NCBI RefSeq assembly: GCF_036924595.1
Contig: NZ_JAZHRV010000001.1
Coordinates: 496,001-560,000, forward strand
Length of the DNA stretch: 64,000 nucleotides
Source of the DNA: Bradyrhizobium algeriense
GTDB lineage: Bacteria > Pseudomonadota > Alphaproteobacteria > Rhizobiales > Xanthobacteraceae
Direction of reading: 5' to 3'
The position numbers were made by a program, and so were the translations under genes. The notes under the pieces are model-generated. The model ran no database searches. It worked only from the letters and a program-made list of their open reading frames with translations, and had not been told where the DNA came from. Shown piece by piece: positions 1 through 64,000 of this stretch (positions are counted from its first letter, which is position 1; each line of letters starts with the position of its first letter).

Positions 1-599
1 TCGGCAAGACCATCGTCTCCAGCTCGATCATCGACCGTGTCGCCGGTAAGCTGAAACGCAAGCTGGTCGAAACCCCGGTCGGCTTCAAATGGTTCGTCGA
101 AGGCCTCGGCACCGGTGCGTTCGGATTCGCCGGCGAGGAAAGCGCCGGTGCTTCGTTCCTCAAGCGCGACGGCTCGGTCTGGACGACCGACAAGGACGGC
201 ATGGTGATGGGGCTGCTCGCCGCCGAAATCCTCGGGCGCACCGGCCGCGACCCGAGCCAGTTGTTTGCCACCCTCACGGCCGAACTCGGCGTACCCTATT
301 ACGAGCGGATCGACGTGCCGGCGACGCCGAAACAGAAGAGTGCGCTGAAGGCGCTCGGGCCGGAGCAGCTTGATATGCGCCAGCTTGCCGGTGAACCGGT
401 CAGTGCGATTCGGACCCGGGCGCCGGGTAACGATCAATCCTTCGGCGGCATCAAGGTCGAATCCGAGGCGGGATGGTTTGCCGCGCGGCCATCGGGCACC
501 GAAGACGTCTACAAGATCTACGCCGAGAGTTTCCGGGACCGGAACCATCTGAAGGCGATTCAGCAGGACGCGCAGCGCGCCATCGCGAAGGCCTTCTGA
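1..599 (+). CDS. pgm: Phosphoglucomutase, C-terminal part (5' end outside window)
   Basis: This enzyme interconverts glucose 1-phosphate and glucose 6-phosphate in the cytosol, linking glycogen and exopolysaccharide synthesis to central metabolism. About 198 C-terminal residues are visible, reading in frame from base 3. They include the metal/sugar-binding segment FAGEESAGASFLKRDG near the start and the C-terminal phosphate-binding loop ARPSGTEDVYKIYAES, whose SGTEDVYK form is typical of alpha-D-glucose-specific phosphoglucomutases rather than phosphomannomutases. The catalytic serine domain lies upstream of the window. No hairpin terminator was seen after the stop. It may be the end of a glycogen (glg) operon, but that cannot be seen here. 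Confidence 0.93.
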   Translation, partial: GKTIVSSSIIDRVAGKLKRKLVETPVGFKWFVEGLGTGAFGFAGEESAGASFLKRDGSVWTTDKDGMVMGLLAAEILGRTGRDPSQLFATLTAELGVPYYERIDVPATPKQKSALKALGPEQLDMRQLAGEPVSAIRTRAPGNDQSFGGIKVESEAGWFAARPSGTEDVYKIYAESFRDRNHLKAIQQDAQRAIAKAF

Positions 600-871
600 T
601 ACCGCGGGTGAGGCGATTAGGTTTTTTTGCAATGGGAAGTCCCAAATCGCTACCGAACGGCGGAAGAATCTTGCGCCAGGTAGCACCCAGCTGCGCCAGT
701 TCGGCACAGCCCTGACCAGGCTGGAGCTGCGGAACTGAAGTTCGGGCGCCGTCGTGCTCGCGATCACGCTGAAATCACGAAGGCCCGAGCAGTGTTAGGC
801 TCGGGAGTTAGCTGCCAGAATGCCGACCGGGAGCGGGGGGCCTGGGAGCTATCGAGGTACCGGGGGATGAA

Positions 872-1198
872 ATGAGTGCGGAATCGGTTGTCTACTATCT
901 GAATCGCGTGCCTGAGAGCGATCCGAATGACCAAACCGAATGGCTTTTGACGGCACTGGGGCAATACACCGGCGCGGAGCTGCGCGAACTGCTCTATGTA
1001 GCGGAAGAACCGGGATTCTTTGAATTGATGCGCGGGCTGTTTGCGCTCTCGGACGAGAGCCGTGCCGTCCTGCAGCAATTTCTCGAAACCGGCCGCCCGC
1101 CGGCCATGAAGGCGGCGATCGACCCCAACGGGCGGTTGACGATTGACCACGTCAATGTCGAGCAGCGCGTAAAAATGCTTCCTGTGATCGCAAATTAG
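872..1198 (+). CDS. Conserved-looking hypothetical protein, 108 aa
   Basis: A soluble 108-residue protein I do not recognise. It is acidic and leucine/glutamate-rich (ELRELLYVAEEPGFFELMRG), probably all-helical, with no signal peptide or membrane segment. The ATG at 872 is preceded by a purine-rich GGGGGATGA, an acceptable ribosome-binding site. It sits 58 bases upstream of an XRE-type regulator on the same strand, so the two may be cotranscribed, but nothing in the sequence shows that they act together. Codon use matches the neighbours, which supports it being real. Confidence 0.65.
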   Translation: MSAESVVYYLNRVPESDPNDQTEWLLTALGQYTGAELRELLYVAEEPGFFELMRGLFALSDESRAVLQQFLETGRPPAMKAAIDPNGRLTIDHVNVEQRVKMLPVIAN

Positions 1199-1256
1199 TA
1201 TCCTGAGCTCCCTGAGGTTGTGCTAAGGTTCCAGCCTGAACAGTTGGGAGCCGCAC

Positions 1257-1706
1257 ATGGCGACGAGGAAGTCTGGCCCGCTCGATGCGATGGTGGGTGC
1301 CAGGATTCGTATGTTGCGGATCAACCGCGGCATCAGCCAAACCAGACTCGCAGAACGAATCGGCGTTACCTTTCAACAGGTGCAGAAATACGAACGAGGC
1401 GCCAACCGGGTTGGCGCGAGCCGGTTGGCGCAAATCGCTTCCGTGCTGGACGTCTCGGTTGGCGAGTTTTTTGAATCTTCCCAGGCTGGATCTCCCGGCA
1501 TGAATTCAGCGGTTCGCTTGCTTGCCGAGCCGGGCGCCTTGCGCGTTCTCAAGGCCTATGCGCGAACGCCCAGTCCGCGCGTCCGGTCTTGCATCGCGAA
1601 GCTGGTTGAAAGCATCGCCGATCGAACTTCCGGGACCAAGGCCACGGTTGCACGTCTGAATACTGTCGATCTTGGTGAGCAGCGGAAGTTTCCCTCGCGA
1701 GGATAG
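1257..1706 (+). CDS. XRE/Cro-CI-type transcriptional regulator, 149 aa
   Basis: A cytoplasmic DNA-binding protein. Residues about 10-70 form a classic HTH_3 domain: VGARIRMLRINRGISQTRLA with recognition helix VTFQQVQKYERGANRVGASRL, then a short dimerisation tail. The C-terminal half (from about residue 80) has no domain I recognise. The start is fixed by GGGAG seven bases upstream. This HTH arrangement is common in rhizobial small regulators; target genes cannot be inferred. A short hairpin without a T-run (1706-1722) overlaps its 3' end and lies between it and the convergent gene ending at 1765. Confidence 0.85.
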   Translation: MATRKSGPLDAMVGARIRMLRINRGISQTRLAERIGVTFQQVQKYERGANRVGASRLAQIASVLDVSVGEFFESSQAGSPGMNSAVRLLAEPGALRVLKAYARTPSPRVRSCIAKLVESIADRTSGTKATVARLNTVDLGEQRKFPSRG

Positions 1707-1764
1707 TCTTCCGCAGGAAGACGAGCAGCAATCCTGTGCCGCCTCACAAATCCGGTTGGAGGCG

Positions 1765-2319
1765 TCAGCCCGTCGCGCGAATCGCAAGCCGCTCCGGCGG
1801 CCTGCTGCCGGGAATGAACTCGCCGATCCAGTCACGGCGCGTCGCTTCGATATGCCAGGACATTGCCTCGGCCGAATAGGGCGCCGGATCGGGAATGTCC
1901 TTGCGGATCTCCTTGCCGTCGAGCCAGCCGCAGCTGTGCGAATAGCGCGCCTTGCAGACGAGATGGATATCGCCGTGGTCCTGCAGCAGCACGTAGCCAT
2001 CAGCCGGAAAAAATGTACCGGCGAGCTCGATCGCACCAGGCAACTGACGCACCAACAGGAACGTGCTGGTGGATTGCGATTCCGATTCGGAAACCAATAC
2101 GCCGACCAGGCAGTGGATCGGCGCGATTACCTGCGGTGCAACCAGCGCGAGAGGCTCCGTGATCGGGCCGGCCGTCGCGATCGAAAGATATTCGCCCTCT
2201 GGTCCCCAACGGCAGGCGATCAGCCACTCGCGGCTACGACTACGAATCAAGGTCGGCTTGGCATAGTCTGAACGGGCAATATCTGCTGCCATGGCTATGA
2301 CTAAGGCTTTCGCGAGCAT
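1765..2319 (-). CDS. Hypothetical protein divergent from ycaO, 184 aa
   Basis: Function unknown. An upstream in-frame start exists at 2373, but the ATG at 2319 has a strong GGAGG site and gives 184 residues beginning MLAKALVIAMAADIA, a short hydrophobic start that might be a weak signal sequence. The body has no motif I recognise; it contains three spaced cysteines and a Trp-rich stretch (CGWLDG, MSWHIEATRRDW). It does not carry the features I would expect of TfuA, the usual YcaO partner. It is transcribed divergently from the YcaO gene with only 68 bases between the starts, so a shared promoter region is likely and a role in the same system is possible. Confidence 0.7.
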   Translation of the reverse strand: MLAKALVIAMAADIARSDYAKPTLIRSRSREWLIACRWGPEGEYLSIATAGPITEPLALVAPQVIAPIHCLVGVLVSESESQSTSTFLLVRQLPGAIELAGTFFPADGYVLLQDHGDIHLVCKARYSHSCGWLDGKEIRKDIPDPAPYSAEAMSWHIEATRRDWIGEFIPGSRPPERLAIRATG

Positions 2320-2387
2320 AAATTCCTCCAGGGCGAGGGCGGGCTGGCCTCTCGTCCGCAGCCTGCCCGTCAAGTCGTGAGGTCACC
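2320..2387. promoter_or_regulatory. Divergent promoter region between unknown gene and ycaO
   Basis: Only 68 bases separate the start codons of the 184-residue protein (minus strand) and ycaO (plus strand), so the promoters for both must overlap here or lie inside the opposing genes. I found no convincing -35/-10 pair or clear operator palindrome. The SARP-type regulator encoded downstream of ycaO is the obvious candidate to bind here, because SARPs usually bind heptameric direct repeats near -35, but I could not pick such repeats out. Confidence 0.3.
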
Positions 2388-3746
2388 GTGAGCGGTACCG
2401 AAAATTCGATACAGGAATTGTTTGCACGCGCGGCATCGTTGCTTCTCGGCAACGGAGTGGACGCCGCCGGCGATTACGATGCCGGACGTATCCTGCAGGC
2501 GCTGGAATATGCCTCGGAATCCAGCAACCGGATGGATTCGGAGGCCGCGAATCGTGCCGATTTGCTGATCGCTGCTTCCCGATTTGCGCGGGTGTTCGAA
2601 CTGGCCTCACCCGATGCACCCGGCCTGTTCAGCTTTGGTGCGCAATTCGATCCAGCGCTTGCTGATCCCTTGCATGACGGAAGCCCGATGGTCGGCGTTT
2701 CCGGCGTCGGTCTGACGTTGCGGGATGCATTTCAGGGCTGCGTCGGCGAGGGAATCGAGTATCTCTCTCAATTGCAGACCGGGCGCGACGTGTTGCTCAA
2801 ACCCGGCGTCGACGACTGGGCCGGAAAACTCGGTCCGAACGCGCTGGAGCTGGTCGCTGCCGTTTCGGAACGCTGCATACAACCAGAGCGGGCGCTTTCC
2901 TGGTGTCGTGCAACGCGGCTGACCGACGGTAGCGAAGTGTGGCTTCCCGCCGACATCTGCCTGCGGCGTCCGCCGGCGCAGCGCGACTTCGCGCCGCCAT
3001 TCCCCCTGAGCATCGGATCGGCCGCCGGTCCGTCACGGGATGCCGCAGCACTGCACGGCCTGCTGGAATTGATCGAGCGCGATGCGGCCAGCCTGTGGTG
3101 GCGGGGCGGTCAACTGGCCCGATCGATTCCGCCGCAGGAAGCCGGCATGGTGGTGGAAGGTCTGTTGCGGCAGCTCCGGCATGGCGCATCGGTGCAGCGC
3201 CGGACATGGCTGCTCGATATCACGACGGATATCGGCGTGCCCTGCGTCGCGGCCGTCTCGTGCCGGGCGGACGGTTCCGGTTTTGCTTTCGGCCTCGCCG
3301 CGCGGCCGGCGCTCGAGGCCGCGGTCCGCTCGGCAACGCTCGAAATGTGTCAGTTCGAACTGGCCGATGCTGTCGTCGCAACCAAACGCAGCGAGCGCGG
3401 CGATGACGCGCTCAACGCCCAGGATCGCACCCACCTGCGGCGCGCGGCGATCAATGCCGATCAGTGCAGACTGTTGCAGCCGGTCGCGGAGTACGCGGCT
3501 CATCTTCCCCTTCACGCAACTGAAGCGAGCGCGATATTTGAATTGATCGTACAGCGTTTGGAGAAACTGGGAATCGAGACATTTTGCCTTGATCTGACGC
3601 GCCAGCGCTTCGCCGTTCCGGTGGTCCGCGTGATTGCCCCAGGGCTGCAACTCGAGCCATCCGAAATCGTCACGGCCAGGCTGCAGGATACGATTGCGCG
3701 AACCGGTGGCGGCGCAACCTATACCGGAGGTGTTTCTTTGATATAG
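2388..3746 (+). CDS. YcaO-family ATP-dependent cyclodehydratase-like protein, 452 aa
   Basis: YcaO proteins use ATP to activate peptide-backbone amides, making azolines, thioamides or amidines in ribosomal peptides, or modify proteins such as S12. Hallmarks seen here are an upstream block GVGLTLRDAFQGCVGEGIEY (about 105-124), the nucleotide/Mg site LHGLLELIERDA (about 222-233, with E227, E230 and R231), and the EAAVRSATLEMCQFE helix (about 310-324). The C-terminus is GGGATYTGGVSLI and lacks the PxPxP tail of azoline-forming YcaOs, so the chemistry is uncertain. Start GTG with GAGG just upstream. No TfuA, E1-like or McbC-type dehydrogenase gene is adjacent. It lies 39 bases before the SARP regulator, so the two probably share a transcript. 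Confidence 0.88.
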   Translation: MSGTENSIQELFARAASLLLGNGVDAAGDYDAGRILQALEYASESSNRMDSEAANRADLLIAASRFARVFELASPDAPGLFSFGAQFDPALADPLHDGSPMVGVSGVGLTLRDAFQGCVGEGIEYLSQLQTGRDVLLKPGVDDWAGKLGPNALELVAAVSERCIQPERALSWCRATRLTDGSEVWLPADICLRRPPAQRDFAPPFPLSIGSAAGPSRDAAALHGLLELIERDAASLWWRGGQLARSIPPQEAGMVVEGLLRQLRHGASVQRRTWLLDITTDIGVPCVAAVSCRADGSGFAFGLAARPALEAAVRSATLEMCQFELADAVVATKRSERGDDALNAQDRTHLRRAAINADQCRLLQPVAEYAAHLPLHATEASAIFELIVQRLEKLGIETFCLDLTRQRFAVPVVRVIAPGLQLEPSEIVTARLQDTIARTGGGATYTGGVSLI

Positions 3747-3785
3747 ACTGGCTGGAACTAACCAACCGGTTCCGGAAACCCCTGC

Positions 3786-5894
3786 ATGCCGGCCAGCACA
3801 AACGCCATGACAGCGGACAAGGCCACGGCGGCGCCCGAAAGCGCGCCGCGCCTTTCGGTGTCGCTGGTTGGACGGCTCGGCGTGCGGTTCAACGGCCGGG
3901 CGGTCGAACTGCGAACCCGCAAGGCCGGCGCGGTCCTTAGTTACCTCGCGCTGTCGGAGATGAAGCAGGAGAGCCGCGAGCGGCTGGTCGGCCTGCTCTG
4001 GAGTCGTTCGGACGAAGAAAAGGCGCGCGCTTCGCTGCGCCAGGTCGTTCGCGAGCTGCGGTCGATGCTGGAGGAGGCCGGATATGACGGCTTCGTCGCG
4101 GAGCGGCTGATGATCGGCATCGACGTCGGACGAATCGAAGTCGATATCGAAAGTGTGATCCAGCTCGCCGAAAGCGGGCGCGTTCACCCGCTGCTGCTCG
4201 ATACGCCACAGCTCGACGGGCGGCTGCTCGAAGGAATGGACGATCTCGATCCGTCGTTCCGGGTCTGGGTACTGGCCAAGCGGCAGACCATCCATGAACG
4301 GCTGATGCGAAATCTCGATGAGGGTCTGACCTCCGCAAGCGTTCCCGCCGATTCCAAAAAAAGGATTGCAGCCGCGATCGTCAATCTCGACCCGACCCAT
4401 GAATATGCCTGCCGCTATCTGATGCGGGCGCATGCGGAAGAGGGCGACACGGCCGGTGCGTTGCGCATCTACAAGGCGCTGTGGGATCTGCTGGACCGCG
4501 ACTACGCGATGGAGCCGTCGTCGGCCACTGAAGAACTCGTCGCGAACATCAAGCTCGGCATTCTGGAGCGCGCGCCGGTCGATCGGGCCGCGTCGGCAGC
4601 GAATGACGAATTCGCTGTCAGGATGGTCAGGGGGACCGCTCTCCAGCCGGTGGCCCCGATGTCGCCATCGGTCAATGCATCGGCCAGGATGCGCCTGGTG
4701 CTGCTGCCCTTTGCGATGCATGGCGTCGACGAGGACCACAGCCATCTGGTGCAGGGGTTCTCCCAGCATCTCGCCGCCTGTCTCGTGCGCTTCCGCGAAT
4801 GGAGCGTGGTTGATCGTCCGCCCGCGGCCGTCGTGCTTCCCGCTTCGGGGACGGCGCCGCAATACTGCATCGAGACCACCGCCTACCAGGCGGGCGCCGA
4901 AATCAACATCGTGATGGTGTTGCGGGACGATACCTCCGGGATTTACGTCTGGAGCGAGAGCTTCCGGCTCGGCCTCGGCAACTGGTTTGAAACCCAGCAG
5001 CGCATCATCCGCCGCATCGCGACTTCCTTGAACGTGCAGTTGTCGACCGAGCGGCTGATGCGGCTGGCAGGCGAGCCCGACGTTTCACTCGATCTTCACG
5101 ACCGCTGGCTGCGCGGCCAGAATCTCATCACGAAGTTCGACAAGGAAAGCTGGCAGCGGGCGGTCGTGATCTTTCGCGACTCGATCCGGGAAAATCCTGC
5201 TTTCTCGCCGTTCTACAGCAGCCTTGTGCAGATGAACAACATCGAGCATTTCGTGCATCCCGGGGTCCTTCGCAATCCCGACAAGGCAAAGGCGACCCTT
5301 GAACTGGCGAAAATCGCCGTTGAACTCGATCCGGTCGATTCCAGGGCGCATCTCTGTTGCGGCTGGTCCTATACGTTTGCGTTGCGTGAGGCCGAGGCGG
5401 CGCCGCACATGGACCTCGCTTGCGAGCTGAACGACAACGATCCGTGGACGCTGCTGTCCAGCGCCCACTATTGCGCTTTCTGCGGCTCGATCGAACAAGC
5501 TCAGCTACGCGCCAGCCAATCGCTTGCCCTTTCGCTGGCGCCCTCACGCCTCGAATGGGGCTATCACTGCATCATTCACTTCCTGTGCGGCGACTATGCT
5601 GGCGCCATAGAGGCCTGCGACCGCGCCTACAATGTCATTCAGACGCTGCCCGCATGGCGTGCGGCCGCGCTGTTCGAACTGGGGCAGCCCGAGTTGGCGC
5701 GCGAGGAAGCGCAGCGATTTCTGAACGGCATTCGCTCGTTTTGGGTTGGGTCAGACGCGCCGACCGACGTGGCCATCACACGCTGGCTCCTGCAAGCGCA
5801 CCCCATCACCATCAGGGCGCGGTGGGAAACCCTGCGCCGCAGCTTGCGCGGCGCCGGGTTCCCGGTCGAAGGCATTGCGCCATTGTGCTGGTGA
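3786..5894 (+). CDS. SARP/BTAD-type transcriptional regulator with TPR-like C-terminus, 702 aa
   Basis: A large one-protein regulator. Residues about 22-105 form an OmpR-like winged-helix DNA-binding domain (LSVSLVGRLGVRFNGRAVEL, then RKAGAVLSYLAL). Residues about 110-262 are a bacterial transcriptional activator domain (DPTHEYACRYLMRAHAEEGD, with ALRIYKALWDLL). Residues about 300-400 resemble the TolB-N-like module found in CadC/cyclase-type proteins (RLVLLPFAMHGVDEDHSHLV). The remainder is helical TPR-like repeat (AVELDPVDSRAHLCCGWSYT, ACELNDNDPWTLLSSAHYC). It follows ycaO closely and is convergent with the peroxidase operon, suggesting local control of a biosynthetic cluster. SARP proteins are best known from antibiotic clusters. 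Confidence 0.85.
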   Translation: MPASTNAMTADKATAAPESAPRLSVSLVGRLGVRFNGRAVELRTRKAGAVLSYLALSEMKQESRERLVGLLWSRSDEEKARASLRQVVRELRSMLEEAGYDGFVAERLMIGIDVGRIEVDIESVIQLAESGRVHPLLLDTPQLDGRLLEGMDDLDPSFRVWVLAKRQTIHERLMRNLDEGLTSASVPADSKKRIAAAIVNLDPTHEYACRYLMRAHAEEGDTAGALRIYKALWDLLDRDYAMEPSSATEELVANIKLGILERAPVDRAASAANDEFAVRMVRGTALQPVAPMSPSVNASARMRLVLLPFAMHGVDEDHSHLVQGFSQHLAACLVRFREWSVVDRPPAAVVLPASGTAPQYCIETTAYQAGAEINIVMVLRDDTSGIYVWSESFRLGLGNWFETQQRIIRRIATSLNVQLSTERLMRLAGEPDVSLDLHDRWLRGQNLITKFDKESWQRAVVIFRDSIRENPAFSPFYSSLVQMNNIEHFVHPGVLRNPDKAKATLELAKIAVELDPVDSRAHLCCGWSYTFALREAEAAPHMDLACELNDNDPWTLLSSAHYCAFCGSIEQAQLRASQSLALSLAPSRLEWGYHCIIHFLCGDYAGAIEACDRAYNVIQTLPAWRAAALFELGQPELAREEAQRFLNGIRSFWVGSDAPTDVAITRWLLQAHPITIRARWETLRRSLRGAGFPVEGIAPLCW

Positions 5895-5912
5895 CAAGGC
5901 CGCTTGTGGACT

Positions 5913-6326
5913 TCAGGCGCAGGCGCTTATGGTGTAGTCGCCGATACGTTCGGCATGCACCCTGAACTTCTCGCTCTCCGGGATCACGGGATCCATACCG
6001 TTGAACAGGCGCTTGTAGAACGGCGGAAGCGGATAGGTGGCTCCGGGCTGGTTGAGCAGCGCCTCGGAATCCTCGATCATCACCTTGGGCGGCAACTTTA
6101 CCGTGATCGTGTCCTGTTCCTGCTTCACGAACGTGATGTGCTTGAAGCGATCCGGCACGGTGGCGAATACCTGGGCCTTGGCGAGCTGCTCCTTGAACTC
6201 GTCGATCGTCTCCGGCAGCGGATAGACGTTGTCGTCGTCGAGGTAGTTCGTGCCGGTCGCCCAGGTCTTCACCAATTTGCCCCAACGCTCATGGTTGGTC
6301 ACCTGTAGCCTTTCGATGCGCTGCAT
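5913..6326 (-). CDS. Hypothetical protein downstream of haem peroxidase, 137 aa
   Basis: No family recognised. The start at 6326 has a strong GGAGG nine bases upstream. The protein is soluble, with no signal peptide, and rich in charged residues and prolines. It begins MQRIERLQVTNHERWGKL and ends RIGDYTISACA, with a single cysteine two residues from the C-terminus. It lies 42 bases downstream of the peroxidase on the same strand, so the two are likely cotranscribed, and it converges on the SARP gene with 18 bases between stops. It could be a peroxidase partner, or, more speculatively, a substrate of the YcaO enzyme given the Thr/Ser/Cys-containing C-terminus. Confidence is for being a gene, not for function. 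Confidence 0.8.
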   Translation of the reverse strand: MQRIERLQVTNHERWGKLVKTWATGTNYLDDDNVYPLPETIDEFKEQLAKAQVFATVPDRFKHITFVKQEQDTITVKLPPKVMIEDSEALLNQPGATYPLPPFYKRLFNGMDPVIPESEKFRVHAERIGDYTISACA

Positions 6327-6368
6327 GGTCTTAGTCCTCCGGGTTGGGTGAGACGGAACAATTCCGCT

Positions 6369-8120
6369 TCACAAGAATGCAGGCACGGCCTGCTGTAGTT
6401 CGGCGATTTCGGTGGTGAACTTCACCAACTGCGCCATGCTTGAGATGTCGGGAATTTCCTGGAAAAAATTCGCCGGATAGTATTCGCGAGACAAATTGGC
6501 AAGCTGGCCTGCGAGCGTGTCGCCGCCGGATGAGCGCGGATCGCCTGCGAGCGCGCCGAAAATCACTTCCGATACGATGATCGAGCCGAGCGGTCCAAGA
6601 CGCTGGCCCTCCGCCTGCGGTTGCTGCATCGCTTCGAACAGGATGAAGAAGGGCAGTGGCGGATCGTTCGAAAGGGTTTCGATGTCTTCGGCCTTCAGCG
6701 CGCCATACGCCGGCGCGGCGACCAGCCAATCGCGGAGCTGGCTGACGCGATAGGCGCGGTCGGCAAGCAAGCGTGACATGGAGATGAACTGCGGTTTCCG
6801 GGTCGCGATCTCGGCAATCAGCGCGTCCACCGACCACATGCCGGCGATCCCGGCGCCGAGCAGATCACGGTAGAGCAGGCCAACCCGCTCGGTCTCGTCG
6901 AACGCCGGAAAGATCTGATCGTTGCCCAACCCGTCGCTGAGATACGGTCCGATGCGCCGGCTGAAGTTCGGCTTGGTTTCATTGATCTCGAAGAAGCGCG
7001 ACCACTGCACCATCCAGGTTTCATCGAGCGGCATGTTGACCGGATCGTTTGCAGAAGTCTTTTCAAGCGTGCTGTAGAGGTCCTGAATCGACAGATCATT
7101 GATGCAGTATTCGTGTCGCACCATGGCGTGACCGAAGCGAAACGCGCCGTGCGAGAACTCGAACGGAATTTCCCAGTCGCCGTTCGCAAGACCCTGGCTG
7201 GATTCATCAGGCCGATCGATGAAATGCGGAGCCGGTCCGCTATAGGCCGCATAGATCTCCGGGTGAATGACCCGCCGCATCAGATCGTTGCGAAGAATGT
7301 TGTGGTAGATCAGCGTAACGGCCTCGCGGGCGCACAGGAAGCGCTTATAGGCGGCGCCGAACCGGCCGTTCGGCCCGCTATTGCGTTCCTGCCGGCGTAT
7401 GAGATCGATCAGGGCGTTGTGCAGCAGCGCGAACAGCGCGGTCAGCTGCGACATCACGGCGTGATCGTCATTGCGCGGATCGGCGACCAGGGCTTCGGTG
7501 AGGGCAACCCGGACGCCTGCAATGCTGCGGTCGATCCCCGTCACATTCTCGGCCCGGGTCCGTGCGATGTCGCGAAACGGGCAGCCGGTCACGGGTTCGT
7601 TCTCTTTCCAGCGCATTCGCCCGAGCCGCAGCTTGGTGCGCCGGTCGTCACTCGGCGCGTCGAGCGCGTAAATATGCGGCGATCCGACAGGACCGCTTCC
7701 GAACAGGGTTTCCAGCCGAAGCGGCGCACGGCGTGCATTGGCGGTGCCGGCGCCAAGGCCCCCCGAAACTGAAAGCGGGATCGCCGAATGAACCAGATCG
7801 TGCGCCACGAATTGCAGCAGATAGGTGTAACCTGAGGGGATCAGCGGGTTTTCCCAGTGCTCCGCCGATCCACTGCGGTGGGGCGGCCAGTGTATTTCGG
7901 CATCCATCCGGCGCGACAGGCGATGCATCAGTGCCCGGAGTTTCGGCAGATGTTCAGGTGAAGTGAGCGGGTCGATCCCGAACGCGCGGAAGCGCTGCGA
8001 TGGGTTTGGAGTCCCAAGGAAGTGACGAAAACCGGGAGCTGCTGTTGCTCGAGCAGAGTCGCGCGTATTGAACTCGGAAGTTCGGAAAGAGGCTGCGTCA
8101 GCGACTGTCTGCAGAGCCAT
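6369..8120 (-). CDS. Animal-type (peroxidase-cyclooxygenase superfamily) haem peroxidase, 583 aa
   Basis: A haem enzyme of the animal peroxidase fold that oxidises substrates with hydrogen peroxide or may act as a dioxygenase. Visible marks: distal site LLQFVAHDLVHS with Q103 and H107; DPRNDDHAVMSQLTALFALLHN, the conserved DxRND...HN block; HNILRNDLMRRVIHPEIY; and proximal haem ligand H331 in AFRFGHAMVRHEYC. The ATG at 8120 is preceded by GAGAG; an in-frame ATG at 8210 has no ribosome-binding site. No signal peptide is evident, so it appears cytoplasmic or exported by another route. It leads an apparent two-gene operon with the 137-residue protein and stands beside ycaO and SARP genes. Substrate unknown. 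Confidence 0.85.
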   Translation of the reverse strand: MALQTVADAASFRTSEFNTRDSARATAAPGFRHFLGTPNPSQRFRAFGIDPLTSPEHLPKLRALMHRLSRRMDAEIHWPPHRSGSAEHWENPLIPSGYTYLLQFVAHDLVHSAIPLSVSGGLGAGTANARRAPLRLETLFGSGPVGSPHIYALDAPSDDRRTKLRLGRMRWKENEPVTGCPFRDIARTRAENVTGIDRSIAGVRVALTEALVADPRNDDHAVMSQLTALFALLHNALIDLIRRQERNSGPNGRFGAAYKRFLCAREAVTLIYHNILRNDLMRRVIHPEIYAAYSGPAPHFIDRPDESSQGLANGDWEIPFEFSHGAFRFGHAMVRHEYCINDLSIQDLYSTLEKTSANDPVNMPLDETWMVQWSRFFEINETKPNFSRRIGPYLSDGLGNDQIFPAFDETERVGLLYRDLLGAGIAGMWSVDALIAEIATRKPQFISMSRLLADRAYRVSQLRDWLVAAPAYGALKAEDIETLSNDPPLPFFILFEAMQQPQAEGQRLGPLGSIIVSEVIFGALAGDPRSSGGDTLAGQLANLSREYYPANFFQEIPDISSMAQLVKFTTEIAELQQAVPAFL

Positions 8121-8316
8121 AAAAAATACTCTCGCGCTTGGCCAATGCAGCGAGATTGGGAAGGAAGTCGTGAAATAATCGTGAGTTAAATCGTTAGAAC
8201 CTGTGAACATCTGTGGACATCTTTTGGTCTTTCTAGCGGCCGCTCACGTCTGTTTCACGATCGGCGACGCGGCGGTATGATTTGTCCTTGTAGCGGCGAC
8301 TGCGACAGGAGCGCGC

Positions 8317-10974
8317 GTGAAGCTTAAAGTGACGGCACCCTTGGCGCGCTATTGCGGCGCAATGATCGTGATGATGATCGTCGTAACAGGCGCGGTGCGA
8401 GCCGAGCCGGTTTTCTCGTTCGACGCCACGCCGGGCAAACTGTCGAAGACAGTCGTTCCGATCAACTATTCAATCGAGCTGAGACCTGACGCCGAGAGCC
8501 TCACGCTTCCCGGCGTCGAAGTGATCGACATCGAGGTGCGCGAACCGACAGCACGGCTGACGCTCAACGCCGTCAACACGACGTTTGCTTCCGTTACCGC
8601 CGACGATAGCCTCGAGCGCGCCGACGTCGCGCTCGATGCCGCGGCCGAGACGGCCACGTTCACTTTCGCGCAGCCGCTCGCAGCGGGCGCGCATCGGCTG
8701 CGGATCGAGTTTACGGCGCGGATCAACAAGTTCGATCGCGGTTTCTTCTTCGTCGACTATCCGACCGACAGCGGCGTGAAGCGGCTATTGACGAGCAAGC
8801 TCGAGCCGGCGGACGCGCGGCGGATATTTCCGTGCTGGGACGAGCCGGCGTTCAAGGCGAGCTTCAAGTTGACGGTCGTGATCCCGCGCCATTTGCTCGC
8901 CGTCGGCAACATGCCGATCACGAAAGAGGAGTCGCTGGAGGCGAACCTGAAGCAGGTCGCTTTCGCGGCTACGCCAAAAATGTCGACCTATCTGTTCGTG
9001 CTGACGGTAGGTGAACTGGAGCGCATCACGGCGGAAGCGGACGGCGTGACGATCGGCGTCGTCGCCACCACCGGCAAGGCTGCGCAAGGGCAGTTCGCGC
9101 TCGACAGTGCGGTGAAACTGCTCGCCTGGTTCAACGACTATTTCGGTGTCAAATATCCGCTGCCCAAGCTCGACCTGATCGCGGTGCCCGGCGGCTTTGG
9201 CGGCGCCATGGAGAACTGGGGCGGCATCACCTTCTTCGAGAGCCGGCTGCTGTTCGATCCCGCGACAAATCCGGACAGCGCGCGGCGCGGCATCTTTTCC
9301 ATCATCGCGCATGAGATGGCGCATCAATGGTTCGGTGATCTCGTCACCATGGCGTGGTGGGACAATCTCTGGCTCAACGAGGGCTTTGCGACCTGGATGG
9401 CGACGAAGGCTGCGGAGCAGTTTTATCCGCAATGGCAAAGCTGGCTGAACGGCTACGGGGCGAAGCAGTTCGCCATGGGGCTCGACGCCCGGCGCACCTC
9501 GCACCCGATCCAGCAGCCGATCGCCAACGAGAGCGAGGCCATGATCGCGTTCGACGCCATTACCTACAACAAAGGGCAGGCGCTGATCCGCATGCTGGAA
9601 AATTACCTCGGCGAAGCGGCGTTCCGCGACGGCATCCGCGCCTACATGTCCGCGCATGCCTATGGCAACACCACCACGGCCGATCTCTGGCGGGCGCTGG
9701 AGCGCGCGGGCCACAAGCCGGTGACCGATATCGCTGCGTCCTTTACCGAACAGGATGGTGTGCCGCTGATATCAGCCGAAACCGCCTGCAACGGCGATGC
9801 GCAGCGGCTGACATTGCGGCAGGGCCGTTTCGTGATCGCGCCGGCGCGGGCGGCTGCCTTGCCGCCGCGCAACTGGCAAATACCGGTTGCGGTCGGGCCG
9901 GTGGGCACGGCGCAATCGGCCGATGTCGTGCTGCTGCACGGCTCGACCGAAGTCCCGGCCGGATCCTGTGGCGAGGCGACCAAGGTCAATCTCGGCGACA
10001 TCGGTTACTACCGGGTCGAGTACGGGCCGGCGAGCATGGCCGCGCTGGCAAAGGCGCTGCCGCAGATGTCGCCGGCAGACCGCGTCAATTTCCTCGCCGA
10101 CGGCTGGGCGATGGTGCAGGCCGGCCGCGCCGAGCCGTCATCCTATCTCGGCCTGGTCGAGAATATCGGCGTCGATGACCGCCGCCCGGTGTGGGATCAG
10201 ATCATCACGGCATTCTCCGCGCTCAACCGTCTGTCGCGCGATCGGCCCGAGCGTCCGGCGCTGCAGCGTTACATCAGCGCCAGATTGCGCACCGTTTTCG
10301 ACCGGCTCGGCTGGGACGGCAGCGGCTCGGGCGACGACGACAACACCCTGCTGCGCGGCAGCCTGATCTGGACACTCGGCGAACTCGGCGACGAAGCGAT
10401 CATTGCGGAGGCGAAGCGGCGGTTCGCCGGATTCCTCAGCGATCCGCAATCGCTGCCGGGGGCCTTGCGCGATTCCGTTACCCATGTCGTCGGCATCACG
10501 GCGGATCGCGCGACCTACGACACGCTGCTGACGTTGGCGCGCAAGAGCACCGTCACCAATGAGCGACTGCGCTATTACTATGCGGCGGCCGCCGCGCGCG
10601 ATCCGGCGCTGGCGCATGCGACACTGGCGCTGACACTGACCGACGAAGTGCCGGGCACGATTCTCACCGGCCTGATCGGTTCTGTCGCTTCCTCCGGGGA
10701 GCAGCCTGATCTGGCCTGGGATTTTCTGCAGAAGAACTACGATGCCTTGTTCGCAAAGCAGGGACCGCAATTCCGCGACCAGTTCATTGCGAACTTCATG
10801 ACAAACTTCAGCGACGAGCGCCATGCCGCCGAACTCGCCGCCTTTGCGCCGGTGCAGGCGACGTCGGGCGGGCGGGCGATGGTGGGCCGGGCGCAGGAAG
10901 TGATCGCAATCTCTGCCGACCTCAAAGCCCGCGCGCTGCCGGCGGTCGATGCCTGGATCAAGGCGCGCAAATAA
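8317..10974 (+). CDS. Secreted M1-family zinc aminopeptidase, 885 aa
   Basis: An exopeptidase removing N-terminal residues from peptides. The N-terminus (residues 1-30, with MIVMMIVVTGAVRA followed by E) is a signal peptide, so it should act in the periplasm. The M1 exopeptidase motif GAMEN is at about 295-299 and the zinc site HEMAHQWFGD begins at H332, with H336 and the third ligand E355 (HEXXH-X18-E complete). A long ERAP-like helical C-terminal domain follows, with INNKG-equivalent AITYNKGQALIRMLE. The GTG start has AGGAG five bases upstream. It is divergent from the peroxidase gene with about 200 bases between the chosen starts. A link with the YcaO cluster is possible but unsupported. 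Confidence 0.94.
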   Translation: MKLKVTAPLARYCGAMIVMMIVVTGAVRAEPVFSFDATPGKLSKTVVPINYSIELRPDAESLTLPGVEVIDIEVREPTARLTLNAVNTTFASVTADDSLERADVALDAAAETATFTFAQPLAAGAHRLRIEFTARINKFDRGFFFVDYPTDSGVKRLLTSKLEPADARRIFPCWDEPAFKASFKLTVVIPRHLLAVGNMPITKEESLEANLKQVAFAATPKMSTYLFVLTVGELERITAEADGVTIGVVATTGKAAQGQFALDSAVKLLAWFNDYFGVKYPLPKLDLIAVPGGFGGAMENWGGITFFESRLLFDPATNPDSARRGIFSIIAHEMAHQWFGDLVTMAWWDNLWLNEGFATWMATKAAEQFYPQWQSWLNGYGAKQFAMGLDARRTSHPIQQPIANESEAMIAFDAITYNKGQALIRMLENYLGEAAFRDGIRAYMSAHAYGNTTTADLWRALERAGHKPVTDIAASFTEQDGVPLISAETACNGDAQRLTLRQGRFVIAPARAAALPPRNWQIPVAVGPVGTAQSADVVLLHGSTEVPAGSCGEATKVNLGDIGYYRVEYGPASMAALAKALPQMSPADRVNFLADGWAMVQAGRAEPSSYLGLVENIGVDDRRPVWDQIITAFSALNRLSRDRPERPALQRYISARLRTVFDRLGWDGSGSGDDDNTLLRGSLIWTLGELGDEAIIAEAKRRFAGFLSDPQSLPGALRDSVTHVVGITADRATYDTLLTLARKSTVTNERLRYYYAAAAARDPALAHATLALTLTDEVPGTILTGLIGSVASSGEQPDLAWDFLQKNYDALFAKQGPQFRDQFIANFMTNFSDERHAAELAAFAPVQATSGGRAMVGRAQEVIAISADLKARALPAVDAWIKARK

Positions 10975-10978
10975 TGGA

Positions 10979-11005
10979 GCGCTTCGCATGTTTCCTGCGA
11001 AGCGT
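10979..11005 (+). terminator. Hairpin after M1 aminopeptidase gene
   Basis: An inverted repeat (GCGCTTCGCA and TGCGAAGCGT) with a seven-base loop lies a few bases after the stop codon. The following sequence is only weakly T-rich (TGCCTTGCG), so this is a candidate transcription end or mRNA-stabilising hairpin rather than a textbook intrinsic terminator. Confidence 0.5.
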
Positions 11006-11088
11006 TGCCTTGCGCCGGCATTCCGGATAGCCATGGCTAGTCAAGATTATGGGTGGTCAAGACTTCCCGCTTGAGGCATTTTTCTTCG

Positions 11089-11964
11089 ATGGCTGATTTC
11101 CACGGTGTCTTTCCCTACCTGGTCTCGCCCATCGATGCGTCGGGCCAGATCCGCACGGCGGTGCTGGGCCGGCTCTGCGATGACCTTATCAAGGCGGGCG
11201 TGCATGGACTAACGCCGCTCGGTTCGACCGGCGAGTTCGCCTATCTCGATCAGGCGCAGCGCGCGACCGTCGTGCAAGCCACCATCGAAGCTGCAAAGGG
11301 GCGCGTGCCCGTGATCGCCGGCGTCGCCTCGACGTCGACAGCGGACGCGGTGGCGCAGGCAAAGACGCATCAAAAGCTTGGCGCCGACGGCATTCTCGCG
11401 ATCATGGAGGCGTATTTCCCGGTCGCCGACGCGCAGGTCGAGTCTTACTTCCGCGCCATTGCCGACGCCGTCGACATTCCCGTCGTAATCTACACCAACC
11501 CGCAATTCCAGCGCTCCGATCTGACGCTCGATGTGATCGCCCGCCTCGCGACCCATCCGCGCATCGGCTACATCAAGGATGCCTCGACCAACACCGCCCG
11601 GCTGCTGTCGATCATGAACCGCTGCGGCGACAGCATCAAAGTGTTCTCCGCGTCCGCCCATATCCCGGCGGCGGTGATGCTGATCGGCGGGTTGGGCTGG
11701 ATGGCCGGTCCGGCCTGCATCATTCCGCGGCAAAGCGTCGAACTCTATAACCTCTGCAAGGCGGCGCGCTGGGATGAGGCGATGGCGCTGCAACGCAAGC
11801 TGTGGCGCATCAACGAGGCCTTCGCGCGGTTCAATTTGGCGGCCTGCATCAAGGCGGGCCTCGACATTCAGGGCTACGCGGTCGGCGATCCCGTTCCGCC
11901 GCAGGCGGCGCTGACGGCTGACCAGCGCAAGGTGGTCGAGGCAGCACTGCGCGACCTCGCATAG
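11089..11964 (+). CDS. Dihydrodipicolinate synthase/N-acetylneuraminate lyase family aldolase, 291 aa
   Basis: A class I aldolase of the DapA/NanA superfamily, forming a Schiff base with a 2-oxo acid. The conserved features are present: GSTGE with T47, Tyr135 in YTNP and the Schiff-base Lys163 in YIKDAS. It lacks convincing DHDPS context (no lysine-pathway neighbour), so the substrate may be another 2-oxo acid, as in 5-dehydro-4-deoxyglucarate or hydroxyproline pathways. I take the ATG at 11089 ([11 protein letters not shown]), which gives the normal family length; a GTG at 11053 would add 12 residues. It converges with the ftsH gene with only two bases between stop codons. Confidence 0.88.
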
Positions 11965-11966
11965 GC

Positions 11967-13808
11967 CTAAATGGCCCGCAAGGCCTCTTTCGGCGTTTCG
12001 CGGATCAATGCCTCGAGATCGCTCTGCTCCAAGGTCTCCTTCTCCAATAGTTTTTTCGCCGCCCGATCAAGGATCGCGCGTCGCGCTTTCAGGATGCCCT
12101 GCGCGCGCTCGAACACCCCATCGACGATTGCGCGGACCTCTTCGTCGACGGAAGCGGCGGTCTCGTCGGCATATTCGCGCTCGCGCATGGGGTAGGGACG
12201 GTCGGCGCCCGCGAGGAAATTGCCGGGGTCGCGCTCGTAGGCGACGCTGCCGAGCTTTTCCGACATGCCATAACGCGTCACCATGCTGCGGGCGATGTCG
12301 GTGATGCGGCGCAGGTCGTCGGCGGCACCGGTGGACAGATGATTGAACACGATCAATTCCGCCGCGCGGCCGCCAAGCAGCACCGCCATCTTGTTCTCTA
12401 GCTCCTCCCTGGTCATCAGGAAGCGATCTTCGATCGGGCGCTGGATGGTATAGCCGAGCGCGCCGACGCCTCTGGGAATGATCGACACCTTGTGCACGGG
12501 ATCGACACCGGGCAGCGACAGCGCAATCAGAGCGTGGCCCATCTCGTGATAGGCGACGATCTCGCGCTCTTTCGGATTGAGCAGCCGGTTTCGCTTCTCC
12601 AGTCCCGCAACCATGCGCTCGACCGCATTGTTGAAGTCGGTCATCGCGACCGCTTTGGCGCCGCGGCGTGTTGCGAGCAGGGCTGCTTCATTGACCAGGT
12701 TGGCGAGGTCGGCGCCCGTGAAACCCGGTGTCAGCGCCGCAACCGCCTCGACATCGACGCCCGGATCAAGCTGCACTTTTTTCAAATGCACCTTGAGGAT
12801 TTCAACACGGCCCTTCTTGTCGGGGCGGTCGACCAGCACCTGGCGATCGAAGCGGCCGGCACGCAGCAGTGCGGGATCGAGGATTTCCGGCCGGTTGGTC
12901 GCGGCCAGAATGATCAGCCCCGACCGCGAGTCGAAGCCGTCGAGTTCGACCAGGAGCTGATTGAGCGTCTGTTCTTTTTCATCGTGCCCGCCTGCAAAGG
13001 GTCCAATGCCGCGGGCGCGTCCCAGCGCATCGAGCTCGTCGATGAAGATGATCGCCGGAGCTTTCTGGTGCGCCTGCTGAAACAGATCACGTACCCGCGC
13101 CGCACCGACGCCGACGAACATCTCGACGAACTCCGAACCGGATATCGAGAAGAATGGGACCTTGGCTTCGCCGGCGACAGCCTTGGCCAGCAGGGTCTTG
13201 CCAGTGCCGGGCGGACCGACCAGCAACACGCCCTTGGGCATGCGGCCCCCGAGCCGCCCGTAGTCGGTCGGGTTTTTCAGGAAGTCGACGACCTCGCGCA
13301 GTTCGTCCTTGGCTTCGTCGACGCCGGCAACATCGGAAAAGTTCACGCCGGTATCGGCCTCGACATAGATCTTGGCCTTGCTCTTGCCGATCGCCATCAG
13401 GCCGCCGCCAAGGCCGCCACCTTCTGCGGCGCGTCTGGCGATGTACCACCACAGGCCGAAGAACAGCAGCACCGGCATCACCCATGACAACAGGTCTCGC
13501 AGGAACGTGCTCTCGATCTGGCCGGTGAATTTTACGTTGTATTTCTCGAGCTCCTGAGCCGTCTCCTGATCGACGCGCGTGGTGACGAACTGCTTTTGTC
13601 CGCCGGACAGCGGCTCCTTCAAGGTGCCCTGCACGGTGCGGTCGGAGATGCCGACGGTCGCGACCTTTCCCTGCTTCAACAACTGCTGATATTCGCTGTA
13701 GGGAATGATGGCGATCTGGCTGGCCGCGGAAATGAAATACTGAATCACAAAAACGGCAAAGATCGCGGCGATCGCATAGCCGACATTGAAACGCATTTTG
13801 TTGTTCAT
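11967..13808 (-). CDS. ftsH: FtsH-family ATP-dependent zinc metalloprotease, 613 aa
   Basis: A membrane-anchored AAA protease that extracts and degrades membrane and cytosolic proteins. Two N-terminal membrane segments (about 8-30 and 105-122) flank a periplasmic loop. Walker A GPPGTGKT lies near residues 197-204, Walker B is IIFIDELDA, the second region of homology is [11 protein letters not shown], and the zinc site is HEMGH at about 420-424. The ATG at 13808 has GGAG upstream; an earlier in-frame start at 13868 is less likely. The middle residue M in HExGH differs from the common HEAGH. Genomes of this group usually carry a main ftsH near tilS/folP, so this probably is an accessory copy. 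It is divergent from a HtrA-type protease. Confidence 0.94.
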
Positions 13809-14129
13809 GATCGAACTCCGGTCGCAGATCCTCACGGAAAGCCGGGTCGGGGCACTCGCCTGATCCAAAGGGACCTGCGGCGAGACATGGATTGCGCCTC
13901 CATGACAATGGGAACGGGGAGGTTTAGTTTCAATGGACGCGGCTTGCGGGGCAAATCGCGCTACCTAAACCACTGCTGGAAAGCCGATTTCAGCGCGCCA
14001 GCAAGTCTCTGAAAACCGGAAACTTTCGGCCGGTGTGGGCGTTTGATGTGCTGACACTTCAAACGATCGAATAGCCCGTTGCTTCCCATTGCCCTTCGCA
14101 CGCGAGCGGCATTACCAGGTGAGTGATCG
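13809..14129. other. Intergenic region between divergent ftsH and htrA-like genes
   Basis: These 321 bases hold the promoters of both protease genes. I see no ORF with a credible ribosome-binding site, no repeat of the families found elsewhere in the window and no clear heat-shock (RpoH) promoter or ROSE-type thermometer. A palindrome-like CGGAAACTTTCGGCCG at about 14017 could be an operator, but this is weak. Confidence 0.4.
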
Positions 14130-15233
14130 ATGAACCGTCGCTTCATGCTCCTTGCAGCCATTGTCGCAGGCGTGTTGGTGGCGCTGACCGTCTCCAATAT
14201 CAATATTCGCTATGGCCCATGGACCAACTCGACCGCCCGGACCGTCGATCAGCGGGGACCGCTGTCCGAGGCTGAGCGCGCCAACATAGAGCTTTTCGAG
14301 CGCGTCTCGCCGTCGGTGGTGCAGGTCGCGGCACGATCCGCTGTCACCAATCCATTCGCCGAGGATGAAGGCGCGGAAGCCGGCGCGGCGGCCTCGGGGA
14401 CCGGTTTTGTCTGGGACAATAACGGCCACGTCGTCACCAACAATCACGTCGTCCAAAATGGCCGCGAGGTTGCCGTTCGCTTCGCCTCAGGCGAGGTGGC
14501 CCAAGCCTCAATCGTCGGCGTGGCGCCGAACTACGACCTCGCGGTGCTGCGGATCAGGAATCCCCGCCAACTGCCACCGCCGGTAGCGCTTGGCAGTTCG
14601 AACGATCTCAAGGTCGGTCAAATTGCGTTTGCGATCGGCAACCCGTTCGGTCTCGACCAGTCGCTGACCAGCGGCATCATCAGCGCGCTCAAACGCCGGC
14701 TGCCGACCAGCAGTGGCCGTGAGATCACCAACGTGATCCAGACCGATACGGCGATCAATCCCGGCAATTCGGGCGGCCCGCTGCTGGATTCGGCGGGGCG
14801 GTTGATCGGCGTCAACACCGCTATCATCTCGCCCTCGGGCTCCAGCGCCGGTATCGGATTCGCGGTCCCGGTCGATATCGTCAATCGCGTGGTCCCCGAG
14901 CTCATCAATAACGGCCGCGTGCCGACGCCGGGGATCGGCATTGTCGCCGCCAGCGAGGCCGTTTCGACCAGGTTAGGTGTCGAAGGGGTGATCATCGTGC
15001 GCACCGCGCCCGGAAGCCCTGCCGAGCGCGCCGGCATCCGCGGTGTCGATTTCGGCTCGGGTGCACTCGGCGACATCATTGTCCAGGTCGACGGCAAGCC
15101 GGTGCACCGGCTTTCCGACCTGACCGACCAGATCGAGCAGGTCGGCGCCGGCAAGAGCATCCGCATCAGCCTGAAACGCGGTTCACAGACGCGCGATATC
15201 AACATCGACATCGTGGACATCGGCCGCAGCTGA
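14130..15233 (+). CDS. HtrA/DegP-type trypsin-like serine protease with PDZ domain, 367 aa
   Basis: A periplasmic or inner-membrane-anchored S1C serine protease for envelope protein quality control. Residues 1-22 form an uncleaved-looking membrane anchor. The catalytic triad is H106 (TNNHVV), D136 (NYDLAVL) and S214 (NPGNSGGPLL). A single PDZ domain occupies about 265-355 (GVIIVRTAPGSPAERAGI, DIIVQVDGKPVHRLSDL). One PDZ domain and a single anchor resemble DegS-like proteins more than two-PDZ DegP. It is divergent from the accessory FtsH gene, so the pair may form a linked envelope-stress module. Confidence 0.92.
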   Translation: MNRRFMLLAAIVAGVLVALTVSNINIRYGPWTNSTARTVDQRGPLSEAERANIELFERVSPSVVQVAARSAVTNPFAEDEGAEAGAAASGTGFVWDNNGHVVTNNHVVQNGREVAVRFASGEVAQASIVGVAPNYDLAVLRIRNPRQLPPPVALGSSNDLKVGQIAFAIGNPFGLDQSLTSGIISALKRRLPTSSGREITNVIQTDTAINPGNSGGPLLDSAGRLIGVNTAIISPSGSSAGIGFAVPVDIVNRVVPELINNGRVPTPGIGIVAASEAVSTRLGVEGVIIVRTAPGSPAERAGIRGVDFGSGALGDIIVQVDGKPVHRLSDLTDQIEQVGAGKSIRISLKRGSQTRDINIDIVDIGRS

Positions 15234-15384
15234 TCCCCTACTGGACGGCAGGATCATACCCGCCCCGTGGCGGTCAGCGCCGCGGGCGTTGGCGCATTTA
15301 TTGCAGCGAATTGAATGAGTTGTCTCAGGCGAAAAAAACGCTAAAACCCCGCCCGATCCGACAAGAAGCTCGAAGGACAAACTG

Positions 15385-17706
15385 ATGAACATTCTTCCCG
15401 GCAATATACGTTTTGGTGCGGGCCAGCCGGTCAAGCGTTTGGAAGACCAGAGACTGCTCACCGGGAAGGGGCAGTTCATCGACGACAAGCCCGAGGAGGG
15501 CGCGCTGTGGCTCTATGTGCTGCGCTCGCCCCATGCCCACGCCAGGATCAAGTCGATCGACACCAGGGCCGCGCTTGATATGGCCGGGGTGGAGGCCGTC
15601 TACACCGGTGCGGATTTGGTGAAGGACGATATCGGCACCCTGCCTACTCTCGCGATCTTCAAGCGGCCGGACGGCAAGCCGATGACGGTGCCGCCGCGGC
15701 GGCTGCTGGCCCATGAAATCGTGCGCTATGCCGGCGAGGCGGTGGCGGCAGTGGTCGCGTCATCGCGGGTGCTGGCGCAGACGGCGGCCGAGGCGATCGA
15801 AATCGACTACGAGGTGTTGCCCTCCGTGGTCGATCCCGTCGAGGCGGTGAAATCAGGTGCACCCGCGGTGTGGCCCGAGGCGCCCGACAACATCGTGGCC
15901 GCCATGAGCTATGGCGATGCCGCCAAGGTCGAAGAAGCGTTTGCAAACGCGGCGCATAAAGTCTCGCTCGATCTGGTCAGCCAGCGGCTGGTGCCTTCGG
16001 CGATGGAGCCACGCTCGACGATCGCCGAGATCGAGAAGAAAACCGGCCGGTTGATCCTGCATGTGCAGTCGCAAACCCCGGGCTCAACCCGTGATCTGCT
16101 CGCCGAATCCATCCTGAAGCGGCCGAAGGAGAGTGTCCGCGTGCTGGTCGGCGATATCGGCGGCGGCTTTGGCCAGAAGACGAGCCTCTATCCCGAGGAC
16201 GGCATCGTCGCTTACGCCGCCACCAAGCTGAACAGGAAGGTCCGCTGGCGCGGCGACCGCACCGACGAGTTCGTCGGCGGCACCCATGGCCGCGATCTCA
16301 CTTCGACCGGCGAATTCGCGCTCGACGCCAAAGGCCGCGTGCTCGCCTATCGGGTGCGCTCTATCGGCGGCACCGGAGCCTACTCGTCGGGGACCGCGAA
16401 CATCATTCCGCTGGTGCTCGGCCCGTTCGTGCAGACCGGCGTCTACGACCTGCCGCTGGTGCATTTCGAAGTGAAGTCGGTGATGACCAACACCGCGCCG
16501 GTCGGCGCCTATCGCGGCGCCGGGCGGCCCGAGGCGGTGTTCATCGTCGAGCGGCTGATGGATGCCGCCGCGCGGCAGATCGGCATGGACCCGCGCACCA
16601 TCCGCAAGGTGAACTACATCAAGCCTGCGCAACTGCCTTACACCAATGCGGTCGGCCAAGTGTACGATTCCGGCGCCTTCGCGCACATGCTGTCGCGCGC
16701 CTCGGAGCTTTCGGACTGGGACGGCTTTGCCGCGCGCAAGAAGGCGGCGAAGAAGAAGGGCCTGCTCTATGGCCGCGGCCTCACCAGCTACATCGAATGG
16801 ACCGGCGGGCGCGCGCACACCGAAAAGGTCGGCCTGCATGCCACTGCAGAAGGCCGCATCATCCTGCATTCCGGCACCATGGCGATGGGGCAGGGCCTGC
16901 AGACCACCTACACCCAGATGGTATCCGACACGCTCGGCATCCCCATGGACAAGATCGACGTGGTGCAGGGCGACACCGATCTGGCGACTGGCTTCGGCAG
17001 CGTCGGCTCGCGCTCGCTGTTCGTCGGCGGCACGGCGGTCGCGGTTTCGAGCAATGACATGATCAACAAGGCGCGCGAGAAGGCCTCGAACGTGCTCGAA
17101 ACCTCCATCGAGGATATTGAGTATCGCGACGGCTGGCTGACGGTGGTCGGCACCGACAAGCGCATCAGCCTGTTCGAAATCGCGAAGAATGAAAACGGCG
17201 CGCGACTGTCCGTCGATTCCGAAGGCGAAGTCGACGGGCCAAGCTGGCCCAACGGCACGCATATCTGCGAAGTCGAGATCGATCCCGAAACCGGCGTCAG
17301 CAAGGTGGTGCGCTACACTACCGTCGACGACGTCGGCATCGCGGTCAACCCGATGCTGGTGACCGGCCAGGTGCATGGCGGCGTCGCCCAGGGCATTGGG
17401 CAGGCGCTCTATGAGGGCGTCGCCTACAGCGAGGAAGGCCAGCTATTGACCGCGAGCTACCAGGATTACTGCGTGCCGCGCGCCGACGACATCCCGCCGA
17501 TTATCGTGACGCTGGATGATTCCGCGCCGTGCCGCACCAATCCGCTCGGCGCCAAGGGTTGCGGCGAGTCCGGCGCGATCGGCGGCCCGCCTTGCGTCAC
17601 CAACGGTGTGATGGATGCCTTGAGCGAACTCGGCATCAAGCAGCTCAATACCCCGCTGACCCCCGCCAAGGTCTGGCAGGCGATCCGGGATGCGAGGGCG
17701 GGGTAA
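15385..17706 (+). CDS. Molybdopterin-binding hydroxylase large subunit (CoxL/XdhB-like), 773 aa
   Basis: The large subunit of the xanthine oxidase/CO dehydrogenase family, holding the Mo-cofactor. It has the N-terminal hammerhead domain (LPGNIRFGAGQPVKRLED, YVLRSPHAHARI) and two Mo-binding domains. The active-site loop reads GAYRGAGRPEA (Y376), the form II or aldehyde-oxidase-like version rather than AYRCSFR of true CO dehydrogenase. The catalytic glutamate is E728 in GCGESGAIGGPP. AAGGA precedes the ATG. No iron-sulfur (small) or FAD (medium) subunit gene is adjacent, so partner subunits must be encoded elsewhere. A form I CO dehydrogenase function is not supported. Confidence 0.92.
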   Translation: MNILPGNIRFGAGQPVKRLEDQRLLTGKGQFIDDKPEEGALWLYVLRSPHAHARIKSIDTRAALDMAGVEAVYTGADLVKDDIGTLPTLAIFKRPDGKPMTVPPRRLLAHEIVRYAGEAVAAVVASSRVLAQTAAEAIEIDYEVLPSVVDPVEAVKSGAPAVWPEAPDNIVAAMSYGDAAKVEEAFANAAHKVSLDLVSQRLVPSAMEPRSTIAEIEKKTGRLILHVQSQTPGSTRDLLAESILKRPKESVRVLVGDIGGGFGQKTSLYPEDGIVAYAATKLNRKVRWRGDRTDEFVGGTHGRDLTSTGEFALDAKGRVLAYRVRSIGGTGAYSSGTANIIPLVLGPFVQTGVYDLPLVHFEVKSVMTNTAPVGAYRGAGRPEAVFIVERLMDAAARQIGMDPRTIRKVNYIKPAQLPYTNAVGQVYDSGAFAHMLSRASELSDWDGFAARKKAAKKKGLLYGRGLTSYIEWTGGRAHTEKVGLHATAEGRIILHSGTMAMGQGLQTTYTQMVSDTLGIPMDKIDVVQGDTDLATGFGSVGSRSLFVGGTAVAVSSNDMINKAREKASNVLETSIEDIEYRDGWLTVVGTDKRISLFEIAKNENGARLSVDSEGEVDGPSWPNGTHICEVEIDPETGVSKVVRYTTVDDVGIAVNPMLVTGQVHGGVAQGIGQALYEGVAYSEEGQLLTASYQDYCVPRADDIPPIIVTLDDSAPCRTNPLGAKGCGESGAIGGPPCVTNGVMDALSELGIKQLNTPLTPAKVWQAIRDARAG

Positions 17707-17725
17707 AGGTCGGAGCCGTCCTTTC

Positions 17726-17879
17726 ACCCTCCCCTGGAGGGGGAGGGTCGGCACGCATCGCGAGATGCGTGACGGGGTGGGGTGATCTCTCAACTCGGGC
17801 ACTGATGGATGTGGAGGCACCGTCACCCCATCCCGCCGCTCACTTCGTGAGCGTCGACCCTCCCCCTCCAGGGGAGGGT
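17726..17879. repeat. Interspersed palindromic repeat with perfect 25-bp arms
   Basis: Perfect 25-base inverted arms (17726-17750 and 17855-17879), each containing CCCTCCCCTGGAGGGGGAGG or its complement, flank an inner imperfect inverted repeat around GGGGTGGGGTGA. This arrangement is a familiar intergenic element of Bradyrhizobium and relatives. It lies between convergent genes (stops at 17706 and 17913) and could act as a bidirectional RNA hairpin or terminator. Confidence 0.85.
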
Positions 17880-17912
17880 AAGAAGGAGCTGCCGCGAGTC
17901 CGGGTCCGGCCG

Positions 17913-19109
17913 CTACAACCCCAACACCATCTTCGCCACGATATCCCGCTGGATCTCCGACGAGCCGCCGAAGATCGTATACGCCCGGCCGTTGAGATAT
18001 TCCGGCACGACGGGGAGCAATTCCTCGGGGATGCCTGGCGCCTCGTTGAGCCGGTAAAGCGGCCGCACCGGCTCGACATAGAGGCCGTCATTGCCGATCA
18101 CGTCGACGCCGAGCCGCGTCACGGCCTGGCGGATTTCGCTGACGCGCAGTTTTAGCAGTGACGACACGGCGCCGGGATTTTGTCCGGTCTGCAACGCCGA
18201 CAGCACCCGCAGTTCGGTCATTTCAAGGGTATCGATATCGACCTCGATCTCGGACATCCGCACTGCGATATCGGGATCGTCGATGGCGCAGCCGGTGGCG
18301 TCGGATTCGGCAAGATCGGAAATCGTCTTCAGCGCGTCGCGCAATTTGGCCGAGGCGATGCCGGCGCCACGCTCGAACTCGAGCAGGTACTTGCCGTAGG
18401 TCCAGCCTTTGCCTTCCTCGCCGACGCGGTTCGCGACAGGCACGCGCACATCGTCGAAGAACACCTGGTTGACCTCATGGTCGCCGCCGATGGTGAGAAT
18501 CGGCCGCGTCGTGATGCCCGGGGTCTTCATGTCGATCAGGATGAAAGAGATGCCGTCCTGCTGCCGCTCGGTCTCGTTGGTGCGCACCAGCGCGAACATG
18601 CGGTTGGCGTAATGGGCATGCGTGGTCCAGATCTTGGTGCCGTTGACGATGTAGTCGTCGCCATCGCGCACGGCGCGGGTCTTCAGCGACGACAGGTCGG
18701 AGCCGGAGCCCGGCTCGGAATAGCCCTGGCACCAATAGTCCTCGCCGGAGAGAATTCGCGGCAGGTAAAAGTTCTTCTGCTCGGGCGAACCGAAGCCGAT
18801 GATGACGGGGCCGACCATCTTGACGCCCATCACGTTCACATTGGGCACGCCGGCGCGGGCGCATTCGGCCTCAAAGATCCAGCGCTGCGACGGGGTCCAG
18901 TCGGGGCCGCCATGGTCGACCGGCCAACCCGGCGCGCCCCAACCCTTCTTGTGCAGCGCGCGCTGCCAGGCCATGCCGATGTCAGGATCGGAGAATACCG
19001 ACGGCGTCAGCGCGGTGGCGCGTTTCATTTCCGGCGTGAGATTGGCCGCGATGAATTCGCGCACCTCCTGCTCGAAGGCGCGCTCTTCAGCGTTGAAAGC
19101 AAGATCCAT
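17913..19109 (-). CDS. Acyl-CoA dehydrogenase (likely catalytic subunit of a pair), 398 aa
   Basis: An FAD enzyme introducing an alpha,beta double bond into an acyl-CoA. The N-terminal helical, middle beta (CQGYSEPGSGSDLSSLKTRA) and C-terminal FAD-binding domains are all present. At the C-terminal base position of MCAD there is Gly (FGGSSEIQRDI), whereas YLLEFERGAG provides a glutamate where isovaleryl-CoA dehydrogenase has its base. It is the third gene of a minus-strand operon, 12 bases after a second dehydrogenase. Such adjacent pairs often form alpha2beta2 enzymes in steroid or branched-chain degradation; the substrate cannot be read from the sequence. Confidence 0.92.
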   Translation of the reverse strand: MDLAFNAEERAFEQEVREFIAANLTPEMKRATALTPSVFSDPDIGMAWQRALHKKGWGAPGWPVDHGGPDWTPSQRWIFEAECARAGVPNVNVMGVKMVGPVIIGFGSPEQKNFYLPRILSGEDYWCQGYSEPGSGSDLSSLKTRAVRDGDDYIVNGTKIWTTHAHYANRMFALVRTNETERQQDGISFILIDMKTPGITTRPILTIGGDHEVNQVFFDDVRVPVANRVGEEGKGWTYGKYLLEFERGAGIASAKLRDALKTISDLAESDATGCAIDDPDIAVRMSEIEVDIDTLEMTELRVLSALQTGQNPGAVSSLLKLRVSEIRQAVTRLGVDVIGNDGLYVEPVRPLYRLNEAPGIPEELLPVVPEYLNGRAYTIFGGSSEIQRDIVAKMVLGL

Positions 19110-19121
19110 GGTGCGCTCCTT

Positions 19122-20270
19122 TCAGGCCTGGATGGCACGGCCGCCGAGCGCGGCGTGACGGCGATAGTGATGGGCGCTGCCGCCGAACAACGTGTCGAAG
19201 GCGAGCAGCCGCTTGAAATAGGCGCCGATGTCGAGCTCCTCCGTGACGCCCATGGCGCCGTGAAGCTGCACCGACTGTTCGGCGACAAAGCGCGCGCACT
19301 TGCCGATCTTGGCTTTCGCGCCCGACGCTGCGCGGCTGCGCGCCACCGGTTCGGCGTTGGCCATCAGCGCCGCGCGCAATGCCATCGAGCGGGCCTCGTC
19401 GCACTGCATCGCCATGTCGGCGAGGCGATGCCGGATCACCTGATTGGCGGATAGCGGCCGTCCGAACTGCTTTCGGATTTTGGTGTATTCGAGCGTCTGG
19501 TCGAGCAGCGTTTGCATGATGCCGACGGCCTCGGCGCCAAGTGCGGCCATGGCGCGGTCGATTGCGGCTTCGATCGCTGGTAGTGCGTCGCTGCCATCGC
19601 CTAGCAGGGCGTCGGCAGAGAGTTGGACGCTGTTGAGTTCGAGATTGCAGGCCCGCCCGCCGCCAAGCCGGGGAAAGTCGCGTGAGGTGAGGCCGCGCGT
19701 GCCTTGCGGTACGAGGAACAGGCAAAGCTTACCTGGCTTGCCATTGCCGTCATCGACGCGGGCCGAGACGATGATCTGTCCGGCGGCGCTGCCGTCGAGG
19801 ACGGCGGTCTTTTGTCCGTCGAGGCGCCAACCGTCAGGCGTTTTCATCGCCGTGGTCCGGACGTCGGCGAGATCGAAGCGCGCCTGACGTTCCGAATGTG
19901 CGAACGCCAGATACAGCGAACCATCGGCGATATCAGGCAGCAGCGCCTGCTTCTGCGCCTCCGTGCCGCATTCAGATATCAATGATGCGCCGATCACGAC
20001 CGTCGAGAGATACGGCTCGGAGATGAGGCCGCGGCCGAACGCTTCCATCAGGATGCCGATCTCGACCGCGCCGCCGCCGAGCCCTCCATGGGCCTCCGAA
20101 ATCGGCAGCGCCAGCCAGCCGAGATCGGCGAATTCTTTCCAGATATCGGCGCTGAAGCCGAGTGGTTCGTCTGCGACCTTGCGGCGGTGATCGGCGGTAT
20201 ACGTCTCGCTGACAAAGCGGTCGGCACTTTCGCGCAGCAACCGCTGCTCGTCACTTGGGGTAAGGTCCAT
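19122..20270 (-). CDS. Acyl-CoA dehydrogenase paralogue (possibly non-catalytic partner), 382 aa
   Basis: The second acyl-CoA dehydrogenase of the operon, quite different in sequence from its neighbour. Its FAD-domain signature VQLHGAMGVTEELDIG is intact. At the MCAD catalytic position it has LFGGSAHHY (Gly), and the region where isovaleryl-CoA dehydrogenase has Glu reads AAIDRAMAAL (Asp). So a normal catalytic glutamate is not apparent, as in structural subunits of heteromeric dehydrogenases. It lies 12 bases from the downstream dehydrogenase and 19 bases after the enoyl-CoA hydratase gene. No strong ribosome-binding site was seen before the ATG at 20270. Confidence 0.92.
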   Translation of the reverse strand: MDLTPSDEQRLLRESADRFVSETYTADHRRKVADEPLGFSADIWKEFADLGWLALPISEAHGGLGGGAVEIGILMEAFGRGLISEPYLSTVVIGASLISECGTEAQKQALLPDIADGSLYLAFAHSERQARFDLADVRTTAMKTPDGWRLDGQKTAVLDGSAAGQIIVSARVDDGNGKPGKLCLFLVPQGTRGLTSRDFPRLGGGRACNLELNSVQLSADALLGDGSDALPAIEAAIDRAMAALGAEAVGIMQTLLDQTLEYTKIRKQFGRPLSANQVIRHRLADMAMQCDEARSMALRAALMANAEPVARSRAASGAKAKIGKCARFVAEQSVQLHGAMGVTEELDIGAYFKRLLAFDTLFGGSAHHYRRHAALGGRAIQA

Positions 20271-20289
20271 TTGATCTACTTTACTTGTT

Positions 20290-21138
20290 CTATTTTGCCT
20301 GTGCCGGTTTTCTGACGGAAGGGTGCAGGCCTGCGGGATCCACGATCATTCCGAATTCCTGTAGGTTATGCGCGTGGCAGAGCTGATGCAGCGCGAACGC
20401 CTGCTCGATCGCCGCCGGTTGCCCCATGACATCGACCGAGCGATTGACGGCTTCTTTTGTCAGCTTCAGCGCGAACGAAGGTTTTGCTGCGATCCTTTCG
20501 GCAAGCTTCATGACGAACGAAGAAAGTTCTGGCCTCGGCACGACATGATTGACCATACCGAGCCGGTGCGCTTCCTCCGCGCTCCAGACGTCAGCGGTAA
20601 ACAGCAATTCCTTGGCCTTGCGTGGGCCGAGTTCCCAAGGATGCACGAACCATTCGACGCCGCAGACGCCCATGGTCACCACGGGATCGCAGAACTCTGC
20701 ATCGTGGCTTGCGACAATCAGATCGCAGGCCCAGGCCAGCATCAGTCCGCCAGCGATACACTTGCCGTGGACTTCGGCGATCGTAGGTTTCGCCAGATTG
20801 CGCCAGCGCCGCGTGATCTGCAGATAGATTTCCTGCTCGCGCGCGAAACGCCCGTGCGCATTGGGTTCGGCGAACCCGCCCCAATTTCCGACCGGCGGAA
20901 AATCTACACCGGCGTTGTTCTTAGCCCCGGGGCGCAAATCATGCCCTGACGAAAAATGCGGACCGTTGCCGGCGAGGATGATGACCTTGACCGAGTCGTC
21001 CTGCACCGCCTGATCGAAGGCGGCGTTGAGGTCGTAAGTCATCTGCAGGTTCTGCGCGTTGCGCGCCTCGGGCCGGTTCATCACGATCCGCGCGATGCGC
21101 AGCTCCGGCCGCTCCACGACGATGGTCTCGAACTCCAT
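20290..21138 (-). CDS. Enoyl-CoA hydratase/isomerase family protein, 282 aa
   Basis: A crotonase-fold enzyme that usually adds water to an enoyl-CoA. The oxyanion-hole segments are FSSGHDLRPG (about 66-75) and GKCIAGGLMLAWACDLIVAS (about 124-143). The usual second catalytic Glu region reads EFCDPVVTMGVCGVEW, so the hydratase glutamates are not both clearly in place and another crotonase reaction is possible. It is the first gene of the operon with two acyl-CoA dehydrogenases and is divergent from lemA with about 160 bases between, the likely promoter region for both. Confidence 0.9.
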   Translation of the reverse strand: MEFETIVVERPELRIARIVMNRPEARNAQNLQMTYDLNAAFDQAVQDDSVKVIILAGNGPHFSSGHDLRPGAKNNAGVDFPPVGNWGGFAEPNAHGRFAREQEIYLQITRRWRNLAKPTIAEVHGKCIAGGLMLAWACDLIVASHDAEFCDPVVTMGVCGVEWFVHPWELGPRKAKELLFTADVWSAEEAHRLGMVNHVVPRPELSSFVMKLAERIAAKPSFALKLTKEAVNRSVDVMGQPAAIEQAFALHQLCHAHNLQEFGMIVDPAGLHPSVRKPAQAK

Positions 21139-21299
21139 GACGCCCTCGCGTTTCCCTTATCGTTGGCGGCCATGTTGTTATTTCAGCAAATGATACGCAA
21201 GGGCCATCGGGCTGCGAAATGGAACGGGAACGGCTTTGGGCGCTTATTTGATGCGGCCATTCTGATGCCGTGCGCCGGAAATAACAGCGGGAGAGCCCA

Positions 21300-21908
21300 A
21301 TGCGCAGATTTCGGACCGTGCTGGCGGCGCTGGCGACGCTAAGCCTGACCAATTGCGGTTACAACGCGATCCAGACCACCGACGAACAGGTCAAGTCGGG
21401 CTGGTCGGAAGTGGTCAATCAGTACCAGCGCCGCGCCGATCTGGTGCCAAACCTCGTCAATTCGGTGAAGGGTTTTGCGCAGCAGGAAAAGGACGTGCTG
21501 CTCGGCGTTACCAATGCGCGCGCCAAAGTCGGCAGCGTCCAGGCGACGCCGGAAGTGCTGAACGATCCCGCCGCATTCCAGAAATTCCAGGCCGCCCAGA
21601 GCGAACTCACGAGCGCGCTGTCGCGGCTGTTGGTGGTGACCGAGAACTATCCGCAGCTCAAATCCGACGCCCTGTTTCGCGATTTGATGGCGCAGCTCGA
21701 AGGCACCGAAAACCGCATCACCGTGGCGCGCAACCGCTACATCAAGGCGGTGCAGGACTACAATGTGGGCATCCGCACCTTCCCGAACAATCTGACGGCG
21801 ATGGCCTTTGGCTACAAGGAGAAGCCGGGCTTCACGGTCGATAACGAGAAGGCGATCTCGACTGCGCCGAAGGTGGACTTCAACCCGACGCCGGCGCCCG
21901 CAAAGTAG
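21300..21908 (+). CDS. lemA: LemA-family lipoprotein, 202 aa
   Basis: A helical-bundle envelope protein of the LemA family. The N-terminus carries a signal peptide with a lipobox-like LTNC (Cys about 19), then the typical LemA core NQYQRRADLVPNLVNSVKGF and ITVARNRYIKAVQDYNVGIR. The ATG at 21300 is preceded by GGGAGA. It is followed at 21 bases by a TPM-domain gene and then a second TPM-domain gene, a widely conserved gene arrangement whose molecular function is unclear. Membrane quality control has been proposed in other organisms. Confidence 0.93.
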   Translation: MRRFRTVLAALATLSLTNCGYNAIQTTDEQVKSGWSEVVNQYQRRADLVPNLVNSVKGFAQQEKDVLLGVTNARAKVGSVQATPEVLNDPAAFQKFQAAQSELTSALSRLLVVTENYPQLKSDALFRDLMAQLEGTENRITVARNRYIKAVQDYNVGIRTFPNNLTAMAFGYKEKPGFTVDNEKAISTAPKVDFNPTPAPAK

Positions 21909-21929
21909 CGGCCGAAAAAGACAAACGCG

Positions 21930-22820
21930 ATGAACGCTGCAAGAGCCCCCCTTCTTGCGCTGCTCGTGTGCTGGGCTTGTTCGGCACTGGCGCTCGTCGC
22001 GGTGCCGGCTTTGAGCGGGCAGGTGGTCGATCAGACGGGCACGCTCGGTAGCAGCGACATTGCAGCGCTGACCCAGACGCTGAAAGATCTCGAGACGCGA
22101 AAGGGCAGCCAGATCGCGGTGCTGATCGTGCCGACGACGGACGGCGAGGCGATCGAGCAATTTTCGCTTCGGGTCGCGGAAGCCTGGAAGATCGGCCGCA
22201 AGAAGATCGACGACGGCGCGCTGCTCGTCATCGCCAAGAACGATCGCCGGCTCCGTATCGAAGTCGGCTATGGCCTCGAAGGCGCGCTGACCGATGTCAC
22301 CACGAAGCGTATCATCGACGAAGACATCACGCCGAAGTTCAAGGCCGGCGATTTCGCCGGCGGCGTCTCTGCCGGGATCAACCGGATGGTCCGGGTCGCT
22401 GAGGGCGAGAAGCTGCCGGAACCGGCGCCGCCGCATTGGGAGACGTCTGAACTCCTCAATTACCTCAACCCGGGCAATCCGTTTGTCATCTTTGGGCTGA
22501 TCGTCCTCGCGGCCGTGCTGCGCAGTCTTCTTGGCCGGTTCATCGGCGCGCTGGCGATCGGCGGCATTGTTGGTGTTGTCGCCTGGTTTGTTGCGGGATC
22601 GCTCGCGGTTGCAATGCTGGTGGGCTTCGTCGCTTTCGTCGTCACCTTCCTGTTCCAGAACATGGGCTCGACCGGCCCAAGCGTGGGGCGCCGCCGATAC
22701 GGCCGGGACAACGGCGGATGGGTCATGGGCGGCAGCGGCTCCAGTGGCTCCAGTGGTAGTGGTGGGTTCAGCGGTGGCGGCGGCAACTTTGGCGGCGGCG
22801 GCGCCTCAGGGAGCTGGTAG
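21930..22820 (+). CDS. TPM-domain (YgcG-like) membrane protein with Gly/Ser-rich tail, 296 aa
   Basis: An envelope protein with a signal peptide (to about residue 27), a periplasmic TPM domain (about 30-155; GQVVDQTGTLGSSDIAAL, RRLRIEVGYGLEGALTD), two hydrophobic segments (about 187-205 and 209-245) and a C-terminal glycine/serine-rich tail (SGSSGSSGSGGFSGGGGNF) ending GGGGASGSW. That tail is typical of the family. It is the middle gene of the LemA-TPM-TPM operon, and its stop is two bases from the next ATG. TPM domains elsewhere have been linked to photosystem repair, phosphatase activity or membrane protein turnover; the role here is unproven. Confidence 0.92.
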   Translation: MNAARAPLLALLVCWACSALALVAVPALSGQVVDQTGTLGSSDIAALTQTLKDLETRKGSQIAVLIVPTTDGEAIEQFSLRVAEAWKIGRKKIDDGALLVIAKNDRRLRIEVGYGLEGALTDVTTKRIIDEDITPKFKAGDFAGGVSAGINRMVRVAEGEKLPEPAPPHWETSELLNYLNPGNPFVIFGLIVLAAVLRSLLGRFIGALAIGGIVGVVAWFVAGSLAVAMLVGFVAFVVTFLFQNMGSTGPSVGRRRYGRDNGGWVMGGSGSSGSSGSGGFSGGGGNFGGGGASGSW

Positions 22821-22822
22821 AC

Positions 22823-23320
22823 ATGAGCATCCGACGCATTACCAGACATCTTCTGCAGCACCACTGGCGGCGCCGTCTCGCATTCCCGCCGGACGTGTTG
22901 GCGCGGATCGAGCGCGTCATCAAAGCTGGCGAGAGCGCGCATGCGGGACAGCTTCGCTTCGTGGTCGAAGGCGCGCTCGATGGCGCGCCGCTGTTTCGCA
23001 ATCAGCTGGCGCGGGAGCGGGCGCTGGATATTTTTTCGCAGTTGCGGATCTGGGACACCGCGCACAATAACGGCGTGCTGATCTATCTTCTGCTCGCCGA
23101 TCGCGATGTCGAAATCGTCGCCGACCGCGGCATCAACGCGAGGGTGGGCACAGCGGGCTGGGAAAGAATATGCCGGGAGATGGAAACGGACTTCAGAGCA
23201 GGGAATTTCGAACGCGGCGTGATCAAGGGGATAGAAGCCGTGTCGCGCGAATTGGCCACGTATTTTCCGAGGAGTGGTGGCGGCTCGAACGAACTGCCGG
23301 ATGCGCCCGTTGTGATGTAG
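22823..23320 (+). CDS. TPM-domain protein, short form, 165 aa
   Basis: A second, shorter TPM-domain protein starting two bases after the preceding stop. The body has the TPM signature (SAHAGQLRFVVEGALDG, LADRDVEIVADRGINARVG) but no obvious signal peptide or membrane segment, so it is probably a cytoplasmic or peripheral partner of the LemA/YgcG-like membrane proteins. It completes the three-gene operon. A possible intrinsic terminator lies about 190 bases downstream. Confidence 0.9.
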   Translation: MSIRRITRHLLQHHWRRRLAFPPDVLARIERVIKAGESAHAGQLRFVVEGALDGAPLFRNQLARERALDIFSQLRIWDTAHNNGVLIYLLLADRDVEIVADRGINARVGTAGWERICREMETDFRAGNFERGVIKGIEAVSRELATYFPRSGGGSNELPDAPVVM

Positions 23321-23512
23321 CTCACAGCCATCACCTTAAACCAATCGATAATCGGCCTATCCGTTTCCATGGGTGTGAGCGTACCTTGGTACGGTTCGGC
23401 AATACCTGCGCGCAATGGCGTCAGCCAGCACTGAGTGCTACTGATTAAAATAGTTGTAGTAACCGGAATGCAAAGCAACGGAACCGGACTCCCGAGCCGG
23501 CAGTTGCAAGAC

Positions 23513-23547
23513 AAGGTCGGCGGCGTAACGCCCGCCGGCCTTTTTCT
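23513..23547 (+). terminator. Intrinsic terminator, plus strand
   Basis: A GC-rich hairpin (left arm AAGGTCGGCGGCG, right arm CGCCCGCCGGCCTT, one bulged base) is followed by TTTTT and further Ts. It is a good intrinsic terminator for rightward transcription. It lies 190 bases after the last gene of the LemA operon, leaving either a long 3' untranslated region or a separate small RNA that ends here. It is just before the end of the convergent GST gene. Confidence 0.75.
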
Positions 23548-23566
23548 TGAGCGAGCGGTGAGCTGA

Positions 23567-24181
23567 TCACGCTTTCGCCGAAGGCCGTTCCGCCACACGC
23601 GCCATCCATGCGACGATATTGGCATTGGCGGGATCGAGCGGCTGGCCGACCTGGCCGGCGAAATCGAGCCAGCCATAGAGCAGGATGTCGGCCAGCGTGA
23701 AGCGTTTGCCGCAGAGATAGTCGCGGCCGTCGGCCATCTGGCCGTTGAGCCATTGCAGGCGGTTGGCAGCGATCATCTTCAGCCCGGGCGAGGCCTCAGG
23801 CGCGCAGGGAATTCGTTTTTCGAAAAACTTGAGACCTTCGCCGAAGCGAAAGCCGTTGCCCAGATGCTCGCAGATGTTGAGGTCGACGCGGCGGGTCCAC
23901 ATCCGGCATTCGGCCCGCTCCTCCGGTGTCGTCCCGATCATCGCGGGGGCCGGGTGCTTCTCTTCGAGGTATTCGCAGATCGCGGTGATCTCGGACAGAT
24001 AGTTGCCGTCGTCGAGTTCGAGCGTCGGCATCTGGCCGTGCGGATTGCGCTTCAAATGCTCGGCTTCACGGTTCTCGCCCTTGCGCAGATCGACGGTCTG
24101 CTTCGGGACCTCGATGCCCTTTTCCGCCATGAACATGCGGACGATGCGCGGGTTCGGTCCGACCGAGTCGTAGAACTTCAT
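23567..24181 (-). CDS. Glutathione S-transferase family protein, 204 aa
   Basis: A cytosolic thioredoxin-fold plus all-helical GST. The N-terminal domain has the glutathione-binding GQMPTLELDDGNYLSEITAI block (about 49-68) and the C-terminal domain has the N-capping box FTLADILLYGWLDF. The start MKFYDSVGPNPRIVRMF places a Ser or Asn near the usual catalytic position, so the thiol-activating residue is not certain. Alone in its transcription unit; the substrate is unknown. Confidence 0.9.
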   Translation of the reverse strand: MKFYDSVGPNPRIVRMFMAEKGIEVPKQTVDLRKGENREAEHLKRNPHGQMPTLELDDGNYLSEITAICEYLEEKHPAPAMIGTTPEERAECRMWTRRVDLNICEHLGNGFRFGEGLKFFEKRIPCAPEASPGLKMIAANRLQWLNGQMADGRDYLCGKRFTLADILLYGWLDFAGQVGQPLDPANANIVAWMARVAERPSAKA

Positions 24182-24292
24182 GATGCTGTCTCCCCCTTAT
24201 TTTCTTGTGGTTATGTGCCGTTGAACATTCCGCCGCAGCGTTTGTCAAATGGCGCGCTATTGTCGGCCTGGCACCGCAGAGCCGAGACCGAG

Positions 24293-24417
24293 CGTAGCCC
24301 GGATGGAGCCAACGGGTCGCGCGAATGCGCGCCCGATGACAGGCTCCGCGTAATCCGGGGCTGTCCTGAATTGTTGGATGCTGTTCCCGGATTGCGCTCC
24401 GCTCCATCCGGGCTACG
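24293..24417. repeat. Interspersed repeat with GTAGCCCGGATGGAG arms
   Basis: Inverted arms CGTAGCCCGGATGGAG (24293-24308) and CTCCATCCGGGCTACG (24402-24417) bound a 125-base element. The same arm also occurs at 50261. It is a familiar short intergenic repeat of Bradyrhizobium-like genomes, and here it lies between the GST gene start and the metallo-beta-lactamase gene end. Confidence 0.85.
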
Positions 24418-24420
24418 GGC

Positions 24421-25233
24421 CTAGCTGTCGTCGAGCTTGTTGAGGTCGCGGACCGATTGCATGATCGGTTCGAAATTCGCCCGCGCATCCAGCGCGTCGA
24501 ACAATTGCGCGGTGTCCGACAACAATCCGTGCGAGCGCTGGATCGCGATCCGCACGTCGTCCTGCGGGGTGTCGGACAGTCGCCCGTGGCCCGACAGCAG
24601 AATCTTCGAGTTCAGGCCCTTCAGCCGCTCCAGCGACTGGATGTAATCGGCGATGCTGCCCGAGCCGAACACGCCGCCCATCACGCCGCCCGGCATCAGC
24701 GTATCGGAGGCGAACAGCAATCCCTTGTCCGGTTCGAATAGCGTGATGCAGGCGGAGGTGTGTCCCGGCGTGTACATCACGCTGAGGCGGAAATTGCCGA
24801 GGTCGATCAGGTTGCCTTCTTCCAGCCAGAGATCGATGTTGATCGGCACGTTCGGCTCGTTGAACATCTTGCGCAGCATCGAGAAGTCGTCGCGCAGCAT
24901 GATCTTGTTGGCGGCCAGCCGATGTGCGGCGATGAAGGCGCGGCCGTGGAAATGATAGGCCGCGCCGATGTGGTCGAGGTGCTCGTGGCTCAGCACCACC
25001 ATGTCGATCTTCTCGGGCGGGCAGTCGAGGTGCTCGAGGCATTTCACGAGATGCGGATAGTTCGACGACAGCCCGGCATCAATCATGATGGTGCGCGAAC
25101 TGCCGCGCACCAGATAAGCGTTTGCCGCGCGGTTCTTGAAACGGATCTGATAGACGTCTTCGGCGGCCTGGATCAGCGTGCAGACCTCGGTCTCGAACAG
25201 CGTCTTGAATGGGCTCGGCTTCCGCTCGCTCAT
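24421..25233 (-). CDS. Metallo-beta-lactamase-fold hydrolase, 270 aa
   Basis: An MBL-fold protein with the zinc motif HEHLDHIG (about residues 83-90), an earlier DAGLSSNYPHL strand-loop, and further ligand regions (TPGHTSACI, then ASDTLMPGG and LSGHGRLSD). This layout suits a hydrolase such as a lactonase, thioesterase or glyoxalase II-like enzyme; the exact reaction cannot be decided. Its start codon overlaps the stop of the cyclic-nucleotide-binding gene by four bases (ATGA), so the two are translationally coupled and likely function together. Confidence 0.9.
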   Translation of the reverse strand: MSERKPSPFKTLFETEVCTLIQAAEDVYQIRFKNRAANAYLVRGSSRTIMIDAGLSSNYPHLVKCLEHLDCPPEKIDMVVLSHEHLDHIGAAYHFHGRAFIAAHRLAANKIMLRDDFSMLRKMFNEPNVPINIDLWLEEGNLIDLGNFRLSVMYTPGHTSACITLFEPDKGLLFASDTLMPGGVMGGVFGSGSIADYIQSLERLKGLNSKILLSGHGRLSDTPQDDVRIAIQRSHGLLSDTAQLFDALDARANFEPIMQSVRDLNKLDDS

Positions 25234-25604
25234 GAATTGGCCGCGGCTCTGAAGGTGACAGCGTTCGACGCGCGCAACCGTTTACTGAGCGCATCCATGA
25301 TCATCAGCGCAAAAGCCGGCTGCTGGCTGACCAGGTAAACGAAGCGGGCATGGTTGATCCGCATCACGCGGGTGTTTGGGGCGGCCGCAATGGCGGTTGC
25401 CGAACGGGACGAGCCGTCGATGACAGCCATCTCGCCGAAAAACTCACCCTTGCCGAGCGTGACGATCACCGTCTTGCTGGGGCCGTTCATCTTGGCGATC
25501 TCGACCTGGCCATCGAGCACTACGAACAGTTCCCGCCCGGTCGAGCCTTCCTCAAAAATGACGTCATCTACATCAAACTCGTTGATGCATTTCTCGATGG
25601 TCAT
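25230..25604 (-). CDS. Cyclic-nucleotide-binding domain protein, 124 aa
   Basis: A stand-alone cNMP-binding domain. The start is the ATG at 25604 (AGGTGG upstream, MTIEKC); a longer reading to 25841 would add a non-conserved extension. The phosphate-binding cassette is clear: FFGEMAVIDGSSRSATA, with the Glu and Arg that contact the ribose and cyclic phosphate. No HTH domain is present, so it is not a CRP-type regulator; the domain probably controls a partner protein. The coupled MBL hydrolase is the natural candidate. Two class III cyclase genes occur elsewhere in this window and could supply ligand. Confidence 0.88.
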   Translation of the reverse strand: MTIEKCINEFDVDDVIFEEGSTGRELFVVLDGQVEIAKMNGPSKTVIVTLGKGEFFGEMAVIDGSSRSATAIAAAPNTRVMRINHARFVYLVSQQPAFALMIMDALSKRLRASNAVTFRAAANS

Positions 25605-25842
25605 GGTGGCCACCTGCCTTTCTGGCTGGTTGGTCCATGTTAGTCGGGAAACAGACCGGCGCAAACGGAACCAGCAAGGATGCCGCGGGGCAGCATTAGG
25701 GGGCTCGGGACCGGGCCAGCCGATATTTGCGGCCCAAAACCGGGCCGGATGAGTTCCTAAAATTTCGGTAAGGCCGCCACCGGTAAGGATTTGGCAAGTA
25801 ATAAAAGTTACCAAATGGTCAATCAATTCTGGAGAATGCAAC

Positions 25843-26862
25843 GTGAGCGATCAGCAACCCCAGCCCGCCAGCGGTGAAACCGGAACTCTTGGCGCCGGGC
25901 CAGGCGAGCCGGTGACGGCCGCGGCGGAGGTCGAGGCGGCAAAACTGGCGCCCGAGCAGGAAGAGACCTCGCCGAAGCCCGATGCGGCCAAGGACGCCCC
26001 CAAGGTGGACGCGCCCAAGGTAGACGCCGTCAAGATGGAAGCGCCAAAGGTCGAGGCCTCAAAGGCTGAGCCTCCCAAGATCGACGCCGTGAAGACGGAA
26101 GCGCCGCGCTTTCCCGGCAACGTGACGATCATGTCGCCCGGCGACCGCGTCGGAGCCGATGCGAAGGCTGCGCCGGCGGAAGGATCGTCCGGCAAGCGCC
26201 GATTCGGGGCGATGGCCGCCGTGGTCGCGCTGGCGACGGTGGCGGGTGCGCTTGGTGGCGCGCTCGCAACCGCGGGGTTTGGAAAGCTGATGGCCCGAGA
26301 TTCGGCTCAAGCATCAGTCCAGGCGCCGGCAAAGGACAGCGCGCTCGAAGCCTCGGTGGCACGGATCGATGCCGAGATTGTCGCGCTGAAATCAAGCCTG
26401 GAGCATAATTCCAAGACCACGACGGGCCAGCTCAACAAGACCAGCGACCGCCTCGACAAGGTCGAGAAGGCGCAGGCCGAACCCGCCGCGAAACTCGCCA
26501 AGCTCAGCGAGACCGTCGACAAGCTTCGCGCCGCCCAGGCGTCCACGACGGCTGCCGCTGCGCCGGCTCCTGCGAAGGAAGTCACGGGGTCGATACCGCA
26601 GCAAGCCACAGCCGCCGCGCCGCCTGCGGCTCCTCCTGCCTCTGGAGCTCCGCCCAAGCCCGAGGTTGCCCGGCTGCCGACCGTCGAAGGCTGGGTATTG
26701 CGGGACGTCGCCAACGGCAGCGCCCTGATCGAGGGCCGCCGCGGCATGTACGAGGTCTATGCCGGCGATCCGATTCCCGGTCTCGGCCGTGTCGACGCCA
26801 TTCGCAAGCAGGACGGCCGCTGGGTGGTCGTGACCAGCAAGGGCCTGATCGTCGCGCGCTGA
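25843..26862 (+). CDS. Membrane-anchored protein with Lys/Ala/Pro repeat tract and coiled coil, 339 aa
   Basis: I do not recognise a named family. The N-terminal third (to about residue 90) is low-complexity, with short imperfect repeats of the type KVDAPKVDAVKMEAPKVEAS. One membrane helix (about 124-146, MAAVVALATVAGALGGALA) is followed by a predicted coiled coil (about 165-235) and a Pro/Ala linker. The last 60 residues (VEGWVLRDVANGSALIEGRR to SKGLIVAR) look like a small folded beta domain. The topology suggests a single-pass protein with a periplasmic C-terminal domain. GTG start with GGAG upstream; a strong terminator follows. Confidence 0.85.
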   Translation: MSDQQPQPASGETGTLGAGPGEPVTAAAEVEAAKLAPEQEETSPKPDAAKDAPKVDAPKVDAVKMEAPKVEASKAEPPKIDAVKTEAPRFPGNVTIMSPGDRVGADAKAAPAEGSSGKRRFGAMAAVVALATVAGALGGALATAGFGKLMARDSAQASVQAPAKDSALEASVARIDAEIVALKSSLEHNSKTTTGQLNKTSDRLDKVEKAQAEPAAKLAKLSETVDKLRAAQASTTAAAAPAPAKEVTGSIPQQATAAAPPAAPPASGAPPKPEVARLPTVEGWVLRDVANGSALIEGRRGMYEVYAGDPIPGLGRVDAIRKQDGRWVVVTSKGLIVAR

Positions 26863-26882
26863 CAGGACGACACATGAACAGG

Positions 26883-26919
26883 AAGGCGCTTCACGGCGAC
26901 GTGAAGCGCCTTTTTTCTT
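26883..26919 (+). terminator. Strong intrinsic terminator
   Basis: A perfect 13-base stem (AAGGCGCTTCACG with CGTGAAGCGCCTT) and a four-base loop are followed by a run of Ts. It lies 20 bases after the coiled-coil membrane protein gene and before the next gene on the same strand, so these are separate transcription units. Confidence 0.9.
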
Positions 26920-26952
26920 GAATAGGTCTCATTGCGCGGTGTTAGTTGGGAC

Positions 26953-28467
26953 ATGAGCCGCGCGCCAGGATTTCTCGCTATCGTATTTGCTCTGCTGTGC
27001 GGCGCCTTGCCGGCGCGTGCCGCACAGGATGCGGCGCTGGAACGCGGAACAGCCATCACCGATCCCGCAACGTTGCGCGAACTCGACGGCGGAAAATTTC
27101 GCCTCGACCGCATGCTGCTGCCGGAGCGGCCGGCTGATATTCCGCTCGCCAATAGCGAGCTGTTCGCCGTGCCGTCAATGGCGCCAGTCCGGCAGGCGAT
27201 CGATGGCGAGTTCGATCGCTATGTCGCGCGGCACCGAGCGAACCTGGCGAAGGGGACGATCGGCGTCGGGGAGGGCTTTGATTTCCAATTGTTCGACCGC
27301 GCGCTGCTTTATTCGGCAGAGACGCGGTTCATGCTGGCCGGCATCGTTAACCGGATGGACCGCACTTACGTTTCCGAAGCAAGCTGCGGCGAGATCCGCC
27401 TGATCTACCGGCTGACGCGGATGAACAAAGCGGCCGGCGACAACGCTTCGCCGCCGCGGCTGCCGATGACGTTGAACCTCGTGCTGAAGGCGAAAGGCGA
27501 GGGATCCACGATCACCTGTTCCAAAATCGCCAATCGCTGGCTCGCCGCGCCGCTCGGTGGGACACCGGCGGCAAAGGATGGCCCGCTCGACCTGGTCGGC
27601 CACGAGAATATCGACCGCATCGAGACCAATCTGCAGATCGCGCACGCGCCGAAATCGTCGGTTCGCGATTTCCGCACCGACTATCTATTGAAGGTGTTTC
27701 GCTACGATCGGGACGCGCGCGTCTTCGCGGAATCGCCGATGGAAAACCAGATCGATCGCGCGCGCCTTCTGGCCGACGATGGCCTCAAGCGCGAGTTCAG
27801 GGCATGGCTGCTCGATCCCGTCAATCTCGTTGCGTTCGATCGCGGCGCCGCGCTGATCCCGGAAAAATTCCTCGCCAGCGGCGCGATTGCGCCGACGCCG
27901 GTCGGGTTCGATCCGTCGGACCTGGAGCCGGAATTCGGACTGGTGCAAGGCGAGGGTGCCGTGTTCAGCGAGGCCGACATCGTGGCAGCGTTGAGGAAGG
28001 CTGTGGAAGGCGGCGTGAAGCTGCAGAACATCCGCTCGCCTGCCGGGTTCGAGCGGCGGCTCAACGACGTGACCTGCTCGGGCTGCCACCAGACGCGCGG
28101 CATCGGCGGCTTTCACTTCCCCGGTGTCGACTGGATGGCGGAAAATCCGTCGAACACAACGGTGGTGCCAGCCTCGCCGCATTTCTTCGGCGACCAGATC
28201 CGGCGCCGCGATATTCTCGCAAGCCTGCGCGACGGCAAGACGCCGGATTACTCGCGCGGGTTCGCCAGCCGTCCGCAGTTGCGCGGCAGCACCGAACTCG
28301 CCGGCACCAATTATTACGACGGCTGGGGCGCGCATTGTTATGTGCAGGGCAAGCCGGCCGCCAGCAATGACGGAAGTTTTCGGGATTGGACCTGCGCCGA
28401 GGGCCTGACCTGTCAGGCCGCCGGCAAGATCTCGCGCATCGGTATGTGCTTCGTCAAAAGCCGCTAG
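26953..28467 (+). CDS. Secreted CxxCH-containing protein of unknown function, 504 aa
   Basis: The ATG at 26953 opens a signal peptide (MSRAPGFLAIVFALLCGALPARAAQ); an upstream TTG at 26932 is less likely. The mature protein has one haem-attachment-like motif, CSGCHQTRGIGGFHF (about residue 374), near its C-terminal third, plus several cysteines in the last 50 residues (HCYVQG, WTCAEGLTCQAAG, IGMCF), suggesting disulfides. A covalently bound c-type haem is likely but only one site is visible. Not recognised as a known cytochrome or peroxidase. Periplasmic location is inferred from the signal. Confidence 0.8.
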   Translation: MSRAPGFLAIVFALLCGALPARAAQDAALERGTAITDPATLRELDGGKFRLDRMLLPERPADIPLANSELFAVPSMAPVRQAIDGEFDRYVARHRANLAKGTIGVGEGFDFQLFDRALLYSAETRFMLAGIVNRMDRTYVSEASCGEIRLIYRLTRMNKAAGDNASPPRLPMTLNLVLKAKGEGSTITCSKIANRWLAAPLGGTPAAKDGPLDLVGHENIDRIETNLQIAHAPKSSVRDFRTDYLLKVFRYDRDARVFAESPMENQIDRARLLADDGLKREFRAWLLDPVNLVAFDRGAALIPEKFLASGAIAPTPVGFDPSDLEPEFGLVQGEGAVFSEADIVAALRKAVEGGVKLQNIRSPAGFERRLNDVTCSGCHQTRGIGGFHFPGVDWMAENPSNTTVVPASPHFFGDQIRRRDILASLRDGKTPDYSRGFASRPQLRGSTELAGTNYYDGWGAHCYVQGKPAASNDGSFRDWTCAEGLTCQAAGKISRIGMCFVKSR

Positions 28468-28479
28468 CGCCGCGAACCG

Positions 28480-29127
28480 TCACTTGGCGTAGTGCGTCAG
28501 GCGCTTGCCGGGCAGCAGATCATAGGCCGATTTCCAGCCCGGCAACTGCGCCATGCGCTTAAGCCAGGCGTTGATCGCGGGATGGCTCGCCGCCAAATCA
28601 TACCCGGTTTCATCGGCGGGATAATGCAGATAAGCCATCATCGATATGTCGGCCACCGTTGGCCGTTCGCCGATGGCGAATGCATTCTTCTGCATATGCT
28701 GCTCGAGAATGGACAGGAAATCATCAAGGCGCCTGCGGAAATGCTTCAGCACGTGCTCGTCCGGTGATGGCGTGAAGGTCCGTAAATAGCGGTAGGTTGC
28801 CATGTAGCCGGTGAGCTTGTGGTTGTCCCAGAACAGCCAGCGCAGCAGTTCGAACTGCTCCTGCTCGGTCTCGCCGCTGAACCGGCCGAATTGCTTTGCC
28901 AGCTTAAGCAGGATCGGCGCGGTCTGTGTCAGGCGTTCGCCGTCAACCTCGAGCACTGGAATTTCACCCATCTCGTTGACGTCGCGCCGCCATTCCGGTG
29001 TTCGCGTCACGCCGCCGCCGAAATCGGTCCAGACCGGCTCGAAGCGCTCGCCGCACAAAGTGAGCATCAGTGCGAGCTTGTAGCTGTTTCCCGACTCCGG
29101 GAAGTAATGCAGGCAATAGGTCGACAT
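28480..29127 (-). CDS. Glutathione S-transferase family protein, 215 aa
   Basis: A second, distinct GST. The start at 29127 (MSTYCLHYFPESGNSYKLAL) has GGGAG seven bases before it; the longer reading to 29187 lacks support. The N-terminal thioredoxin-like domain carries the GEIPVLEVDGERLTQTAPIL glutathione site, and the C-terminal domain has the conserved TVADISMMAYLHY capping region. It is divergent from a TetR-type regulator with 107 bases between, so the regulator probably controls it, perhaps in response to an electrophile or xenobiotic. Confidence 0.9.
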   Translation of the reverse strand: MSTYCLHYFPESGNSYKLALMLTLCGERFEPVWTDFGGGVTRTPEWRRDVNEMGEIPVLEVDGERLTQTAPILLKLAKQFGRFSGETEQEQFELLRWLFWDNHKLTGYMATYRYLRTFTPSPDEHVLKHFRRRLDDFLSILEQHMQKNAFAIGERPTVADISMMAYLHYPADETGYDLAASHPAINAWLKRMAQLPGWKSAYDLLPGKRLTHYAK

Positions 29128-29234
29128 GGAGCGCTCCCTGCGCGTTCGCGGCTTGCCAACGCGAATGGCGATACGTATAGTCCGCAAAACAAAACATTTG
29201 TTCCGTTTTATGCGCGATCAATAGTCGTGTCAAC

Positions 29235-29831
29235 ATGACCCGGGAAATCGAACGCAAGGCCAGCGAGCGCGAGCGTCCCTTGATGGAGGCGACGCTTCGC
29301 ATTGTCGGCCGCAAGGGCATCGACGGCGTGACGCATCGCGCCGTCGCGACCGAGGCCGGGATGTCGGTCGGCGCCGTCACGCATCACTTTGCAACGCGTG
29401 ATACCCTTGTGGACGCGGCGCTCCGCTTTGCCCTGACACGCGAAGTCGGACGGCTCCGCGCGCTGGCGCTCAGTCTGCAAAGCAAGGCGTTCGACACGGA
29501 AGCCTGGATAGATTCGCTGGTGGCTTGGTATTCACAGGAACTCAAGACCCAGCCCGAGATTCACATCGCCTGCTACGAGGCGTTTCTCGCCTCGGCGCGA
29601 AATGAACGTCATCGGCCGATCGTCGCAGAATGGTTCGATACGTGGCGACAGAGCGCTGAGCTTGCCTTGCGGGCCGCCGGTTCGTCCGACCCTCGCGGTC
29701 ATGCCGCGCTGTTTGTCTCGACCCTGATCGGAATGCTGCTGCAGCAACTCGCGGTGCCCCGCCGCAGTTTCCGGCAGGAGACCAGGACGGAGCTGCTGGA
29801 GCTGGTCAACAATCTGCTGGCGAAGAGGTAA
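29235..29831 (+). CDS. TetR/AcrR-family transcriptional repressor, 198 aa
   Basis: A one-component regulator. The N-terminal HTH is clear (RPLMEATLRIVGRKGIDGVT, AGMSVGAVTHHFATRDTLVD), followed by the helical ligand-binding domain with a conserved LIGMLLQQLAVPR end. It is encoded divergently from the GST gene and probably represses it and itself from the shared intergenic region. The inducer is unknown. Confidence 0.92.
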   Translation: MTREIERKASERERPLMEATLRIVGRKGIDGVTHRAVATEAGMSVGAVTHHFATRDTLVDAALRFALTREVGRLRALALSLQSKAFDTEAWIDSLVAWYSQELKTQPEIHIACYEAFLASARNERHRPIVAEWFDTWRQSAELALRAAGSSDPRGHAALFVSTLIGMLLQQLAVPRRSFRQETRTELLELVNNLLAKR

Positions 29832-29886
29832 TCTCTCTCAGGCTGGAGAGAGGCTTCCGATGGCCAAGAACAGCCTGACGCGACCC

Positions 29887-31092
29887 TCACGCCACCGCGC
29901 CGGCCGCGCGCAGCTTGCCGATTGCGGCTTCGTCATAGCCTGCGTTGCGCAGGATTTCGTCGCTGTGTTCGCCGATCGCGGGCGGCTTGCGCGGCTGCAC
30001 CTTCTTGCTGCCATCCACCCAGATCGGGCTGGAGATCGTCAGCATGGTGTCGTTCTCGAACGGCACCAGCACCTCGTTCTCGATCATCTGCTTGTCGTTC
30101 GGAATGTCGTCGAGGATGCCGACGACGCCGAACACCAGGCCGTTGCCGTCGAGGATCTTGCGCCACTCGGCAAGGTCCCTGGTCGCAAACGTCTCGTCGA
30201 AGATCTTGATCAGTTCGAGCGATCGCGCGTGACGCTCCTTCTTGGTCTCGAACCTGGAATCGGTAACGAGGTCCTCGCGGCCGAGGCAGCGCGCCAGCGT
30301 CGGCCATTGCCGGTCCTCGTTGAGCAGCGACAGGATCAGCCAGCGTCCGTCCTTGCACTGGTAGTGGTTGGTGACCGCGTTGAGCGCGCGTTCGCGTGGG
30401 CGGCGTTCGCCGAACTTCGCGCCGACCAGTTTTGCTTGCGCCAGCACCGAGGCGGCCCAGACGCCATTGGCCATCAAATTGGAGCTGACATGCGAGCCCT
30501 TGCCGGTGCGCTCGCGCTTGTAGAGCGCGGTGACGATCGCACCGTAAAATGCCATCGCGCAGGGATGATCGCCCATGCCGGCGATCGAGCGCGCGGGTGT
30601 TGTGTGTTCGTCCGCCCGCACCAGGTCCATCAGGCCGGAGCGCGCCCAGTAGGCATTGCTGTCGAAGCCCGGCTTGTTGGCTTCCTCGCCCTTTTCGCCG
30701 TAACCGGTGAAGGAGGCATAGATCAGGCGTTCGTTGAGGGGCGCCAGATGGTTGTGGGTGATGCCGAGCCGCTCGCGCACCTGCGGCGGATAATTGGTGA
30801 TGAAGACGTCGGCTTGGGCGGCCAGCCGATGCAGCACCGCCTGACCCTCGGGCTTCGAGAGATCGAGCGCGAGGCTCTTCTTGTTGCGGGCTTCCAGCAT
30901 CCACGCGAAATTATGCTCGCTATGCGGGTAGCCCGGCAAATTCGGCAGGTTGCGATAGGGATCGCCGGCGCCGGGCGGCTCGATCTTGATGACGTCGGCG
31001 CCGAAATCCGACAGCACGGTGGCGGCCGCAGGCGCTGCGATAAAACTCGCGCAGTCCAGAACCTTGAGGCCTTCGAAAATACCCTTTTCCAT
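29887..31092 (-). CDS. CaiB/BaiF-type (class III) CoA-transferase, 401 aa
   Basis: Transfers CoA between carboxylic acids without a covalent acetyl intermediate. The N-terminal signature ADVIKIEPPGAGDPYR and the catalytic Asp region AGMGDHPCAMAF (Asp at about 174) are both present, as is GTGKGSHVSSNLMANGVW-like RTGKGSHVSSNLMANGVWA. Full family length. It stands alone between a TetR gene and putA, so its substrate, probably an aliphatic or aromatic acid, cannot be deduced. Confidence 0.92.
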   Translation of the reverse strand: MEKGIFEGLKVLDCASFIAAPAAATVLSDFGADVIKIEPPGAGDPYRNLPNLPGYPHSEHNFAWMLEARNKKSLALDLSKPEGQAVLHRLAAQADVFITNYPPQVRERLGITHNHLAPLNERLIYASFTGYGEKGEEANKPGFDSNAYWARSGLMDLVRADEHTTPARSIAGMGDHPCAMAFYGAIVTALYKRERTGKGSHVSSNLMANGVWAASVLAQAKLVGAKFGERRPRERALNAVTNHYQCKDGRWLILSLLNEDRQWPTLARCLGREDLVTDSRFETKKERHARSLELIKIFDETFATRDLAEWRKILDGNGLVFGVVGILDDIPNDKQMIENEVLVPFENDTMLTISSPIWVDGSKKVQPRKPPAIGEHSDEILRNAGYDEAAIGKLRAAGAVA

Positions 31093-31188
31093 CGTGGCGC
31101 CGCTCCGTGACGTTTGTCGTTCCTGTTGAATTATCGCTGTGCGACCAGGTTCAAAACGTCATTTGGCCCATCTTGAAGGGTGATGCAA

Positions 31189-34100
31189 CTACTCCCCATC
31201 AGACATCAGCGCTGCATTTCCGCCGGCCGCCGCCGTATTGATCGTCACCGTCTGCTCGGTTGCAAAACGCGCGAGATAATGCGGCCCGCCGGCCTTGGGC
31301 CCGGTGCCCGATAACCCATGGCCGCCGAACGGCTGCACGCCGACGACGGCGCCGATCATGTTGCGGTTGACATAGATGTTGCCGACCTGGAGCCCTTCGA
31401 TCGTGTCTTCCACTGTATCGTCGATCCGCGAATGGATGCCGAGCGTCAGCCCATAGCCGGAGCGTTCGATCGACTGCAGCACCTGGTCGAACCGGTCGGC
31501 GCGGTAGCGCACCACATGCAGCACCGGGCCGAATACTTCTTCCGTGAGCCGGCCGGCATCGGACAATTCGAAAATGTGCGGCGCGACATAATTGCCGTGT
31601 GGTGCGTCACCCGCGAAGTGCACCCGCGCTTCCTTCTTCACGCGTTCGATATGCGCGTCCAGCCGCTGCCTGGCCTCGGCGTCGATCACCGGGCCGATAT
31701 GGGTGGCGGGATCGGAGGGATCGCCGATGACGAGTTCGCGCGCCGCGCCCGCTATCATCTCAATCATGCGGTCGGCGACGTCGTCCTGCAGGAACAACAA
31801 TCGCAGCGCCGAGCAGCGCTGGCCGGCGGAGCGGAACGCCGAGGTCACGACGTCGTCGGCGACCTGTTCGGGCAGCGCGGTGGCATCGACGATCATCGCA
31901 TTGATGCCGCCGGTTTCGGCGATCAACGGCACGATCGGCCCATCCTTGGCGGCGAGCGCGCGGTTGATCGTTCGCGCCACTTCCGTCGAGCCCGTGAAGA
32001 CGACGCCGGCGATATCCGGATGCGCCACCAGCACGCCGCCGATCCGGCCGTCGCCCGCCACCAGATGCAGCGCTGATGCCGGCACGCCGGCTTCATGCAA
32101 CAGCCGTACAGCCTCAGCCGCAATCAGCGGCGTCTGCTCGGCCGGTTTCGCAACGACTGCGTTACCCGCCATCAAGGCCGCGGTGACCTGGCCCAGGAAG
32201 ATCGCCAGCGGAAAATTCCACGGCGAGATCGCGACGAAGACGCCGCGGCCGCGCAGGCGGAGCATGTTGCTCTCGCCCGTCGGTCCCGGCATCGCCTTGC
32301 CGTCGCCGAATAACTCGCGTCCCTGCGCGGCATAGTAACGGCAGAAATCCACGGCCTCGCGGACTTCCGAGATCGAATCATCGAGTGTCTTGCCGCCCTC
32401 GCGTTGCAGTAACGCGACGAAATGCGCCGCGCGCCGCTCCAGCAGATCGGCGGCCTGCTCCAGCGCCGCCGCGCGCGTCTCGGCTGGCGTTCGGGTCCAG
32501 TGCTTGAAACCGTCGCGCGCGGCCGCGATCGCTGCATTGGCCTCCGCCTCCGTTGCGTCGGCCATGCTGCCCGCTGCGGGTGTTGGTTCGGTGGCGATGG
32601 ACGAAACGAGTTGCTCCAGCGCCGCGCGCTCGCCGAATTCGATCCCGCGTGAATTTTTCCGCGTCAGCCCATAGAGGTCGCGCGGCAACGGAATGTTCGG
32701 ATGGCTGGCATTGTCGGCACTGCCGATGATATCGGCCGGACGCCGCAGCAATTGCGAGACCGGCATCGCCTCGTCGGCGGCGAGCGCAACAAAGGATGAG
32801 TTGGCGCCATTCTCCAGCAATCGCCGCACCAGATAGGCCAGCAGATCGCGGTGGCTGCCGACCGGGGCGTAGGTGCGATGGGTGATGTCGGGGCGGTCCT
32901 CGCCGAGCTTTGCGTAGAGCGCTTCGCCCATGCCGTGCAGGCGCTGGAATTCGAATCCGCTCTGGTCCGTTGCCAGTTCGAGGATGGTCGCGACCGTCAG
33001 CGCATTATGCGTGGCGAACTGCGGAAAAATTCGGGGGCGCAGCGCCAGCAATTGCTGCGCGCAGGCGACGTAGTTCAAATCCGTCATCGCCTTGCGGGTG
33101 AACACGGGATAGCCGTTGAGCCCGCGTTCCTGCGCGCGCTTGATCTCGGTGTCCCAATAAGCGCCCTTCACCAGCCGCACCATCATTTTGCGGTCGAGGC
33201 TGCGTGCAAGACGATCGACGTAATCGATCACGTCGGAGGCGCGCTTCTGGTAGGCCTGGATCGCCAGGCCAAAGCCGTCCCAGCCTGCCAGCGAGGAATC
33301 ACCGACCGCTGCCGCTATCACATCGAGCGACAATTCCAGCCGGTCCGCTTCCTCGGCATCAACCGTGAAATTGAGGTCATAGGATTTGGCTTGCCGGGCG
33401 AGATCGATCAGGCGCGGGACCAGTTCGCTCATCACCCGTGCGCGGCTCACGGCCTCGAATCGCGGATGCAATGCCGAGAGCTTGACCGAGATACCGGGCC
33501 GGTCGGGCAGGGGACGCTCGCCAGCCGTGCGGCCGATCGCCTCGATCGCGCTTGAATAAGAATTGAAATAGCGCGCGGCGTCGTCGGCCGTGCGCGCGCC
33601 TTCGCCGAGCATGTCGAAGGAGTAGCGTTGATGGCGCGCGGAATGCGGCTGCGCCCGCGACAGCGCGGCTTCAATGGTTTCGCCGAGCACGAAATGATTG
33701 CCCATCAGCCGCATCGCCTGCCGCGTCGCCGCCCGCACGGCCGGCGCGCCCAGCCGCTTGGTGAGCCGGCCGATGGTCCCCTGCGGAGTCTCGCCGGGCT
33801 GGATCACGCGGGCCGACATTCCGAGCGCCCACGCCGACGCGTTGACCAGGAACGCGCTCGACCTGGTTTCGTGATGGATGAAGTCGCCCTGCGCCAGCTT
33901 GTCTTCGATGAACTGGTCAGCGGTGCGGGCGTCCGGCACCCGCAGCAACGCTTCCGCCAGCACCATCAGCGCCAGCCCCTCCTTGGTCGACAGCGCGAAT
34001 TCGCGCAGCATGTCCTCGACGCCGCCGAGCGGATCGTCGTTGGCCCTGATGGCCTCGATCAGCCGTCTCGCCGTGCGATCGATGCGCTTCTCCTGCGCCG

Positions 34101-34200
34101 GCTCAAGCGGCACGGCCCGAAGCAGGCGATTGGCCATGGCACGGTCGTCGGGCGCGTAGGGCGCGCTGAAGGGCGGGAGGGGCGACTGAGGAATCAGCAT
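31189..34200 (-). CDS. putA: Bifunctional proline dehydrogenase / L-glutamate-gamma-semialdehyde dehydrogenase
   Basis: Oxidises proline to glutamate in two steps and channels the intermediate. The N-terminal half is the FAD-dependent proline dehydrogenase barrel (SVKLSALHPRFE, FGLAIQAYQKRASDVIDYV, RLVKGAYWDTEIK). The C-terminal half is an aldehyde dehydrogenase with IAETGG and the catalytic Cys796 in SAGQRCSAL. At 1003 residues with no N-terminal ribbon-helix-helix domain, it matches the compact PutA typified by the Bradyrhizobium enzyme of about 999 residues, so it should not self-regulate. No putR-like Lrp regulator or putP gene is adjacent. Confidence 0.96.
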   Translation of the reverse strand: MLIPQSPLPPFSAPYAPDDRAMANRLLRAVPLEPAQEKRIDRTARRLIEAIRANDDPLGGVEDMLREFALSTKEGLALMVLAEALLRVPDARTADQFIEDKLAQGDFIHHETRSSAFLVNASAWALGMSARVIQPGETPQGTIGRLTKRLGAPAVRAATRQAMRLMGNHFVLGETIEAALSRAQPHSARHQRYSFDMLGEGARTADDAARYFNSYSSAIEAIGRTAGERPLPDRPGISVKLSALHPRFEAVSRARVMSELVPRLIDLARQAKSYDLNFTVDAEEADRLELSLDVIAAAVGDSSLAGWDGFGLAIQAYQKRASDVIDYVDRLARSLDRKMMVRLVKGAYWDTEIKRAQERGLNGYPVFTRKAMTDLNYVACAQQLLALRPRIFPQFATHNALTVATILELATDQSGFEFQRLHGMGEALYAKLGEDRPDITHRTYAPVGSHRDLLAYLVRRLLENGANSSFVALAADEAMPVSQLLRRPADIIGSADNASHPNIPLPRDLYGLTRKNSRGIEFGERAALEQLVSSIATEPTPAAGSMADATEAEANAAIAAARDGFKHWTRTPAETRAAALEQAADLLERRAAHFVALLQREGGKTLDDSISEVREAVDFCRYYAAQGRELFGDGKAMPGPTGESNMLRLRGRGVFVAISPWNFPLAIFLGQVTAALMAGNAVVAKPAEQTPLIAAEAVRLLHEAGVPASALHLVAGDGRIGGVLVAHPDIAGVVFTGSTEVARTINRALAAKDGPIVPLIAETGGINAMIVDATALPEQVADDVVTSAFRSAGQRCSALRLLFLQDDVADRMIEMIAGAARELVIGDPSDPATHIGPVIDAEARQRLDAHIERVKKEARVHFAGDAPHGNYVAPHIFELSDAGRLTEEVFGPVLHVVRYRADRFDQVLQSIERSGYGLTLGIHSRIDDTVEDTIEGLQVGNIYVNRNMIGAVVGVQPFGGHGLSGTGPKAGGPHYLARFATEQTVTINTAAAGGNAALMSDGE

Positions 34201-34449
34201 AGGATTCTCTTGGCTCCAGCCAGCTTACCGGGGCCGCGATTGACAGAACAGGGCGCAAATTTTCCCAATTTTCCAGGGGATGGCTGGATCGCTGAGGCCG
34301 GAATGGTGTGCGAGCGGAACCAACTGGCGCACGGAAAACACAGCAGACGGAATTTCGGCGGCGGGATCTACGGATTGCCGGCTTGCTGGTTGGCAGCGTG
34401 ATGGAGCCGCGCTAATCGTCAGGCTCGTCGCATGGGAACAGCAGGGATC

Positions 34450-35109
34450 ATGAGAGACGCCGGACAGCCCACATTTGGACGCCAGTCGCGCGCGGGACTA
34501 GCGGCCGCGTTTGGCATTTTCCTCGCGACGCTGCTTGGCGTCTCCGCGGCGAAGGCCATCGAGATGAGTGCTGAGGTCGCCAACCTCTACAGCTCGGTTT
34601 CGATCTATCCGCCGTCGGCCAATTCCATGACCGTCTGCTACGGCTTCGTCTGCCGGCGCCGCGAGATCCTCGACTTTACGGCCGCCGACCGCAGCGCGAT
34701 CACACAAATCATGGCGGCGGGGCGCGCCTCGGCCGCGGCCGAGCGCACCGCGGTGCAGAAGGTGGTGGTGTGGTTCGATCGCCGCATGGGGCCGATCCTC
34801 GGCACCAACAAGCGCGTGGCGAAAGCGGATTTCCGCTACTTCGACGACAAGCACAATTACGATTGCTGGGACACGACGCGTAACACCACCAGCCTGTTGC
34901 TGGTGCTGCGGGAGTGGGGGCTCTTGAAGCATCACGCGATTGGCGATCCCAAATATCGCGGCAATACGCTGGTGCTGCAGACACCGCACAACACGGCGGT
35001 GCTGGTCGATCGCGCTACCAAGATCGAGTGGGTCGTCGATCTCTGGCCGCGCGGCTATCTGCAGCCACCCGACGTGATGACGGTCCAGAAATGGGTCACA
35101 GAAGATTGA
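34450..35109 (+). CDS. Secreted protein resembling a transglutaminase-like cysteine proteinase, about 219 aa
   Basis: A signal peptide (to about AAKA in LATLLGVSAAKAIEM) precedes a 180-residue domain. It contains a Cys in HNYDCWDTTRNTTSLLLVLR, a His in TPHNTAVLVDRATK, and an Asp in WVVDLWPRGY, in the order and spacing of a transglutaminase Cys-His-Asp triad. The pattern is like bacterial transglutaminase-like cysteine proteinases. The start is uncertain: ATG at 34450 has AGGG upstream, while an in-frame ATG at 34432 adds six residues. The gene is divergent from putA; no functional link is evident. Confidence 0.78.
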   Translation: MRDAGQPTFGRQSRAGLAAAFGIFLATLLGVSAAKAIEMSAEVANLYSSVSIYPPSANSMTVCYGFVCRRREILDFTAADRSAITQIMAAGRASAAAERTAVQKVVVWFDRRMGPILGTNKRVAKADFRYFDDKHNYDCWDTTRNTTSLLLVLREWGLLKHHAIGDPKYRGNTLVLQTPHNTAVLVDRATKIEWVVDLWPRGYLQPPDVMTVQKWVTED

Positions 35110-35254
35110 GCGGCCGGTTGTCGCGCACGATTTAGCTATCGCACGTGCAGAAGCGGTGCCCGCTCCGCCGAACGCTCACAGTTTTGAGAAGTTTTTTAAG
35201 CCCTACTCCCGGATTTTGCGTCCGAGAGCGCGCCGTTGCCGATCGCGCGTTGCG

Positions 35255-35455
35255 CTAAACCTTGAGGTTCTCGGCCGAAGTCTTGCCCCGATTGGCGATC
35301 TCTTCGTATTCGACGGTCTGCCCTTCATTGAGTGTCGAAAGACCAGCTTTCTCAACTGCCGAAATATGAACGAACACGTCCTTGCCGCCGCTCGAGGGTT
35401 GGATGAACCCATAACCCTTGGTTGGATTGAACCACTTCACCGTACCTTTAGCCAT
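35255..35455 (-). CDS. Cold-shock-domain protein (CspA family), 66 aa
   Basis: A small RNA chaperone that binds single-stranded nucleic acid. Both RNP motifs are present: KGYGFIQPS and DVFVHISAV, in a single OB-fold from AKGTVKWFN at the start. Full length for the family. Monocistronic. The long upstream region (about 360 bases without another gene) may contain an extended 5' leader, common for csp mRNAs. Confidence 0.95.
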
Positions 35456-35760
35456 TCACGTCGTCTCCGCGGAATCAAAAAAAGTAAACGAGCCGCCGGT
35501 CCCCGCACTAACCGGCATGCCCGAGGCATCAGGATACGCGGGTTGGGGCGGACTGGGTAGCGCAAACGGACCGGCCGTTTTGGCAAAAAAGTGCCCATTC
35601 GCACCCGATTTTCGCCGTTTTTCCGGTTTCGCGCTCATTTGACGCGGCCGGGGGGCGATGATTCGAAATCGGGCAATCGGTTCGACCCGCGGCGCGCTGG
35701 CGTCATTCTCCCGCTTGCGGGGAGGTGGCGGCGGGCCTCCTGCCTGGCATATCGCATACG
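35456..35760. other. Intergenic region upstream of csp gene
   Basis: These 305 bases should hold the csp promoter and its untranslated leader. I see several GC-rich hairpins, including CCGGCATGCCCGAGG near 35512, and an A/T-rich patch at 35584-35592, but no ORF with a ribosome-binding site and no recognised riboswitch or cold-box sequence. Confidence 0.35.
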
Positions 35761-35792
35761 AAAAACCCCCGCCGCGCGAGCGACCGGGGCTT
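35761..35792 (-). terminator. Intrinsic terminator, minus strand
   Basis: Read on the minus strand, CCCCGGTCGCTCGCGCGGCGGGG folds into a GC-rich hairpin followed by TTTTT. It lies 24 bases beyond the stop of the His-rich secreted protein gene and terminates that monocistronic unit. Confidence 0.75.
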
Positions 35793-35816
35793 CCGAACGA
35801 AACGTCTGCGGCCGGA

Positions 35817-36056
35817 TCAGTAGCAGACGTTCACCGTCCGCCAGCGGAAGCCATAGGGTGTCAGCACGCGGCGGGTCACGTAGCAGCCGTCATAGCCGCC
35901 ACCGACGAAGCCGATTCTGAAGCCATGGCCATGGCCGAAGTGGTGGTGGTGATGGTGATGCGGCCAGAACCCGCCCGCCGAAGCGGTGGTGGGCGCCAGC
36001 GCCATGGCGCTGAGGGAAGCGGCGGCAACAAGGGCGAGAGTCACTTTGCGAAGCAT
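35817..36056 (-). CDS. Small secreted histidine-rich protein, 79 aa
   Basis: A signal peptide (MLRKVTLALVAAASLSAMAL then APTTASA) precedes a mature chain of about 53 residues starting GGFWPHHHHHHHFGHGHGF. Seven consecutive histidines and an HGHG pair make a likely metal-binding segment, followed by FVGGGYDGCYVTRRVLTPYG and a C-terminal cysteine (NVCY), so one disulfide is plausible. GGAG precedes the ATG; a terminator follows. It resembles many small exported proteins in Bradyrhizobium with a conserved CYxxR...G end. Role unknown; nickel, zinc or copper binding is an inference from composition. Confidence 0.82.
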   Translation of the reverse strand: MLRKVTLALVAAASLSAMALAPTTASAGGFWPHHHHHHHFGHGHGFRIGFVGGGYDGCYVTRRVLTPYGFRWRTVNVCY

Positions 36057-36255
36057 GGTCGTTCTCCTGAATGTGCGCGTTCGACGTTTTGTCTTGGCGC
36101 GGGTTTAAGTTTCAGTCTTACCCATCGCCAATCTGTCGTGCGCCCCGAGATGCGGGTTCGAGGAACCTGCGCCACGTTCGCCGACAATTTTCTGAACGAT
36201 TATTCAGGTGTGAAAAACATCACACAGGCTTCGAACCGCTATCACTGTAGTGGTT

Positions 36256-37999
36256 TCAGGCTGCGGCGCTTTGCTCTTCGTTAACCAGCGCCGGCAACGT
36301 TCGCGCATCGGCAACGGTGCGCACGATCATCGGTTCGTTGCGTCCGCGAATCTCGACTTCCTGCGCCGGCAGCGCATCTTCTGCCAGTCCTGCCGTTGCG
36401 CGAACTTCATCCGAGATGACAACCTCGCATGCAAGAATCTTGGTCATGTCCTGCAATCGTGCTGCGACATTAACGGGATCGCCGAGCGCGGTGAACACCA
36501 TGTGATCGCGATAGCCGATGTCGCCGACGATGACTTCGCCGCCATTGATGCCGATACCGAAGCGGATGGGTTCGCGCAGATCGTGTTCGAGAAACTTGTT
36601 CAGCTCGTCGACATTGACGGCGATTAGGGCGGCTGCCCTCAACACCTGGCGGCACGCCTCCTGCCGGCTGCAGGCGAGCCCGAACAACGCCAGCATGCCG
36701 TCGCCGACGAACTGGTTCGGTCGGCCGCCGCTTTCGATCACCGCCTGCGACACCGCGCCGAGGAAACGGTTGACGATGAACACCGTGTCGAACGGCAGCC
36801 GCTTCTCGGCGAGTTTGGTCGAGCCGCGCATGTCCACGAACAGGCTGACAAGGTAGCGCTCCTGACCGATACGCGTCGGATTGGACTCGTGGCCGTCGGC
36901 CGACATCGTGTGCGGCAGAAAAAGCTGGAAGAACGAGATATCGGAGTCCGGCCTCAGCTGACAGGCAAGGCGGATGGAGGGATCCGACGTGCCGACCGCG
37001 GCCAAGCACGAACGCCTCGCGCTGTGAGGGCTCTGGCAGGTCGCTGTGGTCGCCAATGATGCGGATGCGGCAGGTCGAGCAGCGCGCCCGCCCGCCGCAG
37101 ACGCTGGCATGAGGCACGTTGTTGCGCAGGCTCGCCTCGAGCACGCTGAGGCCCCGGGGCACCCGCACGGTCCGGCCGTTGCCATAGGAGAGGTTGATCA
37201 TGCCGCGGCGGCGCTCGTTGATGGCGCGGGCGCCGCGGGCCAACAGCGCGATGCCGATCAGGCCGAAATAACCGAACAGGAAATAGTCCGTGATGCGGTC
37301 GAGCGCCTGCGCTTCGGCGCGGGTGCCGATCAGGCGCTGCGACTGGGTCTCCGCGCGCCATTCCTCGCTGTCATTGTCGATGACCATGCGCCCGCTCTGA
37401 TAGAAGCCCAGCATGGCGAGCGTTGGAACCAGCACCGCCGCGGCGAGCAGGAACGGCGCGGCGCGTTTGTAAAACGCTTTCATCCGAAGCCAGAGATATA
37501 GCCCGATGCAGCCGTGCACCCAGGCAATGGTCATCACCGCGAGCATCATCGGGATTCGGTATGGCGCCCAGACCCAGTACAGGAACAGCACCTGCGGATA
37601 GAGCTTCTCATGCCCGAACAGCGTCTGGCCAAGCCGGACGCCGATGATATGCGCGATGATCAGCATCGGTATGCTGAGGCCAAGTGCAAGCTGCAGCGGC
37701 TCGATCGCCTTCCAGCGGAATTGCCGGCGCTCATAGAGCGCCCAGATGCCGAGCGCGGTGTGCACCAGGCACGCGGCGTAGAACAGGATCGTGACGGGGA
37801 GGAATTGCCAGAACGCGGTGTGCAGATAGACGCCGCCCGCCAGCGCCTCCAGCGAGATGTTGCCGAGTGCGTGGTTGAGGAAATGGCTGACCAGATAGGC
37901 GAACAGGATCACGCCGCTGACGAGGCGGACCTGCCGGAGGCTGATGCCGCGGATGGATACCGTCAGTTGTTCTCGGGAAAGGGCGGCCATGCGATCCAT
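36256..37999 (-). pseudogene. 6TM-ferredoxin class III nucleotide cyclase gene, interrupted by a frameshift
   Basis: Two overlapping frames together make one protein: a six-helix membrane domain with spaced histidines (SHFLNHALG, CLVHTALGIWA, IAHIIGVRL, WVHGCIG), resembling succinate dehydrogenase-type cytochrome b anchors; a [2Fe-2S] ferredoxin domain (CGGRARCSTC plus later LACQLRP); and a C-terminal cyclase domain (FVDMRGSTKLAEK, FVGDGMLALFG, DPVNVAARLQ). A one-base excess at about 37002-37003 (minus-strand CTTGGCC where CTTGCC restores the reading) splits the ferredoxin domain, separating its first three cysteines from the fourth. It may be a true pseudogene or a sequencing error. Without the shift the product would be about 580 residues. 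Confidence 0.8.
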
Positions 38000-38053
38000 A
38001 GGGTCAATACTGGGCGATACTAATGCCTAATTCCAGCGGTGGATACCATCTAC

Positions 38054-38081
38054 CGTCGTTCCTGCGTTCGCAGGGACGACG
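38054..38081. repeat. Short palindromic repeat
   Basis: CGTCGTTCCTGCG and CGCAGGGACGACG flank TT, a 12 of 13 base inverted repeat. It is of the same general type as the CGTCGTCCC...GGGACGACG elements elsewhere in the window. It lies between the divergent cyclase and glycosyltransferase genes. Confidence 0.7.
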
Positions 38082-38139
38082 ATGAAGTTTTTCCGTCGCG
38101 GAACGTTGACACTCCGGGGGTAGTCGAAGAGAAAGCGCC

Positions 38140-39750
38140 GTGACGATAGCCCCGCCCGATATCAGCCAGTCCAAACCGGACCGCTCCGCCGCGCCATGGT
38201 TTGCAGCGCCCTGGCTGGCCGTGGCGTTGCTGATTGCCGCGTTGACGGTGATGCGGCTGGTCTATGCCGGCGTGCTCGATCTGCGCACCGACGAGGCCTA
38301 TTACTGGACCTGGTCGAAGGAGAGCGCGCTTTCCTTCCTCGATCATCCGCCCGGCATCGCCTGGCTGATCCGGTTCGGCACCGCGATCTTCGGCGATACG
38401 AGTCTCGGCGTCCGGTTCGGCGGCATCGTCGCGATGCTGGTGACGCAATTGCTGCTCGCCGACATCGTCCGCCGCGTGACGCATGATGTGCGCGCTGTGA
38501 TCTTCGCGGTGCTGTTGCCGGAAGCGGCGCTGTATTACGGGCTGTTGATGGCGAAGGTCGCGCCCGACACCGCAATGATCCCCTGTGCGGTCGCAATGCT
38601 GTGGTCGCTGGTGCGGCTGCACGAGAGCGGCAATCCGCGCTGGTGGCTCGCAGCGGGACTTTTTGCTGGCCTCGCGCTGTTGTCGAAGTTCACTGCGATC
38701 CTGCTGCTGCCGGCGGTCGCGGCGTTCGCGCTGGTGCCGGACTGGCGGCGGCGCTGGCTGCTCAGCCCCTGGCCGTGGCTGGCGGCGCTGATTGCGGCGA
38801 TTGTGTTTCTGCCGGTGCTGATCTGGAATGCAGAACACGATTGGGCGTCGTTCCGCTTCCAATTCGTGCGCGCGGTCGCGACCCATCCATTGTCGCTCCG
38901 CACCGTCGGTGAATTCATCGGGCTGCAGTTCGGCCTCGTCGGCTTCGTGCTGCTGCCGGTGGTGCTGTCCGGCGTGACGCTGACCGCCTGGCGCGGCTAT
39001 CGCAGCCGCGAGCCGGTCGCGATCCTGCTGTCGACCGCCGTACTGATGCCCTTCCTCTATTTTCTCTGGAAGTCGTTGACGCTCCGCGTCGGCGACACCT
39101 GGCCGATGTTCATGTGGCCCGCCGGCTTTGCCGCGACCGCCATCAATCTCGTCATGCTGCCGCGCGAGGGTTTTTCGGACCGGATCGTGAAATCGACATT
39201 CTGGTGGGCGAGGGTGGCCGTGATCTCCGGCATCGCCTTCGTGGTCGGCGTGTTCTTCTATTACGTTGCAGCGCCGTGGAATCTGATCGGCAGGACCGAT
39301 CCCGTCGGCGGCGAGGCCGGCTATGAACAGGTCGCGGCGCGCGCGCGCGAGCAGTTGCGAGCGACCGGCGCGACCTGGATCGCGACGTCGGATTATCGCA
39401 CGTACGCGATGCTGCGCTGGCATTTCAACGGGCAGGTACCCGTCATCCAGATCAATGAGCGGGGCCGGTTCCAGGGCTTTGGCGATCCCGGCATGAAGGC
39501 GATCAAGGATCATCCCGGCCTCTATGTCGCGCGCGAGCCGGACAACCGCCTGCCGCTGTGGGATCTCACGACCGCCAAACGGCAGCCGCTGGCGCGGGTC
39601 GAGCGCGTCTGGCGCGGGACGGTGATGGATACCTACGCGCTGGAAAAACTCACCGGCTGGACGCCGGAACTCACGCCGCCGCCGGATTCGCTGCTGTTCC
39701 GCTGGCGCGTGCTGGCGGGGATTGTCGGACGTGATGCGGGCGTTTCGTAG
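38140..39750 (+). CDS. GT39/ArnT-like integral-membrane glycosyltransferase, 536 aa
   Basis: A polyprenyl-phosphate-sugar-dependent transferase with about 11-12 membrane helices. The first periplasmic loop carries the acidic catalytic region LRTDEAYYWTWSKE and the DHPPGIAWLIR segment typical of ArnT/PMT family members. A soluble C-terminal domain (about 385-536) follows the membrane region. GTG start with a purine-rich upstream AAGAGAAAG. The likely role is transfer of a sugar to a lipid or protein on the periplasmic face. The acceptor is not shown by context; no lipid A modification genes are adjacent. Confidence 0.88.
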   Translation: MTIAPPDISQSKPDRSAAPWFAAPWLAVALLIAALTVMRLVYAGVLDLRTDEAYYWTWSKESALSFLDHPPGIAWLIRFGTAIFGDTSLGVRFGGIVAMLVTQLLLADIVRRVTHDVRAVIFAVLLPEAALYYGLLMAKVAPDTAMIPCAVAMLWSLVRLHESGNPRWWLAAGLFAGLALLSKFTAILLLPAVAAFALVPDWRRRWLLSPWPWLAALIAAIVFLPVLIWNAEHDWASFRFQFVRAVATHPLSLRTVGEFIGLQFGLVGFVLLPVVLSGVTLTAWRGYRSREPVAILLSTAVLMPFLYFLWKSLTLRVGDTWPMFMWPAGFAATAINLVMLPREGFSDRIVKSTFWWARVAVISGIAFVVGVFFYYVAAPWNLIGRTDPVGGEAGYEQVAARAREQLRATGATWIATSDYRTYAMLRWHFNGQVPVIQINERGRFQGFGDPGMKAIKDHPGLYVAREPDNRLPLWDLTTAKRQPLARVERVWRGTVMDTYALEKLTGWTPELTPPPDSLLFRWRVLAGIVGRDAGVS

Positions 39751-39775
39751 CCCGCGAAGCGCTGCCACAAAGCAG

Positions 39776-39883
39776 GTCGTCGTCCCCCGCGAAGGCGGGG
39801 GATCCAGTACGCCGCGGCTTATCGATTCAATCACTGACGTCTCTGGGATACTGGGTCGCCCGGTCAAGCCGGGCGATGACGAC
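39776..39883. repeat. Interspersed repeat with two hairpins
   Basis: Arm GTCGTCGTCCCCCGCGAAGG (start 39776) and its partner ending GGGCGATGACGAC (39883), with CCAGTA/TACTGGG near the inner ends, enclose a 108-base element with two internal hairpins (CCCCCGCGAAGGCGGGGG; CGCCCGGTCAAGCCGGGCG). It is of the intergenic repeat type abundant in Bradyrhizobium. It follows the glycosyltransferase gene and may end its transcript. Confidence 0.8.
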
Positions 39884-39902
39884 CGAGTGTGCGTTCGCAT
39901 TC

Positions 39903-40385
39903 TCGCGGCGCATTGCGCCCGAGTTTGCATCTCCGTTTGCCCTCTTCGAAATCAGAGGGCGCAGGGAAGACCGGGTGCTTGCTGCACCCGCGGTCTCGCG
40001 TGCGATTTGCACAAACAAAACTGCACACGAGCATACAGGGCAGCGGGAACACTCCGGCCTTCCCTGCGCAATGGCTTTACGGCTTACTTCGTGCTCTCCC
40101 CGGTGAACGGCTTTCTTGCCACCGTCGCCCCCAAGAAGCTTGCTTCTCAAGAACTTGACGCCAGCACCGCGGCGTCAGAACCACACGACTTCGCCGTACG
40201 CTCAAGCTGCACACGTCAGTCGCAGCTCTCGCGTCCATCGCATCTCACCGCGCGTTCGTGACGATGGCCAACGCCCCTCAATCGGGTGAGACGGGCGGAG
40301 TTATGGGACTGATTTGGCCTGCGGCGGAAGCGGAATATTTTTACGCGAATGGCTGGACAGGCTTTGACTGATTTGCCCGTCGTGT
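39903..40385 (-). repeat. Dispersed ~480-bp non-coding repeat (Bradyrhizobium/Rhodopseudomonas type)
   Basis: I recognise this stretch as a copy of a multi-copy element that I have seen in Bradyrhizobium and Rhodopseudomonas genomes. Landmarks, read on the minus strand, are TCAACACGACGGGCAAATCA near its start, the CACGAACG...GATGCGATGGACGCG segment, and the CCTGCGCCCTCTGATTTCG end. Open frames within it on either strand translate to peptides often annotated as hypothetical but have no ribosome-binding sites, and I treat them as artefacts. Boundaries are approximate. The match is from memory and not searched. Confidence 0.65.
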
Positions 40386-40766
40386 TGATTTGTCGCAGTC
40401 GTGCGCCGAGATTGTGCTTGCGCGCAAAGCAAATCAGTTCGCAGACCGCCGTAACGACTACAAACCTTCGTATAGGTGCTGCATCCGTTTGTATCTACGC
40501 CGTTAACCAACGGACAATTGAGCGCCTGTGCCGCGCGCCTTATCGTCTCTGCAATCGGGTTCGGCTGCCGCATTTCACGGTCAAAGCGATCGAGTACAGC
40601 AGCAATATTAGAGCTGTCCATGGCGACGAGTCCCACTCTTTTCTACGAGTTGACGGTGAGTGCGGCCAGAGATGCCCGCAGGCGAATTTGTTGTGCCGCG
40701 CATCCAGACAGTAACCTGAAGTGACGTCTTCGTTTTCCTGCTATCCAATTTTGGGGTCATTGCTGA
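40386..40766. other. Intergenic stretch before the NYN-domain gene
   Basis: About 380 bases with no gene I can support. A minus-strand frame (40301-40621, starting MDSSNIAAVLDRFDREMRQ) is open and runs into the dispersed repeat. It has only a distant ribosome-binding site and a C-terminal half made of repeat sequence, so it may be a decayed gene. The promoter of the NYN-domain gene should lie here. Confidence 0.3.
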
Positions 40767-41366
40767 ATGTCATCCTCCCTCGGCAAGATTGCGGTCCTGA
40801 TCGATGGCGCCAATCTCTATGCGACCGCCAAAACGCTTGGTTTCGATATCGATTACAAGCGGCTACTCAAGGAATTCCAGAGCAGAGGCACGTTGCTTCG
40901 CGCGATCTACTACACCGCGATCATCGAGGATCAGGAATATTCGTCGATCCGGCCCTTGATCGACTGGCTCGATTATAATGGCTACACCGTGGTCACCAAG
41001 GCGACCAAGGAATACATCGACGCCAGCGGCCGCCGCAAGGTGAGGGGCAACATGGATATCGAACTCGCGGTCGATGCCCTGGAGCTCGCAGAACACGTCG
41101 ACCAGATCGTGCTGTTCTCCGGCGATGGCGATTTCCGCTGCCTGGTCGAGGCGTTGCAGCGTCGTGGGGTCCGGGTGACCGTCGTTTCGACGATTTCGTG
41201 CCAGCCGCCGTTGATTGCCGACGAATTGCGCCGCCAGGCCGACGTCTTCACCGATCTGATGGAGTTGAAATCCAAGATAGGCCGCGACCCGTCCGAGCGA
41301 CCGCCCCCGCGCGAGCTGCGTCAGCAGATGCCGGAGTTCCTGCAGCGCGCCACGAATAATGCGTGA
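40767..41366 (+). CDS. NYN/LabA-like PIN-fold ribonuclease-like protein, 199 aa
   Basis: A cytosolic PIN-like domain protein. The acidic cluster expected for metal-dependent nuclease activity is present: LIDGANLYA (Asp12), GNMDIELAVDALELA and FSGDGDFRCLVEALQRRG. This is the LabA/DUF88 arrangement. A charged C-terminal tail (from about residue 170) with RPPPRELRQQM follows. Likely substrate is RNA, from family knowledge; no operon partner. Confidence 0.9.
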   Translation: MSSSLGKIAVLIDGANLYATAKTLGFDIDYKRLLKEFQSRGTLLRAIYYTAIIEDQEYSSIRPLIDWLDYNGYTVVTKATKEYIDASGRRKVRGNMDIELAVDALELAEHVDQIVLFSGDGDFRCLVEALQRRGVRVTVVSTISCQPPLIADELRRQADVFTDLMELKSKIGRDPSERPPPRELRQQMPEFLQRATNNA

Positions 41367-41420
41367 TCACGGCGATCTTCAGCGCTTGTCCCAATCGCCA
41401 CTCAGGTGGGGCTGGGAATC

Positions 41421-41549
41421 GTAGGGTGGCCAAAGCGACTTGTCTCGCCGTAGCTCAATGAGCGAAGGGGGAAGCGTGCCCACCATCAAGACGTGCGCCC
41501 GGTGATGGATAGTGGGCACGGCGCAAGTGCGCCTTTGCCTACCCTACGA
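41421..41549. repeat. Interspersed repeat with GTAGGGTGG arms
   Basis: The element begins GTAGGGTGGCCAAAGCGA (41421) and ends with its near complement GCGCCTTTGCCTACCCTAC (to 41548), enclosing GTGCCCACC / GGTGATGG hairpin sequence. It is another of the short intergenic repeat types common in Bradyrhizobium. It lies just after the NYN-domain gene. Confidence 0.75.
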
Positions 41550-41685
41550 GCCCCTAGCGGCGCGTCTCCACTGCGGCTTATGACGCAAATCTGACATCGA
41601 GTGGCGTACGGAAACGTGAACCCCCGGTCGTCCTACGCTGCTTAACTAACGATGGGGCTGTTCTCAAAGAGTGGAGGAGGCAGCA

Positions 41686-41742
41686 ATGCGTGAACCAAAC
41701 CTAAGGACAAGTAGCTGTCCACCACTGCTCCCAAACCATTAG
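41686..41742 (+). CDS. Candidate 18-residue small ORF with strong ribosome-binding site
   Basis: ATG at 41686 is preceded at ideal spacing by GGAGGAGG, the strongest such site in this region, and opens MREPNLRTSSCPPLLPNH followed by TAG. The peptide has no resemblance to a known leader such as PqqA or an attenuator run of regulatory codons. It ends 42 bases before the stop of the convergent histidine kinase gene. The strong site may be chance; conservation would decide whether the peptide is real. Confidence 0.35.
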   Translation: MREPNLRTSSCPPLLPNH

Positions 41743-41783
41743 CTCGGGTGAATCAGGCCGTCCCTACACTGACGGATCTGGTT

Positions 41784-43127
41784 TCACTCGGGCGTTCCAG
41801 CCGTCGCTTCCGGAAAGCGCAAGCTAGCGGTCGTCCCGCCGCCCGGGGTGGAGGTGATGATGAACTCCCCGCCATGGGCCGCCATGATCTCCTGGACGAT
41901 CGAGAGGCCGAGCCCTGCGCCGTCTTCTGCGGCGTTGCCGGTCTGAAAGGGCTCGATGAACTTGCGTTCATCCCCCGGAGAGATTCCGGCTCCGTCATCG
42001 CGTATCGACACGCTACCGCGGCCGAGCATCGCCGTGATGCGCTTGGCGCCCCCCGCGTGGATCAACGCATTGCCGACTAGATTGGCCAAGGCGCTGCGGA
42101 TGGCAGCCTCCACACCCTGCACGACCGCGGCATCCTCCTCGGCCTGCTCTAGCGACAATTCGATCCCCGCATCCAGCGCCGACGGGCTGAAATCGGCAAG
42201 CACGTCCAGCGTCACGACCGCAAGGTCAATCGGCCGTTTTTCAATCGCATGATTTTGCAGCCGTGCCAGGTCCAGCATGGCCGAGACCAGCGACGTCAGG
42301 CGACGCACATCGCGCACAAGCGCGATCTTCAATTGGGGTTCGGCCACATCCTCGATCCTGGCACGCAGCAGCGTCAGCGGCGTCCGCAGCTGATGGGCTG
42401 CATTGCCGAGGAAACGGCGCTGCATCTTGATGTAGGTGTTGATCTCGTCGAAGGCGCGGTTCAGCGCCTCGACCAAAGGCTTGAGCTCGATCGGGACCTC
42501 ATCAAGCGAAATCGACCCCGGCGGCGCCGCCGGGTCGATCGCGAGCGCGCGCCGCGTCACGCGATCGATGCCACGCGCCACGAAACGCCCCGACAACCAC
42601 GCGCCGATCATCACCATCAACGCGAAGGCGAAGGCCAAAATAGAAAGGGGGAAGATGTTGCGACCGACGAGCGACCTCAGAACCTGGCCGAAGCGGACTT
42701 GCGCCCCGCCGATCATCATCACCAGATCGGACGGGCCCCATGGGATGACGGCCAGGCAGAACGTAGAGTTCTGGTCCAGCGTATTGAGGACCGAGAAACC
42801 GATCGGCCCGCTATAGGGAAGCGAGAACGGCAGGGCCGGCCTGTGCTCACCCCCGAACTCGGTGATCAACTTCTCGTAGGACACGACGTACCACAGGTTT
42901 GGGCTGAAGGATTGCAGCTCCTTGACACGGCGCGTGGACTGGATGGTCAGCGCGCGGCCAGGATCGACGACCGCGGCGTCGTATAGAATGCCTGCAGCAA
43001 CGCGGCACACGACCGGCTCGTATTCGCGTAGTTGGGACTGCCAGACGGTAATGGTGATCATAGCGAGGAAGATGGCCGTTGCAGCGAGGCCGAGCGAAAG
43101 CGCAAACGTCCGGGCAATCGACTTCAT
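41784..43127 (-). CDS. Membrane sensor histidine kinase, 447 aa
   Basis: An OmpR-class sensor kinase. Two membrane helices (about 8-30 and 163-185) flank a periplasmic sensor region of about 130 residues, then a HAMP-like linker, the H-box AAHQLRTPLTLLRARIE (phospho-acceptor His near 245), an N-box ANLVGNALIHAGG, and G-boxes DDGAGISPGDERK and GLGLSIVQEIMAAHGG. The ligand is unknown. Its start overlaps the response regulator stop by four bases, so the two are coupled. The system probably controls the divergent MipA-like operon. Confidence 0.93.
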   Translation of the reverse strand: MKSIARTFALSLGLAATAIFLAMITITVWQSQLREYEPVVCRVAAGILYDAAVVDPGRALTIQSTRRVKELQSFSPNLWYVVSYEKLITEFGGEHRPALPFSLPYSGPIGFSVLNTLDQNSTFCLAVIPWGPSDLVMMIGGAQVRFGQVLRSLVGRNIFPLSILAFAFALMVMIGAWLSGRFVARGIDRVTRRALAIDPAAPPGSISLDEVPIELKPLVEALNRAFDEINTYIKMQRRFLGNAAHQLRTPLTLLRARIEDVAEPQLKIALVRDVRRLTSLVSAMLDLARLQNHAIEKRPIDLAVVTLDVLADFSPSALDAGIELSLEQAEEDAAVVQGVEAAIRSALANLVGNALIHAGGAKRITAMLGRGSVSIRDDGAGISPGDERKFIEPFQTGNAAEDGAGLGLSIVQEIMAAHGGEFIITSTPGGGTTASLRFPEATAGTPE

Positions 43128-43804
43128 CGGCTCTGCGCCATCCGGAGCACATAGCCGATGCCGCGCATGCTGCGGATCTCGACATTGCCGCCAAGCTCGT
43201 ACAGCTTCTTGCGAAGCCGCGAGACCTGCGCCTCCAGCGTGTTGGATTCGATCTCGTCATCGAAGCCATAGATCTCCTCGATCAAGGCAGCGCGGGTGAC
43301 GACGCGGTCGCGGCGCATCAACAATGCGCCAAGGATCAGGGCTTCGCGCCGCCGCAACAAGACCTTCTTGTCGGCCACGACGGCGTCGTTGCTGCCGAGG
43401 TGCAGCTCCACGTTTCCGAACGACAACACCGACTGAACGAGGAGCCGCGGCCGCCGCAGCACGGCGCGCACGCGGGCAATGAATTCATCCGGCTCGAACG
43501 GCTTGCTAAGATAATCATCCGCTCCGCCGTTGAGGCCTTCGATCACGTCTTCCTTGGTATCCTTTGCGGTCAGCATGATGATAGCCGGCCGTTCCGGCAA
43601 CTGGCTTAACGCCGCGACGATCGCGAGTGCGTCCCCATCGGGCAGCATGCGGTCGACGATCGCCAGATCGTATTTGAAGTTTTTCAGCGCGTGCCACGCG
43701 TCCGAAACCGATTCGACCGTATCGACCACACCGTGCAGTTGCGTCAGCAAGCGACTGAGATAGGCGCCGATCTGCGGTTCGTCTTCGATCACGAGGGAGC
43801 GCAC
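43124..43804 (-). CDS. OmpR-family response regulator, 226 aa
   Basis: Receiver domain with Asp51 (AIVDRMLPDGD) as phospho-acceptor and Lys in KPFEPDEF near 101, then a winged-helix DNA-binding domain (VVTRAALIEEIYGFDDEIES, LRKKLYELGGNVEIRSMRGI). It is the first gene of the two-component operon and is divergent from a MipA-like outer-membrane protein. Two pairs of 11-base-spaced GGCAAT repeats lie in the shared upstream region and fit OmpR-type binding. Confidence 0.94.
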   Translation of the reverse strand: MRSLVIEDEPQIGAYLSRLLTQLHGVVDTVESVSDAWHALKNFKYDLAIVDRMLPDGDALAIVAALSQLPERPAIIMLTAKDTKEDVIEGLNGGADDYLSKPFEPDEFIARVRAVLRRPRLLVQSVLSFGNVELHLGSNDAVVADKKVLLRRREALILGALLMRRDRVVTRAALIEEIYGFDDEIESNTLEAQVSRLRKKLYELGGNVEIRSMRGIGYVLRMAQSR

Positions 43805-43992
43805 AATGATCTTCCTTGCAGCAGGCGGCCAATAAAACCAGGGATCGTGACACTCCCTCTTTGGCCCGATTGTGGCGCTTCGGGCTAGGCGGACACTGTC
43901 TCTTACGGCAGGCGGACCGGCGAAGACAAGCTACGGGCAGATTGGGCATATCTCCCGGTCCTGCATAAAGAAAAACGTTCGGCTTCGGCTTA

Positions 43993-44069
43993 GGCAATGT
44001 TCAGGCAATATTTGTCTGCTGCTCGATTTCGTCATCGTTGGACGTCGCGGGCGGCAATCTTGGGGCAAT
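43993..44069. promoter_or_regulatory. Two pairs of GGCAAT direct repeats, probable response-regulator operator
   Basis: GGCAAT occurs at 43993-43998 and 44004-44009, and again at 44053-44058 and 44064-44069. In each pair the half-sites are separated by five bases, an 11-base period, the normal arrangement for an OmpR-family dimer binding tandem half-sites. The two pairs are exactly 60 bases apart. They lie in the 343-base region between the divergent response regulator and mipA-like genes, so the regulator encoded next door is the likely binder. Confidence 0.65.
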
Positions 44070-44147
44070 GTTGGCCAGCGATTTGGAGCGGGCTCGAATC
44101 CACACCAGCTGGCCCTGACAAGAGGCCCGCCATCAGAGGCCCCTTTA

Positions 44148-45044
44148 ATGAAGCATGCCATCGAAGCCGCCCTCCGCTTTCCCACAAGCGGAGCGCACCG
44201 AACTTTTTTCGCTACAACGCTCGCAGCCCTCAGCGCGACGGTGGCCGTCTTCGATCGCGCATCAGCCCAGACTGCATTCACGTTGCCGGCGCCCCCTTTT
44301 GAGCTGCCGTTGCTGCCGCCGGTGTCCGGAAACTGGACCGTCATGATCGGCGCAGAGGGCCGGTACAGGCCGGACTTTGTAGGAGCAAACCACAGCTTGT
44401 TCAGCCCGGTCCCGATCTTCTCCATCCGGCGCGCCGGTTCGGTAGATCAGTTTCGCAGCCCGCGCGACAACGCAAGCATCGCACTGATCGATTTCGGCGA
44501 TCTGCGCGCGGGCCCTGCGGGCAAGTTCGTGTCGTCGCGAAAGGCAAGCAGCCATTCCGAGCTCTACGGTCTCGGCGACGTCAAGAGTGCGTTCGAGCTC
44601 GGCGGCTTCATCGAATATTTTCCTGTCGACTGGTTTCGCGTGCGCAACGAGACCCGCCAGGGCTTTGGCGGCCATCAGGGCGTCGTCTCCGACTTCTCGG
44701 CGGATTTCATCGTGCCGGTGACGCGGGCGATCACTGTTTCGGCCGGCCCGCGCTTCACATGGGAAAGCGCGAAGGCCGTCTCGCCCTATTTCAGCGTCGA
44801 CGCCGTTCAAGCGATGGCGACGGGGCTTCCGGTGTTCGACGCCAAGGGCGGTGCACACTCGGTCGGCGTGGGCGCACAGGTGAAGTATCGGATCAATCCG
44901 CAATGGGAGGTGCATTCCTACGTCGAATACGATCGGCTGCTCGGCGACGCGGCAAAAAGCCCGCTCGTGACCGCGCGCGGGTCGGTGAACCAGACGACGG
45001 TCGGCATCGGCGCGTCCTACTCCTTCGACTTCAAGATCCGGTAG
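44148..45044 (+). CDS. MipA/OmpV-family outer-membrane protein, 298 aa
   Basis: A beta-barrel outer-membrane protein. The ATG at 44148 follows AGAGG; a longer reading from 43872 would cover the operator region and is rejected. A signal peptide ends near ASA in DRASAQTAF. The body has the MipA/OmpV pattern (SGNWTVMIGAEGRYRPDFVG near the start, periodic aromatic strands, terminal VGIGASYSFDFKIR). Family members scaffold murein enzymes or serve as porins and are often encoded beside a two-component system, as here. Followed at eight bases by an unknown exported-protein gene. Confidence 0.88.
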   Translation: MKHAIEAALRFPTSGAHRTFFATTLAALSATVAVFDRASAQTAFTLPAPPFELPLLPPVSGNWTVMIGAEGRYRPDFVGANHSLFSPVPIFSIRRAGSVDQFRSPRDNASIALIDFGDLRAGPAGKFVSSRKASSHSELYGLGDVKSAFELGGFIEYFPVDWFRVRNETRQGFGGHQGVVSDFSADFIVPVTRAITVSAGPRFTWESAKAVSPYFSVDAVQAMATGLPVFDAKGGAHSVGVGAQVKYRINPQWEVHSYVEYDRLLGDAAKSPLVTARGSVNQTTVGIGASYSFDFKIR

Positions 45045-45052
45045 GGAACGCG

Positions 45053-45823
45053 ATGAGCACCACCAGTCGATACGCTTGGACCGCGATGGTCATCCTCCTT
45101 TGTATCCCGATGGCCATCCTTCTTGTCCTGAGCAGCGGCGCTCATGCATTGTTCGAGACCCGGGACGCAAAGCTCAAGTCGGTCAAGACCGTCGGCATCG
45201 TTTCGGCGATCGGCGATCAATTCACTTTTGCAAAGGCGGGGCTCACCGGTCTCAACAACGGCCCTCGAACCGTGCCGATCGCCTCCTGGGGTCTCGACGA
45301 CCTGATCGTGCAGCAGGTGGCGGAGGCGCTGAGCATCCGCTTCCAGGTGCAGCCGGTCACCTATCCGCGCGCCAGCTTCGCGACGACCCAGGAATCGGCG
45401 ATTACCGCCGTCAATCTCGTTCGCGGCGATCGGTTCAAGAAGCTCGTTCAGACCGAAGTGTCCCCGCAAGGGCTCGACGCCTACATCGTCATCACCAAGG
45501 CCAAAGCCTATTTCGGCGGCGGCAACCGAAAGGTGGGAGGCGTGGGCCTGATCACTTACAGCACGGTTCTGGAATCATTCCGCCTACTCCATGCGCTTTA
45601 CGAGATCAGAGTTGTCGACGGCAAGACGTTCGACATCATCGAAAAACTGGCCGCCGGGCCGCTCGACGAAGCATCGAGCGTCAGGCTCCCCGGCCCTAGC
45701 CTGGTGATCGACGCGAGTTTCGATGAGCGAGACGAGAACCTGCGTCGAGCGATCGTTGATCTCGTCATCCGCAGCCTTCCGAACACGCTGAGCGATATGC
45801 ACCTGGTCAATCAGAAGCAGTAA
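45053..45823 (+). CDS. Membrane-anchored protein of unknown function in MipA operon, 256 aa
   Basis: The ATG at 45053, eight bases after the MipA-like stop, gives MSTTSRYAWTAMVILLCIPM and a single N-terminal hydrophobic segment to about residue 32, either a signal or a membrane anchor. The rest is soluble with no family recognised; it has a regular alternating beta/alpha look (SVKTVGIVSAIGDQFTFAKA, GLDAYIVITKAKAYFGG). It is very likely cotranscribed with the MipA-like gene and thus part of the response-regulator regulon. Confidence 0.82.
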   Translation: MSTTSRYAWTAMVILLCIPMAILLVLSSGAHALFETRDAKLKSVKTVGIVSAIGDQFTFAKAGLTGLNNGPRTVPIASWGLDDLIVQQVAEALSIRFQVQPVTYPRASFATTQESAITAVNLVRGDRFKKLVQTEVSPQGLDAYIVITKAKAYFGGGNRKVGGVGLITYSTVLESFRLLHALYEIRVVDGKTFDIIEKLAAGPLDEASSVRLPGPSLVIDASFDERDENLRRAIVDLVIRSLPNTLSDMHLVNQKQ

Positions 45824-45971
45824 CGAGGAGAAATTGATTGAACACCACGGCTCTCAACCGGGCTCACACGGCGTTGCTGTTGGCGGCAAAGCCGGTCAAC
45901 TCCGCGAGCGGCTGATGCCTGCGCGATCAATCAGTTGCCGAGCAACATGGCGTCCTTGGCGGAATCGAATC

Positions 45972-47003
45972 TCACTCCTCCCCGTCACGCTTGCGTAAGA
46001 GATCCTTAGCGAGATCGGCGAGGGCGGGCCGCGGCAATGCGGTGAACGGCAGCGGGCGCGTCACGTCGATCGCGGCTAACCCCAGCCGCGCGGTGAGCAG
46101 GCCGTTCAGCACGCCTTCGCCGAGCCGTTGCGAGAGTTTTGCGGCGATGCCGTGGCCGAGCATCTGCTGCACCAGGCTGTCGCCGACCGCCATGCCGCCG
46201 GTGATGGCGAGGTGGCCGATGACGTGGCGCAGCAGGCTGATCATGCCGAGCGTGCCGGGCCGGCCGCCATAGAGCCGCGCCAGTTGCCGGATCAGTCGCA
46301 TCGCGGCGACGAACACGAACAGCACGTCGATCAGCGCGCGCGGACTGACGGCTGTCACCACCGAGACGCGTTGCGCGGCCGTGGAAACCAGCCGGCGCGC
46401 CTCTTCATCCAGCGGCGCCAACAATTCGCGCTCGGCGAGCTTGATCATGTCGGCGCCGTCGATGATGTCGTCGGCATGGCTCACCAGCGTGGCGCGCGCG
46501 CGGGCCAGTTGCGGGTTCTGATGCGCGAGCTTGAGCAGGTCGTTGACGACAGCACGGCTCTCGGCGCGGTCGTCGCTGCGCAGCACTTCAGCGGCGCGTT
46601 GGTGCAGCTTTTCGATCGCCGCCAGCCGCGCCAGCCCGAAGGCTTCGCGCCCGATTACAACCGCCAGCGCCAGCGCCGCGGCGGCCGCGAATGCCAGCGC
46701 GACGTAGCCCAATGTCTGGCTACGCGCAAACAGGTCCTCGATCAGGTTGACCATGCCAAGTCCGAGACCGAGCAGCACCAGCCCGCCGGCGGCAGACCAG
46801 AACAGCGTGCCCCAGCGAAAGCCGCGGCGTGCCGGGACACGCGGCGCATCGATCGGCACCGGCAGGGTCGCAGGATCGGCTTCGGGCGTGATGTGCACGG
46901 TGCCGCGCACAGGGCGTCCGGTTTCATCCGGGCCCATCACGGTCACGCCGGGATCGTCGAGCTTGAACGTCGCCGGCCGCCGGTGCGGCGTCTTCTCGCT
47001 CAT
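45972..47003 (-). CDS. ycjF: YcjF-like membrane protein (DUF697 family), 343 aa
   Basis: An inner-membrane protein with two membrane helices (about 64-82 and 94-116) and a C-terminal DUF697 domain (LIRQLARLYGGRPGTLGMIS, LRHVIGHLAITGGMAVGD). The N-terminal 60 residues are polar and proline-rich. Start overlaps the stop of the upstream YcjX gene by four bases, the conserved ycjX-ycjF pair. The molecular role is unknown; in enterobacteria these genes belong to the phage-shock regulon, but no psp genes are near here. Confidence 0.9.
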   Translation of the reverse strand: MSEKTPHRRPATFKLDDPGVTVMGPDETGRPVRGTVHITPEADPATLPVPIDAPRVPARRGFRWGTLFWSAAGGLVLLGLGLGMVNLIEDLFARSQTLGYVALAFAAAAALALAVVIGREAFGLARLAAIEKLHQRAAEVLRSDDRAESRAVVNDLLKLAHQNPQLARARATLVSHADDIIDGADMIKLAERELLAPLDEEARRLVSTAAQRVSVVTAVSPRALIDVLFVFVAAMRLIRQLARLYGGRPGTLGMISLLRHVIGHLAITGGMAVGDSLVQQMLGHGIAAKLSQRLGEGVLNGLLTARLGLAAIDVTRPLPFTALPRPALADLAKDLLRKRDGEE

Positions 47004-48463
47004 TGCAGTCGGTCTCCGATCAGGAACTGGAGGGCGCGGTCAAGGCGGATGTGAGGCAGCGCGGGCTCGTCGCCGGCCGTGTGCTCCAGCAGCGGCGGCC
47101 GGAAGCGCAGGAAGCGGAAATCGGCGTGTTCGGAAGCGGTGCTGGAAAGGCCGCGAAAGCCGCCGTTGAACAGTTCTTCAGGGTCCGCAGGCAGGTCGCC
47201 TGGAAAGGTCGCGACTTCGGTCTCGCCATCGAAGGCCTCGCCATTGGCGCTCTCGCCGGGCGCGGGCGTGCCGATGATGGACGGCAGCTTTTCGCGGCCA
47301 CGCGCGACCTGCGCCTCGCGGGTGGCGCGCACCGCCGATAGCGCGACCACGTCGATGGCAGCCCCCGCATATTCGGCACGCTCAGTCGCCTTGGCGACCG
47401 CCCGCCGCAGCACGGCTTCCAGCCGGTCATGGCTCTGGTGGTGCAGGTGATCGGCCTTGGTGGCTGCAAACAGAATGCGATCGATCCGGGGACGAAAAAG
47501 GCTGCTCAGGATCGTGCTGCGGCCGATGCGGAAGCAATCGAGAATGCCCGACAGCGCGGCTTCGAGGTCGTGCAGCGCTTCCGGCCCGGCATTGAAGGCT
47601 GCGAGCGCATCGACCAGCACGATCTGGCGGTCGAGGCGGGAAAAATGATCGCGGAAGAACGGGCGCACCACGACATCCTTGTAGGCCTCGTAACGCCGGC
47701 GCATCATCGCCCACAGCGAGCCGTCGGGCGCGCTGCCGTCGGCTCCGACATCGAGCGGCGCGAAGGTCAGCGCCGGCGAGCCTGCGAGATTACCCGGCAT
47801 CAGGAAGCGCCCGGGCGGCAGCAGGCTCATTGCAAAACGTTCGTCGCGGCAGGCGCGCAAGTAATCCGTGAACAATTTCGCCGCGGCGAGTGCCGCCTGT
47901 TCGTTCTCGCGGCCCTCTGCATCAAGCGTCTTCAGGTGCACGTGCCACGGCGCGGCGAGTTTCGCGCGCGGGCCCTCGCGCGACAGCGCAAGACTCTCGG
48001 CCGACCATTGCTCGAAACTCTTGTTGAGCAGCGGGAGATCCAGCAGCCATTCGCCGGGGTAATCGACGATGTCGATGGTAAGCGTGCGGTCGGCGCCATT
48101 CTGCCGCTGGTAGTCAATGACGAGGCGCAGTTCGCTGATATCAGTGGTCGAACTCGGCCAGCACCGCTCCTCGATCAGGGTCCGGACATGGTTCTCATAA
48201 TCGAAGCGCGGCACCGCATCGTCCGGCTGCGGCTCCAGCCGGGCGCGGGCGATCCGGCCCGTGGCATAGGGCTCGAAGACCGGAAACCTGCCGCCGCGGG
48301 TCAGGCCGTGGATCAATGCCGTGATGAACACGGTCTTGCCGGCGCGCGACAGGCCTGTGACGCCGAGCCGCACGGTGGGATTGAAGAAGCTGTCGCCGTA
48401 GTCCAGCAGCGCCCGCGCCGACAGGCGCGCTTCCTCGACGATGTCTGAAAAACTGGGGGCCAT
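47000..48463 (-). CDS. ycjX: YcjX-family P-loop NTPase (DUF463), 487 aa
   Basis: A predicted GTP/ATP-binding protein. The P-loop GLSRAGKT is at 37-44 (in VRLGVTGLSRAGKTVFITAL), and the sequence carries the family segments TIDIVDYPGEWLLDLPLL and DRQIVLVDALAAFNAG. It forms a coupled two-gene unit with ycjF. The upstream 272 bases to the divergent haemolysin-III gene hold only a short hairpin. Function is unknown beyond association with membrane stress. Confidence 0.92.
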   Translation of the reverse strand: MAPSFSDIVEEARLSARALLDYGDSFFNPTVRLGVTGLSRAGKTVFITALIHGLTRGGRFPVFEPYATGRIARARLEPQPDDAVPRFDYENHVRTLIEERCWPSSTTDISELRLVIDYQRQNGADRTLTIDIVDYPGEWLLDLPLLNKSFEQWSAESLALSREGPRAKLAAPWHVHLKTLDAEGRENEQAALAAAKLFTDYLRACRDERFAMSLLPPGRFLMPGNLAGSPALTFAPLDVGADGSAPDGSLWAMMRRRYEAYKDVVVRPFFRDHFSRLDRQIVLVDALAAFNAGPEALHDLEAALSGILDCFRIGRSTILSSLFRPRIDRILFAATKADHLHHQSHDRLEAVLRRAVAKATERAEYAGAAIDVVALSAVRATREAQVARGREKLPSIIGTPAPGESANGEAFDGETEVATFPGDLPADPEELFNGGFRGLSSTASEHADFRFLRFRPPLLEHTAGDEPALPHIRLDRALQFLIGDRLQ

Positions 48464-48735
48464 GCGGGCGTGGAAGGCTCGAAAGAAGCGTTGGTGGGCG
48501 ATGTCAGGAAAGTGGCGATTGGCGGGTCAAAATCAAGCGTCCGTGATCGCCTGAGGACGGGGTCCTCGGGGATATCCGGCCGTCACCGGCAGCACGAAAA
48601 TGCCACGGCGGTGGAATACTGGCATCATTCGCGAAAGCGAAGGATGACGGCCTTCAGGGCGGTGGCGTTGAACGGCTCGTTGACCTCGGAAGACCCACGT
48701 CTTAATCGCTCCCTCACCAGCTTCGGTGGACCTGC

Positions 48736-49434
48736 ATGACCATATTCAGACTGAAACAATTCGCCTCGACATCCTTCCATGCGGCGGCCGACGCCATGCA
48801 CTGGAACTACGACCGCGCCGAGCTGATCGCCGATGGCGTCGTGCATATCGTAGGCGTCTGTCTGGGGCTTGTCGCCGCCACCGCGCTGATCGTGCTGACT
48901 GCTGTCTATGCCAGCGGGTTCGAGGTTGCGGTGGTATCGGTCTACGTCGTGGGCCTGCTCGCGATGCTGACATTGTCGGCGGTCTATAATCTCTGGCCGG
49001 TGTCGCGCGCCAAATGGGTGCTGCGCCGCTTCGATCATTCGGCGATCTATCTCTTGATCGCCGCCACCTATACGCCGTTCATCGTGACGCTGAAGGAGAG
49101 CTATCTCGCGATATCGATGCTGATCGGGGTGTGGTGCGTTGCGATCGGCGGCGTGGTGTTGAAGCTGGCGTTGCCGGGGCGATACGATCGATTGGCCGTT
49201 GGGCTCTATCTCGCGCTGGGCTGGAGCGGCGTGATGCTCGGCGATGCCGTGATGAAGGCGGTGCCGCCGCTGGCGCTGGGCTTCGTGGTGGCGGGCGGCG
49301 TGCTCTATAGCCTCGGCGTGATCTTCCATGCCTGGCAGCGGCTGCGCTTCCAGAACGCGATCTGGCATGGCTTCGTCTTGCTCGGCGCGGCGTGCCATTA
49401 TACGGCTATTCTCGATATGATGATCTTGACGTAA
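48736..49434 (+). CDS. Haemolysin III family (PAQR-like) membrane protein, 232 aa
   Basis: A seven-helix membrane protein of the YqfA/HlyIII superfamily. The signature FDHSAIYLLIAATYTPFIV is clear, with the conserved HIVGVCLG near the N-terminus and FHAWQRLRFQNAIWHGFVLL plus CHYTAIL near the end, which together hold the presumed zinc-binding residues. Relation to haemolysis is historical; PAQR relatives include receptors and ceramidase-like hydrolases. It precedes an SDR gene by 28 bases on the same strand and may share its transcript. Confidence 0.92.
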   Translation: MTIFRLKQFASTSFHAAADAMHWNYDRAELIADGVVHIVGVCLGLVAATALIVLTAVYASGFEVAVVSVYVVGLLAMLTLSAVYNLWPVSRAKWVLRRFDHSAIYLLIAATYTPFIVTLKESYLAISMLIGVWCVAIGGVVLKLALPGRYDRLAVGLYLALGWSGVMLGDAVMKAVPPLALGFVVAGGVLYSLGVIFHAWQRLRFQNAIWHGFVLLGAACHYTAILDMMILT

Positions 49435-49461
49435 AATCATAATAAACGGGAGGAGCGGGCC

Positions 49462-50256
49462 ATGCAGGTGACGGGCAAAGTCGTGGTTGTCACCGGTGGC
49501 GGCAACGGCATCGGGAAGGCGATGTGCGAGGCCTTCCATCGCGCAGGCGCGGCCAAGGTTGTTGTCGCCGATATCGATCCCGATGGCGCGCGCGCCGTTG
49601 CCACCCCGATCGGTGGGGCGGCCTTCAAATGCGATGTCGGAAAGGAGAAGGACGTCCATCACGTCATCGAGGAGACCGAGCATCAATTCGGCCCGATCGC
49701 GCTGTTCTGCTCCAATGCCGGCATCGGCGGCGGCTTCGATCCATTGTCGGTCAACGCCGGCGGAAACTCCGACGAACCGTGGCAGCGAAGCTGGGCCGTT
49801 CATGTCATGGCCCATGTCTATGCGGCGCGGCACCTGATCCCGCGCATGAAGGCGCGCGGCGGCGGCTATTTCCTCAACACGATTTCGGCGGCGGGCTTGC
49901 TGTCGCAGGTCGGCAGCCCGGCCTATTCGACCACCAAGCATGCGGCGGTCGGCTTTGCCGAGAATCTTGCGATCTCGCACAAGGCCGACAACATCAAGGT
50001 ATCGATCCTGTGCCCGCAGGGCGTCGACACCAACATGCTGCGCTCGATTCCGAAAGGCCCGCAATCCGGCGACGGCGATCTTTCGCCGGAACAGGTGGCG
50101 CAGGACGTGCTGAAGGGACTGGAAGAGGAAACCTTTGTGATCCTGCCGCACCCCCAGGTGCTCGGCTACATGCGCAAGAAGACCGAGAATTATGACCGCT
50201 GGATCGCAGGCATGGCGAAGATCCAGGCGAAGATGCGGGAAAGTTACGGGAAGTGA
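49462..50256 (+). CDS. Short-chain dehydrogenase/reductase, 264 aa
   Basis: A classical SDR with Rossmann motif VVTGGGNGIG (T11-G18), a catalytic Ser at about 142 (TISAAG), Tyr155 and Lys159 in AYSTTKHAAVG. The cofactor-binding region VVADIDPDGAR, with Asp at the end of beta-2, suggests NAD preference. Substrate unknown. It follows the haemolysin-III gene with a GGGAGGAGCGGGCC ribosome-binding region. Confidence 0.93.
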   Translation: MQVTGKVVVVTGGGNGIGKAMCEAFHRAGAAKVVVADIDPDGARAVATPIGGAAFKCDVGKEKDVHHVIEETEHQFGPIALFCSNAGIGGGFDPLSVNAGGNSDEPWQRSWAVHVMAHVYAARHLIPRMKARGGGYFLNTISAAGLLSQVGSPAYSTTKHAAVGFAENLAISHKADNIKVSILCPQGVDTNMLRSIPKGPQSGDGDLSPEQVAQDVLKGLEEETFVILPHPQVLGYMRKKTENYDRWIAGMAKIQAKMRESYGK

Positions 50257-50260
50257 GAAC

Positions 50261-50395
50261 GTAGCCCGGATGGAGCTCTCCCCGTCATTGCGAGCGAAGC
50301 GAAGCAATCCATAGCGCAGCACCCGGAAGCATGGATTGCTTCGTCGCTTCGCTCCCTTGCGCAAACGCTTCGCGTTTGTCGCAGGCAATGACAGA
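50261..50395. repeat. Compound interspersed repeat (GTAGCCCGGATGG and GTCATTGCGAGCGAAGCG arms)
   Basis: GTAGCCCGGATGGAG at 50261-50275, as in the element at 24293, is followed at once by GTCATTGCGAGCGAAGCGAA, whose complement-like arm (TGGATTGCTTCGTCGCTTCG, then GGCAATGAC) ends near 50393. The second type recurs at 51653 and 53405. Known as short intergenic repeats in Bradyrhizobium-like genomes. Confidence 0.8.
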
Positions 50396-50421
50396 GGAGA
50401 GAATTTCGCGTCACACCTCTC

Positions 50422-50883
50422 TTACTGGCACCTGTGCATCTGGCCGTCTTCCAGGCGGACCATTGTGCCGGGCTGGCAGATGATGCCGTTGCGCGCCGCG
50501 TAGTCCTGGCTCCATACGCCCGGGCCGCCGTAATAGGCGCCGCCATAATAGGCTTGGGGGGCGCCGCCGCCGGCATAGGGGGCGCCGCCGCCGTAATAGG
50601 CGTAGGGACCGCCGCCGGCATAGTAAGCCGCCGTCGTTCCGGCTGCGACGGCACCGGCGCCCACCGCGGCCGCACCGGCCGCATTGGCCGCGGCCCGCCG
50701 CGCCTGCCGCCGGGTAACGCGCGGGGTCGATGGATCGGCCGCCGCTGGATCACCCACCTGTGCCTGCGCGCGCTCGATCGACAGCGAAACGCCCTTTTGT
50801 TCGCTCCAGTCAAACGAAAGCATGGTCGCGCATGCCAAGACGGAGACTGCGAGGGCAACTTTTCCGAGACTTGTCTTACTCAT
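50422..50883 (-). CDS. Secreted Gly/Tyr/Ala-rich protein, 153 aa
   Basis: The ATG at 50883 (MSKTSLGKVALAVSVLACAT) has GGAG upstream; a GTG nine bases earlier overlaps that site. A signal peptide or anchor is followed by a charged segment (RVTRRQARRAAANAAGAAAV), a low-complexity Gly/Tyr tract with repeats of YYGGG and APYAGGG, and a C-terminal unit with two cysteines (IICQPGTMVRLEDGQMHRCQ). Function unknown; such proteins are common small exported products in Bradyrhizobium. The low complexity makes homology searches unreliable. Confidence 0.75.
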   Translation of the reverse strand: MSKTSLGKVALAVSVLACATMLSFDWSEQKGVSLSIERAQAQVGDPAAADPSTPRVTRRQARRAAANAAGAAAVGAGAVAAGTTAAYYAGGGPYAYYGGGAPYAGGGAPQAYYGGAYYGGPGVWSQDYAARNGIICQPGTMVRLEDGQMHRCQ

Positions 50884-51003
50884 GACGTTCACTCCAGGGT
50901 TGCCCCATACCGAATTCTCGTGCGAGCGTAGAGGGCCGTCAAGTGGTGCCGCGTGCGGAACTTGCAGACGAATTGTCGAGCCTTTGAATCAAGCAGGGGT
51001 TTC

Positions 51004-51624
51004 ATGAGCTGGCGTGCCTGGCCATTCGGAAAAGCTCCACCGGCGCCGGATGCTCCGCATGCGCTGCTGGCTGACATCGAGAAACAGGGCAAACAATATC
51101 TCGACGACGTCGATAACGGAAAATGGGTCTATCCGGCCTGCAAGCGGGCGTCGTCGGATGCCGGCGCCGACGAGGAGCAGATCTGCAACCACACGCGGCT
51201 GGAAGCCGTGCGCTATCTGCTGACGGTGCCGCGGGGCGAATTCAGGCTGCTCGCCGAGCCGGATTCACAACCGGCGATACTGGACGGTTATCTTCGCCAG
51301 TTGCCGCACGATGAAACGGTGATCGAATTCACCGGCAACACGATGAGCGATCTGGCGATCGCCGTCATCGCCGGATTCAACTGGCTCAATCATTGCGCCG
51401 GCCTTGCCGGGGCCGACCGCAGGAAGTTTTCCGGAACGCTCAACCACTTTCGAAGGGTTGCGATGTCGGCTCAGAAATGGTGGGAGATGAAGGGCGCCAA
51501 AGAGCGCTACGCGCAACTGTTGCAGGCGCAGCAGGAGCCGCCGCTGTTTCTGTATCTGGTCTGGGCGGATTATGGCCGGCTTGCGGACGAAATCGCCGCG
51601 GCGCGGGCCGCGCGGCGGGTTTAG
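51004..51624 (+). CDS. Hypothetical protein, 206 aa
   Basis: The ATG at 51004 has AGGGG five bases before it (MSWRAWPFGKAPPAPDAPHA). The protein is soluble with no signal peptide. I recognise no domain. It is Trp-rich (MSAQKWWEMKG, LVWADYGRLADE) and begins with a short Pro-rich linker. Codon use is normal, so a real gene is likely. It is divergent from the Gly/Tyr-rich secreted-protein gene and is followed by an interspersed repeat. Confidence 0.7.
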   Translation: MSWRAWPFGKAPPAPDAPHALLADIEKQGKQYLDDVDNGKWVYPACKRASSDAGADEEQICNHTRLEAVRYLLTVPRGEFRLLAEPDSQPAILDGYLRQLPHDETVIEFTGNTMSDLAIAVIAGFNWLNHCAGLAGADRRKFSGTLNHFRRVAMSAQKWWEMKGAKERYAQLLQAQQEPPLFLYLVWADYGRLADEIAAARAARRV

Positions 51625-51652
51625 CTCTTGCGTGTAGAGTAGCAATCTCTCC

Positions 51653-51737
51653 CCGTCATTGCGAGCGAAGCGAAGCAATCCATACTTTCTTCGCGGATGG
51701 ATGGATTGCTTCGTCGCTTCGCTCCTCGCAATGACGA
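51653..51737. repeat. Interspersed repeat with GTCATTGCGAGCGAAGCG arms
   Basis: Inverted arms GTCATTGCGAGCGAAGCGAA (from 51655) and CTTCGCTCCTCGCAATGAC (to 51735) form a long hairpin around a short loop. It is the same element as at 50280 and 53405. It lies between convergent genes and could serve as a bidirectional hairpin. Confidence 0.82.
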
Positions 51738-51752
51738 GGATAAAATCGCGTT

Positions 51753-53375
51753 TCAATTCTTCTGCGCGTAGAGCAGCGGCACGGCGGAATCGACCATCAC
51801 CTCGATCAGGCTGGTGCCGTCATGCGACAGCCCGTGCTCAAGCGCGCCTGCGAGTTCGGATGATTTCGTCACCCGCACGGCGTGGCAGCCCATGCCTTCG
51901 GCGAGTTTGACGAAATCGATGCCCGGCAGTTCGAGGCCCGGCACGTTGCGCACCTGCATTACCTGGCTGAACGAACGCATCGCGCCATAGCCGGCGTTGT
52001 TGATGACGACGACCGTGAGCGGCAGCTTGCGTTGCGCCGCGGTCCACAGCGCCTGGATCGAATACATCGCCGAGCCGTCGCCGATCAGGCAGACGGTGCG
52101 TGTCGCCGGTCGTCCCAGCGCCATGCCGACGGCGGCGGGCAGGCTGTAGCCGAGACCGCCGCTCGACATAGTGTAAAAGCTGTCCTGGCCGCGCATCGGC
52201 ATAAATTTTTGTATCGCCGGCCGATGCGAGGGCGCTTCCTCCATCAGCACCGCATCGGCGGGCATGGCTTGCGACAGCGAATGCAGCAGGAATTCGACCG
52301 GAAGCGGATCGGCGGCTGATGGCGCGGGCGACAGCGTGCGACCTGTCGGCATCGCGCGCGTGGATTCCGGAAGCAGGTCGAGCAGCGTTGCCAGCGCCGG
52401 CTTCATGGTCGCGATGATGCTGGCGCCGGATGGCGTGACGGCAGCGGCATCCGGATCGTCGGTAATCTGGAAGATCGTGGTCGCGCCATCGAAGATCGCG
52501 GCATGGCCCTCGACATGGAAGGTGAACACCGGCGCGCCGATCACCACCACGAGGTCATGCTCGCGCAGCGCCTCCGACAGCTGTCCCGGCGAGGCGTGCA
52601 GGAAACCTGCGAACTGCGGATGACGTTCCGGGAATGAGCAGCGCGCCGAAAATGGGCTGACCCAGACCGCCGCCTTCGTCTTCTCCGCGACCTGCACCAT
52701 CAGGTCGACGGCCGCCGCGCGATCGACGCCAGGGCCGACGACGAGGGCAGGGCGCTTGCTCGCCGACAGCGCGACAACCAGCGCCTTCATCGCTTCCGGA
52801 TCGGGGCCGAGTTCGCGGCTGACGCGGCGGGCTTCGATCGGCTGCGTCGGGCGCGTCCAGTCGTCGATCGGGATCGAGACAAAGGTCGGCCCGCACGGCG
52901 GCTGCATCGCGACGTAATAGGCCCGCGCGATCGCCGCCGGCACGTCTTCGGCGCGCGCCGGCTCGACGCTGTATTTGACATAGGGCCGCGGAAACTCGGA
53001 AGCGCGCTCGGCGTAGAGAAAGGCCTGCAGCGGCAGGATCGAGCGCGCCTGCTGCCCGGCGGTGATTACCAGCGGGGTTTGGTTGCGATGGGCGGTGTAG
53101 ATATTGCCGAGCGCATTGCCGACGCCGGCGCCGGAATGCAAATTGACGAAGCCGGCGTTGCGGGTCGCCTGCGCGTAACCATCAGCCATGCCGACGACGG
53201 AAGCTTCCTGCAGGCCGAGCACGTAGTCGATATCATCGGGCCAGTCGCTGAGGAATGGCAGTTCGGTCGAGCCGGGATTGCCGAACACGCGCTTGATGCC
53301 GAACGCGCGGAGCAGGCCGAAGGTGGCGTCCTTGACGGTGGTGGTGGCGGGTTTGGCTGGTTTGCGGGACGACAT
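51753..53375 (-). CDS. mdlC: Benzoylformate decarboxylase-like TPP enzyme, 540 aa
   Basis: A thiamine-diphosphate 2-oxo acid decarboxylase. It resembles Pseudomonas MdlC throughout: GNPGSTELPF, LGLQEASVVGMADGYAQATR and NLHSGAGVGN match MdlC blocks, and the catalytic residues S26, E47, H70 and H281 have counterparts S36, E57, H80 and H287. A TPP-binding GDGSAMYSIQALWTAAQ is intact. The start at 53375 has GGGAG; the 53435 reading is rejected. It follows, across a repeat, the CoA-transferase/hydratase genes, so its substrate may be an aryl or branched 2-oxo acid made in that pathway rather than benzoylformate itself. Confidence 0.88.
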   Translation of the reverse strand: MSSRKPAKPATTTVKDATFGLLRAFGIKRVFGNPGSTELPFLSDWPDDIDYVLGLQEASVVGMADGYAQATRNAGFVNLHSGAGVGNALGNIYTAHRNQTPLVITAGQQARSILPLQAFLYAERASEFPRPYVKYSVEPARAEDVPAAIARAYYVAMQPPCGPTFVSIPIDDWTRPTQPIEARRVSRELGPDPEAMKALVVALSASKRPALVVGPGVDRAAAVDLMVQVAEKTKAAVWVSPFSARCSFPERHPQFAGFLHASPGQLSEALREHDLVVVIGAPVFTFHVEGHAAIFDGATTIFQITDDPDAAAVTPSGASIIATMKPALATLLDLLPESTRAMPTGRTLSPAPSAADPLPVEFLLHSLSQAMPADAVLMEEAPSHRPAIQKFMPMRGQDSFYTMSSGGLGYSLPAAVGMALGRPATRTVCLIGDGSAMYSIQALWTAAQRKLPLTVVVINNAGYGAMRSFSQVMQVRNVPGLELPGIDFVKLAEGMGCHAVRVTKSSELAGALEHGLSHDGTSLIEVMVDSAVPLLYAQKN

Positions 53376-53404
53376 TAGGTGACTCCCAACTTGATCTAGC
53401 GTTC

Positions 53405-53487
53405 CGTCATTGCGAGGCGCGAAGCAACGAAGCAATCCATACTTCCCGCACGGAGGTATGGATTGCTTCGCTTCGCTCGCAATGACG
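53405..53487. repeat. Interspersed repeat inside the catabolic gene set
   Basis: Inverted arms GTCATTGCGAGGCGCGAAGC (from 53406) and TTCGCTTCGCTCGCAATGAC (to 53486) form a hairpin. It is the same family as at 50280 and 51653. It fills the gap between the hydratase stop (53496) and the decarboxylase start (53375), so it could affect their relative expression. Confidence 0.82.
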
Positions 53488-53495
53488 GTGAAAAA

Positions 53496-54350
53496 TCACC
53501 ACGTCGCCGTGCCCTTCATCGTGGGCTGCCCTTCGGCATTTGCGATCCACAGTTCCATGCCGGCGCTGGTTTCGTTGCCGTTGATCGTAAACTCGCCGCC
53601 CTCGAACAGCGGCTGCACGCCGCGATAGCTGAACTTTTTCGGCGCGCTGTCGCCGTGAAGTCTTGCGGCGAATTCGACGATCAGCGCCGCCTGCAGCGGG
53701 CCGTGGAAGATCAGGCCGGGATAGCCCTCGACCCTGGTGACGTAGTCGCGGTCGTAATGGATGCGATGGCCGTTGAAGGTCAGCGCCGAGTAGCGAAACA
53801 GCAGCACGGGATCGCTGACATGGCTTTCGCGATGTTTTGCGACCGGCGGCGGCGGAGGCGCCTTGGCTGATGCGACTGGCGCCGCGCCGCCCATGTCGCG
53901 ATAGACGATGTCCTGCCGTTCGCGGATCGCAACCCCGCGCGGCGTCGTGATCGTGTGTTCGACGGAGACGAAGCAGAGCACGCCGGTGGAGCCGGTCTTC
54001 ATCGTCACGTCTGAAATGCGGGAGACTCGCGTCGATTCATCGCCGACGCGCAGGGGCTCGATGAATTCGATTTCGCCGCCGGCCCACATCCGGCGCGGCA
54101 GCGGCACCGGCGGGAGAAAACCGCCGCGGGTCGGGTGGCCGTCGGGGCCGAGCTGCGACATCGGAAACACCGGCTGCGCCAGGCACCAATGCGTGGTCCA
54201 CGGCGCGGCGTCGCCTGTCTTCGGCTCGCCGATGTCCTGGAACAGCGTCGCGCGCAGGCCCTTCACAAGCTGTGCGGTGACAATGTCTGACGCTTCCGTG
54301 CTGCGGCCGATCCACTGGCGCAGATGGTCGAGGTTCAGAGCTGCTGTCAT
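53496..54350 (-). CDS. FAS1-like dehydratase / MaoC-type acyl-CoA hydratase, 284 aa
   Basis: A double-hotdog hydratase of the mesaconyl-C4-CoA or itaconyl-CoA hydratase type. Conserved parts are the N-terminal FAS1-like dehydratase domain (LPPVPLPRRMWAGGEIEFIE, RQDIVYRD) and the C-terminal hotdog with FSALTFNGHRIHYDRDYV-like RYSALTFNGHRIHYDRDYV, where the catalytic Asp/His motif lies, then GLIFHGPLQAALIVEF. The start codon overlaps the stop of the CoA-transferase gene by four bases, so the two are coupled. Family members hydrate C5 dicarboxylyl-CoAs; that is the best guess for the substrate here. Confidence 0.86.
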   Translation of the reverse strand: MTAALNLDHLRQWIGRSTEASDIVTAQLVKGLRATLFQDIGEPKTGDAAPWTTHWCLAQPVFPMSQLGPDGHPTRGGFLPPVPLPRRMWAGGEIEFIEPLRVGDESTRVSRISDVTMKTGSTGVLCFVSVEHTITTPRGVAIRERQDIVYRDMGGAAPVASAKAPPPPPVAKHRESHVSDPVLLFRYSALTFNGHRIHYDRDYVTRVEGYPGLIFHGPLQAALIVEFAARLHGDSAPKKFSYRGVQPLFEGGEFTINGNETSAGMELWIANAEGQPTMKGTATW

Positions 54351-55477
54351 GATTGGCGGCTCCTGATACGCGGAGCTGTGGGAATTTCGACATGGTCGCC
54401 GATCCCTGGCACGGCACCATAGTGCCGCTCCTCGCCAATGAAGATCGCGGCCGGCGCGGCATAGCTCACCTTGCCGTTCGGCGTATCGACCTCGATCCGG
54501 CGAAGATGCGGATGCACGGCGAGGTCGGCCATCGTGTTCACTTCGGCGAACGCGATATCGGCGTCCGCGAGGCGCTTCAGCAGATCGACGCGCGTCATGG
54601 TCGCAAAACTGTCAGCCACCGTCTTGTCGGTGAGCGAGCGGTTGCGCACGCGCTCGACCATGTTGGCAAACCTGGGATCGTTGGGCAGGTCGGGTTGATC
54701 CAAGACTTCCGCGCAAAGCTTCTTCCATTCGCGCTCGCTCTGGATCGAGATCAAAATGCCCTTGCCATCCCTGGAATTGAACACGCCATAGGGCGCGATC
54801 GAGGGATGGGCCAGCGCCATCCGCTTCGGCGGATTGCCGGCTTCCGAATTGATCAGCGGCACCGCCATCCAGTCGGCCATCACGTCGAACATCGAGATCC
54901 GGATGTCGGCGCCCTTGCCGGTGCGTCCGCGCGCGATCAGCGCTTCGAGGATCGATGCATGCGCGGTGGCGCCGGTCGCGATATCGACCACCGATATGCC
55001 GACCCGCGACGGGCCTTCGGGGCCGCCGGTGATCGAGGCAAGGCCACTCTCGGCCTGGATCAGGAGATCGTAAGCCTTGCGATCGGCATAGGGGCCGTCG
55101 TCGCCATAGCCCGAGATGGTGCAGCAGATCAGCGCCGGATAATCCTTTCGAAGCCGCTTCAGCGAGAAGCCGAGCTTGTCCATCGAGCCGGGCTTGAGGT
55201 TTTGCAGCAAGACATCAGCGCTCGCGATCAGCTCTTCGAGCGCGGCGCGGCCTTCCTTGGTGGCGAGATCGATCACCACGGAATTCTTGCCGCGGTTGAG
55301 CCAGACGAAATAGCTGCTCTGGCCTTTTGCGGCGGCGTCATAGCCGCGGGCGAAATCGCCCTCGGGGCGTTCGACCTTGACGACATGCGCGCCGGCGTCC
55401 GCCAGCCTGGAACTGCAGAACGGTGCCGCGACCGCCTGTTCGACGGAGACGACAATCAATCCTTCCAATGGCAGCAT
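54347..55477 (-). CDS. CaiB/BaiF-type (class III) CoA-transferase, 376 aa
   Basis: Activates a carboxylic acid as its CoA thioester. N-terminal signature AHVVKVERPEGDFARGYD, then the catalytic Asp in GISVVDIATGATAHASILEA, and RTGKGADIRISMFDVMADWM. The pattern resembles succinyl-CoA-dependent transferases for itaconate, mesaconate or related dicarboxylates. It is the second gene of the LysR-associated minus-strand operon, ten bases after the acyl-CoA dehydrogenase and coupled to the hydratase. Confidence 0.92.
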   Translation of the reverse strand: MLPLEGLIVVSVEQAVAAPFCSSRLADAGAHVVKVERPEGDFARGYDAAAKGQSSYFVWLNRGKNSVVIDLATKEGRAALEELIASADVLLQNLKPGSMDKLGFSLKRLRKDYPALICCTISGYGDDGPYADRKAYDLLIQAESGLASITGGPEGPSRVGISVVDIATGATAHASILEALIARGRTGKGADIRISMFDVMADWMAVPLINSEAGNPPKRMALAHPSIAPYGVFNSRDGKGILISIQSEREWKKLCAEVLDQPDLPNDPRFANMVERVRNRSLTDKTVADSFATMTRVDLLKRLADADIAFAEVNTMADLAVHPHLRRIEVDTPNGKVSYAAPAAIFIGEERHYGAVPGIGDHVEIPTAPRIRSRQS

Positions 55478-55487
55478 CGTATCTCAC

Positions 55488-56654
55488 TCAGTAGGAGCGG
55501 GGCAGGCCGAGCACGTGCTCGGCGACGTAGGACAAGATCAGATTGGTCGAGATCGGCGCAACTTGATACAGCCGCGTTTCGCGGAACTTGCGCTCGACGT
55601 CGTATTCCTCGGCAAAGCCGAACCCGCCATGGGTCTGCACGCAGGCATTGGCCGCTTCCCAGGAGGCATCCGCCGCCAGCATCTTGGCCATGTTGGCCTC
55701 GGCGCCGCAATCGAGCCCTGCCTCATATTTGCGGGTGGCTTCCTTCACCATCAGTTCGGCCGCGCGCATCGCGGCGTAGGCCTTCGCGATCGGGAACTGG
55801 ATGCCCTGGTTCTGGCCGATCGGCCGGCCGAACACGGCGCGCTCCTTGGCGTAGGCGGTGGCTTTCGCGATGAACCATTTGGCGTCGCCGATGCATTCGG
55901 CCGCAATGAGGATGCGCTCGGCGTTCATGCCTGACAGGATGTAGCGAAAGCCCTTGCCTTCATCGCCGACCAGGTTCTCGGCTGGAACCCGCATGTCGGT
56001 GAAGAACACTTCGGTGGTGGCGTGGTTCATCATGGTGCGGATCGGGCGGATTTCGAGGCCGTTGCCCTTGGCCTCGCGCATGTCGACGATGAACACCGAC
56101 AGCCCGTCGGTTCGCTTCTTCGCCTGTTCTTTCGGCGTGGTGCGCGCGAGCAGGATCATCAGGTCGGAATGTTCGGCGCGGCTGGTCCAGATCTTCTGGC
56201 CGTTGACGATGTAGTGGTCGCCGTCACGCTTGGCGACGGTCTTCAGCGAGGAGGTGTCGGTGCCGCTGGTCGGCTCGGTGACGCCGAAGGCCTGCAGCCG
56301 CAATTTGCCGCTGGCGATGCCCGGCAGATACTTTGCTTTCTGGGCGTCGTTGCCGTGCCGCAGCACGGTGCCCATCGTGTACATCTGGGCGTGGCAGCCG
56401 CCGCCGTTGCACCCCGCCCGCTGGATCTCCTCCAGGATCGCCGCCGCCGCCGAAAGCTTCAGCCCGGAGCCGCCATATTCCTCGGGGATCAAGACCGAGA
56501 GGTAACCGGCCTCCGTCAGCGCGTCGACGAACTCCTTCGGGTACGCCATCTGGCGGTCCAGCTTGCGCCAGTATTCGCCGGGGAACTGGGCGCAGAGCTT
56601 TGCGACGGCGTCGCGGATGTCGTGGAATTCGTCTTGTTGTTCTTGTGCGGTCAT
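55488..56654 (-). CDS. Acyl-CoA dehydrogenase, 388 aa
   Basis: First gene of the operon. The ATG at 56654 (MTAQEQQDEFHDIRDAVAKL) is chosen over an upstream reading to 57152 that would run through the LysR gene. Domains are intact: AFGVTEPTSGTDTSSLKTVA, the C-terminal FAD region ACVQTHGGFGFAEEYDVERK and the terminus AEHVLGLPRSY. The MCAD base position reads LYQVAPIS (Gln), whereas GMNAERILIAAE supplies Glu at the isovaleryl-CoA-dehydrogenase position. The likely substrate is a short branched or dicarboxylyl-CoA such as methylsuccinyl- or glutaryl-CoA-like, inferred from its neighbours. Confidence 0.92.
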   Translation of the reverse strand: MTAQEQQDEFHDIRDAVAKLCAQFPGEYWRKLDRQMAYPKEFVDALTEAGYLSVLIPEEYGGSGLKLSAAAAILEEIQRAGCNGGGCHAQMYTMGTVLRHGNDAQKAKYLPGIASGKLRLQAFGVTEPTSGTDTSSLKTVAKRDGDHYIVNGQKIWTSRAEHSDLMILLARTTPKEQAKKRTDGLSVFIVDMREAKGNGLEIRPIRTMMNHATTEVFFTDMRVPAENLVGDEGKGFRYILSGMNAERILIAAECIGDAKWFIAKATAYAKERAVFGRPIGQNQGIQFPIAKAYAAMRAAELMVKEATRKYEAGLDCGAEANMAKMLAADASWEAANACVQTHGGFGFAEEYDVERKFRETRLYQVAPISTNLILSYVAEHVLGLPRSY

Positions 56655-56731
56655 TTGATTTTCTGGCGATGGATGCGGGTTGATGTCAATTGCCGAGGTG
56701 GCGGGCCGTTGTGAAATCGCGGCCGGTCTCC

Positions 56732-56748
56732 TATGCTGAATTGTTATA
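56732..56748. promoter_or_regulatory. Possible LysR-type operator (TAT-N11-ATA)
   Basis: TAT-N11-ATA (TATGCTGAATTGTTATA), an instance of the T-N11-A motif bound by LysR-type regulators, lies in the 127-base region between the divergent lysR gene (start 56782) and the acyl-CoA dehydrogenase gene (start 56654). The motif is common by chance, so this is a candidate only. Confidence 0.4.
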
Positions 56749-56781
56749 GCGTATGAACCTGCCTTCGAAGATTGGCAAGCG

Positions 56782-57705
56782 ATGGATATCAGGCAGCTCA
56801 GGACCTTCAGTTGCGTGGCGGAGCTCGGCAGCCTCAGCAAAGCCTCCGATACGCTGCGGGTGGCGCAGCCGGCGCTGAGCCGCCAGATCAAGCTGCTCGA
56901 GCATGAATTGCGGGCCGAGCTCTTTACGCGGAACGGTCGCGGTATGGTGCTGACCGATGCCGGCCGCCTGCTGCTGGCGCGGACGGCGGGCATCGTCCGG
57001 CAGATCGACCAGGTGCGCGACGAGATCCAGTCCGCCGGCGGTCCACCGTCGGGCCGCGTGGTGCTCGGGCTGGTGCCGACCGTGAGCTGCGTGATTTCGG
57101 CGCGGCTCGCCCGGCGCACCGTCGACAGATATCCGGGCATTTCGCTCTGCATCGTCGAAAGCTACAGCGGGCATCTGATGGAATGGCTGCACCGCGGCGA
57201 GATGGATCTGGCGCTGATCTACGGGCCGTCGAGCGACTTGCATCTCACCGTGCAAAGTCTTGGCCGCGATCCCATCGTCGCCGTGGGGCCGCGCGGCAGC
57301 GGGTTGTCGCAAAAGAAGCAGGTCGATATCGGCTGGCTGCTCAAACAGCGCCTCGTGCTGCCGAGTCATTCGCACGGCCTCCGGGCGCTGATCGAGCAGG
57401 CGGCGGCGAAGAAGAAACTGAAGCTCGACGTCAAGCTGGAAGCGGATTCGTTTCGGGTGCTGACCAGCCTGGTCGAGGAAGGGTTGGGATACACGCTGTT
57501 GCCACCTTCCTCGGTGCGCCACGAAGTGGCCAGCGGCCGGCTGGAAACAGCTGCGATCGCAAAACCGTCGCCGATGCGCGAACTGACCCTTGCTTCTCCC
57601 ATCGATCATCCCGGCTCGACTGCCATCACGCTTGTGACCGAGCTGCTCCGCGACGAACTCACCGCCTGCCGCGAAGAAGGCCTCTGGGACATCAGGCTCG
57701 CCTGA
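56782..57705 (+). CDS. LysR-family transcriptional regulator, 307 aa
   Basis: An N-terminal winged HTH (MDIRQLRTFSCVAELGSLSK, VAQPALSRQIKLLEHEL) and a C-terminal periplasmic-binding-protein-like co-inducer domain (GRVVLGLVPTVSCVISARLA, LVLPSHSHGLRALIEQ, FRVLTSLVEEGLGYTLLPPS). The sequence fits the subgroup with NAC/CbbR-like features. It is divergent from the acyl-CoA dehydrogenase/CoA-transferase/hydratase operon, so it likely activates it in response to a pathway intermediate. Confidence 0.93.
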   Translation: MDIRQLRTFSCVAELGSLSKASDTLRVAQPALSRQIKLLEHELRAELFTRNGRGMVLTDAGRLLLARTAGIVRQIDQVRDEIQSAGGPPSGRVVLGLVPTVSCVISARLARRTVDRYPGISLCIVESYSGHLMEWLHRGEMDLALIYGPSSDLHLTVQSLGRDPIVAVGPRGSGLSQKKQVDIGWLLKQRLVLPSHSHGLRALIEQAAAKKKLKLDVKLEADSFRVLTSLVEEGLGYTLLPPSSVRHEVASGRLETAAIAKPSPMRELTLASPIDHPGSTAITLVTELLRDELTACREEGLWDIRLA

Positions 57706-58121
57706 GCCGATGTAAGGGCCTGCGGACTGGCTTAGAACAAAACGATCCAGCCGGGCATTCTCATCTGGCTACAGCAGTCATGCCGCAATTGTATAGGGCG
57801 GGGCTGGGCTTGCCGCCGAACCTGACTTCGCATCTTGCGTTGGCTCCCGACACGAGGTGTGCCTCTGCAAGAGGACAGATCCAGCCAAGGCATCCTGCTC
57901 GATGAAAAATCGCAGGAGTTACCGAAGAATAAAGAGCGGGCCCAGACAGCACGGCATTGATAGAAATCTGCGGACGGCGCGCAAGCCAAGCGAGAGGACA
58001 AGCAATGGCCAAGAGCTTTCCGGATAGCCGTATCATGGCCGGGCTCGGTCGCCTGGGGAGCGAGACGACCCGCACCACGCCACGGGTAAATGCCGCGACG
58101 TGGCGACCGACGCAGGGCCAT
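57706..58121. other. Intergenic region with one small candidate ORF (58005-58148, plus)
   Basis: About 416 bases between the LysR gene and the convergent TPP-enzyme gene. I see no repeat of the families listed elsewhere. An ORF of 47 codons starting at 58005 has a good AGAGGA site and reads MAKSFPDSRIMAGLGRLGSE at its start, ending at 58148 inside the 3' end of the TPP-enzyme gene. It is probably a chance frame. Nothing else was identified. Confidence 0.3.
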
Positions 58122-59762
58122 TCACTTGGCCTGGACTACCGCGTGTAACTCGTTGACGAGCACGCGCATGTTCTCACTGTAGTCGATGGGCACCACGACG
58201 AGATGCACGCCGCCTTCCTCGAAGGCAGCTTCCAGCATGGTCGAGAGTTCGGAGGCCTTGCCAACGCGGGAGCCCTTGGCGCCGTATGACTTCGCATAGG
58301 CAACGAAATCAGGGTTGCCGAATTCGAGGCCGAAGTCCGGAAACGTATCGACTTCCTGTTTCCAGCGGATCATGCCGTAGGCGCGATCCTCAAGCACGAG
58401 CACGACGAGGTTCAGCTTGAGCCGCACCGCCGTTTCCAGCTCCTGCGAATTCATCATGAAGCCGCCGTCGCCGCAGACGGCGAGCACGCGCCTGTCCGGA
58501 TGGATCAGCGACGCTGCGATCGCCGACGGAAGACCCGCACCCATGGTCGCAAGCGCGTTGTCGAGCAGCAGCGTGTTGGCGACGCTGGTGCGATAGTTGC
58601 GGGCGAACCAGATCTTGTACATGCCGTTGTCGAGGGCAACGATGCCGTCCGGCGGGATGACCTGGCGGACGTCGTGCACGATGCGCTGCGGCGTCAGCGG
58701 AAACCGATCCTCCGTCGACCGCTCGGCGAGGTGGGCTAGGATTCCTTCCCGCAAACCCAGCAATGTCTGACCATTGGGGAGCTTGCCTTCGAGGCGATCG
58801 GCCAGGCATGCGAGGCTCGCGCCGACGTCTCCGACGATCTCCGCCTGCGGGAAGTATACCTGTTCCACCGTCGCCGGCGTGGCGCCGACATGGATAACCT
58901 GCGGCCCATCATGGCCCATCAGGAAAGGCGGCTTCTCGACGGTGTCGTGGCCGATCGAAATAATGAGATCGGCCTGGTCGATGGCCTCGTGAACCCAATC
59001 CCGCTCCGACAGCGCGGCCGTGCCCATATAGAGGTTGGAGCCGGCATTGACCGCGCCCTTCCCCATCTGGGTGTTGAAGAATGGAATCCTGCAGCGTCGC
59101 ACGAACGCCGACAGCGGCTCGGCGAGTTGCGGGCGGCTCGCCGCGGCGCCCAGCATGACGAGCGGCCTGTGGGCAGCCATGATCATGGCTGCGGCGCGTT
59201 CGATGGCCACGGCAGGCGCGACCGGAAGCTCGACGATATGCGGGGGAATGATTTCGGCCGCGGCTTCGTCGGCCGCGATGTCCTCGGGCAGTTCGAGATG
59301 CACGGGGCCCGGCCGCTCCTGCTGCGCGACCCGGAAGGCGTCGCGAACCAGGGTCGGAATACTCTGCGCGGAGACGATCTGGGTCGCCATCTTGGTGAGT
59401 GGCCGCATGGTCGCGACGATGTCAACGATTTGGAAGCGCGCCTGACGGCTGCTCCGGATCGCCTTCTGTCCTGTGATCATGACCATCGGCATCGCGCCCA
59501 GATGCGCGTAGGCCGCGGCCGTCGTCAAATTGAGCGCACCGGGACCCAGCGTCGTCAGGCAGACGCCCGCGCGCCCGGTGAGACGTCCGTAAGTGGCCGC
59601 CATGAAGCCGGCGGCCTGTTCGTGCCGCGTCAGCACCAGCTTGATCTTCGAGCGCCGTAGCGATTCCAGCACATCGAGATTCTCCTCGCCGGGAATGGCG
59701 AAGATGTACCCGACACCCTCGTTCTCAAGGGCGGCCACCAGCAGATCGGAGGCTTTTGTCAT
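58122..59762 (-). CDS. Acetolactate-synthase-like TPP enzyme, 546 aa
   Basis: A thiamine-diphosphate enzyme of the acetolactate synthase/pyruvate oxidase class. It has catalytic Glu48 in [20 protein letters not shown], the central domain, and TPP-binding [19 protein letters not shown]. No ilvN-type small subunit is adjacent, so a catabolic acetolactate synthase or another C-C lyase/synthase is more likely than the anabolic enzyme. The ATG at 59762 overlaps the msrA stop by four bases, so it is coupled to msrA. The longer start (59822) would lie within msrA. Confidence 0.88.
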
Positions 59763-60304
59763 GCGGCCGAAACTCCGCTCGGGCCTGTTGCAGCTTTCTC
59801 CGCCCGATGCGGCAGCGTCCATTCCGGCCGAATGAAGTGACAGGTGTAGCCGTCAGGATATTTTTCCAGATAATCCTGATGCTCGGGCTCGGCCTCCCAG
59901 AACGGTCCGGCAGGGGCCAACTCGGTGACAACCTTGCCCGGCCAAAGGCCGGAAGCATCGACATCGGCGATGGTGTCTTCCGCGATCCGCTTCTGCGCGT
60001 CGCTGGTAAAGAAGATGGCCGACCGATAGCTCGCGCCCCGGTCGTTGCCCTGGCGGTTCAGCGTCGAGGGATCATGGATCTGGAAAAAGAACTCCAGCAG
60101 CTTGCGATAGCTGATGGTCTGCGGATCGAAGGTGATCTCAATGGCTTCGGCGTGATTGCCGTGGTTACGATAGGTCGCGTTTGGCACCTCGCCGCCGGTG
60201 TAGCCCACCCTGGTCGAAATCACGCCGGGATACCGGCGTAGCAGATCCTGCATCCCCCAGAAGCAACCGCCGGCCAGGACTGCGCGTTCCGCCGAAACTG
60301 TCAT
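59759..60304 (-). CDS. msrA: Peptide-methionine (S)-S-oxide reductase, 181 aa
   Basis: Repairs oxidised methionine in proteins. The active-site GCFWG (Cys14) is near the N-terminus, followed by [20 protein letters not shown] (glutamate-rich in other species) and [20 protein letters not shown], typical of MsrA. Recycling Cys residues near the C-terminus are not obvious (one in [11 protein letters not shown]), so thioredoxin handling may differ. The start at 60304 has GGGAGA. Unusually it forms a coupled two-gene operon with a TPP enzyme. Confidence 0.95.
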
Positions 60305-60519
60305 GTCTGTTCTCCCTGGTTTGCTGCTGTCGTCCGTCCCCAGCTCTATCAAGGTCGCATATTGAGGCCGAACGATGCAAAAGCGCAAATATCAATGAAA
60401 CCTCTGGTTTGCCGAAAAATCGCGGACGAGAAATCACCGAAACCGACATTCGCTGATAGTAGTCGTTTGACGAGTTCGATCCCTTGGGAGCGGCTCGGCA
60501 TCTGACGACAGATCGGCAT

Positions 60520-61719
60520 TCAGCCGTGATACGCAAACAGCTCGATCGGGTCGTTGAAGCCGCGCACCGGATGTTCGCCGACGCGTTCGAGATCGAAATC
60601 GCGTTCGACGAAGTCGGCGAACGCGCGGGACAGTAGCACGGTTCTGCCCAATTGTTTGGTGAGGGTTTCGAGACGCGAAGCCATGTTGACCGCAGGACCG
60701 ATGACGGTGAAGTCAAGCCGGGTGCGCGACCCGATATTGCCATACATGACGTCTCCGACGTGAACGCCGATGCCGTAATTCAGCGGCGCACGACCGGTTT
60801 CGCCGTTCTTTTCGTTCAGGGCAACCATGGCCTGACGGGCCTCAGTCACGGCGTGCAGCAGATTTGCGCAGGCCTGCGGCTGGCTGAGCGGAAAAATGGC
60901 GAGCAGGCCGTCGCCGATGAATTTCAGAATTTCTCCGCCATGTCGCGCAATCGGCTCCGACATCGCGTCGAAATAGCCGTTCAAGAGATCAATGACGTCA
61001 TCGCGCGGCCAGTTGTCGGAAATCCGGGTGAAATCACGTAAGTCGCAGATCATGATGGCGGCGCGTACTGTCGTTCCGCTTCCGCGCCTGGTGGCGCCGG
61101 CCAGGATCAACTCGCCGGCATGCGACCCGACATAGGTTTCCAGCAGCGTTCGCGCCAGCCGGTTCTTCATGCGGATTTCGCTGACCAGCGCCAGAACCGG
61201 CAACAGTTTTAACAGGCGGGCAATATGCGCGTCGTCGAAACCACCGGGCCGGTCGGTTGCAAAGGTCACGATATGCCGCTTGCCGAGCGTATGGTACAGC
61301 GGCCACGCCACATAGTCGGTCAGGCCTTTCGCCCGCATCTCGTCATAGACGGCGTGCTGGCGGCCGAGCGAGGGATCGCGTTCGAGATTCTCGCGCACCT
61401 CGGCGGCACCATCAAGGATTTCGTTGGCGGGACTACCGATGTATTCGGATCGCTCCCTGACATCGTAATCGACTCTCGCAAGCTCGGCCTCGCGCATCCC
61501 GTCGGCCCAAATGATCCGGGCGCCAAGCCATTGCGGATGGTAGATCAGGAGATGAAGCGTCGCCCGCTTGACGGGAATGCCCGCTCGCTGGAGCCGGACA
61601 CACAGCTCGGCGAAAATATTGTCAATGAAGCGCTCATCGCGCGTGTCGTTTGTCAGCCAGTGCACGACGTCGCTGTCGGAATGCGCGGGGACGGGATCGA
61701 TGTTTGGCGGCGCGTTCAT
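60520..61719 (-). CDS. Class III adenylate cyclase, 399 aa
   Basis: Makes cAMP from ATP. The C-terminal cyclase domain (about 215-395) has the metal-binding Asp residues in IMICDLRDFTRISD and KFIGDGLLAIF, the substrate-specifying Lys (LKFIGD) and Asp (LDFTVIG), and the transition-state Asn/Arg in PAVNMASRLE. So it has the full set for an adenylyl rather than guanylyl cyclase. The N-terminal 200 residues form a soluble sensor domain without membrane helices. Start ATG 61719 with GGGAG. Monocistronic. Possible ligand supply for the CNB protein at 25230. Confidence 0.92.
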   Translation of the reverse strand: MNAPPNIDPVPAHSDSDVVHWLTNDTRDERFIDNIFAELCVRLQRAGIPVKRATLHLLIYHPQWLGARIIWADGMREAELARVDYDVRERSEYIGSPANEILDGAAEVRENLERDPSLGRQHAVYDEMRAKGLTDYVAWPLYHTLGKRHIVTFATDRPGGFDDAHIARLLKLLPVLALVSEIRMKNRLARTLLETYVGSHAGELILAGATRRGSGTTVRAAIMICDLRDFTRISDNWPRDDVIDLLNGYFDAMSEPIARHGGEILKFIGDGLLAIFPLSQPQACANLLHAVTEARQAMVALNEKNGETGRAPLNYGIGVHVGDVMYGNIGSRTRLDFTVIGPAVNMASRLETLTKQLGRTVLLSRAFADFVERDFDLERVGEHPVRGFNDPIELFAYHG

Positions 61720-61864
61720 ATCTTGCTCCCGGGCAGTGACCTTGATCGACGGTACGGGATATGTCGTGTCCCTGCTCGACGGCGTCAATGGCGTCCGCCG
61801 CAGCCTGTTTGCGCGCATCTGGCACGGGGTTAACGCCACGAGTCTCTGATCCGAACACAGGCGA

Positions 61865-61895
61865 ACCCGCCAGGCGCATCAATCGCCAGGCGGGT
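61865..61895 (-). terminator. Hairpin downstream of thioesterase gene
   Basis: A 12-base near-perfect stem (ACCCGCCAGGCG with CGCCAGGCGGGT, one mismatch) and a seven-base loop lies about 50 bases beyond the thioesterase stop on the minus strand. No T-run follows, so it is at best a weak intrinsic terminator or an mRNA end-stabilising structure. Confidence 0.4.
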
Positions 61896-61943
61896 CATTC
61901 CTGGCCTCGACGGACGTCCGCCGACCATTCAGGATTTACGGGG

Positions 61944-62387
61944 TCACGCCCGGAGCTCGCCCGGCAGATCCATGGCGCGCATCGTGGCGGTGCCGAATGC
62001 GCAGAGTGTCTCGGACGTCTGGCTCTTGGAGAAGACCTCGACGGTGGCAACGCCGATCGACCCCGACATCTTCAGGGTTTTGGCGCGGGCGATAAGCTCG
62101 ATGCCGTCGGCAGGGCTGAGGAAGTTGACCTTGATCTCGACGGTGACGCCGATCTTGCCCCTGGGCAGGCTTGACGTGATAGCGATCCCGGCGGCGTGAT
62201 CGGCCAGGGCCGTGATGATGCCGCCGTGAAAATGGCCGAAGAACTGCAGGAGGTCGTCGCGGCGCGCCAAAGCGATTTCGGCGTGCCCGGGCTTGATGGC
62301 CACGATGCGGAAGCCCGCCGCGCCCATGAAGCCCTTGGCGTTGATCGCCTCCGCGAGCTCAGGCGGATTGAGGTCGCTGCCGCTCAC
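61944..62387 (-). CDS. PaaI-like hotdog thioesterase, 147 aa
   Basis: Hydrolyses an acyl- or aryl-CoA thioester. The single hotdog domain has the conserved HFHGGIITALADHAAGIA segment (including the catalytic Asp/His region) and GVTVEIKVNFLSPADGIELI. Starts GTG at 62387, overlapping the P450 stop by four bases, so it is coupled to that gene. It could release or channel carboxylic acids made by P450 oxidation; not proven. Confidence 0.9.
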   Translation of the reverse strand: MSGSDLNPPELAEAINAKGFMGAAGFRIVAIKPGHAEIALARRDDLLQFFGHFHGGIITALADHAAGIAITSSLPRGKIGVTVEIKVNFLSPADGIELIARAKTLKMSGSIGVATVEVFSKSQTSETLCAFGTATMRAMDLPGELRA

Positions 62388-63658
62388 GCGGGAATGCGGA
62401 CCGGCAGCTGCTCAATGCCGCGCACGAAGGAGGAATAGACCCGCTTCGGCTCGCCGACCACTTCGATGCGGTCGAAGCGCTTGAGCATTTCCTGCCACAC
62501 GATCTTGAGCTGCAGCTCGGCGAGCCGCATGCCGACGCAGCGGTGAATGCCGAAGCCGAACGACAGATGGGTGCGCGGGCGGGCGCGGTCGATGATGAAC
62601 TCGTCGGGACGTTCGATGCCTTCCTCGTCGCGGTTGCCCGAGACGTACCACATCACGACGCGGTCGCCCTTGCTGATCTTCTTGCCGCCGATCTCGGTGT
62701 CGACCAGCGCGGTGCGGCGCATATGGGCGAGCGGCGTCTGCCAGCGGATCACTTCCGGCACCATGGAATCGATCAGGGCCGGATTGTCGCGCAGCTTCTG
62801 GTATTGATCCGGGTGCTCATTCAGCGCCAGCACCGAGCCGCTCATGGTGTTGCGGGTGGTGTCGTTGCCGCCGACGATCAACAGGATGATGTTGCCCATC
62901 AGATTGTCGGGATCCATGTGCCGCGTCGCATCGCTGTGCGCCATCATCGACAGCAAGTCGTTGCGCGGCGGCGCGTTGACGCGCTCGTTCCAGAGCTTTG
63001 AGAAATAGGCGTAGCACTCGTCCATCTCCTGGCGCCGCTGCTCGGGCGATTCCACGACGCCGCTCTTGGGCAGCGCGGTCGAGACGTCGGACCAGCGCGT
63101 CAGCTTGCGCCGCTCCTCCCAGGGGAAATCGAACAACGTCGCCAGCATCTGCGTGGTCAGTTCGATCGAGACGCGCTCGACGAAGTTGAAGGTCTCGTTG
63201 CGCGGCAAATTGTCCAGCACCTTTTGCGAGCGCTCGCGGATCAGTTTTGCCAGCTCATCCAGATGCGTCGGTGTGAACATCGGCGACACCGTCTTGCGCT
63301 GCGCCGAATGCCGCGGCTGATCCATCGCGATGAAGCTCGGATAGTCATAGCCGGGCGGCACGTCGCGGATCGAGATGCCGCCGAGTGTCGAGTCGGAAGA
63401 GAACATGCCGTGGTTGGTATCGACATGCATGATGTCGTTGTACTTGGTGACCGACCAATACGGCTCGATCGGCGAGTTGGTGCAGTAATGCACCGGCTCT
63501 TCCTTGCGCAGCCGCTCGAACCACGGCCACAGCGTGTCGTTCTGGAATAGCCTTGGCGCACCGGGATGAAAATCCCTGAGCGGCGTCGAATAGGCCTCTT
63601 CACGCGCGGCGCGCAGAAGCTCTTTCTTGTCGGCTCTGATGGCGGTCTGGACGTTCAT
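62384..63658 (-). CDS. CYP153-like cytochrome P450, 424 aa
   Basis: A soluble P450 monooxygenase. The haem-thiolate signature [17 protein letters not shown] places the cysteine at residue 374. The I-helix reads IVGGNDTTRNTMSG and the ExxR helix EVIRWQTPLAHMRR, both very close to the CYP153 alkane terminal-hydroxylase family, so a medium-chain alkane, terpene or fatty acid is a plausible substrate. The usual N in RCxGNRLAE is M here. Start at 63658, chosen over 63694 because of family length. It needs a ferredoxin and reductase, none of which are in view. Coupled to a thioesterase; a second P450 lies upstream on the same strand. Confidence 0.9.
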   Translation of the reverse strand: MNVQTAIRADKKELLRAAREEAYSTPLRDFHPGAPRLFQNDTLWPWFERLRKEEPVHYCTNSPIEPYWSVTKYNDIMHVDTNHGMFSSDSTLGGISIRDVPPGYDYPSFIAMDQPRHSAQRKTVSPMFTPTHLDELAKLIRERSQKVLDNLPRNETFNFVERVSIELTTQMLATLFDFPWEERRKLTRWSDVSTALPKSGVVESPEQRRQEMDECYAYFSKLWNERVNAPPRNDLLSMMAHSDATRHMDPDNLMGNIILLIVGGNDTTRNTMSGSVLALNEHPDQYQKLRDNPALIDSMVPEVIRWQTPLAHMRRTALVDTEIGGKKISKGDRVVMWYVSGNRDEEGIERPDEFIIDRARPRTHLSFGFGIHRCVGMRLAELQLKIVWQEMLKRFDRIEVVGEPKRVYSSFVRGIEQLPVRIPA

Positions 63659-63697
63659 TTTTCGATCATCCCGGGTGATGGGGCCAAGTGCCAAGGT

Positions 63698-64000
63698 TTA
63701 GCCGGCGATCCGGACCGGCAGGGTCTCGTAGCCTTTGACAAAACTCGAATACACCCGCTTGGGTTCGGCGACCACCTCAATATTCTCGAATCGCTTGAGA
63801 ATCTCTTCCCAGATAATCTTTAGTTGTAGCTCGGCCAGCCGGATTCCGACGCAACGGTGGATGCCAAAGCCGAAGGAAACGTGGGTGCGCGGCCGGGCAC
63901 GGTCGATGATGAAGTCATAGGGACGTTCGATCACGTCCTCGTCGCGGTTGCCCGAGACGTACCACATCACGACCTTGTCACCCTTCTTGATCTGTTTGCC
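63698..64000 (-). CDS. Second CYP153-like cytochrome P450, C-terminal 100 residues (5' end outside window)
   Basis: The visible part reads from [20 protein letters not shown] to the stop, with the haem motif [17 protein letters not shown] and the terminal block [20 protein letters not shown]. It is highly similar to the neighbouring P450 (for example [25 protein letters not shown]), so this is a tandem paralogous pair. Its stop is 39 bases before the next P450 start, consistent with one operon. The start and upstream genes lie beyond the window. Confidence 0.9.

What the first reader, a model, noticed from the sequence alone, without database searches (positions are those of the whole stretch)
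1765..8120. YcaO enzyme, SARP regulator and haem peroxidase form an unfamiliar gene cluster
Within 6.4 kb there are an intact YcaO protein, a SARP/BTAD regulator 39 bases downstream of it, a convergent operon of an animal-type haem peroxidase plus a small unknown protein, and a divergent unknown protein. YcaO and SARP proteins are typical of peptide natural-product clusters, but none of the usual YcaO partners (TfuA, E1-like ocin-ThiF protein, FMN dehydrogenase) is here. The peroxidase could take the role of an oxidative tailoring enzyme. I know of no described pathway with this combination.
Basis: partly seen in the sequence, partly recalled or inferred. Interest (0 to 1): 0.75.

Follow-up and report, generated by a model that had tools for sequence, protein, structure and literature searches.

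The report
Peroxidase-linked YcaO peptide-maturation gene cluster
A set of neighbouring genes, kept together in many soil and water bacteria, looks like a machine that chemically changes the very tip of a small protein around one unvarying cysteine, and I found no description of the set or its product in the open papers searched.

Summary
Of 53 loci found with the small protein in a GTDB species collection, 53 have the BTAD ("SARP") regulator, 51 the peroxidase, 50 YcaO (the 3 misses are contig ends) and 43 the divergent gene; 26 of the 53 share none of six flanking genes. In 297 genomes of the order the small gene occurs in 22, YcaO in 23, both in 21.

The key part is the small "unknown" protein. 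It matches no Pfam or NCBIfam family. It ends R-[IVM]-x-[DE]-Y-x4-C-x-stop: Arg, Tyr and the penultimate Cys are 75 of 75 in a non-redundant set, while the residues beside the Cys each take 15 types. That is how the core of a modified-peptide precursor behaves. I read it as the substrate: YcaO cyclises the Cys to a thiazoline and the peroxidase oxidises the product. Linkage and tail are shown; the chemistry is inferred. TfuA and the ocin-ThiF partner are absent from the genome. Three loci lack the peroxidase, and three of 25 YcaO places lack the small gene. No release protease or exporter was recognised.

The parts
1765..2319 (-). Divergent gene, 184 aa, all-beta predicted fold, no known family; accessory member of the cluster
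   Evidence: Start ATG at 2319 with GGAGGA upstream; found in 43 of 53 loci (L102 only weakly); AlphaFold2 pLDDT 88, pTM 0.84, nine strands, no helix; 0 families for the window's protein in Pfam and NCBIfam; none at E<=0.01 among 36 members in Pfam
2388..3746 (+). YcaO enzyme, 452 aa, proposed to act on the C-terminal Cys of the small protein
   Evidence: PF02624 2.7e-52; family profile best among solved structures with LynD 143 bits, TruD 138, MusD 107, then MJ1094 87; invariant Gly/Glu/Arg positions in 26 members
3786..5894 (+). BTAD (SARP-like) regulator with TPR-type C-terminal part, 702 aa
   Evidence: BTAD 3.1e-09; present in 53 of 53 loci
5913..6326 (-). Small protein, 137 aa: proposed precursor (about 126-residue leader + C-terminal core)
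   Evidence: In all 53 loci by construction (it was the query); no Pfam/NCBIfam match at E<=0.01 for any of 59 members; AlphaFold2 pLDDT 89, last helix 117-133 followed by a short tail
5913..5948 (-). C-terminal signature RIGDYTISACA-stop (proposed core region)
   Evidence: Arg, Tyr, Cys 75 of 75; residues flanking Cys 15 types each; motif search
6369..8120 (-). Animal-type haem peroxidase, 583 aa from the likely start, upstream of the small gene on the same strand (42-base gap)
   Evidence: PF03098 weak in the window, 22 of 26 members match; profile hits lactoperoxidase 5e-06 and myeloperoxidase 1.2e-04; His137, Arg246, His361 (numbered in the 613-aa ORF) invariant in 26; start:

Best explanation
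The locus is a biosynthetic cluster for a ribosomally made, modified peptide or protein tail. The 137-aa protein encoded at 5913-6326 is the substrate: a folded leader ending in a long helix (predicted), then a short tail. SHOWN: the tail R-[IVM]-x-[DE]-Y-x4-C-x-stop is conserved with Arg, Tyr and Cys invariant, the residues beside the Cys are hypervariable, and the gene is co-inherited and near with YcaO, the BTAD regulator and nearly always the haem peroxidase. INFERRED: YcaO, whose closest solved relatives are azoline-forming cyclodehydratases, uses ATP to close the invariant Cys136 onto the carbonyl of the variable residue before it, giving a thiazoline. INFERRED more weakly: the peroxidase then oxidises the product (thiazoline to thiazole, or the invariant Tyr131). 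The BTAD protein switches the cluster on. The beta-rich divergent protein is an accessory of unknown role (binding, immunity or assembly). How the product is released is unknown. Probability that the small protein is the YcaO substrate: about 0.65. That the modification is a thiazoline at Cys136: about 0.4.
For: Adjacency and co-occurrence. Different flanks: 26 of the 53 loci share none of six flanking genes of the window at >50% identity within the fetched stretch. Co-divergence of YcaO, regulator, small protein and POX: pairwise-distance correlations 0.88-0.98 over 60 of 77 loci; 10 that lack one of the four and 7 partial or odd ones were left out. Tail. Within the 31 closest loci site -3 has 9 amino-acid changes over A/F/I/L/V/Y, while Cys, Ser(-4), Thr(-6), Tyr, Asp, Gly and Arg have none despite 1-9 codon changes each. 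YcaO similarity to LynD/TruD/MusD; all 26 members match the SagD model at E<=1e-3. Independent of the small-protein query: two loci found through YcaO, which tblastn and my profile scored as lacking the small gene, hold a diverged version with the same tail (L116, L117). Less certain last seven residues in the model (mean pLDDT 70).
Against: No product, no enzyme assay. I recognised no conserved protease or peptide exporter: the widest shared families besides the five genes, scanned in nine ORFs, were TctC receptors, a branched-chain-amino-acid ABC transporter, an amidohydrolase and a kinase domain, one without match (not exhaustive). RRE domains were not searched for. Only two residues vary strongly, whereas classical cores vary over longer stretches. 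One of the two peptide patterns that fetched the 53 loci covers part of the tail (up to Tyr-Thr, not the Cys), so the constancy of Arg and Tyr there is partly by construction. YcaO scores below the SagD cut-off (125.5 against 219) and lacks the C-terminal PxPxP end of azoline YcaOs (that hallmark is recalled). YcaO relatives without the small gene exist (L115, L118; L060 has YcaO and regulator). The peroxidase is absent at L103, L105 and L129 and lies apart from the small gene in L100 (4.2 kb). In G250 the YcaO beside the small gene is in pieces (L114) while a lone YcaO sits elsewhere. Six of 195 small-protein sequences lack the tail; five come from the source called 'src' and one is partial, so frameshifts are likely but not shown.
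Confidence: 0.6

Rival explanations
1. Carrier-arm reading: the small protein is not cut. Its penultimate Cys on a flexible arm carries sulfur or another group, as the DsrC/TusE proteins do (recalled), and YcaO and peroxidase act on that cargo or activate the arm.
For: Penultimate invariant Cys after a predicted folded domain; no protease or peptide exporter recognised among shared genes; the leader is conserved like a functional domain.
Against: None of 59 members matches any Pfam or NCBIfam family at E<=0.01; that DsrC/TusE models are in these libraries is recalled. The residues beside the Cys vary over 15 types each, unusual for a docking arm. YcaO enzymes are not known (recalled) to load carriers.
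Confidence: 0.15
2. Tyr-Cys reading: the peroxidase makes a Tyr131 radical that joins Tyr131 and Cys136 (or modifies Tyr131), and YcaO alters a backbone amide nearby (thioamide or amidine).
For: Tyr and Cys are the invariant pair at fixed spacing Y-x4-C in 75 of 75; peroxidase catalytic residues conserved.
Against: Three loci keep Tyr, Cys and YcaO but have no cluster peroxidase; no TfuA in the genome.
Confidence: 0.12
3. The small protein is an accessory subunit of the peroxidase (same strand, short gap), and YcaO modifies something else, such as a free small molecule or another protein.
For: In 49 of the 51 loci that have both, the two open frames lie within 300 bases (exceptions L099, 745 bases, and L100, 4188 bases); gap 42 bases in the window.
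Against: The small gene and YcaO persist together where the peroxidase is lost (L103, L105, L129); the hypervariable Cys-flanking residues look like a core rather than an interface.
Confidence: 0.08
4. Chance neighbourhood of unrelated genes in Bradyrhizobium.
For: The small gene is present in only part of the genus: 12 of 35 genomes besides the window's own.
Against: Same gene set with different flanks in Acetobacteraceae, Stella and several families of the window's own order.
Confidence: 0.01

Closest known systems
[quoted passage not shown] phazolicin of Rhizobium sp. Pop5)
   Same: YcaO of the SagD/LynD-like branch near a small precursor-like gene with a C-terminal Cys
   Different: No ocin-ThiF/E1 partner in the genome; no Cys/Ser/Thr-rich core, one invariant Cys only; a haem peroxidase in the cluster; BTAD regulator
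Cyanobactin cyclodehydratases LynD/TruD/MusD
   Same: Best sequence match of the YcaO family among solved structures
   Different: Those are 775-784-aa chains, matched here only in their C-terminal part; the window's YcaO is a single 452-aa protein
Thioamitides (YcaO-TfuA pair)
   Same: YcaO acting on a precursor tail
   Different: No TfuA in the genome
DsrC/TusE sulfur-carrier proteins (recalled)
   Same: Small folded protein with an invariant penultimate Cys on a flexible C-terminal arm
   Different: No Pfam/NCBIfam match; here the Cys neighbours are hypervariable
Animal haem peroxidases (lactoperoxidase, myeloperoxidase)
   Same: Catalytic Arg in D-P-R and proximal His in RFGH align; distal His by recalled motif
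   Different: Residues for covalent haem esters (recalled: Asp beside the distal His, Glu after the Arg) are not conserved

Membership tests
RiPP biosynthetic locus (generic) | Small precursor gene linked to a maturase | tested here: met
   YcaO found with the small gene in 50 of 53 loci; the other 3 are cut by contig ends
RiPP biosynthetic locus (generic) | Conserved leader, variable C-terminal core with fixed modifiable residue | tested here: inconclusive
   Cys 75 of 75, flanks 15 types each, but only two positions vary strongly
RiPP biosynthetic locus (generic) | Leader protease / exporter in the cluster | tested here: inconclusive
   None recognised among widely shared families in 31 loci, nine ORFs scanned; not exhaustive
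RiPP biosynthetic locus (generic) | RRE-type leader-binding domain (many, not all, classes) | not tested
   No RRE model was run; no fold search was available
RiPP biosynthetic locus (generic) | Modified peptide product | not testable with these tools
   Needs mass spectrometry
LAP/TOMM (SagD type) | YcaO above the TIGR03604 cut-off | tested here: not met
   125.5 bits, cut-off 219.25; all 26 members match at E<=1e-3
LAP/TOMM (SagD type) | E1-like/ocin-ThiF partner protein | tested here: not met
   TIGR03882: no match in the genome at E<=1e-3
LAP/TOMM (SagD type) | C-terminal PxPxP of YcaO (recalled hallmark) | tested here: not met
   The window's YcaO ends GGGATYTGGVSLI; no PxPxP end in the 26-row alignment
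LAP/TOMM (SagD type) | FMN-dependent dehydrogenase | not tested
   No model search was made; no such gene was recognised in the cluster
Thioamitide (YcaO-TfuA) | TfuA partner | tested here: not met
   PF07812: no match in the genome at E<=1e-3
Known precursor families in Pfam/NCBIfam (NHLP, Nif11 types among them, as recalled) | HMM match of the small protein | tested here: not met
   59 members: best E 0.019 in NCBIfam, 0.031 in Pfam, scattered unrelated models
DsrC/TusE | HMM match (presence of these models in the libraries recalled) | tested here: not met
DsrC/TusE | Penultimate Cys on C-terminal arm | tested here: met
Animal haem peroxidase (PF03098) | Pfam gathering score | tested here: not met
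   Window protein 23.2 bits, cut-off 25; 22 of 26 members match at E<=1e-3, best 2.5e-16
Animal haem peroxidase (PF03098) | Distal His, catalytic Arg, proximal His | tested here: met
   H137, R246, H361 invariant in 26; Arg and proximal His aligned to LPO/MPO; distal His assigned by recalled motif
SARP/BTAD regulators | BTAD domain and OmpR-type winged helix | tested here: inconclusive
   BTAD 37.8 bits (cut-off 22.1) met; Trans_reg_C 22.7 bits (cut-off 26.2) not met

The most novel reading that the evidence does not exclude
A new class of YcaO-modified peptides: a protein-sized (about 120-200 aa) folded leader presents a minimal core, Y-x4-C-x at the extreme C-terminus. A stand-alone YcaO without ocin-ThiF or TfuA partner cyclises the single Cys. 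An animal-type haem peroxidase takes the place of the flavin dehydrogenase as the oxidase, or oxidises the invariant Tyr. The variable residues on each side of the Cys make a family of tiny thiazole-containing products (42 different x-C-x tails in 75 non-redundant sequences) under a BTAD regulator in Alphaproteobacteria.
Probability: 0.42. Interest if true: 0.85.

Novelty: new variant of a known kind. Interest (0 to 1): 0.72.

Why it matters
If right, it adds a YcaO system that works without the two helper proteins tested for here, on a precursor that genome-mining tools could easily miss because it is protein-sized and has no Cys/Ser/Thr-rich core. It would make a haem peroxidase a maturation enzyme in a ribosomal peptide pathway. 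The x-C-x variation gives a ready natural library, and the tail motif is a simple search key: 53 loci in a GTDB species collection and 465 proteins at E<=0.001 were found here.

Tried and rejected
Chance neighbourhood: rejected. Thioamide pathway through TfuA: no TfuA in the genome. Classical LAP with E1/ocin-ThiF partner: absent. Known precursor or carrier families for the small protein: no match; nothing related among solved sequences. Divergent protein: no relatives in Pfam or PDB sequences. Plasmid-borne copies: none in PLSDB for the small protein. Taxonomic breadth: class 3 of 385 and phylum 6 of 398 genomes, own genome included in both; the 5 other phylum hits are of the same genus or order. 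Lead followed only in part: a branched-chain-amino-acid ABC transporter lies near the cluster in six loci; orthology and chance not tested.

Literature, in the held open-licence library: YcaO + heme peroxidase + RiPP (0 papers), YcaO + haem peroxidase, SARP + BTAD + Bradyrhizobium, heme peroxidase + RiPP + ribosomally synthesized + tailoring (on fungal halogenation), YcaO + SARP + precursor (on bottromycin regulation), YcaO + Bradyrhizobium (+ precursor peptide) (2 and 4), YcaO + peroxidase + biosynthetic gene cluster + precursor, YcaO + genome mining + cyclodehydratase + standalone. Passages only were seen of PMC8776678, PMC8120280, PMC7136475 and PMC7470986; PMC4603692 was searched for six terms (peroxidase, Bradyrhizobium, SARP among them) with no occurrence. 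The other papers were seen as listing and start of abstract. Nothing seen describes this set. Subscription papers are not held, so an earlier description elsewhere cannot be excluded.


Full report
WHAT IS THERE. The window lies in an 8.1-Mb genome that looks like Bradyrhizobium (its nearest named cluster relatives are Bradyrhizobium). Five genes lie between 1765 and 8120: a divergent gene (1765-2319, -), YcaO (2388-3746, +), a BTAD regulator (3786-5894, +), a small protein (5913-6326, -) and an animal-type haem peroxidase (6369-8120, -). The gaps are 68, 39, 18 and 42 bases. The peroxidase and small genes lie on one strand and converge with ycaO-regulator. The YcaO is the only one matched in the genome. 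The peroxidase start at 8120 is likely rather than certain.

IT IS A REAL UNIT. Searches covered 60 genomes (own included) with YcaO and with the small protein. Taking YcaO hits at E<1e-50, 15 genomes have YcaO and 14 of them have the small gene; the exception is G041. In 297 genomes of the order, 22 have the small gene (E<=1e-3) and 23 have YcaO (E<=1e-30), 21 shared. Of the 25 YcaO places, 20 lie within 4 kb of the small gene by coordinates. Two (L116, L117) lie beside peroxidase and regulator, with a diverged 188-196-aa small protein that tblastn and profile missed but that ends RICDYVISHC[GA]. Three lack it: L060 (YcaO + regulator), L115 and L118 (lone YcaO). In G317, counted as small gene without YcaO, the fetched locus has a weaker YcaO in place (L119). 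I fetched the loci of most but not all of these genomes; G115, G180, G229 and G251 were judged by coordinates alone.

A pattern scan of one genome per GTDB species gave 53 loci: Bradyrhizobium, Acetobacteraceae (Belnapia, Rhodovarius, Roseomonas), Stella, and MAGs named Hyphomicrobiales, Rhodospirillales and others. With HMM profiles, 53 of 53 have the regulator, 51 the peroxidase (absent in L103, L105), 50 YcaO (L063, L081 and L106 end at the contig edge) and 43 the divergent gene (one of them, L102, weak at 41 bits). 26 of the 53 share none of six flanking genes of the window at more than 50% identity in the fetched stretch, so the linkage is not just inherited flank. The order is mostly kept; L057, L100, L116, L117 and L121 are rearranged, and the divergent gene lies beyond the peroxidase in nine Acetobacteraceae and Rhodospirillales loci (L089-L096, L112). 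Distances of YcaO, regulator, small protein and peroxidase correlate at 0.88-0.98 over 60 of 77 loci; 10 lacking one of the four and 7 partial or odd loci were left out. Shared descent contributes to this.

THE SMALL PROTEIN IS THE KEY. None of 59 members matches Pfam or NCBIfam at E<=0.01. Its C-terminus is the most striking feature. Of 195 sequences (73 from the window and loci, two typed, and the 120 listed of 465 homologues), 189 end Y-x4-C-x. The six exceptions are five proteins of the source called 'src' and one partial. In a non-redundant set of 75 (tails <90% identical), Arg(-11), Tyr(-7) and Cys(-2) are 75 of 75, Gly(-9) and Thr(-6) 68 of 75, while positions -3 and -1 each take 15 residue types (3.47 and 3.14 bits), giving 42 different x-C-x tails. 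One of the two patterns covers the tail up to Tyr-Thr, so the constancy of Arg and Tyr in those loci is partly by construction; the Cys was in no pattern, and L116/L117 were found through YcaO. In the 31 loci closest to the window, position -3 shows 9 amino-acid changes on the regulator tree (among the eight most changed of 134 sites), inside a block where Arg, Gly, Asp, Tyr, Thr, Ser and Cys show none in spite of 1-9 codon changes each. The model of the protein (pLDDT 89, pTM 0.80) has a last helix at 117-133 and then a four-residue end that holds the Cys; its last seven residues average pLDDT 70. Frozen frame, one fixed reactive residue and free neighbours is how precursor cores look; a structural tail would not need free neighbours beside its only Cys.

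THE ENZYMES. A profile of 26 YcaO members matches LynD (143 bits), TruD (138) and MusD (107), then MJ1094 (87), 6ci7 (60) and the YcaO of 4q84 (25). All 26 match the SagD-type cyclodehydratase model at E<=1e-3; the window protein is below its cut-off. This points to azoline formation, and the only invariant azoline-competent residue in the tail is the Cys. The peroxidase family aligns with lactoperoxidase and myeloperoxidase over the catalytic-Arg and proximal-His parts. His137, Arg246 and His361 are invariant in 26, while the residues that make covalent haem esters (recalled) are not. TfuA and ocin-ThiF gave no match in the genome. The divergent protein is all-beta by prediction (pLDDT 88) with no relatives in Pfam or the PDB sequences.

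MECHANISM. Most likely: YcaO docks the folded leader itself (no binder was recognised, but RRE models were not run), phosphorylates the amide before Cys136 and closes a thiazoline. The peroxidase then oxidises the product in most lineages. G207 has no match to this peroxidase family at all (E<=1e-3), and L103/L105 have none at the locus (only relatives of 278-291 bits elsewhere in those genomes), while small protein and YcaO persist. So the peroxidase step looks accessory and the YcaO step the core. L114 is the awkward case: small gene and peroxidase intact, YcaO in pieces, with a lone YcaO elsewhere in that genome. Among the widely shared families besides the five genes, nine scanned ORFs were TctC receptors, parts of a branched-chain-amino-acid ABC transporter, an amidohydrolase, a kinase domain and one without match. 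No leader protease or peptide exporter was recognised, so either general proteases free the product or the modified protein is itself the product.

WHAT IS NOT SHOWN. No chemistry, no product, no expression. The fold comparison that could test RRE-like or DsrC-like resemblance was not available. The literature search covers an open-licence library only.

VERDICT. New variant of a known kind (YcaO-modified ribosomal peptides), with a fair chance of being a new class.

Noticed in passing
window 872-1198 (+): 108-aa gene of no Pfam family stays beside the cluster in six further loci (L069, L070, L071, L076, L078, L085) where the other flanking genes of the window are not found in the fetched stretch, so it may belong to the cluster in that clade.
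   Followed up: partly
L053, L057, L078, L103, L105, L110: Genes of a branched-chain-amino-acid type ABC transporter lie near the cluster in six loci, including the second cluster of one genome (L057); identified by Pfam in L110 only, orthology or coincidence not tested.
   Followed up: partly
L116, L117: Second clusters in two genomes have YcaO, peroxidase and regulator with a long (188-196 aa), strongly diverged small protein ending RICDYVISHC[GA], an extra Cys in the motif.
   Followed up: partly
L114 and L115 (genome G250): YcaO beside the small gene is in pieces while a lone YcaO (46% identical to the window's) lies elsewhere in the genome; possible relocation or replacement.
   Followed up: partly
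L103, L105, L129: Clusters without the peroxidase; in G207 (L129) no member of this peroxidase family was found in the whole genome at E<=1e-3.
   Followed up: yes
window 8317-10974 (+): M1-type aminopeptidase-like ORF (named by eye) next to the peroxidase is reduced to short N-terminal matches in several related loci (L046, L047, L050), as if decaying there.
   Followed up: no
L052 9925-11287: The YcaO of genome G031 matches in two overlapping frames, suggesting a frameshift, although the other four cluster genes are 95-99% identical to the window.
   Followed up: no
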